From: Pleurocapsales cyanobacterium LEGE 10410
Lineage (GTDB): Bacteria > Cyanobacteriota > Cyanobacteriia > Cyanobacteriales > Xenococcaceae
NCBI GenBank assembly: GCA_015207195.1
Contig: JADEXJ010000024.1
Location: forward strand, 1 to 53,242
Direction: 5' to 3'
DNA length: 53,242 nucleotides
The notes below the pieces were generated by a model. The model saw only the letters and a program-made list of their open reading frames with translations. It had not been told where the DNA came from and did not search any database. This document shows positions 1 to 53,242 of this stretch, one piece after another. Numbering within the stretch: the stretch's first letter is position 1; every line of letters starts with the position of its first letter. A program made the translations under genes and the position numbers.

Positions 1-27
1 GGATTGGGGATTGGGGACTGGGATAAG
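1..27. repeat. G-rich short tandem repeat at window edge
   Basis: The first bases are two to three imperfect copies of a seven-base unit (GGGGATT and variants). It resembles the short tandem heptamers seen elsewhere in this window. It is cut by the window edge, so its full length is unknown. Confidence 0.5.
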
Positions 28-93
28 TTTATCTGAATTTTAATCTCTTCAAGTCATATGGTTTCTATTTAGAATGACTATACCAACAATCTC

Positions 94-360
94 TTATTGG
101 TTACTTGTGTCAGATTTTGAATTTTGAAACATTTCATAGTAAGGAATATTGTTTTTAATTGCGTAGTCAGTTTTAGAAGAATAGAACTTGCCCTGGCGAT
201 CGTGAAATGCCCAGTTAGTCGGAAACTGAACGATCGCTCCCATAGTTAGGGGGACACCAGATTCTTTCAAAGTCTTGATGCGTCGATGCAGTGTACTTCT
301 TGATAGTCCCGTTTCTTCTATTAACTGGCGATAAGTGTATTTTTTACCATCAATCAACAT
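94..360 (-). CDS. Small helix-turn-helix protein
   Basis: The product has 88 residues. Residues 7-33 read as a helix-turn-helix (TYRQLIEETGLSRSTLHRRI), so it probably binds DNA. The remainder is basic and has no recognisable domain; I do not know the family. The gene is bracketed by two copies of the 26-bp dyad TGTGTCA-N12-TGACACA: one lies 25 bp upstream of its start (386-411) and one overlaps its last codons (106-131). That arrangement would suit autoregulation or a small mobile unit, but both ideas are inference. It may instead be a diverged fragment of a larger regulator. Confidence 0.5.
   Translation of the reverse strand: MLIDGKKYTYRQLIEETGLSRSTLHRRIKTLKESGVPLTMGAIVQFPTNWAFHDRQGKFYSSKTDYAIKNNIPYYEMFQNSKSDTSNQ
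106..131. repeat. 26-bp dyad element, copy 1 (imperfect)
   Basis: TGTGTCA, a 12-base spacer ending in TTT, then TGAAACA. One arm differs from the other three copies. It sits inside the 3' end of the small HTH gene and has the same orientation and spacing as copies at 386, 1913 and 4716. Confidence 0.6.
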
Positions 361-385
361 AGTATCTAGCTTGTTTTACCGCTAT

Positions 386-411
386 TGTGTCAGTAATTTA
401 ATTTTGACACA
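386..411. repeat. 26-bp dyad element, copy 2
   Basis: Perfect TGTGTCA-N12-TGACACA with an AT-only spacer apart from one G. It lies 25 bp upstream of the start of the leftward HTH gene, where an operator would be expected. Confidence 0.7.
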
Positions 412-558
412 CTTTTGGTTGACTGGCTTTTCAACGACGATCGGACGTTCGATTCAGATACTAAATCCTCAGAACCATGTTGATAGTTAGGTTACAAGAT
501 TGGGTACTCTTTAAATATAAAACACCAGTTTTTCAACTGACCCTCCTGATCAATCGTG

Positions 559-840
559 ATGTTGAGTAAAAATAACAAAAGAAACAATAATTTAACTACA
601 AAAATACAAAAGATTCCAATAAGCAAAAGAATTTATATCTACATATTTCTAATGGGAACAGTAGGTGCAGCAGTGGGTACGGTAGATGCTCAGATTACCA
701 TTAAAAAATGCCTGAATTCAGAAAATTGCTTCATCGCCAACATGGCAGAAAAAAGAATCAATCGAGTAGCTAACGGAATTTATGCGGGGATGGTTGTAGC
801 GAGTTTTTTAAGTTTTCCAGCAATATTTAGCGATAGTTAA
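559..840 (+). CDS. Small hypothetical membrane protein
   Basis: The product has about 93 residues and no family I recognise. A basic N-terminus is followed by a hydrophobic stretch at roughly residues 27-48, a loop with two cysteines (KKCLNSENC), and a second hydrophobic segment near the C-terminus. This predicts two membrane passes with a short loop that could be disulfide-bonded. I take the ATG at 559; a GTG lies directly before it and would add one residue. The gene stands alone between unrelated neighbours, and its existence rests on an open frame only. Confidence 0.4.
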   Translation: MLSKNNKRNNNLTTKIQKIPISKRIYIYIFLMGTVGAAVGTVDAQITIKKCLNSENCFIANMAEKRINRVANGIYAGMVVASFLSFPAIFSDS

Positions 841-1001
841 AATCAATTTTGACTATAATTAATTGACCATGAAGGCAATTGTTAATTCAATTTGAACTAG
901 CGATCGCCTTCACCAAGCTATAATGTGATTTAAATCCTATTAACTAAAGCCAATCTCCTCAATAATTAAGAAGAAAATCGAGTATTGAATTGGTAGTTGT
1001 T

Positions 1002-1895
1002 ATGAGTGTTAATTGGGACGAGATAATTAATGCAGGAATCAAAAAACTAGACTGGGAAGATTCTTGTGAGGTTGTGAATGAATGGACATCACTTTTAAAC
1101 GAAGATAGTGGGACATCGGCTGACTATTATTTTGCTCTAGGAATGTTTTCTTATCGGCAAAAAAGATACATGGAAGCGATAAAGCAATACACAAAAGCGA
1201 TCGATTGCGACTCCAGATATTACCAAGCCTATTTCTATCGCGGTACTTGCCATTGTGAGTCTGAAAGATACCAGCAGGGAATCAAAGACTATGCTAAAAC
1301 AATCGAGATTAAACCCGATTTTGCCGATGCCTACCGTTATCGAGGATTTATCCGTCAAGGCTTGGGAGATTTAGCAGGTGCGATCGCCGATTTTACCGAA
1401 GTAGTTCAACTAGAGCCAAATCGTGTAGATACCTACTATCATCGTGGCGCGACATATTCTTATCTGGGCGACTACAAAAGTGCCGTTGCAGACTTTAGTA
1501 AGACGATCGATTTTGGTGCGACGGCTGCCCGACATTACAATCGCGGTGTAATCTATTATCTAACCAAAGAATACGCTCTGGCGATCGCCGATCTCAATCG
1601 AGCTATTGAATTAGAACCACGATTTATCTCTGCTTATTTCAATCTGGGAAACGCATATTATCAGATATATGAGTTAGAGCAAGCTCACAATAGCTATCAG
1701 CAAGCAGTAAGACTGAAGCTTGAATTAGATCCTCAAGACGAACATGCTTACTATGCCAGGGGCATTTGCGCTTTAAATCATCAAAGATCGGCGGAAGGAA
1801 TTGAATATTTAAGACAGGCTACATTTATTTGCCGAGAAGTTAATAACCTTGCCCTAAATTTAAAAATTGCTTCAATTATGAAAAATTTAGCTTAA
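1002..1895 (+). CDS. TPR-repeat protein
   Basis: The 297-residue product is almost entirely tetratricopeptide repeats. I see about six to seven units from residue 35 to 275, with typical signatures such as YYFALGMFSYRQKRY, AYFYRGTCHCESERY and ADAYRYRGFIRQGLGDLAGA. TPR arrays are protein-protein interaction scaffolds; the partner cannot be read from the sequence. No signal peptide is visible, so it is probably cytoplasmic. The open frame extends to a TTG at 990, but ATG 1002 is the better start because it begins a normal soluble N-terminus (MSVNWDEI). A 26-bp dyad element follows 18 bp after the stop. Confidence 0.8.
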   Translation: MSVNWDEIINAGIKKLDWEDSCEVVNEWTSLLNEDSGTSADYYFALGMFSYRQKRYMEAIKQYTKAIDCDSRYYQAYFYRGTCHCESERYQQGIKDYAKTIEIKPDFADAYRYRGFIRQGLGDLAGAIADFTEVVQLEPNRVDTYYHRGATYSYLGDYKSAVADFSKTIDFGATAARHYNRGVIYYLTKEYALAIADLNRAIELEPRFISAYFNLGNAYYQIYELEQAHNSYQQAVRLKLELDPQDEHAYYARGICALNHQRSAEGIEYLRQATFICREVNNLALNLKIASIMKNLA

Positions 1896-1912
1896 AACCA
1901 ATCGGGTATATA

Positions 1913-1938
1913 TGTGTCATTATTTTACTTTTGACACA
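1913..1938. repeat. 26-bp dyad element, copy 3
   Basis: Perfect TGTGTCA-N12-TGACACA; the arms extend to nine perfectly paired bases (1911-1919 with 1932-1940). It sits just after the TPR gene. As RNA it could fold, but the stem is AT-rich and there is no U tract, so a classical terminator is unlikely. Confidence 0.7.
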
Positions 1939-2014
1939 TAAAATTGTCAGTTTGATTAGGCATACAGTGACGATTCGTAAAGCAAAGAGTCACAGGGATA
2001 ACATACCCTCATAA

Positions 2015-3463
2015 CTAAACTTCAATCATTAAGTTACCCATCATTCCCAAATCCTCATGATCTAAAATATGGCAGTGATAGACAGTTTTACCTGCAAAAT
2101 CATTAAAAGATATACGAATACGAACGGTTTCCCCTCTTTTTACTAGCACCGTATCTCGCCAAGCAGGCAGTGATTCAGCTTGACCGTTGCGACTGATAAC
2201 TTGAAAAGCGTTGCCGTGAACATGGAAGGGATGATCCATAACTCCCGTATTAATTAGCTCCCAGTCTTCTATAGCGTTGAGTTTTACTTGAGTATCAAGG
2301 CGATCGCCTTGATAAGATTCACCATTAATCAAAAAAGCCATCCCCACCGCGGGACTCATACCGTGATTAAGTTCAAAATATCTCACTATCTGGGGTTCAG
2401 GTAATGCAGAGATGGAGGCTAAACTAACTGGTAAAGCCAACGAACTAACAGCAGATTTATAGTTAATTGTTGCTAAAACCATAGGTCGATCTCGGTTATC
2501 CCTACCCATCATTCCTCTACCACTCATCATGCCCATATTGCCTCGGTCATAGGGTAAATTTAGTAAGCGATATTGCCCCGATTGCTTGTCTCTTTTTACT
2601 AAAACATCAGCTCGTTGTCCTGGTGTTAGCAGTAATTCATTGATTTCTATCGGCTCGTTCAAGGTATTACCATCAGTAGCAATCTGGTAAAAAGCATGGT
2701 CTTCTAACGCTAAACGATAAAAACGGGAGGGAGAAGCATTAAGAATGCGCAAGCGTAACAAACCGCTATCAGATAGCTCAAGAAGAGGGTTTGTTCTACC
2801 ATTTACCATTATTACATTGCCTTCTCGTCCCATCATTAGAGACATATGGGCAGAATCCGAACGTCTCCCGCGATTGTCCAGAGCAAAGTCTTGTAATACT
2901 AAAAACTCTTCTTGGGCTGCTTTAAGTTCGGGAGTTTCATCTAACTCGCCTCTTACGACAAATAAACCTGCTAATCCACCAAAAAGCTGTTCTGCTACTA
3001 ATCCATGTAGGTGAGGATGATACCAGAATGTACCCGATGGATGATTGACTGGGATTTGAAAATCGTAGATTAGTTTTTGACCTGGTTCTATTTTCAGGAA
3101 CACATTATCAGCATTACCTGTAATGGGAATATGTAACCCATGATAGTGAATATTAGTTGGTTGATTGAGGTTGTTAGTAAAATGAAGGCGAACTCTATCT
3201 CCAGGCTTAGCTTCCAAGCGCGGTGCGGGAATTTGCCCGTTGTAGGTTAAAAAGTATGCTTGTTTCCCACCTAAACTTACTAGACGTTCGCTGGCTTCCA
3301 AGTCTAGTTGTAGTAACCCATTGCTGCTTTGATATAAGGATGCAGAATCAACTGGTGCAGAAGTCACAGTTCTACCTGAAATATCTCGACGTAACCAACT
3401 ACCGACTAAAGCAGCACCAGCAGCACCCAAAGCAATAAACTGGCGACGGTTAAATTTAACCAT
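2015..3463 (-). CDS. Multicopper oxidase, Tat-exported, CueO-like
   Basis: A 482-residue three-domain multicopper oxidase, probably oxidising Cu(I) or phenolic substrates outside the cytoplasm. It has a twin-arginine leader (R6 R7, then a hydrophobic stretch to about 22). All copper ligands are present: H106/H108, H149/H151, H411/H414/H416, and the HCH-x3-H-x4-M block with C464 and axial M474. A methionine-rich insert at about 308-328 (NMGMMSGRGMMG) resembles the substrate-copper region of CueO. It is the second gene after the DUF411 protein, with a 30-bp gap, so the two are probably co-transcribed from the MerR-type promoter at 4096-4127. A laccase-like role on other substrates is possible. 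Confidence 0.9.
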   Translation of the reverse strand: MVKFNRRQFIALGAAGAALVGSWLRRDISGRTVTSAPVDSASLYQSSNGLLQLDLEASERLVSLGGKQAYFLTYNGQIPAPRLEAKPGDRVRLHFTNNLNQPTNIHYHGLHIPITGNADNVFLKIEPGQKLIYDFQIPVNHPSGTFWYHPHLHGLVAEQLFGGLAGLFVVRGELDETPELKAAQEEFLVLQDFALDNRGRRSDSAHMSLMMGREGNVIMVNGRTNPLLELSDSGLLRLRILNASPSRFYRLALEDHAFYQIATDGNTLNEPIEINELLLTPGQRADVLVKRDKQSGQYRLLNLPYDRGNMGMMSGRGMMGRDNRDRPMVLATINYKSAVSSLALPVSLASISALPEPQIVRYFELNHGMSPAVGMAFLINGESYQGDRLDTQVKLNAIEDWELINTGVMDHPFHVHGNAFQVISRNGQAESLPAWRDTVLVKRGETVRIRISFNDFAGKTVYHCHILDHEDLGMMGNLMIEV

Positions 3464-3493
3464 AATTAATTCGGTTAGAGAACCTGCAACAAT

Positions 3494-4054
3494 TCAATAA
3501 GATTGGTATTCTTTGTATACCGTTGTTTCTCCCTTGTCATTGAATGCTAATACTTGAAATGGCTGTTTAATATCTCGTGCTTCCATTCCTGGCGTACCTA
3601 TAGGCATTCCTGGCACTGTCAATCCAATCAGATCGTCTGGTTTTTGAGCTAAAAAACGTTTAATATCATCGGCAGGGATATGTCCTTCCATGACGTAGCC
3701 ATCGATGATAGTGGTATGACAAGAAGCTAGTTCTGCTGGAACATTATGCTCTTGCTTCAAGGCTTCCATTTCGTCGGTTTTAATATCTTCGATTTTAAAG
3801 CCATGTTTTTTGGCGTGTTCTACCCACACACCACAGCAACCACAAGAAGGACTCCGATACACAATCATTTCAGTTATTCCTGAGTAATTTGGTTCGGTTT
3901 CTTTATCCCAAGGGCTGACCAAGGTTGCTTGGCTAGTATTTTCATTTGCTACTGCGGTATTGTTATCTCTTGAAGCTGACGTGAGGTAGAAAGTTCCGCC
4001 AACAATACTAGCGATCGCGATCGAGACAATAGTTATTTTAGATAATTTTGACAT
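3494..4054 (-). CDS. DUF411 metal-binding protein
   Basis: The 186-residue product belongs to the DUF411 family, often found beside copper-resistance genes. An N-terminal hydrophobic segment (about residues 8-26) should export or anchor it. The family core starts at about residue 62 with SPSCGCCGVWVEH (C71, C73, C74) and continues with ASCHTTIIDGYVMEGHIP (C112, H113, H125) and two GM motifs at M150 and M157, all plausible copper ligands. It is the first gene of a two-gene leftward transcription unit with the multicopper oxidase. Its likely job is binding or delivering periplasmic copper, which is inferred from context. Confidence 0.85.
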   Translation of the reverse strand: MSKLSKITIVSIAIASIVGGTFYLTSASRDNNTAVANENTSQATLVSPWDKETEPNYSGITEMIVYRSPSCGCCGVWVEHAKKHGFKIEDIKTDEMEALKQEHNVPAELASCHTTIIDGYVMEGHIPADDIKRFLAQKPDDLIGLTVPGMPIGTPGMEARDIKQPFQVLAFNDKGETTVYKEYQSY

Positions 4055-4095
4055 TGTTAGTTCGTCTGATAGTTAATTTTTTGTATGGGACTACT

Positions 4096-4127
4096 ATCTT
4101 AGACTCTATAGTCTGGTGGAGAGTCAA
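4096..4127 (-). promoter_or_regulatory. MerR-family-type promoter of the copper cassette
   Basis: Read on the minus strand, TTGACT (-35, 4127-4122) and TAAGAT (-10, 4101-4096) are separated by 20 bp. That spacer carries the dyad GACTCT-N12-AGAGTC (4102-4107 with 4120-4125). An over-long spacer containing a dyad that overlaps the -35 is the hallmark of promoters twisted by MerR-family metal sensors such as CueR and ZntR. It lies 42 bp upstream of the DUF411 start. No merR-like gene occurs in the window, so the regulator would be encoded elsewhere. Confidence 0.6.
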
Positions 4128-4247
4128 GCTAACTAACGTTGATATGCAAGCTTAATGCTATCAATAGTCGATTTAATCCCGAATTCCTGCACCGTAAATT
4201 AAGATCGACTTAAACAAATAAATTTGTCTTCCATCTTCTAAAGCATT

Positions 4248-4715
4248 ATGGCATTACCCAGAATTAAAGTAGCCCAGGATAAAGCTGAATTAGTTCAAAA
4301 GCTATTAGAAGCGAAGGGAACAACAGGCACATTTCAAACCTATGCAGATATTATTGCCTTTGCTGCCAGTTTGGGGGCAAAATATCAAAAGCGATCGCCC
4401 TTAACTGAAATATCTCTCAATGAACCAGCACCAATTAGCTTGGAAGTATTTCTTTCTCGTGGCTACGATTATTTGATTAAGCTGATTGCGATCGCCGAAA
4501 CTCAAGATATTAAAGTTTTATCCACCGAAGATCCAGCAGCAGAAGCCCAAAGAGTTTTAATTTTTGAAGAATATGCCAACGGCGGTTTAGAAAAGCTGAG
4601 AAATGAATTGAGGGGGGCAGTCGATTATACAGAAAGATTGGTTTTGATTTTAAACGCCGAAAGATTTGCTACTGAACCCGAATCTGAAGAATTCGATCTG
4701 AGCAGATTTTTATAA
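4248..4715 (+). CDS. Protein resembling Dnd system-associated protein 4
   Basis: A 155-residue soluble protein. The layout matches what I recall of the family named dnd system-associated protein 4, which is linked to DNA phosphorothioation loci: an N-terminal RIKVAQDKAELVQKL, then TYADIIAFAASLGAKY, then EYANGGLEKLRNEL. Its biochemical role is unknown. No dndA-E or restriction genes are visible nearby, so it would be an orphan here. The next gene on the same strand is an ABC-class ATPase 140 bp away. One 26-bp dyad element starts immediately after its stop codon. Family assignment is from memory of motifs only. Confidence 0.55.
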   Translation: MALPRIKVAQDKAELVQKLLEAKGTTGTFQTYADIIAFAASLGAKYQKRSPLTEISLNEPAPISLEVFLSRGYDYLIKLIAIAETQDIKVLSTEDPAAEAQRVLIFEEYANGGLEKLRNELRGAVDYTERLVLILNAERFATEPESEEFDLSRFL

Positions 4716-4741
4716 TGTATCATTAATTTATTTTTGACACA
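4716..4741. repeat. 26-bp dyad element, copy 4
   Basis: TGTATCA-N12-TGACACA, one base different from the perfect copies, beginning directly after the stop of the preceding gene. Pairing can extend outward (AATG with CATT). Confidence 0.65.
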
Positions 4742-4855
4742 TTATTTGGTATTAAATGTTACCAAACCCCCCCTAGATATTTCCTTTCAAGTCTCCAAGA
4801 GCATAATTTAGTCCGCATGATAGTCTATGTCTGTTGTTTGCCCACACAAATAATC

Positions 4856-6550
4856 ATGCGCGATCGCTCCAGTTTAAATTCCACACTACTTAAATTAGAT
4901 AATGCCAGCTATAAGGCATACAAAGATATCAGAGGCAGCTATCAGTTTGAGAACTTTAAGTTACTCATCGATTATGTTCAAGGAGATCCTTTTGCTTCTC
5001 CCAGCCAATTACGGGCAGTAATTCCCCAGTCAATCGCCAATTTTCCAGCGCAGCTATACCAAACTAAGAGTAGGGAAATTGCTTTAAGAGATTATTTAGC
5101 CCGTCAGTTTGCGCGAATAGCCAATAAAGTCAAAAGTCATCGAGGTACGGGTAAAAGTGGCTTGATTGCGATCGCTCATGTCGGACAAGAAATTTTAGAA
5201 CGTACTGCGGTATTTATTAATGACAGAGAAATAGAAATCCGCTTTGTCGTAGGATTACCCGCCAGGGGACGAAGAATATTAGGTCGTCAAGCAGCAGAAA
5301 TGTTGTGTAAAGACATACCCGATATTGTTGCTACCTTACTATATAGCTCATTAGAGCCTTCAGCAATCCAGCAGCATGTAGAAACAGCAGAAGACGCAGA
5401 CTGGTTGCGCCAACAGTTAGAAAAAAACAATCTGGTGGCATTTATTGCCAATGGCGCAATCTTACCCCGTCGTAGTGGAATCGATCCTCGTCCTTTATTA
5501 GATGCTATCCCATTTCAATCTCCACCATCCTTGCAGGTAAAGTTAGACTGTCCCAATCGGGGAACAATAGAAGGCATGGGTATTCCTGCGGGAATTAGTC
5601 TGATCGTTGGTGGTGGCTATCATGGCAAGTCTACTCTACTTAGGGCTATCGAATTAGGAATATACAATCATCTTCCTGGGGATGGTAGAGAATATGTAGT
5701 TGCCAATCCCAATGGGGTGAAGATTCGCGCCGAAGATGGACGCTCTATTGTGGGGGTTGATATTTCCCCATTTATCAATCATCTACCCCAAGAACGTTCT
5801 ACTACCAAATTTGCTACGATTAACGCCAGCGGTAGCACTTCCCAAGCAGCAAATATTATTGAAGCCTTGGAGGCAGGGGCAAAATTACTATTAATCGATG
5901 AAGATACGTCGGCGACCAACTTTACTATACGCGATCGCAGGATGCAGGCATTAATCAGCAAAGACAAAGAACCGATTACGCCGTTTATCGACAAAGTGCG
6001 TCAGCTATATACCGACTATGGAGTATCGACGATCTTGGTAATGGGGGGAAGTGGAGATTATTTCGATGTGGCAGATCGAGTGATTGCTATGGAAAACTAT
6101 GTACCCCAAGACGTTACTGCCCAAGCCAAGGCGATCGCCCTACAATATGTCACGGCAAGAAATGCTGAGGGAGGAACAAATTTTGGTGCAATTAACAGCA
6201 GAATCCCGATCAAAGAGAGTATCGATCCTAGTCGGGGAAACAAAGAAGTAAAATTAACCTCTAGAGGAGTAGATGCGATCGCTTTTGGGACAGAAGATAT
6301 TGACCTTTCAGCGGTAGAGCAAATAGTCGATTCAGCACAGTTAAAGGCGATCGCCCAAGCAATTGTCTATGCCAAAACCTATATGGATCGACAGCTTACT
6401 ATCTCAGAAATTTTGCATCAGGTAGCCCAAGATCTCGCTACATCTGGTTTAGATACAATTACCAGCTATCCTCAAGGAGATTTAGCCTGGTTTCGCTCTT
6501 TAGAATTGGCAGCAGCCTTAAACAGATTGAGGAGTTTACAGATTCAGTAA
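4856..6550 (+). CDS. ATPase of the ABC class (PF09818/COG3044 type)
   Basis: The product has 564 residues from the start chosen here. The conserved N-terminal block SYKAYKDIRGSYQF is followed by QGDPFASPSQLR. The nucleotide-binding core has a Walker A variant GGGYHGKST, a signature-like SGSTSQ, and a Walker B LLLIDED. This matches the predicted soluble ABC-class ATPases, which have no membrane domain and whose cellular function is unknown. The open frame reaches an ATG at 4817, but that adds 13 poorly conserved residues (MIVYVCCLPTQII); ATG 4856 starts just before the family block. Neither start has a clear ribosome-binding site. Confidence 0.8.
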   Translation: MRDRSSLNSTLLKLDNASYKAYKDIRGSYQFENFKLLIDYVQGDPFASPSQLRAVIPQSIANFPAQLYQTKSREIALRDYLARQFARIANKVKSHRGTGKSGLIAIAHVGQEILERTAVFINDREIEIRFVVGLPARGRRILGRQAAEMLCKDIPDIVATLLYSSLEPSAIQQHVETAEDADWLRQQLEKNNLVAFIANGAILPRRSGIDPRPLLDAIPFQSPPSLQVKLDCPNRGTIEGMGIPAGISLIVGGGYHGKSTLLRAIELGIYNHLPGDGREYVVANPNGVKIRAEDGRSIVGVDISPFINHLPQERSTTKFATINASGSTSQAANIIEALEAGAKLLLIDEDTSATNFTIRDRRMQALISKDKEPITPFIDKVRQLYTDYGVSTILVMGGSGDYFDVADRVIAMENYVPQDVTAQAKAIALQYVTARNAEGGTNFGAINSRIPIKESIDPSRGNKEVKLTSRGVDAIAFGTEDIDLSAVEQIVDSAQLKAIAQAIVYAKTYMDRQLTISEILHQVAQDLATSGLDTITSYPQGDLAWFRSLELAAALNRLRSLQIQ

Positions 6551-6972
6551 GAAATAGAGAATATAAATTCTGGATAAACAGTAAATAATTTTTTGGCAAA
6601 ATGCTATCGTATGTCAACCAGCTTGCTCTTAGAGTAAGTAAAATTATCTACTATATTCGTTTTTTTTACTTGAGTCTGATAATTACAATAATGCCAAGTC
6701 ACAGATTAAAGTTGTATTCTCAATCAGCAATTACAAGTTGTTTAGTCTGGATATATTTTGGTCTTGGTTAATTATCTTGAATATATTACTAACAAACTCA
6801 TCTAGCCAGAGTATTAAATTATAGAGAAACTACAACCTTGGAGCAGAATTTTTAACTAGCAATAAATATCAAAATTGACCAATAGTCAGAGAATAATCAT
6901 TAAGCTATTACAAGATAAATAATAAAGTCTCTCGCCAGAATTATAAAAACAATCACTAAAAACTGAATAATT
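6551..6972. other. Intergenic, AT-rich, no gene seen
   Basis: A 422-bp spacer without a convincing coding frame, separating the ABC-class ATPase from the ExbB-like module. It probably contains the promoter of the module, but I see no clear -35/-10 pair or terminator hairpin. Confidence 0.5.
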
Positions 6973-8403
6973 ATGAGCAAACTTAACCTTAGACCCCAAA
7001 AAGCCCGTTTACGAAATTCCCAACGCCAAGAGTTAGAAGTAGATCCTTTGCTGCTTTTGCTACTAGCAACTGGGATTTTTATCCTTACCTATGCGGTAAT
7101 TGGGGTTGTGCCAGCATTTAGAGAATCCTATGTTGGAGTTTTGCTATTTGAAAGAGGATTTGTTCAACCTCTAGTAGTTGCTTTAGCTGCTTTAGTGATT
7201 GCCACGACGGTACTAAAATTCTTGCTGTTGAGAAAAGAACATGAAACTTTGAGTAAGATTTGGATTGCCGATCATATCCCCCTAGATCAGCCAGACTCTC
7301 ATGAAGTAGACTATTTTCAGCAGAGACTGATGAAGGATGGCAGCCTGATTGCTACTCGCTGTGGACGAATTATTCGAGCTTACATCAAAAGTGGCGATCG
7401 CACCACGGCTAACGAGTTTGCTTTAGATGATTCATCTTTCTATCTCAGTGCCTCCGAATCTTCCTATTCCTTTCCGCGTATTTTAGTTTGGGCAATTCCT
7501 CTGCTAGGATTTATCGGTACGGTTATCGGTATTAGTGGCGCTGTCAGTGGCTTCTCTGGTTTCTTAGAAAATTCAGGGGATGTCGAACAAATTAAAGAAG
7601 GTATCGGACAAGTTACCAGTAATCTGGGTTTGGCTTTTGACACTACCCTGTTGGCACTGTTTCTCAGCGTGCTAGTAATGATTCCTTTAGTCCTAGCCGA
7701 ACGTTACGAATCCAAGCTGCTGTTGGGTGTTGATATATTTATTAACGACAAACTTTTACCCCGACTTAAAAAGAAACAAGAACAGCTAGACATCGAGACG
7801 ATCGATCAAGCAGTAAATGGTGCAATCAAAGAACACTTTCCCGATCCACGAGACTTAATCGAACCCGCTCAAGACTACGCCAGACAAGCTGCTCAGAAGT
7901 TGTCCGAGGGATTTATCGCTGAAGTAAGTAAAATACAGGATATCAGTTCTCAAGTGGTCAATCAGGTTGGAGAAGTTAGACAACAGGCAGATCGCGATCG
8001 CCAGGAATTTTTAAACTTCTTTTCCCAGCAGCAACAGGCAAACCAAGAGCTAGTCGAGCAAATTAGATCGATTGTAGACGAGATTAGAAGCAAAAATATG
8101 GCAGCAGCCAAAGATCTCAACGCTCAAACACAGGGAATTAGCGAACAGCTAGAAAAAGCAGCTCAGATCTTAGAAAGCAGAGTTAGCTCTTTGGAAGTTG
8201 CTACCCAAAAAATGTCCGATTTCCAGCAAATACAGCAGGGTTTGGAACGAAGCTTCTCTTCTCTAGAAAAAACTGCTCAGCTAGAAAATGTTTTAACAGG
8301 AGTCAAAGACAACCTGTCTCAACTTCAACCGATCCTCAAACAACTCAATAAACCCCGTCGCATTACCCTAGTAGAACAGGATAACGGCAAAACCAGCTCA
8401 TAA
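6973..8403 (+). CDS. MotA/TolQ/ExbB-family channel with coiled-coil tail
   Basis: The 476-residue protein has four predicted membrane segments (about 25-48, 63-86, 168-195 and 215-242). The last two are the family core: PLLGFIGTVIGI with T183, and LGLAFDTTLLALF with T224/T225, matching the threonines that line the proton path in ExbB and TolQ. About 230 cytoplasmic residues follow (245-476), largely heptad-like and rich in Q, E and K, predicting a long coiled coil; ordinary ExbB and TolQ lack this. It likely forms the pentameric A part of an ion-driven motor together with the next two genes, which follow after 31 bp and 17 bp. What the motor drives is unknown. Confidence 0.85.
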   Translation: MSKLNLRPQKARLRNSQRQELEVDPLLLLLLATGIFILTYAVIGVVPAFRESYVGVLLFERGFVQPLVVALAALVIATTVLKFLLLRKEHETLSKIWIADHIPLDQPDSHEVDYFQQRLMKDGSLIATRCGRIIRAYIKSGDRTTANEFALDDSSFYLSASESSYSFPRILVWAIPLLGFIGTVIGISGAVSGFSGFLENSGDVEQIKEGIGQVTSNLGLAFDTTLLALFLSVLVMIPLVLAERYESKLLLGVDIFINDKLLPRLKKKQEQLDIETIDQAVNGAIKEHFPDPRDLIEPAQDYARQAAQKLSEGFIAEVSKIQDISSQVVNQVGEVRQQADRDRQEFLNFFSQQQQANQELVEQIRSIVDEIRSKNMAAAKDLNAQTQGISEQLEKAAQILESRVSSLEVATQKMSDFQQIQQGLERSFSSLEKTAQLENVLTGVKDNLSQLQPILKQLNKPRRITLVEQDNGKTSS

Positions 8404-8434
8404 CTTCTTAATCCTCTAGGCTTTTGACTTAACT

Positions 8435-8899
8435 ATGTCCAGGCGCAATATATATCGTAAACGGCAAACAGAAGTCGAACTATTTCCTTTTCTTTCTGTT
8501 CTTGCCTGTACCATTGGTACCCTAATTCTCTTGATTATTGTTTTGACAACTCAAGCCCTCGAACCCCAGGAAGCGGTGGTGGTGGCTAAACTCGATGAGA
8601 ATAATCGAGGAGCTAACAGAAACAAAACTCCGCTATACATTGAGACTCGCCAAGATGGTTTTGTACTCCATCCTGGTAAAGAATTTGCTCCCAGAGCCGA
8701 TCTATATGACGAGAAATCCCTCCTGAGAACCACAATTGCCGATTTAAAAGCCAACACTGATGAACAATACCTAATTGTCATTCTGCGTCCAGATGGCTTA
8801 GAAATGTTTGGCAAAATACGCGAACTTGTAGAACAACAAGGCATCGATATCGGTTATGAGCCGTTAGAGTATGGTCTAGAGCTAAAAATTGAAAGTTAA
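8435..8899 (+). CDS. ExbD/TolR-like protein 1, lacking the membrane Asp
   Basis: A 154-residue single-pass membrane protein with a short basic cytoplasmic N-terminus, a membrane segment at about 17-42 (FPFLSVLACTIGTLILL) and a C-terminal domain outside the cytoplasm. It aligns without gaps to the next protein through the membrane segment (shared L16, F19, L20, L23, T26, G28, L30). At the position of the ion-carrying aspartate of ExbD it has S21. The C-terminal part shares RPD-x2-E-x-F and G-x-D-x-G-x-EP with the next protein, so the two are paralogues. It lies between the ExbB-like gene and its paralogue in an evident operon. Confidence 0.8.
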   Translation: MSRRNIYRKRQTEVELFPFLSVLACTIGTLILLIIVLTTQALEPQEAVVVAKLDENNRGANRNKTPLYIETRQDGFVLHPGKEFAPRADLYDEKSLLRTTIADLKANTDEQYLIVILRPDGLEMFGKIRELVEQQGIDIGYEPLEYGLELKIES

Positions 8900-8916
8900 C
8901 CAATTCCCTTTGATCC

Positions 8917-9639
8917 ATGAGAAGTAGAGTTAGACGAAAAAACAACCACGTCAGCCAAAATTTAGATTCTTTTTTGGATATTCTGACCAATACTGTCGGT
9001 GTATTAATGTTTATCAGTCTGTTTGTCACCTTAATCGCCACGGGAAGCAGCCCGAAAACCCAAGTAACCATTCAGACTCCCCTGTCCTCGCCCACTGACA
9101 AACAGTCATTATGGTTCGAGATCGAGCAAAACAAAATAAGTCATTTAAACTTACGTCAGGTAAGAGAAAGAGAATTAGAATTATCTCGGAATCTACCCAA
9201 CTGTATCCGACCTGAAAACGACCCCAGCGCGTTAGATTACTTTTCTCGCCAAAACAATTATCAGTCCTGTTTGTTGAGCATTTTGGGTCGTCAGAGCAAC
9301 TTTAGAACCAATACTAAGAACTACGCGGTTAGGACGGTAGATCGAGGAGTGTCCTTAGAATTTGAACCGCGATCGCCAGACACGGGAGAAACAACCAGTC
9401 AGATCGCAGCACCAGATTCGGATTTTCAACAGGTTTTATCTCAGTTTAATCCTCGACAGGATTATCTCGTATTTGTGGTTAGACCAGACAGCTTTGAAGC
9501 TTTCCGTACAGCTAGAAAACAAGCCTGGGACGCTGGATACGATGTCGGCTGGGAACCCATTGCTCAAGACGCGCCGATTAGAATCCGTACTATCATTGGT
9601 TCTGAACTTCCAGGAGGAAAATCTATTGGGGTACAGTAG
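8917..9639 (+). CDS. ExbD/TolR-like protein 2, with the membrane Asp
   Basis: A 240-residue single-pass membrane protein. Its membrane segment (about 18-42) contains D21 in SFLDILTNTVGVL, equivalent to the proton-binding aspartate of ExbD/TolR/MotB. An extra region of about 80 residues with two cysteines (C196-type positions are not conserved; the pair lies in NLPNCIRPE and YQSCLL) separates the membrane segment from the C-terminal domain that it shares with protein 1 (VVRPDSFEAFRTARK, GYDVGWEP). It is probably the active B subunit of a heteromeric pair. It starts 17 bp after protein 1 and is followed 30 bp later by the LapA-domain gene. Confidence 0.8.
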   Translation: MRSRVRRKNNHVSQNLDSFLDILTNTVGVLMFISLFVTLIATGSSPKTQVTIQTPLSSPTDKQSLWFEIEQNKISHLNLRQVRERELELSRNLPNCIRPENDPSALDYFSRQNNYQSCLLSILGRQSNFRTNTKNYAVRTVDRGVSLEFEPRSPDTGETTSQIAAPDSDFQQVLSQFNPRQDYLVFVVRPDSFEAFRTARKQAWDAGYDVGWEPIAQDAPIRIRTIIGSELPGGKSIGVQ

Positions 9640-9669
9640 ACTTGAAGCATCAATCAAAAATCTTTAGTT

Positions 9670-9897
9670 ATGAAATCATTTGCCAGTCTGCTTAACACTC
9701 TGATCTTGGCGACTTGGGTAATCGCGATCGCCATTTTTTCCATTCAGAATATCCAGGATGTTTCCCTGAGGTTTTTGGTTTTTGAATCGATCACCGTACC
9801 TGTAGGAGTTTTACTAGCTTTCTGTAGTGGGATTGGCATGATTTTAGGCTGGTGTATTTCCCTATTGTTTTCTCGCAGCAAAAGCCGTCGCGGTTGA
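9670..9897 (+). CDS. LapA-domain (DUF1049) small membrane protein
   Basis: The 75-residue protein has two hydrophobic segments (about 7-27 and 41-66) with a short loop, SIQNIQDVSLRFL, between them, and a basic tail. This is the layout of LapA/DUF1049 proteins. In E. coli LapA works with LapB in lipopolysaccharide assembly; cyanobacterial members are uncharacterised. It lies 30 bp after the ExbD-like pair, so it is probably the last gene of that operon. It converges with the GHKL gene. Confidence 0.75.
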   Translation: MKSFASLLNTLILATWVIAIAIFSIQNIQDVSLRFLVFESITVPVGVLLAFCSGIGMILGWCISLLFSRSKSRRG

Positions 9898-9981
9898 TTG
9901 ATGCTGTGAGTCATGATTGCTTACTACTCTCTACTTCCAGTTCTTTGTCACCCCGTGAGAACCTTGTCTAAAAAACCAAGC

Positions 9982-10611
9982 CTAAATTGCCAGCTGTACC
10001 ATTGTAGTCACCGCTATCTCAGCAGATTGAGATATTGACTCAAACTTCCAGCCCAACTTAGTTCCATAGTCATTAAGCATAGTCAATAGTCCTAAGCCTG
10101 ATTCCTCATTGTTTTCTTCAAGTGCATTTTGTTCTAGTCGAGCAATGTATAGTTCGCTAGGGTCAGAATTTAGCAAGGTTTGAATCTGACTTTGAAACTG
10201 CTGAGTTTTGTCAGCGGGAATACTATTAGTCAACTGGAAAATAATCAAGTCAGGATTTAAATGTATTTGAATACTAATAGGAAAAGGGGACATTTTCGTA
10301 GAATATTTCATCCCATTTTCTAGTAATTCATTGGCAATATAGCTGACAGCACTCTTAACTTCTGCCTGTTTAGCCATGTCGGGTTGCCGACCACCGTTAC
10401 TCAGAAAAAAAGTACTCAAATAATCAGCCAAAAAATCTGCCGACAAACAGTTATTACGCCATCTTTGACGCAGAGGGATTGAGCTAGGAGAAAAACTAAG
10501 AACTAAATATTCCTGGCTAGGAGGTAAGTTCTGAATAAAATCGCCCAATATTTGTTTGACAACAATCTTACTATTATTCATCTGATTAATTGAAATATTG
10601 CTAAACATCAC
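9982..10611 (-). CDS. GHKL-type ATP-binding protein, anti-sigma-like
   Basis: The 209-residue protein carries a GHKL ATP-binding fold resembling anti-sigma kinases. An N-box-like motif is seen in YIANELLENGMKYS, and a G-box-like motif in ESGLGLLTMLNDYG. There is no histidine phosphoacceptor domain. It lies 19 bp after a PP2C-type phosphatase gene, the usual pairing in RsbW/RsbU partner-switch modules. It would therefore be the kinase or binding arm opposed by that phosphatase, although no STAS anti-anti-sigma partner is encoded here. It is the last gene of the leftward H-NOX block. Confidence 0.7.
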   Translation of the reverse strand: MMFSNISINQMNNSKIVVKQILGDFIQNLPPSQEYLVLSFSPSSIPLRQRWRNNCLSADFLADYLSTFFLSNGGRQPDMAKQAEVKSAVSYIANELLENGMKYSTKMSPFPISIQIHLNPDLIIFQLTNSIPADKTQQFQSQIQTLLNSDPSELYIARLEQNALEENNEESGLGLLTMLNDYGTKLGWKFESISQSAEIAVTTMVQLAI

Positions 10612-10630
10612 TGAAAACTTCGCGTTGGGG

Positions 10631-12385
10631 CTATTTTTGTTTCAGAATAACCAAAGTTATGTCGTCATATACTTTTTCTGCTCCAATATGCGATCGCAAG
10701 TCTTCGATCACTGCTTGCCTAATATTTTCTGCTGTCTGTTGCCAATTTTGCTGTACCACAGCGCATAGTTGGTCTAAGCCATAATGTTCTCCCGCATAAT
10801 TTTCTGCCTCCGTAACACCATCGGTATAAAGTACGACAACATCTCCCAGATTCAAACAAACTTGCGCCTGAAAAACGAAGTCTTCAATGGTTTCTTCCAA
10901 ACCAATGGGAAAACCCAAATCAACCGTGTCTATTCTTTCAATTTCACCTTTAGAACGTACTATCAGTATTTCTTCATGCTGACCGCTTAGAGTAAGAACG
11001 CCATCACGATAATTAATCAAACACAGAGAAAGATTCTTATCAGAATCCATGCGCTGCACGTTTTTATAAATGGTACGATTTAGCACTTCAAAAAAGTGTT
11101 TGGGGTTGGTTTCATTGTTTTCCATCAAGGTGCGAACCGCAGTCTGCACCATCAACATTAAAACACCACTTTCCAAACCATGTCCCGTCACATCACCGAT
11201 ACCAATCGTAATCCGTCCATGATGCTGAAGAACGTCGTAATAATCTCCACCAACTTCAGCAGCAGGTTCCATAAACCCAGCAATTTCTAAATTCTCAATT
11301 TGCCTGAGTTCTTTTTCTTTAGGCAGCAGCATCATTTGTAAACGCTGAGTAATCTCCAACTCAGTACTGAGACGAGTGTTTTCAGCCTGTAAACAATAAT
11401 TTAACTTATTGATCTCTTGATTTGCCTGAGCTAGCTGTTCTAGATAAGATGATTCACAGTCTCTGAGCCTTTTTTGTTCCAAACAGGCTCCCAATCTAGC
11501 CTTCAATAATGTTGAATTAAAAGGTTTGGTCAGATAGTCTGCTGCTCCCATTTGAATACATTTAACCACGCTATCAATCTCATCAAGAGCCGAAATCATG
11601 ATGGTGGGAATATGTCGCCAGGAACCAGAGCGAATCCATTTTAGAACCTCATAACCGTTGATCTCTGGCATGACAATATCTAGCAAGATCAGATCGTAAG
11701 CTCCTGTCTGGATCATTGCTATAGCTTGTTTGCCATTGTCGGTACTAGCAGCCTGATAACCTTGCGCTGCTACTTGTCGAGACAGCAAATCTCGATTGGT
11801 CGCACTGTCGTCTACAATCAAAATACTGTAGTTGTCAGTTGCTGGCGGTTTGTCAAAATCAATCGTTGAAATGCTAGTTGTCTCGCGAATTGCCTCGATT
11901 TTGACTCGGCTGGCTGCTGCTATTTCTGACGAAACTGATAAAAAACCTGCATCAGCTAATTGGAGTGGAGTTTTGGTTAATTCATTAATCTCATGTAATA
12001 GCTTATTAGCAGCAAGATTAATTTTTTCTAGATCGCTGACAAAATCTGTCTCAATTGAATCAACTAACTGTTGGCAGCGATCAATAACTAGCTGAGTTGA
12101 TTTTTCTAACTCTATCTTCAATTCTGGATTACCAACAATTTCAGTCAAATCTAGCTGGGTGTTTGGTAAGACTGTAGGGTTGAGAAAAGTATCAATCGAG
12201 ATCGATAATTCGACACCATAGGCTTTGATTTGCTCTAGTTCTTTTAAACATTCTAAGTCAATGCCACCTTCTTCCATTTCTTCTATAATCATTTCGCTAT
12301 AGCCAACGATCGCATTAATCGGTGTACGCAGCTCGTGACGCAGATGAGAAAGTATAGATAACTGCAATTTACTATCGGTGGTCAT
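10631..12385 (-). CDS. HisKA-REC-PP2C (SpoIIE-type) phosphatase
   Basis: A 584-residue signalling protein. Residues 10-40 match a HisKA dimerisation helix with phosphoacceptor H17 (RHELRTP), but no kinase ATPase domain follows. A receiver domain spans about 186-300 with D236, and a coiled coil about 310-350. A SpoIIE/RsbU-type PP2C phosphatase runs from 365 to the end, with metal-binding D381 (GGDYYD) and D398 (GDVTGHG), VLYTDGVTEAEN and DDITLVIL. Such proteins dephosphorylate STAS proteins in partner switching when the receiver is phosphorylated. The isolated HisKA helix could act as a phosphotransfer or dimer module. Its neighbours are a CheY-like gene upstream and the GHKL gene downstream. 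Confidence 0.85.
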   Translation of the reverse strand: MTTDSKLQLSILSHLRHELRTPINAIVGYSEMIIEEMEEGGIDLECLKELEQIKAYGVELSISIDTFLNPTVLPNTQLDLTEIVGNPELKIELEKSTQLVIDRCQQLVDSIETDFVSDLEKINLAANKLLHEINELTKTPLQLADAGFLSVSSEIAAASRVKIEAIRETTSISTIDFDKPPATDNYSILIVDDSATNRDLLSRQVAAQGYQAASTDNGKQAIAMIQTGAYDLILLDIVMPEINGYEVLKWIRSGSWRHIPTIMISALDEIDSVVKCIQMGAADYLTKPFNSTLLKARLGACLEQKRLRDCESSYLEQLAQANQEINKLNYCLQAENTRLSTELEITQRLQMMLLPKEKELRQIENLEIAGFMEPAAEVGGDYYDVLQHHGRITIGIGDVTGHGLESGVLMLMVQTAVRTLMENNETNPKHFFEVLNRTIYKNVQRMDSDKNLSLCLINYRDGVLTLSGQHEEILIVRSKGEIERIDTVDLGFPIGLEETIEDFVFQAQVCLNLGDVVVLYTDGVTEAENYAGEHYGLDQLCAVVQQNWQQTAENIRQAVIEDLRSHIGAEKVYDDITLVILKQK

Positions 12386-12464
12386 AAAAAATATGCTTCA
12401 AATTAAAAATAGGCGTATTGGGCATGATTACTTGGTCTAAGCAATTTGGCCAAGGCAGCAACCG

Positions 12465-12839
12465 TCAAGCTTTACCCAAAAAAGTTTGTATTTTAGTTAA
12501 CAAGCGCGATAATTCGATGGGTTTAGTATCATAATCATCACAGCCAGCTGCTAAAGCTTTTTGACGATCATTAGACATTGCATGAGCCGTCAAAGCAATT
12601 ATGGGGATAGATTTAGTGGCAGGATCGGTTTTAATATTTCTGGTAGCTGCCCAACCATCCATCACGGGCAAACTCATATCCATTAAAATCAAATCGGGAG
12701 TTTCTGAATTGGTCACCTCTACGCCTTCTGCACCATTAACCGCAATCAAGACCTCATAGCCCCGACGCTTCAATCTGCGCGAGAGCATATCGCGGTTCAT
12801 TTCGTTGTCTTCAACTAACAGAATTTTAGGCATAATCAA
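12465..12839 (-). CDS. Single-domain response regulator, CheY-like
   Basis: The 124-residue protein is a lone receiver domain with the full active site: acidic pair in LLVEDNEMNRD, phosphoacceptor in LILMDMSLP, threonine in IIALTAH and lysine in DTKPIE. It has no output domain and would shuttle phosphoryl groups or bind a partner. It sits 37 bp after the multi-REC hybrid kinase and 79 bp before the PP2C protein, so it is likely the relay between them. Confidence 0.85.
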   Translation of the reverse strand: MIMPKILLVEDNEMNRDMLSRRLKRRGYEVLIAVNGAEGVEVTNSETPDLILMDMSLPVMDGWAATRNIKTDPATKSIPIIALTAHAMSNDRQKALAAGCDDYDTKPIELSRLLTKIQTFLGKA

Positions 12840-12876
12840 AAAATAAAGATTTAAAGATAGTACTGAAGATTTTTAT

Positions 12877-15075
12877 TTAGCCAGACACAGTAGTCGGAGT
12901 AGACTCAGAATCTAGTCTGTTCTGCTGCCGAGCGATCGCTTCGTCTAGTAAACGACTAACCTCATCGAACAATACTGAACGTTGATATGAACCCTTCTCG
13001 AAGATTTTGCTAACTTCACCATTCAATTTTTGACGTTCTTCAACCGTAATACTCTTGGCGGTCAAAATAATTACTGGAATAGAACGCCACTGCTCATTTT
13101 GCCTCAGATGATAAACTAGTTCAAAACCATCCATTTCAGGCATCATCAAATCGGAAAGAATCAATCCTGGAGTAATTTTTTTTAGCTTGCTCAACGCCTC
13201 AAGTCCGTTTGCTGCCTCAATTACCTGCCAATTTTCCTTTCTTAATTGACGAGATAACATCTCTCTGATGCCAGGGTCATCTTCAACTACTAAAATAGAT
13301 TCGGAATCAGCAACAGGCTTAAATCTACTCAAAATAACCTCTAGTTTTTGATAATCGACTGGTTTTAAGACATATTCTGCTGCTCCTAAAGCATAACCAA
13401 GGTTTCTGTCGTTAACTATGGTCATCATAATTACAGGAATATCCGCAGTTTCAGGATCGGATTTGAGAGCCGTCAATACCGACCAGCCATCCATACCAGG
13501 CATCATCACGTCTAAAGTAATAGCTTGTGGCTGAAGTTTTTTGGCTAGTTGTATTCCTTTTAACCCACTGTTAGCTATTTTGACCTCAAAACCCTTCTTA
13601 TTTAAAAAGCGTTCTAATAAATTATGGATTGTAGGGTCGTCATCAATTACTAGAATAGAGTTCTTCTGATTGGTGCTGGCTTTTAACCTGGCAGTTTTTT
13701 GAGACTGGTTGGGTTTTGGTGCAGTTGACTCAACTACCCGAACTGGAAGATTAATAGTAAAGCTCGAACCAGTTCCTAATTCACTTTCTACGCTAACATC
13801 CCCCCCCATCATTTGACAGAATTTTTTGGTAATCGCCAGACCCAACCCTGTTCCCCCATACTTACGGGTAGTAGAAGCATCAGCTTGAGTAAAAGCCCGA
13901 AACAATTTGCCGATCTGTTCTGAACTCATGCCAATTCCTGTATCAGTAACCCGAAAAGAAACAAATTTCTCCCCTGCTACGATACAAGAGGTTACGTTTA
14001 AAGAAATTTTGCCATTCTCGGTAAATTTGCCAGCATTACTTAGCAAATTAAATAAACTTTGACGCACTTTAGTTAAATCCGCGTGCATCATTTTCAAATC
14101 TTCTGCAAGATTAAATTCTAAAGTATTATTGTTTTTGTCAATCAAAGGATGAATCGTAGATACGGTCTCATCGAGCAAACTTTTAATGCTGAAAGTTTCT
14201 AAATATAGCTCCGTACGACCAGCTTCAATTTTTGACAGGTCAAGAATATCGTTAATCAAAGATAAAAGATGCTTTCCTGCACCATGAATTTTTTGGAGAT
14301 CGGGAATAAAATCATCCTGTCCAATATCTTCTGCTTCTTCCATCAGCATTTCACTGTAGCCAATGATGGCATTCATCGGAGTACGCAATTCATGACTCAT
14401 ATTGGCTAAAAATTGACTTTTTGCCTGATTAGCTTTTTTTGCTTCGCTCATACTTTTAGCCAATTCTGCCGTGCGCTGTTCTACGCGAATTTCTAACTCT
14501 TTTTTTTGCTGAACTAACTCTGCTTGAGCCTGTCGTAGAGTTCTCAAGGTACGAGAAAGCTTGTTAGTTCGCTCCTCTACTCTTTCTTCTAAATCATGGT
14601 TTAACTTGAGCAAAGAGTTTTCTACCCGTTCCCGTTGCAAAATTTCTTTCCTCAGCATTCGATTCTGCTCTTCCAAAGTTCGGGTTAGGTTACAAAGCTG
14701 CAACTGGACTTTAACTCTGGCTATGACCTCTTCTCGTTGAAATGGCTTGGTAATGTAGTCAACCGCGCCAAGAGCAAAACCTTTAACCTTATGTTCGGTA
14801 TCAGACAAAGCGGTCATAAAAATGATGGGAATATCATAAGTATCGGGGTTAGATTTAATCTTTTGACACGTTTGATAACCATCGATACCTGGCATCATTA
14901 CGTCCAACAAAATTAGCTCTGGCTTGTAATACTGGATTTGCTCTAGAGCGTTTTCTCCATCAATGGCAACAGCAATTTGAAACCCTGCTTTAGTTAAAGT
15001 TTCAGATAAAACTTCCAGGTTATTATGGTTGTCGTCAACAATTAAAATACTGCGTGAACTAAAATCGTCTGTCAC
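12877..15075 (-). CDS. Hybrid histidine kinase, REC-HisKA-HATPase-REC-REC
   Basis: A 732-residue cytoplasmic kinase. The first receiver covers about 8-122 (D58), then a coiled coil to 215, then HisKA with H228 (MSHELRTP). The ATPase domain spans about 335-445 (N-box around [22 protein letters not shown]). Two more receivers follow, with D522 and D641. There is no membrane segment or sensory domain, so its input must come by phosphotransfer to the N-terminal receiver or by binding. It lies 68 bp after the HNOBA kinase in the same direction, which makes it the probable second tier of the H-NOX pathway. Confidence 0.85.
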
Positions 15076-15143
15076 TGTTTTGTCACCTCTGAAGCTTGTA
15101 GTATTGTTTGGTATTTTGCTTAATTGTCAGCAGTCAAAAAGTT

Positions 15144-17600
15144 TTATAGATACTGTTCGATAAAAGACTTGATTTGTCTCAGCTTAAACTTTTTCGCCAA
15201 ATCCCTAAGTTGTTGAGTAAAAGGCTGATATTTGGACTCTAGCTTTTCGATCCGCTCAATTTCTTTGAGCAAATCGTTGATCAAACCCTTGCGACTTAGA
15301 TCGTGGAGTATAGCAATCTCCTCAGCAGGAGGAGGTATAATTTTGGTTTCCTGAGTAATTTGGACTACATTATTTGAGGTTTGAGATAATTCACTTAATT
15401 CAGTTGGCTGCTGATAGAGCCACTCCAGGTTTAAATGTGTCTGTAAAGTCTGCAACAAAGTTTCTTTTTGTATTGGTTTGGGCAAAAAATCATTTGCTCC
15501 AACCTGAAGGCTTTTTTGGCGATCGCTCTCAAAAACGCTGGCAGAGGAAACGATTATCACCAAGTCTGAAGCTATTGCCGAAGATTGACGCAGTTGAGCG
15601 GTCATTTCATGTCCATCCATAATTGGCATAGACAAATCGGTAATAATTAAATCTGGTTGCCACTCCAGAGCTTTATTTAAACCAGCTTTGCCATTTTCTG
15701 CCTCCAGCATCTCGAAACCAAGGGGTTCAAGCAAATTGACCACAACCGAGCTATTTTCCCAGCAATTATCAACTACTAAAACTTGGCGTTTTTTTCCTGC
15801 ATAGCCAATAATTTTAGATGTGCTAGCTGAAAGGAGTTGAGAAGCTTCTGCCCAAGATTTAGTTTCTTTGAGGTTAATATCAAACCAGAAAATACTGCCT
15901 TGGTCTAATTTGCTGCTAACTTTCAGTTCACTGCCCATCATCTCGACAATTCGATGGCTGATAGCTAAACCCAAACCAGTACCTCCTACTTGTTTTTTCG
16001 CGCTTCCTACCTGCTCAAAGGGCAAAAAGATTTTGGTTAACTGCTCTTGGCTCATCCCCGTTCCAGTGTCTTGAACCTGAAACCGAATTTGCTCATTTTC
16101 TATCATTTGGATTTTGAGAGTAACCGCACCGCGATCGGTAAATTTAATCGCGTTACCGAGTAAATTAATCAATACCTGTCGCAGACGTATATCATCTCCT
16201 TCCACGCTCGCAGGCAGGCGATCGCCTGGTTCATAAAGAAACTCGATTCCTTTTTGTTCTGCCTTAATTGAGCAGATTTCCACCACCCCTTGTAAAAAAG
16301 AGGGAAAATGAAATTCTGAAATATGCAGCTCCGTTTTCCGCGCTTCAATTTTAGAAATATCAAGCAGATCGTTAATCAGAGTCAGCAAATGGGTACCACA
16401 CTGATAGATAATTGCCACTCCCTTCTGCTCTTTCTCGGATAAGGTCGTCGATTGCCTGAGAATTTGAGCATAGCCCAAAATACCATTGAGAGGAGTACGC
16501 AATTCATGGCTCATATTTGCTAAAAACTCGCTTTTAGCTTGATTGGCAGCATTGGCTACTTTCTTGGCATTCTCAGCTCGGTATCGTTCGGCAAATTGTT
16601 CTAATCTTAGACGAATATCAATGATGGTTGTTTTTAAACTTTCTTCTAGGTTGTCAATTTCAGAGCTAAAAAATTCAAAAATTTGAATTACTGCTTCTCC
16701 TTGTTTGATGGCAAACGCAAAAGCTCTTCTTAATCCAGCTTCATAGGCGCGATTGTATCTAGAACAGTTGGGGAAATCAACGATATCCTCGATCCAGATC
16801 GGCTTGTCTCTTTGATGAATCGAATGCACCAAGCCTAAATCAGTATGTAGCGAAACAGTTTTGCTAACTGCTCTGAGTGCAGCATATTTATCCTCATCAG
16901 TTGTCCAAAAATTTTCAACTTTAGGTAAATCAGTTGTTCGATCTATACTCCACAAGATACCTACCTGACAGTCAAGAGTCGTGCCAATTGTTCCTAAAGC
17001 TTTGTGAGCAGCTTCTTCAAAATTGGAAACTTCTTCTAAAATTTTGGTAATCGAATATTGAACTTGGAGCTTTCGGTTAGTCTGATTTAATTTTATTTTT
17101 TGCTCAGTTAATTTTTCTGTGAGATTTCTACTATCGGACAAAGCAGTGTTTTGAGCTTGAATTAAAAACAGATAGTCAACAACTGGATCGTGAGTGGCAA
17201 AATCTTTGAGAGATAAATTAAATGATTTTAAAGACTTCAAATCTGTAATCCAAGGAGAACACAAAAAAAACATGAGATTTTGCTCTTTGACAAAAATCAT
17301 CTGCCCTTTCAAAGGCATATTGTTGACCAGAGATTTTAATAAAAATAAAGAGCGAGTTTTTTGACAAATTAGCTCAAATGTTAAAGAGATGTTAGGGCGA
17401 TCAAGAACAAAATGATCTTCAAGTAAATTGCCAAAGGTTATTTGAGGATAAAGGCGAGCCAAAACCTTGCCCACTTGAACAATTCTTAAATTGCTATCAA
17501 ATACTAAATGAAAGGGGAAAATTGAATTTAATAGTTCAGGGGAAAGACTATAGTTATAAAAGAGCTGATTATTTACTGATAGTTCAGTTGAATCTAGCAT
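15144..17600 (-). CDS. H-NOX-associated hybrid kinase, HNOBA-GAF-HisKA-HATPase-REC
   Basis: An 818-residue kinase. Residues 22-150 match the HNOBA (H-NOX-associated PAS-like) domain of soluble guanylate cyclases and H-NOX kinases: [33 protein letters not shown] and [10 protein letters not shown] coiled coil, a GAF-like domain (about 185-335), HisKA with H365, an ATPase domain (about 465-575; [14 protein letters not shown]) and a receiver (about 605-725, D655) follow. The receiver's acidic pair reads D-N rather than D-D. About 75 residues with helical character close the protein. It starts 88 bp after the H-NOX gene, whose product should regulate it by direct contact, as known for cyanobacterial and other bacterial H-NOX/kinase pairs. 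Confidence 0.9.
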
Positions 17601-17688
17601 TATATTTACTATTAATAATTGAAACCAACATAACGACTAAAAATTTTGATCGATCAAAGTTTCTGAATACTAAATTTCTACTTTACTT

Positions 17689-18249
17689 TTATCGGTTACG
17701 AGGCTGGTACTCAACCAAGAATTCATCACAATCACTTCCCTGCTCGCGTTTTTGAGTCTGAGTAATTTCTACATCTGTATCAAATCTTTCTCCCAAACCC
17801 TTGACTAAACCATTAACCATGGGTGCAAGTCCTTGGCGATGGGAATGATATTTCAATTTAAGAGATTTGGCTTCCGTTGCTGCTTCACATTCAAAAGAAG
17901 GAGGCTGAAGTTTGGGAAAAATAACTCCAACGCGAGCGTGCATATCATCAAGATTTTCCAGAAATTCAGGCAAGGTGTCACCGCTCATCGCTAACATTTC
18001 GCCATAGCCTTCTTGAGCAGTGTATTTTACCCAATATTCACCAAAAGCTTGCATGATTTCGGCTGAAGATATTTCGAGAACTTCACTTGCAGCTTTTACT
18101 AGTCTATGAGTTACGTCATCAGGATATCCTTCCATACTGATAAATGTTTCTAAATCTAGATCCGCTATTTTTTTAATTTCTTGCCAAATTTCTTGCCCAT
18201 GATTAGTACAAACCATATCTTCAATAGCCTTATTTACCAAACCATACAT
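17689..18249 (-). CDS. H-NOX heme nitric-oxide sensor
   Basis: The 186-residue protein is a stand-alone H-NOX domain of usual length. Diagnostic features are the N-terminus MYGLVNKAIEDMV, the proximal heme ligand H104 (NLDDMHARV), and the heme-propionate motif YxSxR at Y134, S136, R138. Five residues after R138 there is P143, where oxygen-binding H-NOX proteins carry a distal tyrosine; this favours NO over O2 binding. The frame is open to 18369, but ATG 18249 is the start: it gives the canonical N-terminus, has an AAAGGGA ribosome-binding site about 8 bases upstream, and the longer version would run across a terminator hairpin. The HNOBA kinase follows. Confidence 0.93.
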   Translation of the reverse strand: MYGLVNKAIEDMVCTNHGQEIWQEIKKIADLDLETFISMEGYPDDVTHRLVKAASEVLEISSAEIMQAFGEYWVKYTAQEGYGEMLAMSGDTLPEFLENLDDMHARVGVIFPKLQPPSFECEAATEAKSLKLKYHSHRQGLAPMVNGLVKGLGERFDTDVEITQTQKREQGSDCDEFLVEYQPRNR

Positions 18250-18326
18250 TATGTAATCCCTTTGATTTAATACTCGTTCTATCTTATGAATACCCAAATG
18301 CTCTAAGCTAAATAACAAATTGAACC

Positions 18327-18375
18327 AAAAAAATCCCTGGTTGTCTAAATAGCATAATGATTCAGACAACCAGAG
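18327..18375 (-). terminator. Rho-independent terminator between oxygenase and H-NOX genes
   Basis: On the minus strand a 12-bp stem with one possible G-U pair (18375-18364 with 18346-18335; core CTGGTTGTCT/AGACAACCAG) has a 17-base loop and is followed by ATTTTTTT. It lies 26 bp after the stop of the oxygenase fusion gene and about 80 bp before the H-NOX start. It would end or attenuate the methyltransferase-oxygenase transcript. Confidence 0.85.
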
Positions 18376-18401
18376 ACTTGATAATTTGATATTTTTTAGC
18401 T

Positions 18402-20078
18402 TTAAAACATATCTGAAACTCGATACCCTTTCAAATAAAATCCATTATTTTTTCTTATTTTCGCTTGTTCAATTGTTTCATCAAAAACTACTAGCTTTTG
18501 ACTACCGAATTTGAGCCATTCTGAGTAAGGAATACTCATATCTTCTTCGACTCCAGCCTGATTGGAATCAACCATTGCGCGAAAAGATTCGTTGAATTTT
18601 CTACGAAAACGGAAGTCTACAGAAATTCTCAATCCACTAGATTGATGACGCACGGTATGATGTAAGCCTCGCGCATCATTGAAATACATAGTTCCTAACT
18701 GAAGCTTGGCATCTTCATATTTAACCGCCATTCTAATATCTCTGCCCTCATCAAAACTAGACATTACCCGCATTGAAGGTAACTCCATTTCTGGAGGCAT
18801 TTCTCCAGCTTCGATTGTAATATTGTCGATATTGCCAAACAAGGGTAAGACTACGACCGTAGCATCTGCTGGAACTCCAGCCCAAACGTCACTGTGAACT
18901 TTAGAGCTAGTAAAAGGAAGTTTAGCTTTTTCTGGGTTGCTTTTGCCATAAACCATTCGTAGATTGACTGGTAAATCTACTGCATCAATTAGATCGTTCG
19001 CTCCTAACTGATAAAATGCTTGAGCAACACTTTTTTGAAAAAGATTGAACTCTAGAATGTGTTCCCGTTTAGGAGCAAGCAACCCCGTACCTGTATAATT
19101 GACCAAATTTTTTCGTTCCGCCAGCAGTTTTTCTAGCATTTCTGCTTCAGAAAGAATAATTGGACTACCTAGACAAGTAGAAATATATTTAGCTGCTGCA
19201 ATTTTGATGTCTTGGAAAAGTTCGGGCTTGAGTTGATGTTCAAACAGTAGTCGATGTTTTTTCGGGCGATTGGCGATTCTGTCGGCTAACTCATTAAAAA
19301 GGCGATCGCCTTCTTGGGAAAAAGCTAATGCTTGACTTTTGGCGATTTCGTTTTTTGGTTTAACAGTGCAATACTGTACAGGAGTATTAGCAATTTGGCG
19401 TTCAACTCCATTAAAAAATTCGACCCTGGCATCCATAGCTTCCAAAATAGCGCGATTGATATCTGTAGCCTGCTCAGAATTAGTAATTTGTTTTTCTAGC
19501 AACACAGCCATATTTTGAGCATGATCGTCATCTAGATCGATATGAAGATGAAAGAAGAGTAAGTCATCTTCCGAAAATGAACCAGCATTTGTAATCCCTG
19601 CTCGCAATTGAGTATAGAGAGTGCGAACAATCCCTTCTGACGCAAAGCAAACTGCACCTACTGCTGCTAAATATCCATATTCCTCAGCCAATTTTAAATA
19701 GATGTCGATCAAATTTTGAGTTTCAGGATTAGCAGGAGTTGAATCTAAAGTCTCGTCGTCAATACCCAAAGCTCTAGTAAAGCGTCGATACAGCTCTGGA
19801 TGAGACATATCAGGATTACCCAAGCCTGTTTCATCCAGCAAATTTTCCATAATGACTATCTGAGAATCAGGATCGGAACACTGGGCAGCAATACTGGATA
19901 AAATATTGCAAAATTCTTTACAGAATTTGTACATTTGAACGGCTAAGATTTTTACCTCAGCCAAAGTTAGACTTTGGTTACGGCATCGTGTCAAAAACTC
20001 ATGATTCCATAGAGGGTGATTATAAGTAACTTGACGGAATGTATCTAAAATTGGTAAGGATGAGTTTAAGGTTTTCAT
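18402..20078 (-). CDS. Fusion of HDO-type diiron oxygenase and Fe(II)/2OG-like oxygenase
   Basis: A 558-residue protein. The N-terminal part (about 10-235) is a heme-oxygenase-like diiron oxidase (HDO, as in SznF, BesC, UndA and CADD). Likely iron ligands are E83, H93, E148 and H179-x3-D183-x2-H186, plus possibly E55. The C-terminal part (about 370-495) has HSD (H395, D397), H474 and R484 ten residues later, the pattern of Fe(II)/2-oxoglutarate oxygenases. HDOs oxidise amines or C-C bonds; SznF joins an HDO to a cupin to build an N-nitroso group. Substrate here is unknown. The start overlaps the methyltransferase stop by four bases, indicating translational coupling. Confidence 0.8.
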   Translation of the reverse strand: MKTLNSSLPILDTFRQVTYNHPLWNHEFLTRCRNQSLTLAEVKILAVQMYKFCKEFCNILSSIAAQCSDPDSQIVIMENLLDETGLGNPDMSHPELYRRFTRALGIDDETLDSTPANPETQNLIDIYLKLAEEYGYLAAVGAVCFASEGIVRTLYTQLRAGITNAGSFSEDDLLFFHLHIDLDDDHAQNMAVLLEKQITNSEQATDINRAILEAMDARVEFFNGVERQIANTPVQYCTVKPKNEIAKSQALAFSQEGDRLFNELADRIANRPKKHRLLFEHQLKPELFQDIKIAAAKYISTCLGSPIILSEAEMLEKLLAERKNLVNYTGTGLLAPKREHILEFNLFQKSVAQAFYQLGANDLIDAVDLPVNLRMVYGKSNPEKAKLPFTSSKVHSDVWAGVPADATVVVLPLFGNIDNITIEAGEMPPEMELPSMRVMSSFDEGRDIRMAVKYEDAKLQLGTMYFNDARGLHHTVRHQSSGLRISVDFRFRRKFNESFRAMVDSNQAGVEEDMSIPYSEWLKFGSQKLVVFDETIEQAKIRKNNGFYLKGYRVSDMF

Positions 20079-20944
20079 TTGATTATTTCAAAAGCAACGT
20101 GAAGTGGAAGGTCAACAATAGGTGAAAAGAATTCGGCATCAAGTTGAAGATGCTCTGGCGTAACATGAAGCTCTTTGAGTACTGGCAAAGTTGAGAAGCC
20201 AGCACTTTGCAATGATTCAAAGTAATCTTGAAAAGTCTTGTGAACAAGCTGTACATCCAGCCAAGAGCCGTCTCGTTTCCAGATACGACCAGGAAATAGA
20301 TTATCTCTACCGCTAAAGTAGTTGTTTTGGTCTACTTGAAAATAAAAAGGAGGATTTTTTTGTCCCATATAGGGGAGGGCTGGATGGGGGACGCTAAATA
20401 TAAATCGTCCACCAGGACGAAGAACCCTCAAAACTTCACTCATGCACTGTTTAGTTTGTTCGACCGTTAAATAGTTAAACAGAAAAACAGCAACCACCAG
20501 ATCGGTTTCATCATCTGCTAATTGGCTCAAGTCGGTAGCACAGTTAGCTTCGTAACTAATGCCCAATGGCTCTTTAGCTTCTTGAGCTTGAGCTGCTGCA
20601 ATCATCTTTTGAGAAAGATCGATGCCATGAACTTTTTTTGCTCCACGCTGACGTAATTCACGACTGCAATAGCCTTCTCCACAGCCCAAATCGAGTATTT
20701 GCAATCCAGCAATCGGTTCACACATTTCAATAACTGCTGGTCGAGCCGTGAAATCTGACAAAGAGCTAGGTTCAGTTCTTACCCAACGAAGTGCCGTATT
20801 GTCATATAATTCTTTAGTTTTAACTTTTTCCGTTGATGTTGCTGATAATTCAAAATCATCGTTTTTTTCAGCTGCTTCTTGACTAGAATCTTGATAATTT
20901 TTGATATGAGATAAAACTAAGGGTATTTTTTCTGCTGGAAACAT
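20075..20944 (-). CDS. SAM-dependent methyltransferase (class I)
   Basis: A 289-residue class I methyltransferase. SAM-binding motif I is ILDLGCGEGYCSREL at about residue 83, motif II HGIDLSQKMI, and the post-motif LRVLRPGGRFIFSVPHP is typical of small-molecule methyltransferases. An N-terminal extension of about 60 residues precedes the fold and includes YDNTALRW. The last codon overlaps the start of the diiron/Fe-2OG fusion gene, so the two enzymes almost certainly act in one pathway. It is the promoter-proximal gene of the leftward block, opposite the GGDEF-EAL-GGDEF gene. Substrate (N, O or C methylation) cannot be told. Confidence 0.85.
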   Translation of the reverse strand: MFPAEKIPLVLSHIKNYQDSSQEAAEKNDDFELSATSTEKVKTKELYDNTALRWVRTEPSSLSDFTARPAVIEMCEPIAGLQILDLGCGEGYCSRELRQRGAKKVHGIDLSQKMIAAAQAQEAKEPLGISYEANCATDLSQLADDETDLVVAVFLFNYLTVEQTKQCMSEVLRVLRPGGRFIFSVPHPALPYMGQKNPPFYFQVDQNNYFSGRDNLFPGRIWKRDGSWLDVQLVHKTFQDYFESLQSAGFSTLPVLKELHVTPEHLQLDAEFFSPIVDLPLHVAFEIIK

Positions 20945-21514
20945 ATAACTCTCTCATTTCATTCAAATGTTATTTACAGTAATAACAGCTACAACATCTA
21001 TGAGAAATGATTGAGATCACATCTTATAAAAATATCTTTTTAAATTATTTAAAATTACAAGACAAAGATTTTTACTGTATTTATTCCTAATAGAAAACAT
21101 GATAGTTCTTTGCTTTTGTTGTCTATGTCGCGAATAAAAAGCACTGATTACTGCTGTTAATCTCGAAAGCAAATTAATTAAACTACATTTTTGGTCGTCA
21201 AGAAAAATTGTGGAGCGAAGATTGAGATTAAATTTAAAAGCTCGACCAATTTATAGTTGTGGTTTCAGAGTATTGGTTGCTGATACTACTCTCAAACTGC
21301 TTAGGTATCAAGATGCCTATGCTTATCAATATTACCAAAAAAGCTTAATTTAATTCGTCTGGATTTAGAGCCACAATTGGCAAAAGACAGAGCATATCCC
21401 GATCAAAATCACAGTTACTCTGACTTTCTACCCTTAAATTTATAAATACACAAAAGATTATCTAAGTTAATTAGTTTTTTGATCGACAATATATGTTAAT
21501 TGGTAATTGATCCG
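20945..21514. promoter_or_regulatory. Divergent intergenic region with both promoters
   Basis: A 570-bp spacer between the leftward methyltransferase gene and the rightward GGDEF-EAL-GGDEF gene, so it must hold both promoters. I cannot place them with confidence. A stop-free frame at 21138-21353 (plus strand, ending in RYQDAYAYQYYQKSLI) has no good start and may be a gene remnant. Confidence 0.4.
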
Positions 21515-24022
21515 ATGTTCTATGAAATGCGATTCAAACTGGGAAAAGAAGCTCATTTGACTCAGGCTGACTTTCCACCTAACACTTCATCATTCATTGA
21601 AAGTATTCAAAATGCCGTTATTATTTTTGATGAGATTAAAAACTGCTTATTGCTAAATTTTGCAGCCGAACAAATATTAGATAATCGCTCTGACATTTCA
21701 TTCATAGGAGATTGGATTAGAGAAAAGATCCAAAATCTCTCACAGCAAAAAGCGTTCAAGCTGCAAGAATTGCCTTGGGAGATGGCTTCAATCAATAAGT
21801 GGGGGTTAGAAGTAGAGGCAGTACTAAGCAAGCTAGAGGCAGCAAATGAGTTTGGACAACAATTAGATTGCCACAAGGCATTAGTTGTTCGAGAACCTAG
21901 AATTAAACCTAGCTATACTCGTAATTTTAAAACCTTACAGCCAGAATTTTTGACCAACACTATAAGCTATGACCGATTGACAGGATTGCCTAACTATAAT
22001 TTATTGTTGGAATACATTGAGCAGGAAATTAACTTTTGCCAGCAAAGACGGGGATATGAATTTGTAATTCTATTTGTTGATATTAATCGCTTTAAAGTAA
22101 TTAATAGTAGTTTGGGCAGAATATTAGGCGATCGCCTGTTAATTGCTATTTCCGAAAGATTACAAAGAATTATCAGATCTCATGATTTTATCGCACGTAT
22201 GGGGAATGACGAATTTACTATTTTATTGAGCAATGTCGAACATTTAGAATATGCCACCAATGTCGCTGAGAGAATTTATCGAGAGTTAAGTATACCTTTT
22301 AACCTTGAGGGTTACGAAATTTTTATTGAAGCAAGTATCGGTATTGCAGTAGGCAACCAAGAATATCGTCAACCAGAAAATTTGTTAAGAGATGCAGAAC
22401 TAGCCGTATCTGACGCTAAAAGGCAAAATAAATTTCATTATCAAATATTTAACCAGTCAATGCGTGGCAAGGCTCTAACTTTACTACAGTTAGAAAATGA
22501 TTTGAGAAGGGCAATCAAACGTGAAGAATTTATTCTGCATTATCAGCCAATTATGTCTCTTGGAGATAGCCAAATTAGAGGCTTTGAAGTATTGGTGCGT
22601 TGGCGACATCCTGAGAAGGGATTAGTCTCTCCAGGAAAATTTATTCCCCTGGCAGAGGAAACAGGATTGATTATACCTTTGGGTTTCTGGGTGCTAAAAA
22701 AGGCTTGCCAACAAATGTATGACTGGCAAGTTGAATTCAATAGTTTGGCTGATTGGAAAGTTAGCGTCAATATTTCTAGCAAACAGCTAGAACTGCCTAA
22801 TTTCGTGGCTCAAGTCAAACAAATTTTGCGAGAAACCAAGTTAGATCCTCATAACTTAAAGCTGGAAATTACTGAAAGTTCCTTAGTTGAAGATACTCAA
22901 CATACGATAGCAATTCTGAAAGAGTTGAAAGCTTTGGGAATTGAATTTTCTTTGGATGATTTTGGAACTGGTTATTCTTCTTTAAGTTATTTGCATCAAT
23001 TTCCTTTTGATACCCTTAAAATCGATCGTTCTTTTATCAATAGCGTTGGCGATAACGTTGAGAAATTAGGTATAGTTCGCGCTATTGTTAGCCTAGCTCG
23101 CAATCTAGGAATGAACACTATTGCAGAAGGCATAGAAACAGTCGAGCAATTGGCGCAGCTAAAAGCGTTAGAGTGTCAATATGGTCAAGGATATTATCTA
23201 TCGAAACCATTGGATAAAAATATCTTAGAAAGTATAATTGCAACAGAAATTGCCAGTCCCCAAGAAATTGAGTCAAAAGATTATCAACTGCTGTTAGATG
23301 AACAAATAACTAAAGAGCAGCTAATATTTCAAATTGAACATCTGCGTCAAGAGTTAGAAGAGTTGAAGCTCGAAAAAGCCGATCTAGAAATCTTGCTAGA
23401 TACGACAACCGAACACGCCGACATAGTAGAGTCTCAGCTGCATAACGAAATTTGCGATCGCCAAAAAGCTCAAGCCGCGTTGAGCCTAGCCAATAGAGAA
23501 CTTGAAAAACTGAGTGTGCTAGATAGCTTGACTCAAGTAGCCAATCGCCGTAGGTTTGACGATTACTTAATTCAAGAGTGGCAAAAGCTTAAGCAAGAAC
23601 AAGCTCCTATTGCTTTAATTTTATGTGACATCGACTACTTTAAGCTTTATAACGACACTTACGGTCATCTTGTCGGCGATCATTGCCTACAGCAGGTGGC
23701 TCTGGCTATTGAGTGTGTAATTGAATCAACTCTAGGTTTGGTGGCTCGCTATGGGGGAGAAGAATTTGGCATTATTTTACCTCATGTCGATTCAGACAAA
23801 GCATTTAAAATAGCGCAGAAAATTGCGGTCAACGTTGAGAAGTTGCATATTACTCATCAAAAATCTTTAGTTAGTCAGTATGTAACTATTAGTTTAGGAG
23901 CGCACAGCTTAATTCCTTCTGCTGAATCTACCCCTGAGCTATTAATTGCTCGTGCTGATAAGTCACTATATCAGGCTAAAGAAGAAGGCAGAAATTGCGC
24001 CTGCTTGTATGTTCCACATTAG
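21515..24022 (+). CDS. GGDEF-EAL-GGDEF cyclic-di-GMP enzyme
   Basis: The product has about 835 residues. An N-terminal region of about 160 residues (possibly PAS-like) precedes three catalytic-type domains. The first GGDEF reads GNDEF with an RSHD inhibitory-site motif five residues before it; it is probably not a cyclase. The EAL domain reads EVLVRW but keeps its metal and catalytic residues (VNISSKQL, EITESSL, DDFGTGYSSL, LKIDRSF, AEGIET, QGYYLSKP), so it should hydrolyse c-di-GMP. After a coiled coil the last GGDEF reads GGEEF, intact, without an RxxD site. ATG 21515 is preferred over TTG 21500. It is divergent from the H-NOX block. Confidence 0.9.
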   Translation: MFYEMRFKLGKEAHLTQADFPPNTSSFIESIQNAVIIFDEIKNCLLLNFAAEQILDNRSDISFIGDWIREKIQNLSQQKAFKLQELPWEMASINKWGLEVEAVLSKLEAANEFGQQLDCHKALVVREPRIKPSYTRNFKTLQPEFLTNTISYDRLTGLPNYNLLLEYIEQEINFCQQRRGYEFVILFVDINRFKVINSSLGRILGDRLLIAISERLQRIIRSHDFIARMGNDEFTILLSNVEHLEYATNVAERIYRELSIPFNLEGYEIFIEASIGIAVGNQEYRQPENLLRDAELAVSDAKRQNKFHYQIFNQSMRGKALTLLQLENDLRRAIKREEFILHYQPIMSLGDSQIRGFEVLVRWRHPEKGLVSPGKFIPLAEETGLIIPLGFWVLKKACQQMYDWQVEFNSLADWKVSVNISSKQLELPNFVAQVKQILRETKLDPHNLKLEITESSLVEDTQHTIAILKELKALGIEFSLDDFGTGYSSLSYLHQFPFDTLKIDRSFINSVGDNVEKLGIVRAIVSLARNLGMNTIAEGIETVEQLAQLKALECQYGQGYYLSKPLDKNILESIIATEIASPQEIESKDYQLLLDEQITKEQLIFQIEHLRQELEELKLEKADLEILLDTTTEHADIVESQLHNEICDRQKAQAALSLANRELEKLSVLDSLTQVANRRRFDDYLIQEWQKLKQEQAPIALILCDIDYFKLYNDTYGHLVGDHCLQQVALAIECVIESTLGLVARYGGEEFGIILPHVDSDKAFKIAQKIAVNVEKLHITHQKSLVSQYVTISLGAHSLIPSAESTPELLIARADKSLYQAKEEGRNCACLYVPH

Positions 24023-24023
24023 T

Positions 24024-24097
24024 ATTGCGGAGCGAAGCGGAGCTGATCCTTGGCCGATCCCTGAAGGGTACCGCTTCGCATATATCCCTTTAGGGAC
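24024..24097. repeat. Dispersed GCGAAGCGG-type hairpin repeat
   Basis: GCGAAGCGG and ACCGCTTCGCAT form an inverted pair around a short GC-richer core with CCCTGAAGGG and CCCTTTAGGG hairpins. Related sequences occur near 28812, 31474, 48353 and 52657. It follows directly after the GGDEF-EAL-GGDEF stop and may help terminate it. Confidence 0.65.
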
Positions 24098-24188
24098 TAC
24101 TTACTACTCATACTAATTTGCGTTCTAAAACGTAAGTCTCAGATGAGGGAAGTAAGTCATAGATTTTAACTGTTCAGGAACCGAGTTG

Positions 24189-24230
24189 AAAAAGTTGAGA
24201 CCTTCGCAGAGGGTATCGATAACTTTTTGG
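24189..24230 (+). terminator. Possible terminator hairpin
   Basis: AAAAAGTT (24189-24196) can pair with AACTTTTT (24221-24228), with partial inner pairing of GACC and GGGT. It lies 167 bp after the preceding stop, so it may instead be part of the repeat-rich spacer. Confidence 0.3.
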
Positions 24231-24241
24231 TATTACTACTT

Positions 24242-24347
24242 ATACTAAATCCTGTTCGTACAGGTTACTTTTAATCGCCCCCTAAATCCCCCAAGCTTGG
24301 GGGACTTAAAGAATTTGATAATAACTTTTACCAAGCGGATTTAGTAT
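24242..24347. mobile_element. MITE-like element, copy 1 (106 bp)
   Basis: Perfect 11-bp terminal inverted repeats ATACTAAATCC and GGATTTAGTAT enclose a body with the palindrome CCCCCAAGCTTGGGGG. A second copy with the same ends and body lies at 47766-47872. No coding capacity; non-autonomous transposition is inferred from structure. Confidence 0.7.
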
Positions 24348-24502
24348 TACTACTCACTACTCGCTACTTACGAGCCATAAACCTTCGCGTCCAACCAACT
24401 ACACTGCGTACCTATCCTCCAGGTGGGGAATAAGACCAAGCCTAACGATAGTCTAGACAAGCCTGTTGTTTTCTAAAATCATAGAAAAATTAAATATAGC
24501 TT

Positions 24503-25045
24503 ATGTCTGCTGGAAACAAAATTAGTCAGGTAATTCCTCCACTAAATGAAGACGATCGCATTCAGGGTTCGCTTGATGCTACCTTAATTCTCATGGAGTA
24601 CGGGGATTATCAATGTCCCCAGTCTGGACAGGCACACGCTCTAATTAAAGTTATCCAGCAACAGTTAGGCGAACAGTTTTGCTTTGTCTTTCGCCACTTT
24701 CCTCAAAGTAAGCGATCGCTTCGGGCTGCTGAGAGTGCCGAGGCTGCTGCGGTTCAGGATCGCTTTTGGCAAATGCACGACCTGCTTTTTGAGCATCAAC
24801 AGCATTTAGAAGACCATAACCTAGTTGAGTATGCTCATAATTTGGGACTAGAAATGTCACGTTTTTTATGGGAAATGTCAACTCACGTTCATCTTGCCAA
24901 AATTCAAAATGATCTTGACAGTGGCAAAGCCAACGGCGCAGAGGAAGCACCGACCTTTTTTATCGGCGTAAAGCATCAAGGAACAAAAGACTTAAAAACC
25001 TTAATGTTGGCAATTTTGAAAATCAACCGCAATTCCCGACTGTAA
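24503..25045 (+). CDS. DsbA-like thioredoxin-fold protein, monothiol
   Basis: A 180-residue protein of the DsbA/thioredoxin_4 type, starting with the typical DRIQGSLDATLILMEYGDYQ. The active site reads CPQS (around residue 41) instead of CxxC, so only one active cysteine remains. It shows the alpha-helical insert (FRHFPQSKRSLRAAE, FWQMHDLLFEHQ) and the cis-proline strand EEAPTFFIG. No signal peptide is visible, so it is probably cytoplasmic. A monothiol enzyme could act on glutathione adducts or be redox-inactive. The next gene in the same direction encodes an AraC-type regulator 155 bp away. Confidence 0.8.
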   Translation: MSAGNKISQVIPPLNEDDRIQGSLDATLILMEYGDYQCPQSGQAHALIKVIQQQLGEQFCFVFRHFPQSKRSLRAAESAEAAAVQDRFWQMHDLLFEHQQHLEDHNLVEYAHNLGLEMSRFLWEMSTHVHLAKIQNDLDSGKANGAEEAPTFFIGVKHQGTKDLKTLMLAILKINRNSRL

Positions 25046-25200
25046 AATTACCTTTATTTGTCTTGGCAAAAATAATAACAATTGAGTAGCTAGGCAGAAT
25101 TTAATATAAAACTCAAACAAGAGCGAAATTGATTTCAAATGCTTGCTACTTGCTAACCAAAGCATCTTCTGATTAATCTTATCCACCTAATTAAAGAGCA

Positions 25201-26097
25201 ATGGGACAAACATATAGACCTTGTTTGATTGACATAAAAAAAGGAGCATTCGAGCGAGTTGTTCCTAACCCTGCCTTATTGACCAGTCATGACGCTGGTT
25301 GGCAGAAGTTTGTGCTAGAACATCACTATCAGCCTCCTTATGAAATGCCGACGAGCAATTTTCAACAGCATCTAGTAATGGCTTTTCTGAAAGATGTATC
25401 GGCGGAGTTTAAGATAGGCGATCGCCTGAGAAAGATCAATGCTTGTAGAGGACATTTATCTCTTGTCCCTGCCAATAATGATTTTTGGCAAATTGTTCGT
25501 GAAGATACAGAGTTTGTCCTATTGGCGATCGAAGCTCGACAGTTATTAGGCGATCTTCAAGAAATATTTCCCGAAGGAAAGATCGAGCTTATTCCTACCT
25601 TTGCTCAAAGCGATCCTTTTATTTGCGCTACTGCATTGGCTCTCAAACAAGAACTAGAAACTAACCCTGATGGCTGTAGTCTCTATGTAGAATCTTTGCT
25701 AAATGCTTTGTCGGTTCATCTGTTATATAAATATGGCAAGCAAAAACCCCAGACTAAAGAATATAAACGCGGGTTATCCCGTCAAAAACTCAAAGCAGTT
25801 ATAGATTATATTCAAGCTCACTTGGAAAAAAATATTCGACTTGGTGACTTGGCAAATGCTGCACAAATCAGCAGTTCCTACTACTTTTGTCGTCTATTCA
25901 AACAAGCGACGGGTATAACTCCCTATCAGTGTGTTATACGGCAGAGAATAGAACTAGGAAAACAGCTACTGAAACAGCCAGATTTACCGATTGTGGAAAT
26001 AGCCCTATCCTGCGGTTTTAGTTCTCAAAGTTCTTTTACTACCGCATTTCGTAAGCACATGGGAGTAACGCCGAGGTATTTTCGACAAGGATCATAA
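25201..26097 (+). CDS. AraC-family transcription regulator
   Basis: A 298-residue regulator. The C-terminal third (about 195-296) is the AraC double helix-turn-helix: VIDYIQAHLEKNIRLGDLA, then SSSYYFCRLFKQATGITPY, then VEIALSCGFSSQSSFTTAFR and GVTPRYFRQ. The N-terminal 190 residues should be the effector-binding and dimer domain; they match no ligand class that I recognise. It may control the DsbA-like gene just upstream or the convergent metallo-beta-lactamase-fold gene; neither is shown by the sequence. Confidence 0.88.
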   Translation: MGQTYRPCLIDIKKGAFERVVPNPALLTSHDAGWQKFVLEHHYQPPYEMPTSNFQQHLVMAFLKDVSAEFKIGDRLRKINACRGHLSLVPANNDFWQIVREDTEFVLLAIEARQLLGDLQEIFPEGKIELIPTFAQSDPFICATALALKQELETNPDGCSLYVESLLNALSVHLLYKYGKQKPQTKEYKRGLSRQKLKAVIDYIQAHLEKNIRLGDLANAAQISSSYYFCRLFKQATGITPYQCVIRQRIELGKQLLKQPDLPIVEIALSCGFSSQSSFTTAFRKHMGVTPRYFRQGS

Positions 26098-26197
26098 ATT
26101 CGATTTGGAAACGAGCTTTATAGTATAGCTTTTTTTCGCTTCTCAAAAGTTGTCCAGACTATTAGTGTAAGATGTGGCATTTTTTTCTCTCAAACTT

Positions 26198-27157
26198 TTA
26201 ACAGCCAGCAACACATTGTCCCGTACTATCAAATTCTATAGTTTGTCCGCTTAAGGGAATATAAGCAGGCATATTGATGGCATTAACAAATTCATCAGTT
26301 TTAGTATCGGGAATTATTTCGCCATTTTCTGTAGCGACTTCGTTGGCATGAGAGGGAATAACGGAGGTAGGCTGAATCAATTCATTGATTACATAAGCTG
26401 CTTCCTGTGGTCCAGTAGTAAAAGTATCGCCAATATTGATTACTGCTAATGAAGCGTTGTATTGATTTTTAACTACCGCTTCTTGTTCGGCAGTAACCCC
26501 AGTATCTCCAGATAAATACACTACCAACCCATTACTAAAGGTTAGGACATAGCCAGTGGGAGGACCAACATATGCCGTAAGTCCAGCAGTAGTTAATTGT
26601 TCCCCCAATTCACCTTCAATAAATTCACCGCTCAAGCCATTAGAATGAACTGCGGGTACGGTGGTAATGGTTACACCACCTACATTGGTAGAAGCCCCAA
26701 AGCGCACTAGCTGTACTGAATTGGGGTCGCCACCAGAAGATTCAACTTTGTTAGAGAAAAAACTGTTCATTTCACTACCAACGACAATTTGGGCTTGCTT
26801 GGCAACGGCAATATTGACGGTGCTTGAGGCGGGAGTGGCAGTAACGCTAAAGTCTGGTTGAGCGCAGTCACCCGCGTTGACTTGAGGAATATGGCGATCG
26901 CCCAAATGATCTCCGTGAACGTGACTGAGTAGCACTACATCAATATCGCCTAACCGTTCGTCTTCTGCACCAGCAACAGTACGTCCTGCATCGTAAAGAA
27001 TTCGCGTACCGTTGGGGTCTTCAAAAATCAGAGCGCGGTCTAAAGCACAAAATTCACCATCATGACTGCCTAGAGGAGTAATTTTAACCTCAGCATTAGC
27101 AGCAGAAGCAATAAGTATTGAAGCGAAAAATGTAAGGGAGTGCAAATAGAATTTCAT
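26198..27157 (-). CDS. Secreted metallo-beta-lactamase-fold hydrolase
   Basis: A 319-residue MBL-fold protein with a clear signal peptide (MKFYLHSLTFFASILIASAANA, cleaved near residue 22). The zinc site motif HxHxDH is in LLSHVHGDHLGDRH, followed by further His residues in TVPAVHSNG, an Asp in YLSGDTGVT and a His in VIPSHANEV. The substrate class cannot be assigned; the layout resembles UlaG-like and other non-lactamase hydrolases. A cysteine pair (CVAGC) ends the protein, and C37 and C99 lie in the mature part. It converges with the AraC gene. Confidence 0.85.
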   Translation of the reverse strand: MKFYLHSLTFFASILIASAANAEVKITPLGSHDGEFCALDRALIFEDPNGTRILYDAGRTVAGAEDERLGDIDVVLLSHVHGDHLGDRHIPQVNAGDCAQPDFSVTATPASSTVNIAVAKQAQIVVGSEMNSFFSNKVESSGGDPNSVQLVRFGASTNVGGVTITTVPAVHSNGLSGEFIEGELGEQLTTAGLTAYVGPPTGYVLTFSNGLVVYLSGDTGVTAEQEAVVKNQYNASLAVINIGDTFTTGPQEAAYVINELIQPTSVIPSHANEVATENGEIIPDTKTDEFVNAINMPAYIPLSGQTIEFDSTGQCVAGC

Positions 27158-27454
27158 TGTTGGTTTGTAAGTTGACTTATATAATAGCGCGATCGCACTT
27201 TTGGTTCTAGTACCGCTTCGCTCAAGTATCGAGTAGCCCTATCCTAAACAAAGGCTAGGGGGTCGCGCATCGCAGTAGCAATTTTACAAGATGTCCTAAC
27301 CTTTAGCTCGATTGCTATATTAGGTTGATGTCGATTGGTCTGAAGTTAAGAACGTAAATGAGTTACGAAAACACCTATACCTATAAAGGTATAAAGGTAT
27401 AAAGGTATAAAGGTATAAGACTATTAAACGTTGATACGATTGGACTATAGCTCA
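27158..27454. other. Divergent spacer with dispersed repeat and octamer array
   Basis: This spacer separates the MBL-fold gene and the helicase gene and must hold both promoters. It contains a piece of the ACCGCTTCGC dispersed repeat near 27211 and the octamer array at 27383-27418. No gene is seen. Confidence 0.5.
27383..27418 (+). repeat. Octamer tandem repeat (ATAAAGGT)x4.5
   Basis: Four exact copies plus a half copy of ATAAAGGT end 37 bp before the helicase ATG. Each unit contains a TATAAA-like -10 hexamer and an AAGG ribosome-binding-like core, so copy number could alter expression. Confidence 0.8.
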
Positions 27455-28765
27455 ATGACAAAACGTAGTGATATATCACTCAAACAACTAACAACTGCCC
27501 AACAAGAAACTCTAGATCGATTAAAATCATTCGTTGAGGGTAATGAAAGTTTTTTTCGCTTGAGTGGATACGCTGGATCTGGCAAGAGCTTTTTGATTTG
27601 TCATTTGATGGAGTGGTTGAGGAATCTCGAAGTGGCATTTGTCGCAGCAGCACCGACTAATAAAGCAGCCAAGAATTTAAAGCAGGTCGCTCTGACTACA
27701 GGAATCGACATTGAGGTTAAAACCGTCGCTCAACTGCTCGGTCAACAGCCAGAGATTAACGAAGAGACAGGATTAGAAGAATTTACCGCCAACAACGATG
27801 CTCAATTTGATGAGTATGAGGTAATTATCATTGATGAATTTTCGATGATTAACCGTAGTAACTTTGATGCCATAGTCGATGCTGTTGCTATGACCATCGA
27901 TACCAAGGTTATATTTGTGGGAGATTCGGCACAATTACCCCCAGTTAAAGAAGATAATTCAATAGTCGCCATCTCTGAATATATTGACCGTACGGCTACT
28001 TTAAACGAGATTGTCCGCTATGAGGGAGAAATAGCAGTAGTAGCCGAAAAAATCAGAACCTTCGATAAGTATCAGAAAATTCTTTACCCTTTTCAAAGCA
28101 GCGAAGACCAAACAATTACCTGTCAGCCGAGAAAGGAATGGTTGGAGACGGTAACGGAATACTTCGGGAGCGATCGCGCATTGTCCAATCCCGATTATGC
28201 CAGATTGTTAGTTTGGAGAAACAAGACTGCTGCTGCTGCTAATAAATTCGTGCGATCGCGTTTGTGGGGTAAAGATGCGCCTCCTTACGTACCTGGAGAT
28301 AGATTAATTGCCAAAAAGCCTGTATTTCGTCCTCGTCCTGGCAAAAAGGGGAAAAATAAATGGGGAATTTTAATTAATAATTCCGAAGAATGTACCGTTA
28401 CCGAACCGCCTTTACTCAAACAGCTTACCTTTGATCGAGAGATATATACTTGTTTTTCCTTGCCAGTAATAACAGATAGGGGAACTCCATTTGACCTTTC
28501 TATTTTGACAGTTGAAAGCGAACAGTTTAGAACTGAAAAAATTAAGTACTACGTAGAGAAAAAGCAGTGGAATCGATATTTTGACTTATCTAAAATGTTT
28601 GATGATGTGACCTACGCTTATGCTTTGACGGTACATAAAGCTCAAGGTTCTAGTATCGATTATGTTTTTTTGGATACGGAAGATATGAAGTATTGCCCAG
28701 AGCTTCAGAAAATGCTCTACACCGCTCTGACTCGGACTAAAATTAAAGCTTTCATTCCTGTCTGA
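27455..28765 (+). CDS. SF1B helicase, Dda/RecD2-like
   Basis: A helicase of about 436 residues, similar in size to phage Dda. Motifs: Walker A GYAGSGKSF, motif Ia AAAPTNKAAKNL, Walker B VIIIDEFSM, motif III VFVGDSAQLPPV, and the C-terminal UvrD_C2-type motif YALTVHKAQGSSIDYVFLD followed by YTALTRTK. It should be a 5'-3' DNA helicase working in replication or repair. No phage genes surround it. A TTG start at 27431 is possible in the same frame, but ATG 27455 begins a normal N-terminus (MTKRSDISLKQLT). An octamer repeat lies just upstream. Confidence 0.88.
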   Translation: MTKRSDISLKQLTTAQQETLDRLKSFVEGNESFFRLSGYAGSGKSFLICHLMEWLRNLEVAFVAAAPTNKAAKNLKQVALTTGIDIEVKTVAQLLGQQPEINEETGLEEFTANNDAQFDEYEVIIIDEFSMINRSNFDAIVDAVAMTIDTKVIFVGDSAQLPPVKEDNSIVAISEYIDRTATLNEIVRYEGEIAVVAEKIRTFDKYQKILYPFQSSEDQTITCQPRKEWLETVTEYFGSDRALSNPDYARLLVWRNKTAAAANKFVRSRLWGKDAPPYVPGDRLIAKKPVFRPRPGKKGKNKWGILINNSEECTVTEPPLLKQLTFDREIYTCFSLPVITDRGTPFDLSILTVESEQFRTEKIKYYVEKKQWNRYFDLSKMFDDVTYAYALTVHKAQGSSIDYVFLDTEDMKYCPELQKMLYTALTRTKIKAFIPV

Positions 28766-28811
28766 TATCAGGTTCGGATGAACAGTTAAAGTAAAAGGGG
28801 TAAAGTAGCAA

Positions 28812-28890
28812 GTCCTAAAGGATTCCTAAAGGATACACCTGCGGACGACACGAAGTTAGTGCTTTAGCATAACCGCTTCGCATTTATCCT
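28812..28890. repeat. Dispersed repeat related to GCGAAGCGG family
   Basis: Short direct repeats of CCTAAAGGAT followed by ACCGCTTCGCAT. It lies between the convergent helicase and ABM-like genes. Confidence 0.5.
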
Positions 28891-28916
28891 CGAATGGGGA
28901 TTTTGACGACAGAAGC

Positions 28917-29258
28917 TTACTCAATGCGATCGCTTTGCTGTTTGATATCTATTTCACTACAGACCTCATAAAATGAAGTATCTGGTGCTGTGGAAAATAA
29001 AGGAGACATCTCTTGCAGAATTGCTTTATATGCTTCAGTTTGATTGTCTTGCATATCGTCAATTTTTTCCCACATGATTATGGCAATCCCTTCATCTGTT
29101 CCTGGTTTTTGTAGTAAATATGCTCCTTGAAAACCCTTACTATAGGTAGAAACAGCTTTTTCATATAACTTTTGCGCTTTGACGAATTGACCTGGCTTAA
29201 ATTTACCGATAGCGACGTAGGCATATTTATGCTTGAGGAAATCAAGAAATTCTGACAT
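28917..29258 (-). CDS. ABM-like (dimeric alpha/beta barrel) small protein
   Basis: A 113-residue soluble protein. The pattern YVAIGKFKPGQF, KAQKLYEKAVSTYSKGFQGAYLL, EGIAIIMWEKIDDM resembles antibiotic-biosynthesis-monooxygenase-like ferredoxin-fold dimers, which bind small molecules or heme. The catalytic function cannot be assigned. A GGTGAAG ribosome-binding site precedes the ATG. The gene stands alone, on the same strand as the kinase gene 300 bp upstream. Confidence 0.55.
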   Translation of the reverse strand: MSEFLDFLKHKYAYVAIGKFKPGQFVKAQKLYEKAVSTYSKGFQGAYLLQKPGTDEGIAIIMWEKIDDMQDNQTEAYKAILQEMSPLFSTAPDTSFYEVCSEIDIKQQSDRIE

Positions 29259-29558
29259 GAGGCTTCACCTCTAAATTATGAGCTTTTAGTTGTTACTAAC
29301 TAGAAATTCAGTTTTCTGATAATTAGTGACACTCTATACCTACAATTAACTCTCTTAATCGGTAATTTACAAGATATTTAAACAGTTTTTTAATCATCTA
29401 CATCAATTTTAATAAGAGTGCGATCGCCCTCCTGTCATTCCTTATAGCGATACCTGACCCTGTATGATGTTTAGCCTCATAACTTCTTCAAAAGCTTAGG
29501 ACATCTTAAATAGGAGTCTTTTGTAGTCAATCGTTTCTTCATCCGAACCTGAGATAAC
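29259..29558. other. Intergenic, no gene seen
   Basis: A 300-bp AT-rich spacer with one HIP1 octamer. I see no hairpin, coding frame or clear promoter. Confidence 0.4.
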
Positions 29559-30905
29559 TCATATATTCAAGTAGTCTCTAATTTCTTGTGCCAACCAAGC
29601 TGCTTCGTTTTGTTTCAATGCGCCTCCCAAATTATAAATGCGATCGCGCCCCCGTAACGCCACCTGAAAGATCGAACCCGTACGCTGCACGAAAACATCC
29701 TCTATCTGCTCATTAGGGCATATTTCACCTGAGTGTTTTAAGCCAAAAATTTTACTGCTGATCTTGGCTGCATTTTTATCAAGATAAACTTCTGTTTTTG
29801 AACCTACCAACAAAAAAACTTTGGTTACGATCAACAGAAAAAATACCGAAGATAAGCCAGGGATAATTACAGAAAAACTGAAAGCAAAGAAAAACATCAC
29901 CAAATAGCTGAGTAATCCACCACAGCCATTATTAAAAATCTCATCAACTCGATCTAGTCCTCCTGGGGGGATTTGAATTTCTAGCTGTCCCTGATATTTT
30001 GTTAGCTTGATTAGAGTAGGAATTCTAAGAGACTTAAGTTTCTTCCTTACTGGTTGTCGGCTAAATTGAGAATTGTTTCGGGGATGATAGATAAATGACC
30101 CAGAGTTTAAGGCTTCTTTGGCTTCGAGCGCCTGTTTAAAACGTTTCTCAATGGTCAATTCGGTAATTTTTTCCAGCCAATCAACCAGATTAGATTGTAG
30201 GTTGACGCGATCGCGAAACTGAATCCGCGAGTCTTTTTGTGGTAAATCCGCAGGAGAACGCCCCGTCAAAAGATGAATCAAAGTCGCGCCCAAAGCATAT
30301 AAATCGGAAGCCTCAATTGCTCTGCCCCAAAATTGCTCTAGGGGTGCATAACCTACCGTACCCACCACGGTAAAGGTAACTCCTGTCATAGCAGCTTGTC
30401 CTTGAACTGCACCAAAATCAATTAGGTAAATGCGATCGTCCTCGCCCAAAATTAGATTACTCGGCTTGATATCTCGATGTAAAACTGAGGGGTTAAGCTG
30501 GTGCAGATAAATTAGAATGTCTAGCGTTTCTTCGGCGATGCTGCGAATTTTCTCTTCACTAAAGCGTTGATTTTGTTCTAAAGATTCTTGTAGTGATAAC
30601 CCAGGAATATACTGCTGTACTAGAGCAAACCAAGGAACGCCACCGCCCACTTCTTTGTCTAGGTCAAAATAATCATAATACTGAGGAATACGGGGATGAT
30701 TGAGGGCTTTTAAGGTTTGTGCTTCCCTCTCAAATAGCTTTAGCTCTTCCCAGCGCATTTGAGGATTAAACGCCAGCAATTTAATTACAACCGATCGCTC
30801 ACTCGTCAAGTCATTTGCCAACCAAGTCTGATGTCCCGTTGCAGTACGCCCCAATCGCTTTTGCAGTTGATATTTAGATAGTACTTGCTGCTCTTGAAAT
30901 ACCAT
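29559..30905 (-). CDS. Ser/Thr protein kinase with membrane segment
   Basis: A 448-residue Hanks-type kinase. The glycine loop is degenerate (LGRTATGHQTW), but catalytic residues are intact: K42 (VVIKLL), E60, D145 in HRDIKPSN, D163 in DFG, and the activation-end GTVGYAPLEQF. The kinase domain ends at about residue 275. A linker is followed by a strongly hydrophobic stretch at about 330-372 and then a C-terminal cytoplasmic-like domain of about 75 residues (KTEVYLDKNAAKISS). The N-terminus has no signal, so the kinase is cytoplasmic. Target unknown. This type is common in cyanobacteria. Confidence 0.88.
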   Translation of the reverse strand: MVFQEQQVLSKYQLQKRLGRTATGHQTWLANDLTSERSVVIKLLAFNPQMRWEELKLFEREAQTLKALNHPRIPQYYDYFDLDKEVGGGVPWFALVQQYIPGLSLQESLEQNQRFSEEKIRSIAEETLDILIYLHQLNPSVLHRDIKPSNLILGEDDRIYLIDFGAVQGQAAMTGVTFTVVGTVGYAPLEQFWGRAIEASDLYALGATLIHLLTGRSPADLPQKDSRIQFRDRVNLQSNLVDWLEKITELTIEKRFKQALEAKEALNSGSFIYHPRNNSQFSRQPVRKKLKSLRIPTLIKLTKYQGQLEIQIPPGGLDRVDEIFNNGCGGLLSYLVMFFFAFSFSVIIPGLSSVFFLLIVTKVFLLVGSKTEVYLDKNAAKISSKIFGLKHSGEICPNEQIEDVFVQRTGSIFQVALRGRDRIYNLGGALKQNEAAWLAQEIRDYLNI

Positions 30906-31244
30906 GCGATCGCCTGTTTAAAGTTAGTGAGCAATATCTAGATTATGCTCGATTGAATTGCCATATTTATTTAGTCTGAACTTTTTCGGTCTGGGTTGAC
31001 AACTCTGAATAGAAGTTTTAAATATTTCTTATTCAATCAGTTGAGTGTCTCTATGACTAACAAATTTACCATCTCAAGTTGGCGGTGTCGTCTTCTAAGT
31101 AGCAAAGCAGAAATTATGGAATACGAACAAGCTTTCCAACTTAACTCTTTGGGTTAATTGATGGCGATCGCATCTGGGCTTAAAGCACGAACTCCGAACC
31201 TTCACAACTTTCTCAAACTTATATCTTATAAACAACTATAGGGA

Positions 31245-31419
31245 TAAGTAGGTGGGGGTAATTAAATAGAAGATAATTAGTCAGCTTGGGGAGATAGGGA
31301 GATAGGGAGATAGGGAGATAGGGAGATAGGGAGATAGGGAGATAGGGAGATAGGGAGATAGGGAGATAGGGAAGAAATAAGATGTTTAGGTGTTATAAAT
31401 TATTGTGCCTACCTACTTA
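31245..31419. mobile_element. TIR element with GGGAGATA minisatellite, copy 1
   Basis: Ends TAAGTAGGT (31245-31253) and ACCTACTTA (31411-31419) are inverted repeats. Inside, about ten tandem copies of the octamer GGGAGATA (about 31289-31371) are followed by a conserved segment of about 45 bp (AAGAAATAAGATGTTT to ATAAATTATTGTGCC). The conserved segment and right end recur at 34566-34659, and the whole structure recurs inverted at 45851-45987. Confidence 0.7.
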
Positions 31420-31473
31420 ATAAATCAATTTATTGAATTAGCTTTAACCCTAATAACCACTAACCACTAACCA

Positions 31474-31521
31474 TATGCGAAGCGGTTCCTACGGGATTCC
31501 TAAAGGATACCGCTTCGCATA
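31474..31521. repeat. Long hairpin of the GCGAAGCGG repeat family
   Basis: ATGCGAAGCGGT (31475-31486) pairs perfectly with ACCGCTTCGCAT (31509-31520), extended by one T-A pair, around a 22-base loop containing GGGATTCC and AAAGGAT. It is the cleanest copy of a family scattered through the window. Confidence 0.75.
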
Positions 31522-31606
31522 ACCGTTAACGAAGTGTACCCTATAGGGAAACATATATCCTTTAGGTCTAACAACAAGCTAGTCAACCATAAGGAAATTA
31601 ATTGGA

Positions 31607-32188
31607 ATGACTGAGGTGAGTCAAATGTTGCGTCATATCTTACACGATCTTGAATGGGGCATTACTTTGGTAATAGCAACCCTAATTTTATACTTAATTA
31701 TTGCCCTGCTCACTATTGAGCCTGTCATTGCCACAATTACCGAGACTGAGATTGCACCAGGACAAAAACACAGTCGTTCAGAACAGGTATTGACTGATGA
31801 TGCAGGACATAAATGGGAAGTAATGTTTTTTACTGAAGTTGATTCCCCTGAAGTTACGTCTCTAAACCTGCGGTTATCTGGTCTTTGTAGCTCTGCCAAT
31901 ATTCAATCACAAAAACCTTTAATAATCAGCACCTTGAATGAACGTTATGCAGCAACTGATATATTTTTTGAAAATCCACCATTACCTAGCATCGGGCAAT
32001 ACAACCTCAAAAATATTTTTCCTCGGCTAGCTACGACCGATTTGATGCTGGAAATTCCTTTGGAAGACGATCCTCCCGTGCATTTACACATACCCACCGA
32101 GTTAGTTCAAGAATGGCAACAGGTATCCAACAAAAATTATTATTCCCCACTACCCAAGCTGCCCTACACTTTTGAATTTATGTGCTAA
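31607..32188 (+). CDS. Hypothetical membrane-anchored protein
   Basis: A 193-residue protein of unknown family. An N-terminal hydrophobic segment (about 17-38) should anchor it; the remaining 155 residues, rich in beta-strand-like sequence, would lie outside the cytoplasm. Two cysteines are present (LSGLCSSAN and the C-terminal FEFMC). A good AAGGA ribosome-binding site precedes ATG 31607. The SulP transporter gene follows after 238 bp on the same strand, but a link is not evident. Confidence 0.6.
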   Translation: MTEVSQMLRHILHDLEWGITLVIATLILYLIIALLTIEPVIATITETEIAPGQKHSRSEQVLTDDAGHKWEVMFFTEVDSPEVTSLNLRLSGLCSSANIQSQKPLIISTLNERYAATDIFFENPPLPSIGQYNLKNIFPRLATTDLMLEIPLEDDPPVHLHIPTELVQEWQQVSNKNYYSPLPKLPYTFEFMC

Positions 32189-32426
32189 AAATACCTGGAT
32201 TTATCTGTTCTGAGAAAAATGCATTAGAGGTAAAACAGCTATTACTGGGACTTGTCAAGGGGCGTTCTAATATCTGGTGGTCAGTTTAATTGATCTTTGT
32301 TCTATCTAGAAGGCGATCGCGTCATACGACCAGATTTTCCCATCTTCCGCTAATATTTCCCTGGTAAGATTTTTATTTAAATTAAATTAAGATAACTTTA
32401 TCATTAGATTAAGACGATCGCATCAC

Positions 32427-34121
32427 ATGACCAAAGCCAGGGATAATTCTTTTTCAGTTCAAGTACCAGGTTTAAGAAAACTTCTAGCTTACCGAGGTGA
32501 ATGGTTGCGGGGGGATATCTTGGCAGGTTTGACGGTGGCTGCCTATTTGATTCCGCAGTGTATGGCTTATGGAGAGTTGGCAGGAGTCGAACCCGTAGCG
32601 GGTTTATGGGCAATTTTACCGCCGATGATTATTTACGCCATCTTTGGTTCTTCGCCCCAGCTTTCGATCGGTCCAGAGTCTAGTACCGCAGTAATGACGG
32701 CAGCAGCGATCGCACCCTTGGCAGCAGCGAGAAGCGATAGTTATATTAGCCTGGCTGCTTTGCTAGCGATGATTATGGGAGTAGTTTGCATTGCGGGCTA
32801 TTTTGCTCGCTTGGGGTTTTTGGCTGACCTACTTTCTAAGCCAGTTTTGATTGGTTACATGGCGGGCATTGCCCTAATTATGATTGGAGGACAGTTGGGC
32901 AAGATTGCTAAGATTGAGATCGAAGCTAATGCTTTTTTTAGTCAGATTAGCGAATTCGTCGGTCAGCTACAGCTTGCCCATACTCCAACGCTAATTTTAG
33001 GCATTGCTGTCTTGGTTTTTTTGTTTGCTCTCCAGCATCGCTTTCCCAATGCACCTATACCCTTGATTGCTGTCCTACTATCTACGGTAGCAGTAGCGGT
33101 TTTCAATCTGGACAACCGTGGGGTGGCGGTAGTCGGAGAGATTCCCGCGGGTTTACCTCGGTTTGCTGTTCCCCAATTATCTTTTGGAGATATCAGTTCT
33201 TTGGTTGGTGCTGCGGTAGGAATTTCTCTTGTGGGCTATTCTGATAATGTTTTAACAGCTAGGGCATTTGCTAATCGCAACAACTATAAAATTGATGCCA
33301 ATCAAGAATTACTGGCGTTGGGTGTTGCTAATCTTGGCAATGGGTTGATGCAAGGCTTCCCCGTAAGCAGTAGTGGCAGTCGTACCGTGATTGGCGATTC
33401 TCTGGGGAGTAAAAGTCAATTGTTTTCCCTAGTGGCAATGGTAGCGGTAATTATCGTGCTGTTGTTTCTCCGCCCCATATTAGCACTGTTTCCCAAGGCT
33501 GCTTTAGGAGCAATTGTAATTTATGCTGCCACTAAGTTGATTGAAGTCTCAGAATTTATCAGACTCTATAGATTTCGTCGCAGTGAGTTTATGTTAGCCA
33601 TCGCCACCACGTTTGCCGTGTTAGCCACCAATATTTTAATTGGCGTAGGTATTGCAGTCAGTTTGTCTGTCATCGAACTATTTTCTAGAGTCGCTCGTCC
33701 TCACGATGCCGTGTTGGGGACAGTTCCCGATTTGGCAGGATTCCACGATATTGATGATTGGGAGGGTGCAACCACTATCCCAGGATTGGTCATCTATCGT
33801 TACGATGCACCTTTATGCTTTGCCAATGCAGAAAACTTTAAACAGCGATCGCTTGATGCGATTGCAGCCGAAATCAAACCTGTAGAATGGTTAATTTTAA
33901 ACATGGAAGCTAACGTGGAAATAGATATTACCGCGATCGATATGCTTTCAGAATTAAGAGATGAATTAGCAGCCAAAAACATTACCTTCGCTATGGCAAG
34001 AGTTAAACAAGATTTGTATTTAGAACTCGAACGGGCAGGATTTCTCAAAAACATTCAAGCCGAACATATTTATCCAACATTACGCACGGCGATCGCTGCT
34101 TTTAAACAACGGAAACTATAG
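32427..34121 (+). CDS. SulP-family anion transporter with STAS domain
   Basis: A 564-residue inner-membrane transporter. The SulP signature region is at the N-terminus (LAGLTVAAYLIPQCMAYG, AGVEPVAGLWAILPPMI, SIGPESSTAVMTAAAI), with about 12-14 hydrophobic segments to residue 430. A cytoplasmic STAS domain (about 445-560; EWLILNMEANVEIDITAIDML) ends the protein. SulP proteins carry sulfate, bicarbonate or other anions; cyanobacterial BicA is one branch, but the substrate cannot be assigned from sequence by eye. The ArsR regulator gene converges only 10 bp away. Confidence 0.9.
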   Translation: MTKARDNSFSVQVPGLRKLLAYRGEWLRGDILAGLTVAAYLIPQCMAYGELAGVEPVAGLWAILPPMIIYAIFGSSPQLSIGPESSTAVMTAAAIAPLAAARSDSYISLAALLAMIMGVVCIAGYFARLGFLADLLSKPVLIGYMAGIALIMIGGQLGKIAKIEIEANAFFSQISEFVGQLQLAHTPTLILGIAVLVFLFALQHRFPNAPIPLIAVLLSTVAVAVFNLDNRGVAVVGEIPAGLPRFAVPQLSFGDISSLVGAAVGISLVGYSDNVLTARAFANRNNYKIDANQELLALGVANLGNGLMQGFPVSSSGSRTVIGDSLGSKSQLFSLVAMVAVIIVLLFLRPILALFPKAALGAIVIYAATKLIEVSEFIRLYRFRRSEFMLAIATTFAVLATNILIGVGIAVSLSVIELFSRVARPHDAVLGTVPDLAGFHDIDDWEGATTIPGLVIYRYDAPLCFANAENFKQRSLDAIAAEIKPVEWLILNMEANVEIDITAIDMLSELRDELAAKNITFAMARVKQDLYLELERAGFLKNIQAEHIYPTLRTAIAAFKQRKL

Positions 34122-34131
34122 CTTATTTTGA

Positions 34132-34476
34132 TTATTTAGACTGAAAAGCTTTGAATTGCGCCAATTCTTTCGAGTCTGTTTGCAACTGTTCCACAAGGCG
34201 ATCGCATACTAGATCGCACAATTCAAAAATAGTTGGATCGCTAATCTGATAAAAAACGCTGATCCCTTGAGGTTGCCTTGTCACCATTCCCGCCTGGGTT
34301 AGTACTTTGAGATGTTTGGATACATTAGCCTGTCCTAATTGGGTAACTTCCATAATTTCGCTAACATTCTTACTGCCAGATTTAAGGCTGCACAAAATTT
34401 GTAGCCTACTAGTCTCGGAAAGTATTTTGAAATATTCAGCTACACGAGATAAGACTTGGGGTGATATTTGTAGCAT
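34132..34476 (-). CDS. ArsR-family winged-helix regulator
   Basis: A 114-residue ArsR/SmtB-type repressor: LSETSRLQILCSLKSG, recognition helix VTQLGQANVSKHLKVLTQAG, and wing GISVFYQI. Cysteines C29, C87 and C91 are present; the classical ELCVCD metal site is absent, so it may sense metal, sulfur or redox state through C87/C91. It ends 10 bp from the SulP stop in convergent orientation. Its own operator is probably in the 200 bp upstream of 34476. Confidence 0.85.
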   Translation of the reverse strand: MLQISPQVLSRVAEYFKILSETSRLQILCSLKSGSKNVSEIMEVTQLGQANVSKHLKVLTQAGMVTRQPQGISVFYQISDPTIFELCDLVCDRLVEQLQTDSKELAQFKAFQSK

Positions 34477-34565
34477 TTTGATTGGTAATTACAAATTAAT
34501 TATTATTTAAATAATATAACTATATGATTATATGATAATAAAAGCCCTACAGATTTTTTAAGAGG

Positions 34566-34659
34566 ATAGGGAGATGGGGAAATGGGGAGATGGGGAAATG
34601 GGGAGTTAGGAAAGAAATAAGATGTTTGGGTGTGATAAATTATTGTGCCTACCTACTTA
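34566..34659. mobile_element. TIR-minisatellite element, copy 2 (left end lost)
   Basis: A short degenerate array (GGGAGATG, GGGAAATG units) is followed by the same conserved segment and right end ACCTACTTA (34651-34659) as in copy 1. No TAAGTAGGT left end is found. It ends 16 bp before the next start codon, so it forms that gene's leader. Confidence 0.65.
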
Positions 34660-34675
34660 GTATAAGCTAACAAAC

Positions 34676-35020
34676 ATGAAATTAATATTTGTCTACAATG
34701 CCGATAGCGGTTTGGCAAACACGCTGATGGATATAGGTCATAAAGTCATAAGTCCTCAGACTTACGAATGTAATCTCTGCGATTTAACCTTTGGAGTATT
34801 CAAGGAACAAAAAAAGTGGAAGGAATTTAGAGAAAAATCTAATACAGAGATGGAGTTTCTACACAGAGACGAATTTGAGCAGAAATACGGGAAAAAATTT
34901 GACTATCCGTTGATTCTCAAACAAGACGACGAGTTAAGCGTCATGGTTTCTCAAGCAGAACTGAATCAAATTCAAACACTAGATGAATTGATCTCTAAAG
35001 TAGAAAGTCTAAAGACCTAA
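34676..35020 (+). CDS. Conserved hypothetical protein with CxxC
   Basis: A 114-residue soluble protein. It begins KLIFVYNADSGLANTLMDIGHK and has a CNLC pair (C-x2-C at about residues 33-36), with a charged C-terminal half. I recognise the style of a widespread uncharacterised family but no function. The two cysteines could bind metal or be redox-active. The 5' leader is formed by a copy of the TIR-minisatellite element, so its native promoter may be displaced or supplied by that element. Confidence 0.65.
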   Translation: MKLIFVYNADSGLANTLMDIGHKVISPQTYECNLCDLTFGVFKEQKKWKEFREKSNTEMEFLHRDEFEQKYGKKFDYPLILKQDDELSVMVSQAELNQIQTLDELISKVESLKT

Positions 35021-35204
35021 AGACTTATAGTACTTGGTATGATCTTCCTGAAAATACTAAAAGATACGGCGTTGGTGATTTATGTAATGACTTACAAAAT
35101 AATACTGTTCGTAGCTTTTAGCTCTTAGCTTTTGAAGATTGCATATTTTCAGTTGTATTGGTTTAGGTAGGTTTAGCATTACGCATTCACCAAGGCCAAA
35201 AATA

Positions 35205-35636
35205 CTAATTATTTTTGCTTGCAGAATTTTTAGTCAGTATTTCGGCGATCAGAATCGATAAATCTTCAAAGATGAATGGTTTTGAGAGATAACCGTCATA
35301 TCCTGCGGAAATAAGTTGGCGACGATCTTCTTCCTTGGCTGCTGCGGTAACGGCGATCGCTGAGATATAATCTACAGAACCTCTGTTGATAGATTTCAAT
35401 TGCTTGATTAGCCAGTAGCCATCTTCCTCAGGCATACATACGTCACTGATAATTAGTTCGGCAGGGAAGTTTTCTAATTTCTTTAACGCATCTTTGGCAC
35501 AACTAGCAGCCTGTACTTGGGCTTTTTTTTGCTTCAAAAACATTTCTAGTAAATCTCTCGAATCGAGAACATCATCGACAACTATCACGCGCAATCCTTC
35601 AATTAGTTTCCGAGACTGTTCTATCTGAACCTCCAT
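35205..35636 (-). CDS. Single-domain response regulator
   Basis: A 143-residue protein made of one receiver domain with a 14-residue N-terminal tail. The active site is complete: VDDVLDSRDL, LIISDVCMP, AIAVTA and LSKPF. No output domain. It is divergent from a second single-REC gene 292 bp away, and no histidine kinase is encoded beside either. Confidence 0.85.
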   Translation of the reverse strand: MEVQIEQSRKLIEGLRVIVVDDVLDSRDLLEMFLKQKKAQVQAASCAKDALKKLENFPAELIISDVCMPEEDGYWLIKQLKSINRGSVDYISAIAVTAAAKEEDRRQLISAGYDGYLSKPFIFEDLSILIAEILTKNSASKNN

Positions 35637-35928
35637 CCACCCTTGCCTCCAGCTAACTGCAAAATACCAATATAATTTTAATACAATTTTTAAATTCTAG
35701 TCCCAGACCTATTTGTCTATTCTCAAGATAGATTGTTCCATATACTAGGATTAATTTTGTTGGCTTTAATTTTTATTTAAGATTTAAATATTTCGGTTTC
35801 TCTTCTCGAAGGTTTATTTAGGTTAGAAAGCTTTTTTTCTCTATTACATCATTTGATAGACATATCGCTACACAACAATTTTGTAACATATAGCATGGAA
35901 TCATAAAAACAGCTAGAGAAAATGAGTA

Positions 35929-36342
35929 ATGAACATATTAGAAAAAACCAGTCAAGAGCATATTTTAGTAGTAGATGATTGTATAGATAATTTGTATTTG
36001 ATGCAGTTTATTTTAGAAAATGAAGGCTATCAAGTTATGGTAGCAGTCAACGGAGAAGAGGCGCTCGATAAGATTCATAGGTGTCAGCCAGATTTGGTGT
36101 TGCTGGACATGATGATGCCACGAATGAACGGATATGAGGTGGTTAATCGATTACGGGAAGATAGTAATTTTTCTTTGATTCCTGTGTTTTTGGTAACGGC
36201 TGATACATATGTTAGTCAAAGTGCTGCGATCGCAGCAGGAGCTGATGGCTTACTTTATAAACCGATTAATATTGAACAATTACTGTTCGAGGTGGCAAAA
36301 ATATTAGCAAACAAGCAAGCTTCTTTCTACAGCCAGGATTAG
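35929..36342 (+). CDS. Single-domain response regulator
   Basis: A 137-residue lone receiver domain: VVDDCIDNLYLM, LVLLDMMMP, VFLVTAD and LYKPI give the full phosphorylation site. The start ATG at 35929 is preceded by GAGAAAATGAG, with a GAG core as ribosome-binding site. Kinase partner unknown. Confidence 0.85.
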   Translation: MNILEKTSQEHILVVDDCIDNLYLMQFILENEGYQVMVAVNGEEALDKIHRCQPDLVLLDMMMPRMNGYEVVNRLREDSNFSLIPVFLVTADTYVSQSAAIAAGADGLLYKPINIEQLLFEVAKILANKQASFYSQD

Positions 36343-36554
36343 CATTAATTGTATTTTATTTTGTCACTTATAAAATTGTAAATATAAAGTCTTAAAAGTC
36401 TTAAAAGCAAACTGAGCGGATTATTAATCTGTGTCAGGAACCAAAATTTCTAGCCGAGAACAAAATTAAGACTCAAAGGTGTGAAATTGCTTGAGTTATC
36501 CATTAGCAAAAAAATTAAATAAAAAATCAAAATATAGCTCGAAGATCATCAGAT

Positions 36555-37442
36555 TTAGCCGATGGTTACTGAAATTGTCCAATTTACTAATATTGGGACA
36601 AACAAACAGCCTTCGATCCAGATAGTATAAACCCAACGAGGGGTATCAGCGTTGACCGACCAAATATAGATAAGATTGACTGACGTAGCCAAAACAATTG
36701 CTGGATGATAGGCGATGACCCCAGTTAACCACGCGCTGACGATTGTTAGCAGCATTGATAGATTCATTACGGTCAAAACAATTTTGGTTCCTTCGATTCC
36801 CACCATAATTGGCAAAGTAACTACCCCTTTATAGCGGTCTGATTCTAGATCGCGGATATCAAAAGTGTGGGAGTTGGTGACAATAAAGACGAACATAAAC
36901 CAGGTAATTAAAGCTGCTGCAACATCAAATTGAGCCTGAGAGTAGGCTAAAGGTACAGCAATTACGGCATAGGTAAGGATTCCACCTACAATCCAAGCCT
37001 TTGAACCAGGCAGATCTTTTAAGCGATACCACTGCCACCCTGACTCCTTTTTGCTGGGAAATAAGGGCGTACCGTAAAGTAAAGGAATGATTCCTACCAA
37101 GCTGATATAGCGAACTTGGGAGGGGGCAAAATATAATAGTATGACGGTAGCGACGATCGCTGAGAACAATAAAACCCAGATACACCGCTGTCGAAAAAAT
37201 AGCTGTGCTTGATGGTCAGGAATTTTCTGTACGTAGGAGTCAAAAATGCGGTCTAAATTATAGGGAATTAACGCCGTAACAAAGATTAAGGCGATCGCCT
37301 GCCAATTATGCCCCAGTTCTAGGGTTTCCTGAGTAAATATTCCTAAAGATGCTAGGGCAGCAGCTACCCAAACACTAGGATAGATAATCAGCTGCAAAAA
37401 GCGATCGTAGAGCCAGCCAAGAAAAGGAAAGCTTGGCTTCAT
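36555..37442 (-). CDS. UbiA-family prenyltransferase-like membrane protein
   Basis: About 295 residues with eight to nine hydrophobic segments. Both aspartate motifs of UbiA prenyltransferases are recognisable: NLDRIFD (NxxDxxxD) in the first loop and DIRDLESD in the second. These bind the prenyl diphosphate through Mg2+. The aromatic acceptor is unknown. The frame extends to ATG 37544 with 34 more residues including a hydrophobic stretch; I prefer ATG 37442 (MKPSFPFLGWLYDR), since family members start close to the first membrane helix. The longer form cannot be excluded. Confidence 0.75.
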   Translation of the reverse strand: MKPSFPFLGWLYDRFLQLIIYPSVWVAAALASLGIFTQETLELGHNWQAIALIFVTALIPYNLDRIFDSYVQKIPDHQAQLFFRQRCIWVLLFSAIVATVILLYFAPSQVRYISLVGIIPLLYGTPLFPSKKESGWQWYRLKDLPGSKAWIVGGILTYAVIAVPLAYSQAQFDVAAALITWFMFVFIVTNSHTFDIRDLESDRYKGVVTLPIMVGIEGTKIVLTVMNLSMLLTIVSAWLTGVIAYHPAIVLATSVNLIYIWSVNADTPRWVYTIWIEGCLFVPILVNWTISVTIG

Positions 37443-37620
37443 GGGAGTAGATTGATAGTCATTGAAATTAAAATCGTCCAGCGTTTTCTTGATATTATGA
37501 GCGATCGCCAAAATAATAAAAACTATCTGTAGTCGTAATTGCAAAACTTATCTGACGATAGATCTAGTATCATACCTCTTAGTCAAGAACTAACGCCGAA
37601 CTAACTTGCTAGATCTCAGG

Positions 37621-37800
37621 CTATTTAATGTTTGCCACCAAGGTGCTTTTCGGTTGGGTTTTTCGCATTTGAACACGTGAATTAGCCGTCAAAGTATTGA
37701 TGTTAGGCATTTCTTGATGGCAGGTAGGACAAAACCAATAGGCTCGATGATGATTTAGGTGTTTGAGTAAGCGACTGTGACAGCAAATACAACTGTTCAT
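37621..37800 (-). CDS. Small zinc-ribbon-like protein
   Basis: About 59 residues with CICCH and FCPTCH, a four-cysteine zinc-ribbon pattern, followed by a basic tail. Function unknown; nucleic-acid binding is plausible. The frame reaches ATG 37821, seven residues longer; the internal ATG 37800 directly precedes the first cysteines. It is preceded by a separate leftward DUF1830 gene 50 bp upstream. Confidence 0.6.
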   Translation of the reverse strand: MNSCICCHSRLLKHLNHHRAYWFCPTCHQEMPNINTLTANSRVQMRKTQPKSTLVANIK

Positions 37801-37871
37801 TTTTTTATCTCCATTTTCCAAAATACTGCGTTGAATGGCTGTGTCTTAAAAATTACCGCTTTGTTTCAAGT

Positions 37872-38201
37872 TCAACTATTGGCAGTGTTAGCAACCTTCA
37901 GCTTGGAACAAGGAATTGTGTCGGTTAATGCTGCGGTAGCGTTATTACTGCTGTATATTTTCAATTTTGCTTGCTTGACGGCATAAAACAAAACTGTTTG
38001 ATAAGGAAAAACAACTTTTTCCCAATAAAAATCAACAACATTTTCAATTTTTACTATCTGCAAATATTTAGTTTTATTTTGATAGGCATGAAGAATGGAT
38101 TGAGCCTGATGAGTTGAGATTTGTTGTTGAAGTAAAGTAGCTTTTGTATTGGATTTTACTAAATGATTTGAATTGTAAACAAGATTAGTAGTTTTAAGCA
38201 T
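37872..38201 (-). CDS. DUF1830 family protein
   Basis: A 109-residue protein matching the cyanobacterial DUF1830 pattern: AYQNKTKYLQIVKIENV, then EKVVFPYQTVLFYAV, then ALTDTIPCSKLKV. Typical members have about 70-100 residues; the first 30 residues here are an extra, non-conserved segment. Role unknown. It is followed by the zinc-ribbon gene on the same strand. Confidence 0.7.
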   Translation of the reverse strand: MLKTTNLVYNSNHLVKSNTKATLLQQQISTHQAQSILHAYQNKTKYLQIVKIENVVDFYWEKVVFPYQTVLFYAVKQAKLKIYSSNNATAALTDTIPCSKLKVANTANS

Positions 38202-38801
38202 GATGTTGATTTCTGAATAATTAAACGGCAGTTTAAAAAAAATGTTTGAGGTTTAATCAACTTGTTGCGGTAAAGAGAAATCTGATTTTTTAACCCCATC
38301 AAAGTATAGTGGTTTGAAAATTGGCAGGAGTAACCAAATAATTTGAGCTTAAAAAATATTAAGAAAGTTATCGATCTAATAGTATTTTATTACTACAATC
38401 TCTGAGGTTATCTGCTCTTGAATTTGATGGGGATCGATGATTTGAAGACTAATTATCACTCAAAAGCCTTTTTGATTAAACTTGGCAAAAATCTGATTTA
38501 TTATTTTGTGAGTTTTATAAATTAATTGTAAAAATTGTTTTTTTTCTCTGTCTCTTCCGATCGATAGATTATGAGATCGATTAATAAAACTTTATTTATG
38601 AAAAAATTATTCCTACTGCGAAATACTATCATAGCTCTATTAAATATATATTTCAAAAAATATCAAGTTAACTACAAAAGCAATTAAATAAATTGCCGAG
38701 AGAAATTTAGCTCCTAAACCCCGTCTACATAAAAAACTGTAGTTTTTGAATCGGAGATCAAGGTAGTCGAACAGCAGAATATAATTTTTACTTGCTACTT
38801 G
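38202..38801. other. Intergenic, very AT-rich, no gene seen
   Basis: A 600-bp region with no usable coding frame. It contains an inverted pair CCCCATCAAA (near 38294) and TTTGATGGGG (near 38422) about 120 bp apart. Near its right end the TTGCTAC heptamer repeat begins. Confidence 0.45.
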
Positions 38802-38815
38802 CTACTTGCTACTTG
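38789..38815. repeat. Heptamer repeat forming the end of the CHAD gene
   Basis: Nearly four copies of ACTTGCT. The array crosses the stop codon of the leftward CHAD gene, so the last residues and the stop are encoded by the repeat. Confidence 0.75.
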
Positions 38816-39710
38816 CTCGCCAAATCTCCCAATAGCTACCGATGCGATCCACAAAATTTTCGGGGTTCTCAGCGTAAATTTTTTGACCCAGAACTATAGC
38901 TGTTGACTGTAATTCTTGGCGACGGCGATCGATTAAAGTAGTTAAGACTGATAATTTATTGTCGCGATTAAATCTTTCGGGCTGATCGGTAACCAGTTCT
39001 TGCAACACCGCTAAGTCGTGTTCTTCGCCCAAACAATCGGTTAAATGATGAGTTTGAGCAACATAATTTTCGATCACCTCAGTCCAAATAGGAGCTAAAA
39101 TTGTTAACTGATAGCGGAGATACTTGACTCTTTTGCGCCAGTCATGGAAATTTTCTGCTGCTGGTTGGGATATAACTTGATGCAGAGCTTTGCTACCGCG
39201 TTGGTAAACTCGCTTGAGACTCTTATCAACCGTAGACCAATCGTCTGAACCAATCGACCAATTGTCGATTTCCGTTTTACTCTCTTCAAGCTGTTTGACG
39301 ATCGCCTTGGTAACATCTTCGTTGACAATTTTTTGATACTCTTGACGATAATCAACCCTTAGTTCACGGCGAATATCGGTAAAAGTTTCAGGTTCGACCG
39401 TATCAAAATATGCGACCAAATTATCCAAAGTTTCAATTTGCACCCTGAGATCCCGAAGATTTGCCAAATTTCGCCCCAGATCTCGTAAACGGGCATTTTC
39501 AGACTTATAGGTTTTTTTTCCCAGGCGATCGCGTACTAAACGAATGACTGCCCTAGTTTTTTTGAGCCTTTTGCGAGCTTGATGAACTGCCACATTGATA
39601 CCCAGCTCTTCAATCTGGTTAAAATCGGCAATGGCTTTAGCTACTTCTTCAGTAGCAATTCGTTTAATTCCTTTGGGCAAGGATTCTTGTGCTTTGAGTC
39701 GGTAACTCAT
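38802..39710 (-). CDS. CHAD domain protein
   Basis: A 302-residue all-helical CHAD protein. Conserved histidine and basic positions appear in VAVHQARKRLKKTRAVIRL, LRDLRVQIETL, FHDWRKRVKYLRYQL and LTDCLGEEHDLAVLQEL. CHAD domains bind inorganic polyphosphate; the basic helices here fit that role. No CYTH domain is fused or adjacent. The C-terminal ASSK and stop lie within a heptamer tandem repeat. Confidence 0.88.
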   Translation of the reverse strand: MSYRLKAQESLPKGIKRIATEEVAKAIADFNQIEELGINVAVHQARKRLKKTRAVIRLVRDRLGKKTYKSENARLRDLGRNLANLRDLRVQIETLDNLVAYFDTVEPETFTDIRRELRVDYRQEYQKIVNEDVTKAIVKQLEESKTEIDNWSIGSDDWSTVDKSLKRVYQRGSKALHQVISQPAAENFHDWRKRVKYLRYQLTILAPIWTEVIENYVAQTHHLTDCLGEEHDLAVLQELVTDQPERFNRDNKLSVLTTLIDRRRQELQSTAIVLGQKIYAENPENFVDRIGSYWEIWRASSK

Positions 39711-39781
39711 CAGTTCATTTTTAAAAGTACTCGATCATACAATTTTAGTGGGAAAATAGCTCGATCAATTTAGAGTTGGCT

Positions 39782-41830
39782 TTAGCATTTCTCAGTCTTC
39801 AGCTGGCAACACTCCAAAATCAAGTAATTGCGATCGCTCACAGTAGCCTGCCAGTTGGGTTCGACAATGATAGTGTTAGTCGGTTCGACGATCATGGCTG
39901 CACCGACAATACAGTCTTCAGGCTGCAAGTCTTCTCGACGATAAATTCTGGCATCATGCCATCGATCTAGAGCAAACATTTGGACTATTTCTGTAGGTGC
40001 TGGAGGTTCGTTAGTAGGACGAGTACGAGTAACTACCGTCGCTGCTGGTGTATCCATTTGTTGAATCAATTCTACAGTTGCCGATTCGATAATCAACTGT
40101 TTTTCTGGTTGAACAAATCCGTAGCGAGTTTGGTGTTCGGTGGCAAAATTCTGCTGCATCACCGCCAGATTAGAATCGAAGTCAATAGTTAAAGTCGAAT
40201 CAGTCCCCGCATATTTGAGATTGACTTTTTTGATAATTAAATCTGGATTGTTTCGCGCTTTTTTTCCTTGGTCGATCGCCGAATCAAACAAAGACTCTAG
40301 TAGGGGCATAACTTCTGGAGTTAAAGCCATTTCTACCGACTCTACTCTTGTAGTACTGAGATTTGCCAGACCAATACCGTAAGCTGAGAGGACTCCTGCA
40401 TAGGGATGAATCAAGATCTTAGTCATCCCCAGAGTATCGGCAATGAGACAGGCTACCTGCGCCGATGCCCCGCCAAAACAACACAAAACGTATTGGGTGA
40501 CATCATAACCCCGTTGCAGACTGATCTTTTTGATCGCATTTGCCATATTCTCTACGGCGATCGCTATAAAGCCAGATGCTACTTGTTCGGGGGTAGAATG
40601 GTTAGCCGTAGCCGTGTTGATGGTTGCTGCTAACTGCTCGAACTTAGTCAGGACAATTTCTCGATCCAAAGGCAGGTTGGCATCTGAACCAAAAACGGCG
40701 GGAAAGTATTGGGGGTAAATTTTGCCCAGCATGACGTTGGCATCGGTAACGGTTAGTTTTCCGCCCCGTCGATAGCAAGCAGGACCTGGGTTTGAACCAC
40801 CAGATTCAGGACCTACGCGATAACTCATCCCATCAAAGCTTAGAATCGAACCGCCCCCAGCTGCGATCGTCTGGATTGCCAATACTGGTACGCGCATCCG
40901 CGCCCCTGCAATCTCTGAATCTAGTTCTCGTTCGTACTCCCCTGCATAGTGAGCTACATCCGTACTCGTGCCTCCCATGTCGAAGGTAACGATTTTGTCA
41001 AAGCCTGCTATTTGACTGGTTTTTACCGCACCGACTATGCCCCCCGCCGGTCCACTAAGAATGCTGTCCTTACCCTGAAAATTTTCGGCACTCACCAAAC
41101 CACCATCAGACTTCATAAACATCAGTTGGGTGCTGGGTAGCTGGCTGGCAAGGCGATCGATGTAGCGACGTAAGATCGGAGTAAGATAGGCATCGACGAC
41201 GGTAGTATCCCCGCGACTGACTAATTTCATCAACGGGCTTACCTGATGGGAAACAGATATTTGGGTAAAGCCAATTTGTTGAGCTATTTCCGCTACTTCT
41301 AGTTCATGTTGGGTATAGCGATAGCCGTGCATCAGAACAATGGCACAGCAATTGATTCCCCGATCATAAATGGTCTGCAAGTCTTGTCTAACCTGGGGTT
41401 GATTGACGGGCTTTAATTCATTACCGTTGGCATCATATCTTTCATCCACCTCGATAACAAACTCATACAGCATACTAGGAAGAACGATCTGGCGAGCAAA
41501 AATATCGGGGCGATTTTGATAGCCGATTCGCAACGCATCTTTAAAACCTTTAGTAATTAGGAGGACTACGCGATCGCCTTTTCTTTCTAACAAGGCGTTG
41601 GTGGCTACCGTCGTCCCCATTTTGACCACTTCAATTTGGGCGGTGGGAATGGGTTCACCCTGGGAAATCCTTAAAAGATCTCTAATTCCCTGGAGCGGTG
41701 CATCTCGATATTGTTCGGGATTTTCTGACAGTAATTTATCAACGATAATTTCACCTTGAGGTGTTTTAGCCACCACATCGGTAAACGTGCCACCGCGATC
41801 GATATAAAATTCCCAGCGTTGAGTGGTCAT
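39782..41830 (-). CDS. hyuA: Hydantoinase/5-oxoprolinase A subunit
   Basis: About 682 residues of the HyuA family. The N-terminal ATP-binding motif is FYIDRGGTFTDVVA; the central hallmark FDMGGTSTDVAHYAG and FGGASAQVACLIAD follow. HyuA normally pairs with HyuB for ATP-dependent hydrolysis of hydantoins or 5-oxoproline, either as a separate gene or fused. Here the protein ends after the A part and no HyuB is encoded in the flanks. The frame opens at 41857, but the ATG at 41830 (MTTQRWEFYIDRGG) fits family starts better. It is divergent from the methyltransferase gene at 42004. Confidence 0.88.
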   Translation of the reverse strand: MTTQRWEFYIDRGGTFTDVVAKTPQGEIIVDKLLSENPEQYRDAPLQGIRDLLRISQGEPIPTAQIEVVKMGTTVATNALLERKGDRVVLLITKGFKDALRIGYQNRPDIFARQIVLPSMLYEFVIEVDERYDANGNELKPVNQPQVRQDLQTIYDRGINCCAIVLMHGYRYTQHELEVAEIAQQIGFTQISVSHQVSPLMKLVSRGDTTVVDAYLTPILRRYIDRLASQLPSTQLMFMKSDGGLVSAENFQGKDSILSGPAGGIVGAVKTSQIAGFDKIVTFDMGGTSTDVAHYAGEYERELDSEIAGARMRVPVLAIQTIAAGGGSILSFDGMSYRVGPESGGSNPGPACYRRGGKLTVTDANVMLGKIYPQYFPAVFGSDANLPLDREIVLTKFEQLAATINTATANHSTPEQVASGFIAIAVENMANAIKKISLQRGYDVTQYVLCCFGGASAQVACLIADTLGMTKILIHPYAGVLSAYGIGLANLSTTRVESVEMALTPEVMPLLESLFDSAIDQGKKARNNPDLIIKKVNLKYAGTDSTLTIDFDSNLAVMQQNFATEHQTRYGFVQPEKQLIIESATVELIQQMDTPAATVVTRTRPTNEPPAPTEIVQMFALDRWHDARIYRREDLQPEDCIVGAAMIVEPTNTIIVEPNWQATVSDRNYLILECCQLKTEKC

Positions 41831-42003
41831 AGTAATTGGCTTGTTGGTTTTCTGCACTGTAGATTGGCTGACATCTTATGATCGACTGAGGAGATGATGA
41901 AAAACGAATTTAGTATGTTGTCAAAGATTTGTCGAGCATAACTGAGAATAATTGCTTAGACTAGAGAGATAGAGTATTGTGAATTTTATTTATTGCTAAC
42001 CCT

Positions 42004-42807
42004 ATGGCTACTGGTCAAGATACCCTGTGGGAAAAGTTTCTTCAACCATTATTCGGATTTTTAATCGATCGCGAGGAATTAAAAAAGTTATCGGATAGCA
42101 TTGACTGGGAAGGTGAGAGCGATCGCTTGAACAACCCCGATCTGATTTATCCTGAATATTATAGTTCGCAAAACTTTCACGGTATTAAAGGCGGTTATCT
42201 CAACTCTGGTGCAGCCGTCACCTATGACCCCGTTACCAAACACGCCCTGCCTCCCAATGAAGTCTGGAATCGAGAAGCAGTAGTCAAGGCAGTTGCGGGC
42301 AATCCACAGAAAATCCTCGACCTTGGCTGTGGTACGGGTTCGACTACCATCATGCTCAAACAGGCTTTTCCTGAGGCAGAAGTCCTGGGACTAGATTTAT
42401 CTCCCCAGATGCTGGTGATGGCTGAATACAAAGCACAGCAGGCAGGATTGAATATCCGATGGCTGCATAGTCTAGCAGAAGCCACCAATTTTGCCGACGG
42501 TGAATTTGATGTAGTTACCGCTTCGCTATTACTTCACGAAACTCCAACCCATATTTCTCAAGCCATACTTAAAGAAGCTTTTCGCCTGCTCAAGCCAGGG
42601 GGACAAATCATTATTCTCGATGGTCATCAAAAAACCCTGCGTAACACTACTTGGCTAGCGGACATTTTTGAAGAACCCTATATCAGAGAGTACGCTGCGG
42701 GTAGCGTTGATGCTTGGCTTGGTAAAGCAGGTTTTAGTAAGATCTTGACAGAGGATGTTTGGTGGACAAACCAGCTAAGTACGGGAGTAAAATCGGTTAG
42801 CAATTAG
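42004..42807 (+). CDS. SAM-dependent methyltransferase
   Basis: A 267-residue class I methyltransferase. SAM motif I ILDLGCGTGSTTIML is at about residue 101, followed by VLGLDLSPQMLVMAEYKA, FDVVTASLLLHETP and LLKPGGQIIILDGHQ. About 90 residues precede the fold and contain YPEYYSSQNFHGIKGGYL, seen in cyanobacterial relatives of unknown substrate. It is followed 19 bp later by a HAD-like gene, so the two are probably co-transcribed. Confidence 0.85.
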   Translation: MATGQDTLWEKFLQPLFGFLIDREELKKLSDSIDWEGESDRLNNPDLIYPEYYSSQNFHGIKGGYLNSGAAVTYDPVTKHALPPNEVWNREAVVKAVAGNPQKILDLGCGTGSTTIMLKQAFPEAEVLGLDLSPQMLVMAEYKAQQAGLNIRWLHSLAEATNFADGEFDVVTASLLLHETPTHISQAILKEAFRLLKPGGQIIILDGHQKTLRNTTWLADIFEEPYIREYAAGSVDAWLGKAGFSKILTEDVWWTNQLSTGVKSVSN

Positions 42808-42826
42808 TCTAGGTGACAATTAACAG

Positions 42827-43507
42827 ATGAGTTTAAAAGCAGTTTTTTTAAATTTTAGTGGTGTAATTATCGATGACGAAGATATTAACCGTAGGTTGGT
42901 AGCAGATCTCATGCTGGGGGAGAATCTGAGAGCAGATGATGCGGAATATACTCAATACTGTCGCGGTAGGAGCGATCGCGCTGGCTTGAAAGATCTCTTA
43001 GCCAATCGTGGTCGAATTCTCTCTGATTCCTATCTAGATCGCCTGATTGAAACCAAAACCAAAGCCTATCAACAGCAAATAGATTGCCTAGACGAATTAC
43101 CCCTATCTCCCCATCTAGCTGAATTTCTAGGAAAGCTGCAAGAACAAAATATAGCTATTGGCTTAGTGACTGGGGCAGCTCGTTTGCAGGTCGAATATAT
43201 ATTGGAAAAAGCGGAACTGGCAAAATATTTCAACCTAATTGTTGCGGGAGACGATCTAGAAGCTAGTAAACCCGAACCCGATCCTTACTTGTTAGCGGTA
43301 GCAAAGCTCGATCTACAGCCCTCAGAGTGCCTGGCGATCGAAGATAACCCCATCGGTATTGAAGCAGCAAAAAGAGCGAAGGTACAGGTTGTCGGTATTT
43401 CCAATATCTATCCCCTACACATGTTACAGCGCAAAGCAAACTGGACGGTGGATGATTTTTTAGAGATCGAACTGGATCGAGTAGATCGGGTATTGTCTCA
43501 AACCTAA
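42827..43507 (+). CDS. HAD-superfamily protein lacking the nucleophilic Asp
   Basis: A 226-residue protein with the beta-phosphoglucomutase-like HAD fold. Motif II threonine (GLVTGAAR), motif III lysine (EASKPEPDPYL) and motif IV acids (LAIEDNPIGI) are present. Motif I, normally DxDGxxxD, reads NFSGVIID: the nucleophile position is N9 and the acid/base position is S11. It should therefore be unable to form a phospho-aspartate and may be a binding or regulatory paralogue. It lies 19 bp after the methyltransferase gene. Confidence 0.85.
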   Translation: MSLKAVFLNFSGVIIDDEDINRRLVADLMLGENLRADDAEYTQYCRGRSDRAGLKDLLANRGRILSDSYLDRLIETKTKAYQQQIDCLDELPLSPHLAEFLGKLQEQNIAIGLVTGAARLQVEYILEKAELAKYFNLIVAGDDLEASKPEPDPYLLAVAKLDLQPSECLAIEDNPIGIEAAKRAKVQVVGISNIYPLHMLQRKANWTVDDFLEIELDRVDRVLSQT

Positions 43508-43686
43508 AAAAAAGCGAAGATTTACCAACTATTAAGAGGAAGTTGATCAAATACTAGACGATTTGGTTTAAGGTGGGCGATCGCCAGACACCAAAAGAAT
43601 CTATCGCTCTAATATCTACGGTTTTTCCCAGATTTAGTCTCAAGTATTTTAAAGTTAAACTACGGAGATGATGAAAGAGTGAACCA

Positions 43687-43920
43687 ATGAACAGCGAAAG
43701 ATTATTAATAGATAAGTGGCGCGGTCTAAATCCTATACAACAGCAAGAAGTTTTAGATTTTGTTGAGTTTATAGCCCAAAAATCTTTCCAAGAGGATCGC
43801 TCCCAGATAAGAGAGCGACGAGTAAAACAGTGGCTCAATTGGGCTAGTGATAATCCCGATGATAGTCCTGGACTACCTGATGAAGCTTTAAGTCGCGACA
43901 GTATCTACAACGAAGATTGA
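43687..43920 (+). CDS. Probable antitoxin, DUF2281-like
   Basis: A 77-residue protein. The start LLIDKWRGLNPIQQQEVLDFVEFIAQK is typical of DUF2281/VapB-like antitoxins, followed by an acidic tail (PGLPDEALSRDSIY). It precedes a PIN-domain gene by 15 bp, the normal antitoxin-toxin order. It is likely still functional as a DNA- or toxin-binding protein even though the toxin appears shortened. Confidence 0.7.
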   Translation: MNSERLLIDKWRGLNPIQQQEVLDFVEFIAQKSFQEDRSQIRERRVKQWLNWASDNPDDSPGLPDEALSRDSIYNED

Positions 43921-43935
43921 TTAAGAATAGTTTTT

Positions 43936-44253
43936 GTGACTCTCTACCTACTCGACACCAATATTTTACTCAGAGCAAGCGATCGCACTTCACCGCGCTA
44001 CAATTTAGCAGTAAATTCTGTTGCTAGTCTAATCGCTCAAGGACACGAATGTATTATCACGCCTCAAGTATTGATTGAATTTTGGGTGGTTGCTACCCGT
44101 CCGATTGAGGTAAATGGACTTGGATGGAGTATCGAAAGAACTGAGAAAAAGATCGATCAAGTGATAAGTCAATTTACTTTAGTAAAAGAAACCGAGACGT
44201 GTTATAGATTCGCCCAGACAAAATTAAAGTGGTGGCGTGGCAAGGGAGTCTAA
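43936..44253 (+). pseudogene. C-terminally truncated PIN-domain (VapC-like) toxin
   Basis: The frame starts at GTG 43936 and gives 105 residues. It has the first PIN acidic motif, LYLLDTNILLR, and the conserved glutamate in ITPQVLIEFWVV. Full-length relatives continue with a helix and the second acidic cluster (an HDA-type motif); here the frame stops after LKWWRGKGV, before that cluster. Other frames beyond 44253 do not restore it. The toxin is therefore probably inactive as an RNase. It follows the antitoxin gene by 15 bp. Confidence 0.65.
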
Positions 44254-44598
44254 TTTGAGGTGCTAGATCTGTCCACAGATAAACACAGATGAACACAGAT
44301 AATTTACCTGTTTACCAACTAGTCACGGGTTTTTGATGGTTATAGATAATAGATAGCGACTGGTATTAAATGTTAGTCTGTTGCGCTGTTTTAAGTTTGA
44401 CGCGACAGCAGGTAGTTACCATCTATACTTTTTTGAAGTTCCTTTACGGCGAAGATAAAAAGTAATGAGTAGCATACTCGGTTACTATTCTCATGAGATT
44501 AGAAATCCGTGATAGACGCAGGGTCGCGCCTCTACTTACTACTTCTGATTTGTACGGCTATAGCGATCGCCAATTAACTGCATCAATCGACTAACAAC
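44254..44598. other. Intergenic after toxin remnant, no gene seen
   Basis: A 345-bp spacer with short repeats of ACACAGAT and no coding frame. It may include decayed toxin-gene sequence. No promoter or terminator is clear. Confidence 0.45.
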
Positions 44599-45849
44599 AT
44601 GACCAAATTACCCGTATCGCCGAAAAGCTCCGATCGCTCTCTTACAGCCTATAAGTTTCGTCGTCGAGATTTCCTGGTGGGCGCACAAATGCTCTTGGTG
44701 GCGTTTGGGGCTTTGGTGTTGGTGCCAATTCTTACAGGATTAGACCCCAACGTCGCTCTGTTTACCTCTGGACTAGGAACTTTGTGCTTTCAGCTAATTA
44801 CGGGAGGGAAAATTCCTGTTTATTTAGCATCTTCCTTTGCCTTCATCGCGCCAATTACTCTAGGGGTCGAGAAGTATGGTTTGTCCGAAACTCTATCGGG
44901 GCTGGCGGTTGCAGGAATAGTATATTTGGTATTGAGCATCGTAATTTTTTGGCGCGGTTCGGAGATTGTGGTTCGAGTTTTACCGCCGATCGTCACTAGC
45001 CCAGTAATTATGGTTATCGGTCTGGGTTTGGCTTCTACCGCCGTGGAGATGGCTTCTGAGGCGGGCGAGGGATACAGCGCGGTTGTGGCTATAGTAATAG
45101 CTACCGTTTCTTTGTTGGTAACTATGCTGACGGCAATTTTAGCCCGAAGTTTTTTGAAGTCAATTTCAATTTTAGTGGGAATTATTGCGGGATATTTAGT
45201 TTCCTTCCCTTTCGGCTTGGTGGATTTTTCCGCCGTTGGTGCAGCACCCTGGTTGGCAGTCCCCAGCTTTACCGCCCCAAGTTTTCATTTGCCCGCAATC
45301 TTATTTATCTTGCCCGTAGCGATCGCCCCCGCGATCGAGCATATTGGCGACGTGCTGGCGATTAGTTCGGTAACGAAAAACAATTATCTGCGTAATCCTG
45401 GGCTACATCGAACTTTATTAGGTGATGGACTGGCGACAACCCTGGCAGCATTTTTGGGCGGACCACCCAACACAACTTATTCGGAGGTTACGGGGGCAGT
45501 AGCTCTTACTAGAGCCTTCAATCCTGGGATTATGACTTGGGCTGCCCTAACGGCGATTGTACTGTCCTTTTTCGGAAAATTGGGAGCAATCTTACAAACC
45601 ATCCCCGTCCCCGTGATGGGTGGAATTTTAATTATTCTGTTTGGCACTATTGTAGTTATCGGTATTAACAGTCTGATTCAGGTGAGAGATGATTTATTAC
45701 AACCGCGTAATTTGGCAATTATTAGTGCCATTCTCATTTTGGGTGTGGGTGGTATGAGCATCAAGGCGGGCGTGTTTGCTCTAGAGGGCATCGGACTATC
45801 TAGCATTGTTGGCGTGTTACTAAACTTGTTTTTACCTCAAGGTAAATAA
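44599..45849 (+). CDS. uraA: Uracil/xanthine permease (NCS2 family)
   Basis: A 416-residue inner-membrane permease with 12-14 hydrophobic segments. UraA-type signatures: MLLVAFGALVLVPILTGLDP, GLGTLCFQLITGGKIPVYL and SSFAFIAPI near the N-terminus, the substrate-site region APAIEHIGDVLA, and GGPPNTTYSEVTGAVALT. It should import uracil or a related base using the proton gradient. The stop codon is followed directly by a TIR-minisatellite element (45851). Confidence 0.88.
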   Translation: MTKLPVSPKSSDRSLTAYKFRRRDFLVGAQMLLVAFGALVLVPILTGLDPNVALFTSGLGTLCFQLITGGKIPVYLASSFAFIAPITLGVEKYGLSETLSGLAVAGIVYLVLSIVIFWRGSEIVVRVLPPIVTSPVIMVIGLGLASTAVEMASEAGEGYSAVVAIVIATVSLLVTMLTAILARSFLKSISILVGIIAGYLVSFPFGLVDFSAVGAAPWLAVPSFTAPSFHLPAILFILPVAIAPAIEHIGDVLAISSVTKNNYLRNPGLHRTLLGDGLATTLAAFLGGPPNTTYSEVTGAVALTRAFNPGIMTWAALTAIVLSFFGKLGAILQTIPVPVMGGILIILFGTIVVIGINSLIQVRDDLLQPRNLAIISAILILGVGGMSIKAGVFALEGIGLSSIVGVLLNLFLPQGK

Positions 45850-45850
45850 G

Positions 45851-45987
45851 TAAGTAGGCACAATAATTTATCACACCCAAACATCTTGTTTTTTCCCTAT
45901 CTCCCCATCTCCCTATCTCCCTATCTCCCCATCTCCCTATCTCCCTATCTCCTTATCTCCCCATCTCCCTATCTCCCCACCTACTTA
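45851..45987. mobile_element. TIR-minisatellite element, copy 3 (inverted)
   Basis: The reverse complement of copy 1: TAAGTAGGC at the left, the conserved segment, then about ten CCCTATCT/CCCCATCT octamers, then ACCTACTTA (45979-45987). It starts one base after the permease stop codon. A frame through it (45886-46122) gives only a repeated SPYLPISL peptide and is not a gene. Confidence 0.7.
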
Positions 45988-46515
45988 GTATTGTGTCTAG
46001 CATCGAACTTACAGTTAAATATTAATTTAGATAATAATTATTTTTGTAGTTTCATAGCAACAAATATTGAATTTGTCTGGAAAAGTAAAAACATTAAAAA
46101 AATTAGTTGTAGTATTGATTAGATATTAGACTTTATTACTTTACAAACCAAAATTTATAGTATTAAATGGAGCTAATACTGTCGCTACGAAGGAAAAATC
46201 GTGCGCAAAATGCGTCTTGATTGACTTATAGACGATTTTTTTTGACATATTGTGAAATATTTTATTTGTATTTCAAATAACAAAGATTCAGTATCCAAAT
46301 ATTAATTATATTTATAGTCTCTATTGTTGAATAGTTGCTAACATTGTTCTGTTTTGCCGTGAAAAAAGTAATATTAAAAATCAACAAAGTAATATTGAGA
46401 TGGTAACTGTCATCAAAAATATATTCTATCTATCAAATAGATTTATTATCAATACCTTAAACCCAAGTCACAAATTCTAATTTAAGTAATTAACTAACAA
46501 CTGCCTGTAGAAACT
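45988..46515. other. AT-rich leader region before PatA-like gene
   Basis: A 528-bp non-coding region upstream of the PatA-like gene. It holds the orphan terminator and candidate small RNA at 46156-46243; the rest shows no coding frame. Confidence 0.5.
46156..46243 (+). ncRNA. Candidate small RNA ending in an orphan terminator
   Basis: AAAAATCGT (46194-46202) pairs with ACGATTTTT (46232-46240), followed by a run of U; a smaller inner hairpin CGCA-AAA-TGCG is possible. This terminator is about 390 bp from the nearest upstream stop and 270 bp before the next start. A -10-like TATAGT at 46156-46161 would give an RNA of about 75 bases. No good -35 is seen, so this is a weak prediction; a 5' leader attenuator is the alternative. 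Confidence 0.3.
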
Positions 46516-47766
46516 ATGGAAGCCCTCTCGAACAATATAATCAAGCTAAAAGCCCAGTTTGAAGATATAGTAAAACTACAGCAATCCTGTAAGCTTTATG
46601 TAACCGACATAACGGCAAATAGTTGGAGCTTCTATTTTAAAAATGGTAGTTTATTGTGGGCAACGGCAAGCTATCATCGCGTAAGAAGAGTAAATCGTTT
46701 AATCAACAAGCACTATCCTCAAATCAATTGCGAAGAAATTAAATTAAGAGAACAAGAAATTTCTGAACTGCGAGAATATTTACTAATATCGGTTTTAAAT
46801 AAGCGTAGCAATATTTCCCAAGCCAAGGCAATTGAAATTATTAAAGAGTTAGCCCAAGAAGTTTTGTTCGATTGTTTTCTGGCACACAATAAGATTGGTC
46901 AAATCAAATCCATTTTTGAAACTGCTGCTAACCGCATGGGTTCTATTTTGAGAAGCCCGTTGTTCAAGCAACCAATTGTTTATCTAGATACAAGTCAGGT
47001 TGTGAGCCAGGCTACAAATCAATACGATAGTTGGGTAAAAGCTGGTTTAGCCGACTATTCTCCTAATTTAGCTCCTGTAATCAAAAATAGCGAAAAATTG
47101 CAGCAGGAAGTTGATGCTGATGTTTATAGCAAGCTATCAGTTTTGATTGATGGTAAGAAGACGCTGCAAGATATAGCAATTATCACTAACCAAGAACTGC
47201 TGAGTGCTACTTGTTCTTTGATGGCTCACCTTAGAAGCAAATCTCTGGAGTTAATTTCCGTAGAAGACGCGCAGCTAGCTAATCTGTATTTTTCTTCTCG
47301 ACAAAATGCCGTCAATCAAGCAATGGCGACAGACAATCCTAATCGGGATTATGTCCGAGAATCGAGCCTACCTTTAATAGTTTGTGTTGACGATCAGCCT
47401 CAAGTCTGTCAACAGATAGCGCAGGTATTAAACCCTGCTGGCTATAGATTAATTCCAGTAAATGAATCCGTTCATGCTTTAAGTATTTTATTAGAAAACA
47501 AGCCCGACCTAGTTTTTCTAGATTTAATTATGCCGATCGCCAATGGCTATGAAATTTGTAGTCAAATCAGAAGAATATCGGAGTTTAAAACAATCCCGAT
47601 TGTAATTCTTACCGAAAAAGACAGTATTATCGATAGGATGCGTGCCAAGATGGTTGGTGCAACAGCCCTAGTTTCTAAGCCGATTGATGAACGTGAAATT
47701 TTAGCGATCGCTCAAAAGTATGTTCAGGGAGTTATCTCAGATGAAACAAAGTTGAGCTATAACTGA
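46516..47766 (+). CDS. PatA/PixG-like response regulator
   Basis: A 416-residue protein of the cyanobacterial PatA type. The N-terminal region (about 10-250) matches the PatA-type domain: KLYVTDITANSWSFYFKNGSLLWATAS, RRVNRLINKHYP, LAQEVLFDCF. A receiver at about 290-410 has VCVDDQPQV, LVFLDLIMP, VILTEKD and SKPID. Relatives act in phototaxis, pilus motility and heterocyst patterning. No CheW-, MCP- or CheA-like genes flank it. The stop codon merges with the left end of MITE copy 2. Confidence 0.85.
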   Translation: MEALSNNIIKLKAQFEDIVKLQQSCKLYVTDITANSWSFYFKNGSLLWATASYHRVRRVNRLINKHYPQINCEEIKLREQEISELREYLLISVLNKRSNISQAKAIEIIKELAQEVLFDCFLAHNKIGQIKSIFETAANRMGSILRSPLFKQPIVYLDTSQVVSQATNQYDSWVKAGLADYSPNLAPVIKNSEKLQQEVDADVYSKLSVLIDGKKTLQDIAIITNQELLSATCSLMAHLRSKSLELISVEDAQLANLYFSSRQNAVNQAMATDNPNRDYVRESSLPLIVCVDDQPQVCQQIAQVLNPAGYRLIPVNESVHALSILLENKPDLVFLDLIMPIANGYEICSQIRRISEFKTIPIVILTEKDSIIDRMRAKMVGATALVSKPIDEREILAIAQKYVQGVISDETKLSYN

Positions 47767-47872
47767 TACTAAATCCCGTTCGTAGAAGTTACTTTAAATT
47801 GCCCCCTAAATCCCCCAAGTCTGGGGGACTTAAAGAACAACGATAGTGACCTTTACCAATCAGATTTAGTAT
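47766..47872. mobile_element. MITE-like element, copy 2 (107 bp)
   Basis: Ends ATACTAAATCC and AGATTTAGTAT (one mismatch) match copy 1 at 24242-24347, as does the internal CCCCCTAAATCCCCCAAG and the inverted GGGGGACTTAAAG. It begins at the last base of the preceding stop codon and ends four bases before the next (leftward) stop. Confidence 0.7.
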
Positions 47873-47876
47873 GATT

Positions 47877-48230
47877 TTACTTAACCATTTGATAGCGTAA
47901 TAGCTGTTTAACCTGTTTAGAAGATAAATTGAGTCTGGAGGCGATCGCCTGTTCTAGGTCTTTAATTTCTGTAGTGTCTAGTTCAAACTGCTGATATCGA
48001 TTCACCTGGGTTGTCTGTTTGACTCTGACCTGAGAGAGCTGGCGATCGCGATCTACTATAACCTTAATTGATAATATATTACTCGCTGGTTGTGCTTGAT
48101 TGGGAGCAATGATTAACGACTCAATATTGCGATCGCCCTGAGTCAAATTATGTTCGGTAATCAATCCACTGATCGACCAAAAAGCCAATCCTACCAAGGG
48201 TAAAGGCAGCCAAAACTCTAATCTCAACAT
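47877..48230 (-). CDS. Hypothetical protein with N-terminal anchor
   Basis: A 117-residue protein. A hydrophobic N-terminus (LEFWLPLPLVGLAFWSISGLI) should be an uncleaved anchor; the rest is a small soluble domain ending in a helix (LSSKQVKQLLRYQMVK). No family recognised. It is divergent from rppA, with the heptamer array between them. Confidence 0.55.
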   Translation of the reverse strand: MLRLEFWLPLPLVGLAFWSISGLITEHNLTQGDRNIESLIIAPNQAQPASNILSIKVIVDRDRQLSQVRVKQTTQVNRYQQFELDTTEIKDLEQAIASRLNLSSKQVKQLLRYQMVK

Positions 48231-48270
48231 TGATTATCGCCACATCTAACAGTTATAGTCATTCTAATTA

Positions 48271-48437
48271 ACTTCCGACTTCCTACTTCCGACTTCCGAC
48301 TTCCGACTTCCTACTTCCTACTTCCTACTCCCTACTCCCTACTTCCTACTTCCTATAGGCGAAGCTGTATCCTTTAGGACTTCCTACTTCCTACTTCCTA
48401 CTTCCTACTTCCTACTTCCTACTCCCTACTTCCTACT
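48271..48437. repeat. ACTTCCT heptamer array
   Basis: About twenty copies of ACTTCCT and variants (ACTTCCG, ACTCCCT), interrupted at about 48354-48380 by a GCGAAGC/CCTTTAGG dispersed-repeat fragment. It fills the divergent promoter region of the hypothetical gene and rppA and ends 40 bp before the rppA start. Confidence 0.85.
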
Positions 48438-48476
48438 GCGATGGCGAAGTACTTCTTATTATTTGACGCGGTTTAA

Positions 48477-49151
48477 ATGTTGATCCTTTTAGTCGAAGAC
48501 GACACAGCCCAGCTAGAACCCTTGTATACCGCACTTTCTCAAGTGGGGCATATAGTCGATGCGGTCGAAGATGGCGAAACTGCACTCTGGTTGATTAAAG
48601 AAAAGAACTACGATCTGCTTATTTTAGACTGGATGCTACCAAAAGTCAGCGGTGTGAAACTCTGCCGTCAATATCGCCAGCTAGGTAATGCTGCACCAGT
48701 CTTGATGTTGACCGCCAAAGACGCGACGACAGACAAGATAGAGGGTTTAGATGCGGGGGCAGATGATTATATCGTTAAACCGATAGATGTTTTAGAGTTG
48801 CTAGCTAGGGTAAGAGCCTTGGGCAGGCGATCGCCTCTATGGAAAGGAGATACTCTAAGCTTGGGCGATCTACGGCTAGATCTAACTAGTTTGCAATTAG
48901 AACGGGGAACCAATAAGATTCAGCTTTCGGTCAGAGAATTTCAGCTGATGGAATATTTAATGCGACATCCCCAACAGGTATTATCCCGCGATCAAATCGA
49001 ACAGGCACTCTGGAGTTGGGGCAGTGAACCCGAAAGCAATGCGGTAACGACTTTGGTTAGAAGAGTGCGCCAGCGTCTGCTTGCGGTTGGGGCGAAAGAC
49101 TGGCTAGAAACAGTTTATGGCATGGGTTATCGTTTGGATGTTCGAGAATAA
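48477..49151 (+). CDS. rppA: OmpR-family response regulator RppA
   Basis: A 224-residue regulator: receiver domain (about 1-118; VEDDTAQLEPL, LLILDWMLPKVSG, LMLTAKD, IVKPID) and winged-helix DNA-binding domain (about 128-222; LSVREFQLMEYLMRHPQQVL, TLVRRVRQRL, VYGMGYRL). The sequence agrees with what I recall of cyanobacterial RppA, which with RppB regulates photosynthesis and pilus genes in response to redox or metals. The matching kinase rppB starts 850 bp downstream, separated by a gene on the opposite strand. Confidence 0.85.
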   Translation: MLILLVEDDTAQLEPLYTALSQVGHIVDAVEDGETALWLIKEKNYDLLILDWMLPKVSGVKLCRQYRQLGNAAPVLMLTAKDATTDKIEGLDAGADDYIVKPIDVLELLARVRALGRRSPLWKGDTLSLGDLRLDLTSLQLERGTNKIQLSVREFQLMEYLMRHPQQVLSRDQIEQALWSWGSEPESNAVTTLVRRVRQRLLAVGAKDWLETVYGMGYRLDVRE

Positions 49152-49205
49152 ACTTTTGAGCGATCGCTAATTTTTAAATCATTCAGATAATACTCCCTAC
49201 TTGCT

Positions 49206-49281
49206 ACTTCCTACTCGTACAGACGTGACCTGGAACGTCTCTACAGTTGCTACTTGCTACTTGCTACTTGCTACTTGCTAC
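49206..49281. repeat. 41-bp dispersed repeat plus TTGCTAC heptamers
   Basis: The 41-bp segment 49206-49246 is the exact reverse complement of 52693-52733. It contains AGACGTGACCTGGAACGTCT, an imperfect hairpin. Five TTGCTAC heptamers follow to 49281. Confidence 0.85.
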
Positions 49282-49315
49282 TTTTACTTCAACTGTTCAT
49301 CCGAACCTGATATTA

Positions 49316-49801
49316 TTAGCGATCGCGCTTGAGGTCGTAAATTACTTTTTCGGCTACCCAGTTGGGAGAACGCCCAGGATGAGATACCAGAGTACCCGAT
49401 AGCAGACGACTCGCGGTTGCTTTATTGTGTACTAGTCTGAGTAATTCTTTACGTAGTTTGGGACTGACGCGATCGATTAGAGCAGCGTTACTGTTACTGC
49501 TGCTGATCGTAGGCAATGAATTAACCAAAGAAGGCTTATAGGCACGGGTTAAATGATAGCCGACTACACCAGTACCGATCGCTAAGCCAGTCAAACCAAC
49601 AAGATTTTTAAAACCATCAGAAGGTTCGGCATTATTAAAATTGCGATCGCCATAGGAGAGCTGTCCTAAAAATAGTTCTGCCTGAGCCGTATTATCAACC
49701 AAACTTTCTTCATTGGCTTTAACGGGTAAGGCTACCAAGCTGCTAGCAATCCCCGTACCAATCAAAGTAGTTACCAGTGTTTTCCAAGATATTTTTTTCA
49801 T
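49316..49801 (-). CDS. Hypothetical exported protein
   Basis: About 161 residues. The N-terminus MKKISWKTLVTTLIGTGIASSLVALPVKA is a signal peptide cleaved after about residue 29. A hydrophobic, glycine-rich stretch (LVGLTGLAIGTGVVGYHL) follows, then a C-terminal segment with PGRSPNWVAEKVIYDLKRDR. No family recognised. An upstream ATG at 49816 would add five residues and weaken the signal. The gene lies between rppA and rppB on the opposite strand and may be one of their targets. Confidence 0.6.
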   Translation of the reverse strand: MKKISWKTLVTTLIGTGIASSLVALPVKANEESLVDNTAQAELFLGQLSYGDRNFNNAEPSDGFKNLVGLTGLAIGTGVVGYHLTRAYKPSLVNSLPTISSSNSNAALIDRVSPKLRKELLRLVHNKATASRLLSGTLVSHPGRSPNWVAEKVIYDLKRDR

Positions 49802-50004
49802 GTTATCTATCATCAATTCGTTTTAATACTTATTATGGCGATCGAATATGACAACCAAATGACAAAACGTTGACAAGTTTGAGAAGCTCCAAAAATCTAG
49901 AGAAGCAATGACATCCGAGATGTGTCGAGCTAGCCATTTTGCCCATACAATAATTGACATATTGCTAATGACCATCTGTCTGAAAAACCAACCTTACTCT
50001 ATTT

Positions 50005-51276
50005 ATGTTCGATCGCTCTCGTCGTCGTTTGGCTTATTGGTTTACCCTCTCTATGGGCAGTATTTTGGTTTTGTTTGCCTTTACGGTTTATCAACGTCAA
50101 GCCCAAGAGCGAATACGAGAATTTGAGGAACAGGTTTATGCTCAAGCTCAAAATATTGCTGGGCTAACCAACTATCAACAACAGGGCAAAAACTGGTGGA
50201 TAGACACAGATAATGTATCTTTGAACCGCAGCGGTTTGACTGAATCGGAAATAATTTACATTCGCTGGTATGACAACCAAAAACAACTCTTACAGTACAT
50301 TGGCGAGTATTCCAATCAAAAGTCATCGCTAACACCAGGATGGCGAACTCTAGATAGTGAAGCACAGTTTGATAGTTTGCGTGTTCTAACCCTGCCCTTA
50401 AAATACGATCGCGCCACTGTTGGTTATCTTCAGATCGGGGTATCTTTCGCTCCCGTTCGCAGTTCTTTGGCGCGATCGCGTTTGTTTTTATCTTTGGGCA
50501 TACCGATTACCCTGGGCATTACTGGTATTGTGGGCTGGATGTTAGCTGGTGTGGCAATGCAGCCTGTCAGACGTTCTTACGAACAGCTACAGCGTTTTAC
50601 TGCCGATGCTTCCCATGAATTACGCGCCCCTGTCGCAGCGATTTTAAGTAATGCCCAGGTGGGGTTACTCGCTCCTGCGGAAGATATTCACCAACCCCGC
50701 CAGCGTTTATCAAATATTGTTACCCAAAGCAAACACATGAGTGTTTTGATTACTAACTTGCTATTTCTAGCCCGTCACCAGGGTAAATTGAACCCCCAAG
50801 ATATTGTTCACACTGACATAGTTGAGCTATTAAACTCTTTGGCAAAAGAATATCAGACTATAGCCGAGGAACAAGGTTTGAAATTCAAATCAGACATACC
50901 AACAACATCGAAAGAGATCTACGGCGATCGCGATCTACTTCAACAGGCGATCGCCAATTTGTTAGACAACGCGATTAAATATACTCTGGTTGGTGGTATG
51001 GTTACACTAAAATTAGTAATCAAACCCCGTCGCATTTTTATTACCGTAGAAGATACGGGAATTGGTATTCCCGCCTCAGATTTACCCCAGATCTTCGATC
51101 GTTTTTACCGAGTAGACCAAGCTCGTACCAGACAAACAGGCGGATTTGGTTTGGGACTGGCGATCGTCCAACAAATCATTCAGGCTCATGATGGCAAGAT
51201 TACGGTTCATAGTGCAGAAAAAAAGGGAACTACCGTTCAAATTTGTCTACCTTTACGCTTTGTTATTGCCAAATAA
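50005..51276 (+). CDS. rppB: Sensor histidine kinase RppB
   Basis: A 423-residue membrane kinase. TM1 (about 9-30) and TM2 (about 160-182) flank an external sensor domain of about 130 residues. HisKA has its phosphohistidine in DASHELRAPVAAI (around residue 206). The ATPase domain follows with LLDNAIKY, VEDTGIGIP, FDRFYRVDQ and GGFGLGLAI. It fits the cyanobacterial RppB family and should phosphorylate RppA. It is not adjacent to rppA here: a leftward gene and repeats intervene. Confidence 0.85.
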   Translation: MFDRSRRRLAYWFTLSMGSILVLFAFTVYQRQAQERIREFEEQVYAQAQNIAGLTNYQQQGKNWWIDTDNVSLNRSGLTESEIIYIRWYDNQKQLLQYIGEYSNQKSSLTPGWRTLDSEAQFDSLRVLTLPLKYDRATVGYLQIGVSFAPVRSSLARSRLFLSLGIPITLGITGIVGWMLAGVAMQPVRRSYEQLQRFTADASHELRAPVAAILSNAQVGLLAPAEDIHQPRQRLSNIVTQSKHMSVLITNLLFLARHQGKLNPQDIVHTDIVELLNSLAKEYQTIAEEQGLKFKSDIPTTSKEIYGDRDLLQQAIANLLDNAIKYTLVGGMVTLKLVIKPRRIFITVEDTGIGIPASDLPQIFDRFYRVDQARTRQTGGFGLGLAIVQQIIQAHDGKITVHSAEKKGTTVQICLPLRFVIAK

Positions 51277-51298
51277 TCCCGATCAAAACACCATATTT

Positions 51299-51331
51299 AA
51301 GTAGTAAGTAGTAAGTAGTAAGTAGCGAGTA
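51299..51331. repeat. AAGTAGT heptamer array
   Basis: Four copies of AAGTAGT in the spacer after rppB, before the glycosyltransferase gene. Confidence 0.75.
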
Positions 51332-51408
51332 TCAATTGAGTCAATTCAACTGAAAAGTGCAGTATACCTTTTCCCTTTTCCCTGGCTTTTGCAAGAAGTC
51401 TAATCTAT

Positions 51409-52143
51409 ATGACCCTTTCTGAAGTTTCCGTTATCATTCCCACCTTAAATGAAGAAGATTTTTTGAGTAGAACTTTACGCAATCTGTCTTTATCAAATCC
51501 TCCTCCCAAGGAAATTTTAGTTGTAGATGGGGGCAGTCGGGACAACACTCTAGAAATTGCTCGCCAAGCAGGAGTATTGGTGCTTATTTCTCAACAAGCT
51601 GGTCGCTCAATCCAGATGAACTTAGGGGCAAAAAAAGCCCAAGGTAAACTTCTCTGTTTTCTCCATGCGGATACCATAGTGCCTGACGACTTCACCGCAG
51701 TAATTGAAAAAACCCTAGCAGACCCTACGATTGCGGGGGGAGGTTTCATTTCCTTGATGAGTGGAGAGAAAACTCGCTGGGGATGTTCCCTACACAATTA
51801 TTTAAAAACTTATTACGGATCATTATTGTTTCGTCCTCACTTATTTCTCAGAGGTTTACGAATTCTGTTTGGCGATCAGGCGATGTTTTGCCGTCGCAGC
51901 GATTTTTGGGACTGTGGTGGTTTCGATCCAAAGTTGCCAATTATGGAAGATGCCGATCTCTGTCTCAAATTGTGTAAATACGGCAGAATATATCTAGTTA
52001 ATCGCGTCGTCCAGTCTAGCGATCGCCGTGTGGCAAAATTGGGCTGGCTCAAGGCGAATGCGATCTATCTCTATATCGGCTTTCTCTGGGCGTTTGGCGT
52101 TCGGGCGAATTATCTCAAACAATTCTATGAAGACATTCGCTGA
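51409..52143 (+). CDS. TIGR04283-type family 2 glycosyltransferase
   Basis: A 244-residue GT2-like protein: VSVIIPTLNEEDFL, ILVVDGGSRDNTLEIARQAG, GRSIQMNLGAKKAQGKLLCF, LHADTIVP and GDQAMFCRRSDFW. This is the TIGR04283 type, annotated as arsenosugar-biosynthesis or selenium-domain-associated glycosyltransferases. There is no N-terminal signal; C-terminal aromatic segments could contact the membrane. The rhodanese gene follows after 30 bp, so they are likely co-transcribed. No arsM or radical-SAM partner is visible in the window. Confidence 0.8.
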   Translation: MTLSEVSVIIPTLNEEDFLSRTLRNLSLSNPPPKEILVVDGGSRDNTLEIARQAGVLVLISQQAGRSIQMNLGAKKAQGKLLCFLHADTIVPDDFTAVIEKTLADPTIAGGGFISLMSGEKTRWGCSLHNYLKTYYGSLLFRPHLFLRGLRILFGDQAMFCRRSDFWDCGGFDPKLPIMEDADLCLKLCKYGRIYLVNRVVQSSDRRVAKLGWLKANAIYLYIGFLWAFGVRANYLKQFYEDIR

Positions 52144-52173
52144 TATGAACTTGAATATTTTTTTGGCGAGATT

Positions 52174-52638
52174 ATGTTGCTCAGAAAACTAGGCTGGCAA
52201 GTTATCAAGTTCTTAATTAGACTGCTATTCCCCAACATACGGCAGTTATCGACCCAAGACTTAGCTGCCTGGTTACAACAAAGCGACATAGAAAAAAGCG
52301 ACACAGAAAAACCACTGTTGCTCGATGCCAGAACGGAAGCAGAATATAAGATTAGTCACCTTCAAAATGCTCAACTCGTTGGCGATCGCCCTGAAGTCTT
52401 AGAAAACAAGATTACAGATCTTGCTACCCCGATAGTTGTTTATTGTTCTGTAGGATATCGCAGTAGCGCGATCGCCCGCCAGCTTCAGTCTCTGGGATAT
52501 CAAAATGTTTTTAATCTCAGCGGTTCTATCTTTCAGTGGGCAAACGAAAACCGTCCAGTTTATCGCGAAGGTAAACGAGTCAACCAAATTCATCCCTATC
52601 ATAAGTTTTGGAAGTTTTTATTGACCGACAACGAGTAG
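52174..52638 (+). CDS. Rhodanese-domain protein
   Basis: A 154-residue protein with one rhodanese domain (about 25-135): LLLDARTEAEYKISHLQNAQ, active-site loop CSVGYRS with the catalytic cysteine, and NLSGSIFQWANENRPVY. It should carry sulfane sulfur (or bind arsenate-like oxyanions) in the cytoplasm. It is 30 bp after the TIGR04283 glycosyltransferase gene, a pairing that suggests a shared sulfur, selenium or arsenic role; this is inference. Confidence 0.85.
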   Translation: MLLRKLGWQVIKFLIRLLFPNIRQLSTQDLAAWLQQSDIEKSDTEKPLLLDARTEAEYKISHLQNAQLVGDRPEVLENKITDLATPIVVYCSVGYRSSAIARQLQSLGYQNVFNLSGSIFQWANENRPVYREGKRVNQIHPYHKFWKFLLTDNE

Positions 52639-52746
52639 GGAGTAGGGAGTAGGGAGTCCCTAAAGGGATACCGCTACGCATATAGGAAGTAGCTGTAGAG
52701 ACGTTCCAGGTCACGTCTGTACGAGTAGGAAGTAGGGAGATGGGAA
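52639..52746. repeat. Repeat cluster: heptamers, dispersed hairpin, 41-bp repeat
   Basis: GTAGGGA heptamers (about 52636-52657) are followed by CCCTAAAGGGATACCGCTACGCATA, a variant of the GCGAAGCGG family split here by one base change, then by the 41-bp segment 52693-52733 (inverse of 49206-49246). It separates the rhodanese gene from the convergent regulator. Confidence 0.75.
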
Positions 52747-52749
52747 GAT

Positions 52750-53127
52750 TTACTTGTTTTCAGCCAGAATTTGGTCGATGTCAGTTTCCAAAGTTATGGG
52801 GTCGAAGGGTTTGGGGATGATGCCTTTAATTCCTAGCTGGCTTAATCGGTTGGGTTCGGTAGTTTGGAACTTGGTGGTTAGCAAAATCACTGGAATTGAG
52901 GCGGTGATGGAATTGGCTTGTAGTTGTTTAAAGGTAGCAAAACCATCTATCCCTGGCATCATCACGTCTAGTAAGATAGCGTCTGGTACTTCGGTTGCTG
53001 CCAGAGTAATGCCTTCTTCACCAGAGGAAGCAGTTATTACCTGCCAATTTGCATTCATTTCCAGAGCTAATTTTACGAGTAGCCGAATACCTTCCTCGTC
53101 TTCGATAATCAAGATTCTAGACATCAT
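52750..53127 (-). CDS. Single-domain response regulator
   Basis: A 125-residue lone receiver: [29 protein letters not shown] and IIPKPF. It resembles the receivers of the large hybrid kinases and has no output domain. No kinase gene is beside it in the window; partner genes may lie to the right of the window. Confidence 0.85.
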   Translation of the reverse strand: MMSRILIIEDEEGIRLLVKLALEMNANWQVITASSGEEGITLAATEVPDAILLDVMMPGIDGFATFKQLQANSITASIPVILLTTKFQTTEPNRLSQLGIKGIIPKPFDPITLETDIDQILAENK

Positions 53128-53205
53128 AACTACCTACAGCATAAATTTTGTTTATTTATTGATAGCAAATTAATATGTGTAAATTGTGAGAGTTAGAAAT
53201 AGAAA

Positions 53206-53240
53206 GTAATGAGTAATAAGTAATAAGTAATAAGTATTTC
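53206..53240. repeat. AGTAATA heptamer array at window end
   Basis: Four copies of AGTAATA/AGTAATG reach the end of the window and may continue beyond it. Confidence 0.65.
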
Positions 53241-53242
53241 TT

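Follow-up and report, generated by a model that had tools for sequence, protein, structure and literature searches.

A methyltransferase and diiron-oxygenase gene set recurring beside H-NOX sensors points to a possible undescribed small molecule with synthesis linked to gas sensing

H-NOX proteins are well studied, yet to our knowledge their natural ligand and purpose in cyanobacteria are largely open. A locus of Pleurocapsales cyanobacterium LEGE 10410 raises the question of what a methyltransferase and two oxygenase-type domains, the latter joined in one polypeptide, are doing beside such a sensor. The window, that is, the whole stretch of DNA analysed here (53,242 nucleotides; assembly GCA_015207195.1, contig JADEXJ010000024.1), carries the following features, most of them in a minus-strand unit.

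20075..20944, minus strand: MT, SAM-dependent methyltransferase (289 aa) with which the unit begins (Pfam Methyltransf_25, 6e-23)
18402..20078, minus strand: HDO-OG fusion, a single 558-aa chain
19374..20078, minus strand: HDO domain of the fusion, residues 1-235 (Haem_oxygenas_2, 4e-26)
18402..19343, minus strand: OG domain of the fusion, putative Fe/2OG oxygenase, residues 246-558 plus stop
18331..18379, no strand: imperfect inverted repeat in the spacer separating the fusion from H-NOX (20-nt arms, 85%, 9-nt gap)
17689..18249, minus strand: H-NOX, haem NO-binding sensor (HNOB, 1.7e-53; nearest solved chain Alr2278)
15144..17600, minus strand: HNOBA, histidine kinase and receiver in one protein, presumed H-NOX partner (HNOBA 6.8e-32, HisKA, HATPase, Response_reg)
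12877..15075, minus strand: hybrid kinase with three receiver stretches (Pfam)
12465..12839, minus strand: single-domain response regulator (Pfam)
10631..12385, minus strand: receiver plus SpoIIE-type phosphatase, possible relay output (Pfam SpoIIE 5e-37, Response_reg)
21500..24022, plus strand: GGDEF-EAL-GGDEF protein, divergent from MT and an uncertain member of the MT/fusion unit (Pfam)

The stop codon of MT overlaps the ATG of the fusion by 4 bp, which bears out the coupling described in the initial annotation, as the H-NOX, HNOBA-kinase-receiver and relay genes do the gas-sensing cassette that it placed next door. The listed H-NOX reading frame (17689-18369) is too long at its 5' end, for homology sets in only at Met41; the corrected gene is 17689-18249, and the protein has the HNOB domain, the proximal histidine and the YxSxR motif. 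No HNOBA domain was found by Pfam in the GGDEF-EAL-GGDEF protein, unlike the GGDEF-EAL gene within several related cassettes, and promoter and terminator scans yielded no more than shuffled sequence did. The architecture of the window, in its HDO domain and its gene set, is far beyond chance, because PF14518 is matched at E=4e-26 and the CADD structure, by profile, at E=5.7e-20, and because the gene set is conserved in 53 loci.

The two metal sites of the fusion

PF14518 covers fusion residues 46-218. The ligands proposed at the outset, E83, H93, E148, H179, D183 and H186, are identical in 55/55 aligned HDOs, an alignment that takes in the divergent L147 and L112 proteins. With the three-histidine, three-carboxylate ligand set of the superfamily, the PF14518 match and profile matches to HDOs in the PDB, the domain is by sequence a haem-oxygenase-like diiron (HDO) domain. 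About a dozen HDOs have been characterised to date, with chemistry that includes C-C cleavage and N-oxygenation, and among them a C-terminal cupin is peculiar to SznF, according to the accessible part of PMC13108848. Searched against solved structures, the HDO profile matched CADD (1rcw) best, followed by a second 4-aminobenzoate synthase (2.8e-17), BesC (1.6e-14) and the N-oxygenase HrmI (3.4e-8); UndA (0.0025) and SznF (0.55) were weak.

None of these relatives supplies a ready function. The domain scored 91.8 bits against the CADD family (NCBIfam TIGR04305, cut-off 200) and 40.3 bits against the BesC family (NF042919, cut-off 500). In CADD, Tyr27 is sacrificed and Lys152 has a role, with equivalents in NePabS (accessible part of PMC11965152); Tyr43, like Lys152, is essential. 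Across the 55 rows the Tyr27 position holds Leu, Val or Phe, Tyr43 Leu or Ile, and Lys152 Leu, Ile or Phe, with no Tyr or Lys at any of the three and both Tyr positions gapped in one row. A self-sacrificing pABA synthase was rejected because these positions are not conserved. An SznF-like system is likewise unsupported by sequence, given the profile E-value of 0.55. SznF-type N-oxygenases have an additional Glu ligand (3H/4C) supplied by an auxiliary helix; in an alignment of 18 rows the stretch from E83 to H93 holds no invariant Glu. HrmI N-oxygenates without the SznF ligand set (accessible part of PMC13108848).

The initial annotation placed a second iron site in the same chain, at H395-x-D397, H474 and R484. 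Most of this stands: H395, D397 and R484 are identical in 41/41 OG rows. Residues 473 and 474 are both His in the window, and since H473 is invariant (41/41) while position 474 is Gln in 40/41 rows, the iron histidine is most likely H473 rather than H474. Fusion residues 246-558 had zero Pfam matches up to E=5, and Pfam cupin and PhyH went unmatched in all 15 OG domains scanned. The OG structure model resembles PhyH/P4H-type Fe/2OG oxygenases, with phytanoyl-CoA hydroxylase among the fold matches. Fe/2OG enzymes share their beta-helix core with cupins. OG has the residues of the HxD...H facial triad and the 2OG-binding Arg on what is modelled as a double-stranded beta-helix, and we regard it, on the strength of the model, as a putative Fe/2OG oxygenase, so that an HDO and an Fe/2OG-type domain do appear to share one chain. 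Membership of PhyH (PF05721) has no sequence support, Pfam being unmatched and the profile-profile probability 0.7%; despite that probability, HxD and the distal His fall in register in the comparison.

The fused form is an exception, because HDO and OG are separate genes elsewhere. Within the family of the window genome it occurs in 1/27 genomes and is absent from the 26 others; the genome has therefore probably acquired the cassette. At 1e-10 the fusion query matched 48/388 genomes of the class, 15 of which hold OG (the window genome included) and 19 a close HDO, whole or partial; one of the latter (G115) has an HDO fragment only, and the remaining matches are distant HDOs. Besides the window genome, none of the 18 close-HDO genomes has the fusion: in 14 of them OG is a gene of its own, placed on a different contig in G182, and four are without OG. 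The fusion as the common form was accordingly rejected, the two being separate genes in every other locus where both were seen.

Linkage of MT-HDO to H-NOX and to a third enzyme

One scan of genome contigs, which recovers only relatives retaining one of two short peptides, yielded 52 loci (50 cyanobacterial, 2 betaproteobacterial), 53 with the window; being mostly Nostocales by name and drawn from a two-peptide scan, the 53 are neither independent nor complete. A decayed locus with an HDO fragment and no MT (L042) was left out. MT and HDO are adjacent on the same strand in all 53 loci, with an overlap of exactly 4 bp in 39. H-NOX lies within 3.1 kb of the pair in 48/53, downstream on the same strand in 43, divergent in three (Acaryochloris) and upstream on the same strand in two (betaproteobacteria), and the proximal His and YxSxR motif are present in 48/48. 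The link between these enzymes and gas sensing proposed in the initial annotation is thereby strengthened, and the contrary case that it named, homologues widespread but not near H-NOX, is not what was found. The neighbourhood survey it had called for recovered MT-HDO beside H-NOX in other cyanobacteria, while the fused form was seen only in the window.

The same association appears genome by genome. Among the 18 close-HDO genomes besides that of the window, MT-HDO adjoins H-NOX and the HNOBA kinase in 17; the exception, G115, has lost MT and part of HDO and kept H-NOX. The MT family (E<=1e-50) occurs in 19/388 cyanobacterial genomes and H-NOX in 48/388, all 19 falling within the 48 (hypergeometric probability 1.4e-19, and 5e-12 when counted by genus, neither value allowing for descent). 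Several cassettes have an HNOBA-GGDEF-EAL gene between HDO and H-NOX (HNOBA by Pfam for L032), and in Leptolyngbya-type genomes the linkage is kept despite an inserted extra gene. H-NOX without MT is found in 29/48 H-NOX genomes, and H-NOX therefore works without MT. When 20 H-NOX loci were opened (19 of the 29 MT-less genomes plus G197), none had MT or OG adjacent, several of the contigs being short; one adjoins an HDO-cupin gene. Five cyanobacterial loci with the pair and an aldolase of DHDPS type (L081, L085, L093, L098 and L099) had no H-NOX in the fetched flanks, and in the three of these genomes that were searched one H-NOX each was found elsewhere, of Alr2278 type. Alr2278 itself, the studied Nostoc H-NOX, was considered as a cassette type and set aside: the five H-NOXs closest to it in the genomes searched (71-80%) have no such pair in their stretches, three of which are only 3.5 kb long. 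On a quickly built tree of 78 H-NOX rows, with L042 scored as unlinked, the linkage label changes at least 10 times against a shuffled mean of 20, well-supported branches forcing only 4 changes, which is compatible with repeated gain or loss of the linkage. A plasmid collection gave a single distant match.

A third enzyme flanks the pair in 51/51 testable loci: OG in 41, a TauD-type Fe/2OG enzyme in 3 and a DHDPS-type aldolase in 7. L073 and L094 were dropped from this count, their contigs ending on the MT side; by gene positions L094 seems to be the same as the G182 contig L044, the OG of that genome sitting on another contig, L043. OG is thus present in 41/53 loci, unfused in 40, and 37 of these 40 are on the strand opposite to MT-HDO, so that in most loci OG is not transcribed together with MT-HDO. 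The TauD-type enzyme, which is unrelated to OG, follows HDO in the three Acaryochloris loci; TauD was assigned by Pfam for L147 and for L048, of the same group as the Acaryochloris loci, and otherwise by blast to these. The seven aldolase loci are five cyanobacterial and two betaproteobacterial. DHDPS was assigned by Pfam for L096, L097 and L172, for L081 from matches in NCBIfam and the PDB, and otherwise by blast to these; cyanobacterial and betaproteobacterial proteins share 37-39% identity, and those of L081 and L097 fall far under the true-DapA cut-off. OG was not found in the seven DHDPS genomes by a search run without a positive control. Since a TauD oxygenase or an aldolase can fill its slot, OG is one solution among several. 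That two unrelated Fe/2OG enzymes and an aldolase share one place, together with the natural HDO-OG fusion, argues that the third enzyme shares a pathway with MT and HDO, and three natural solutions in one slot (two oxygenases, one aldolase) restrict the chemistry.

The two betaproteobacterial loci (46-58% identity) have another gene order and the aldolase. A family search around Rhizobacter matched 7/329 genomes, of which two are these known loci and a third is a close contig on which HDO, DHDPS, H-NOX and HNOBA.GGDEF.EAL follow one another, the contig ending before the MT side. The four others have distant HDOs (26-32%), and neither MT nor H-NOX was matched in the stretches retrieved around them. 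Near one distant HDO (L173) a TauD-like ORF (30%) lies 2.7 kb off. One divergent cyanobacterial set (G197) runs from MT (MT profile 4e-103) through a TauD enzyme and a divergent HDO (25%) to a hybrid kinase that carries an ethylene-receptor domain (9.7e-33), the sole ETR1_N match found in that genome, whose H-NOX is present elsewhere. An ethylene-receptor link as a general rule was rejected: ETR1_N kinases are common (209/388 cyanobacterial genomes), and among the neighbourhoods retrieved only that of G197 had one beside MT-TauD-HDO, a single case. In G122 an HDO-cupin fusion divergently adjoins H-NOX, its HDO part 54% identical to the G197 HDO; the HDO-cupin fusions of G010, G177 and G189 are not near H-NOX, and those genomes gave no H-NOX match.

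Possible roles of the enzyme set

That this gene set recurs speaks for a small molecule, so far undescribed, with a synthesis linked to gas sensing. We consider it likely that MT, HDO and OG form one short pathway and that this pathway belongs, as a functional component, to a gas-sensing signalling unit. The three enzymes would methylate and oxidise a common metabolite to give a small molecule, and in the fusion an intermediate may be handed on between the two active sites; we infer that MT, HDO and OG act on one pathway, and likewise the order in which they would act. If the pathway reading is right, the product could by analogy be a diffusible signal made beside its receptor, to which we give somewhat less than an even chance; that H-NOX merely switches production on or off is about as likely, sensing of the product by H-NOX and control of its production by H-NOX fitting about equally.

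The control version, counted within the likelihood given to the pathway as a whole, is a serious possibility. H-NOX would sense NO (or CO) and only regulate MT-HDO-OG, and the product would be protective or an ordinary natural product that the neighbouring receptor does not sense. This suits the position of H-NOX, downstream on the same strand in 43/48 linked loci, as well as the HNOBA-GGDEF-EAL gene between HDO and H-NOX in several cassettes; kinases and c-di-GMP enzymes are what H-NOX operons are known to control (accessible part of PMC8846402). Such control would leave unexplained why a small enzyme set travels with two kinds of receptor, a weak objection, the second kind being one case. 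The boldest form of the signal version, which we hold only tentatively and think on balance unlikely, is that MT and HDO, together with the Fe/2OG enzyme or the aldolase, serve as a dedicated synthase of a small, perhaps volatile signal, and that this signal is received by the kinase next door, which is of H-NOX/HNOBA type or, in one genome, of ethylene-receptor type. If true, cyanobacteria would have a gas-like autoinducer circuit, carried by betaproteobacteria too.

The genes might instead have been inherited as neighbours without a common function, the fusion being accidental. The loci are mostly Nostocales by name and kin by descent, five hold the pair without H-NOX, and MT is missing from 29/48 H-NOX genomes. 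Against this, the linkage survives in Acaryochloris (divergent, TauD for OG), in Leptolyngbya-type genomes and in betaproteobacteria (other order, DHDPS), and the checked active-site residues are invariant; we regard mere inheritance as improbable.

The initial annotation inferred an N-oxygenated or otherwise oxidised metabolite, possibly a self-made NO source or signal. As an NO source, HDO would N-oxygenate a nitrogen of a methylated amino acid, the pathway would free NO and the adjacent H-NOX, an NO receptor, would bind it. SznF, an HDO plus cupin acting on methylated arginine (accessible part of PMC13108848), offers a precedent, and HrmI is related (3.4e-8). The nearest HDOs are nevertheless CADD/PabS and BesC, which are not N-oxygenases, ahead of HrmI and far ahead of SznF; the third enzyme may be an aldolase, and one divergent set adjoins an ethylene-type receptor. 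We find no specific pointer to N-oxygenation or NO production and judge a self-made NO source very improbable. Least probable is that the enzymes modify a cofactor or protein within the signalling proteins or the cell without a free metabolite: CADD is a self-sacrificing HDO (accessible part of PMC11965152), so protein-derived chemistry exists among near relatives, but the CADD Tyr27, Tyr43 and Lys152 positions hold only the aliphatic residues and Phe listed above in 55 rows.

Comparison with known systems

CADD and NePabS, the best PDB match by sequence, have in common with the window the HDO fold and the six-ligand set; they differ in their sacrificed Tyr27 and in Lys152, which are not conserved in window-type HDOs. 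The 4-chloro-allylglycine synthase BesC is likewise an HDO, reached by profile and far under its family cut-off. In the BesC pathway the Fe/2OG halogenase BesD acts upstream, and we know of no MT or gas sensor in that cluster. SznF resembles the window protein in joining an HDO to a C-terminal iron-binding beta-helix domain and in having a methylated substrate, its partner being an arginine methyltransferase. It differs in that its HDO is distant, whereas the window C-terminal domain is PhyH/P4H-like by model with no Pfam cupin, and we know of no H-NOX link of SznF.

On the sensing side, the window-type cassettes resemble H-NOX/HnoK and H-NOX/diguanylate cyclase operons in having H-NOX with an HNOBA kinase or an HNOBA-GGDEF-EAL gene. 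H-NOX is described with kinases and c-di-GMP enzymes in PMC8846402, whose accessible part does not mention MT, HDO or an Fe/2OG enzyme in H-NOX operons. Literature searches, largely of open-access text, found no description of an H-NOX-linked HDO/MT set. A conserved enzyme set beside H-NOX offers concrete genes, a likely pathway and strains for a metabolite search, and the HDO field gains a clade of uncharacterised enzymes that have an MT partner of their own, as well as an Fe/2OG-like family (OG) matched by no Pfam model here.

For the signal version of the pathway reading, the closest comparison is with RpfF/RpfC and CqsA/CqsS, quorum-sensing pairs of a synthase and a receptor kinase. Their enzymes and receptors are unrelated to those of the window; the likeness lies in the arrangement, enzyme genes adjoining a receptor kinase gene.

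Elements in the H-NOX region

Window 18331-18379: inverted repeat, imperfect, in the interval that separates the HDO-OG fusion gene from the H-NOX gene
Window 10631-12385: receiver and SpoIIE-type phosphatase, closing the H-NOX relay

The inverted repeat is possibly a transcript element. Outputs combining a receiver with a SpoIIE-type phosphatase often have anti-sigma factors as their targets.

Degraded and interrupted loci

L042:9076-10970: decayed cassette
L098:7312-10639: 526-aa ORF on the opposite strand, separating the methyltransferase (MT) from a shortened HDO

The decayed cassette retained OG and H-NOX, its HDO was reduced to a C-terminal fragment, and no MT was found in it. Inspection by eye marked the 526-aa ORF as a candidate transposase.

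Other neighbours and fusions of the HDO

L081:7985-8872; L099:8201-9094; L097:10748-11656; L172:979-1830: DHDPS-family paralogue genes
L147:5243-11186: divergent MT, TauD oxygenase, HDO and hybrid kinase with ethylene-receptor N-terminal domain (ETR1_N), consecutive
L112:2835-5424: HDO-cupin fusion, divergent to an H-NOX gene

The DHDPS-family paralogues, from cyanobacteria and betaproteobacteria, directly adjoin MT-HDO or HDO, and the L081 and L097 proteins fell below the NCBIfam cut-off for DapA. ETR1_N in the L147 kinase was the sole match found in that genome. H-NOX was not near the related HDO-cupin fusions of L148, L149 and L150; the L112 fusion displays a SznF-like domain order.
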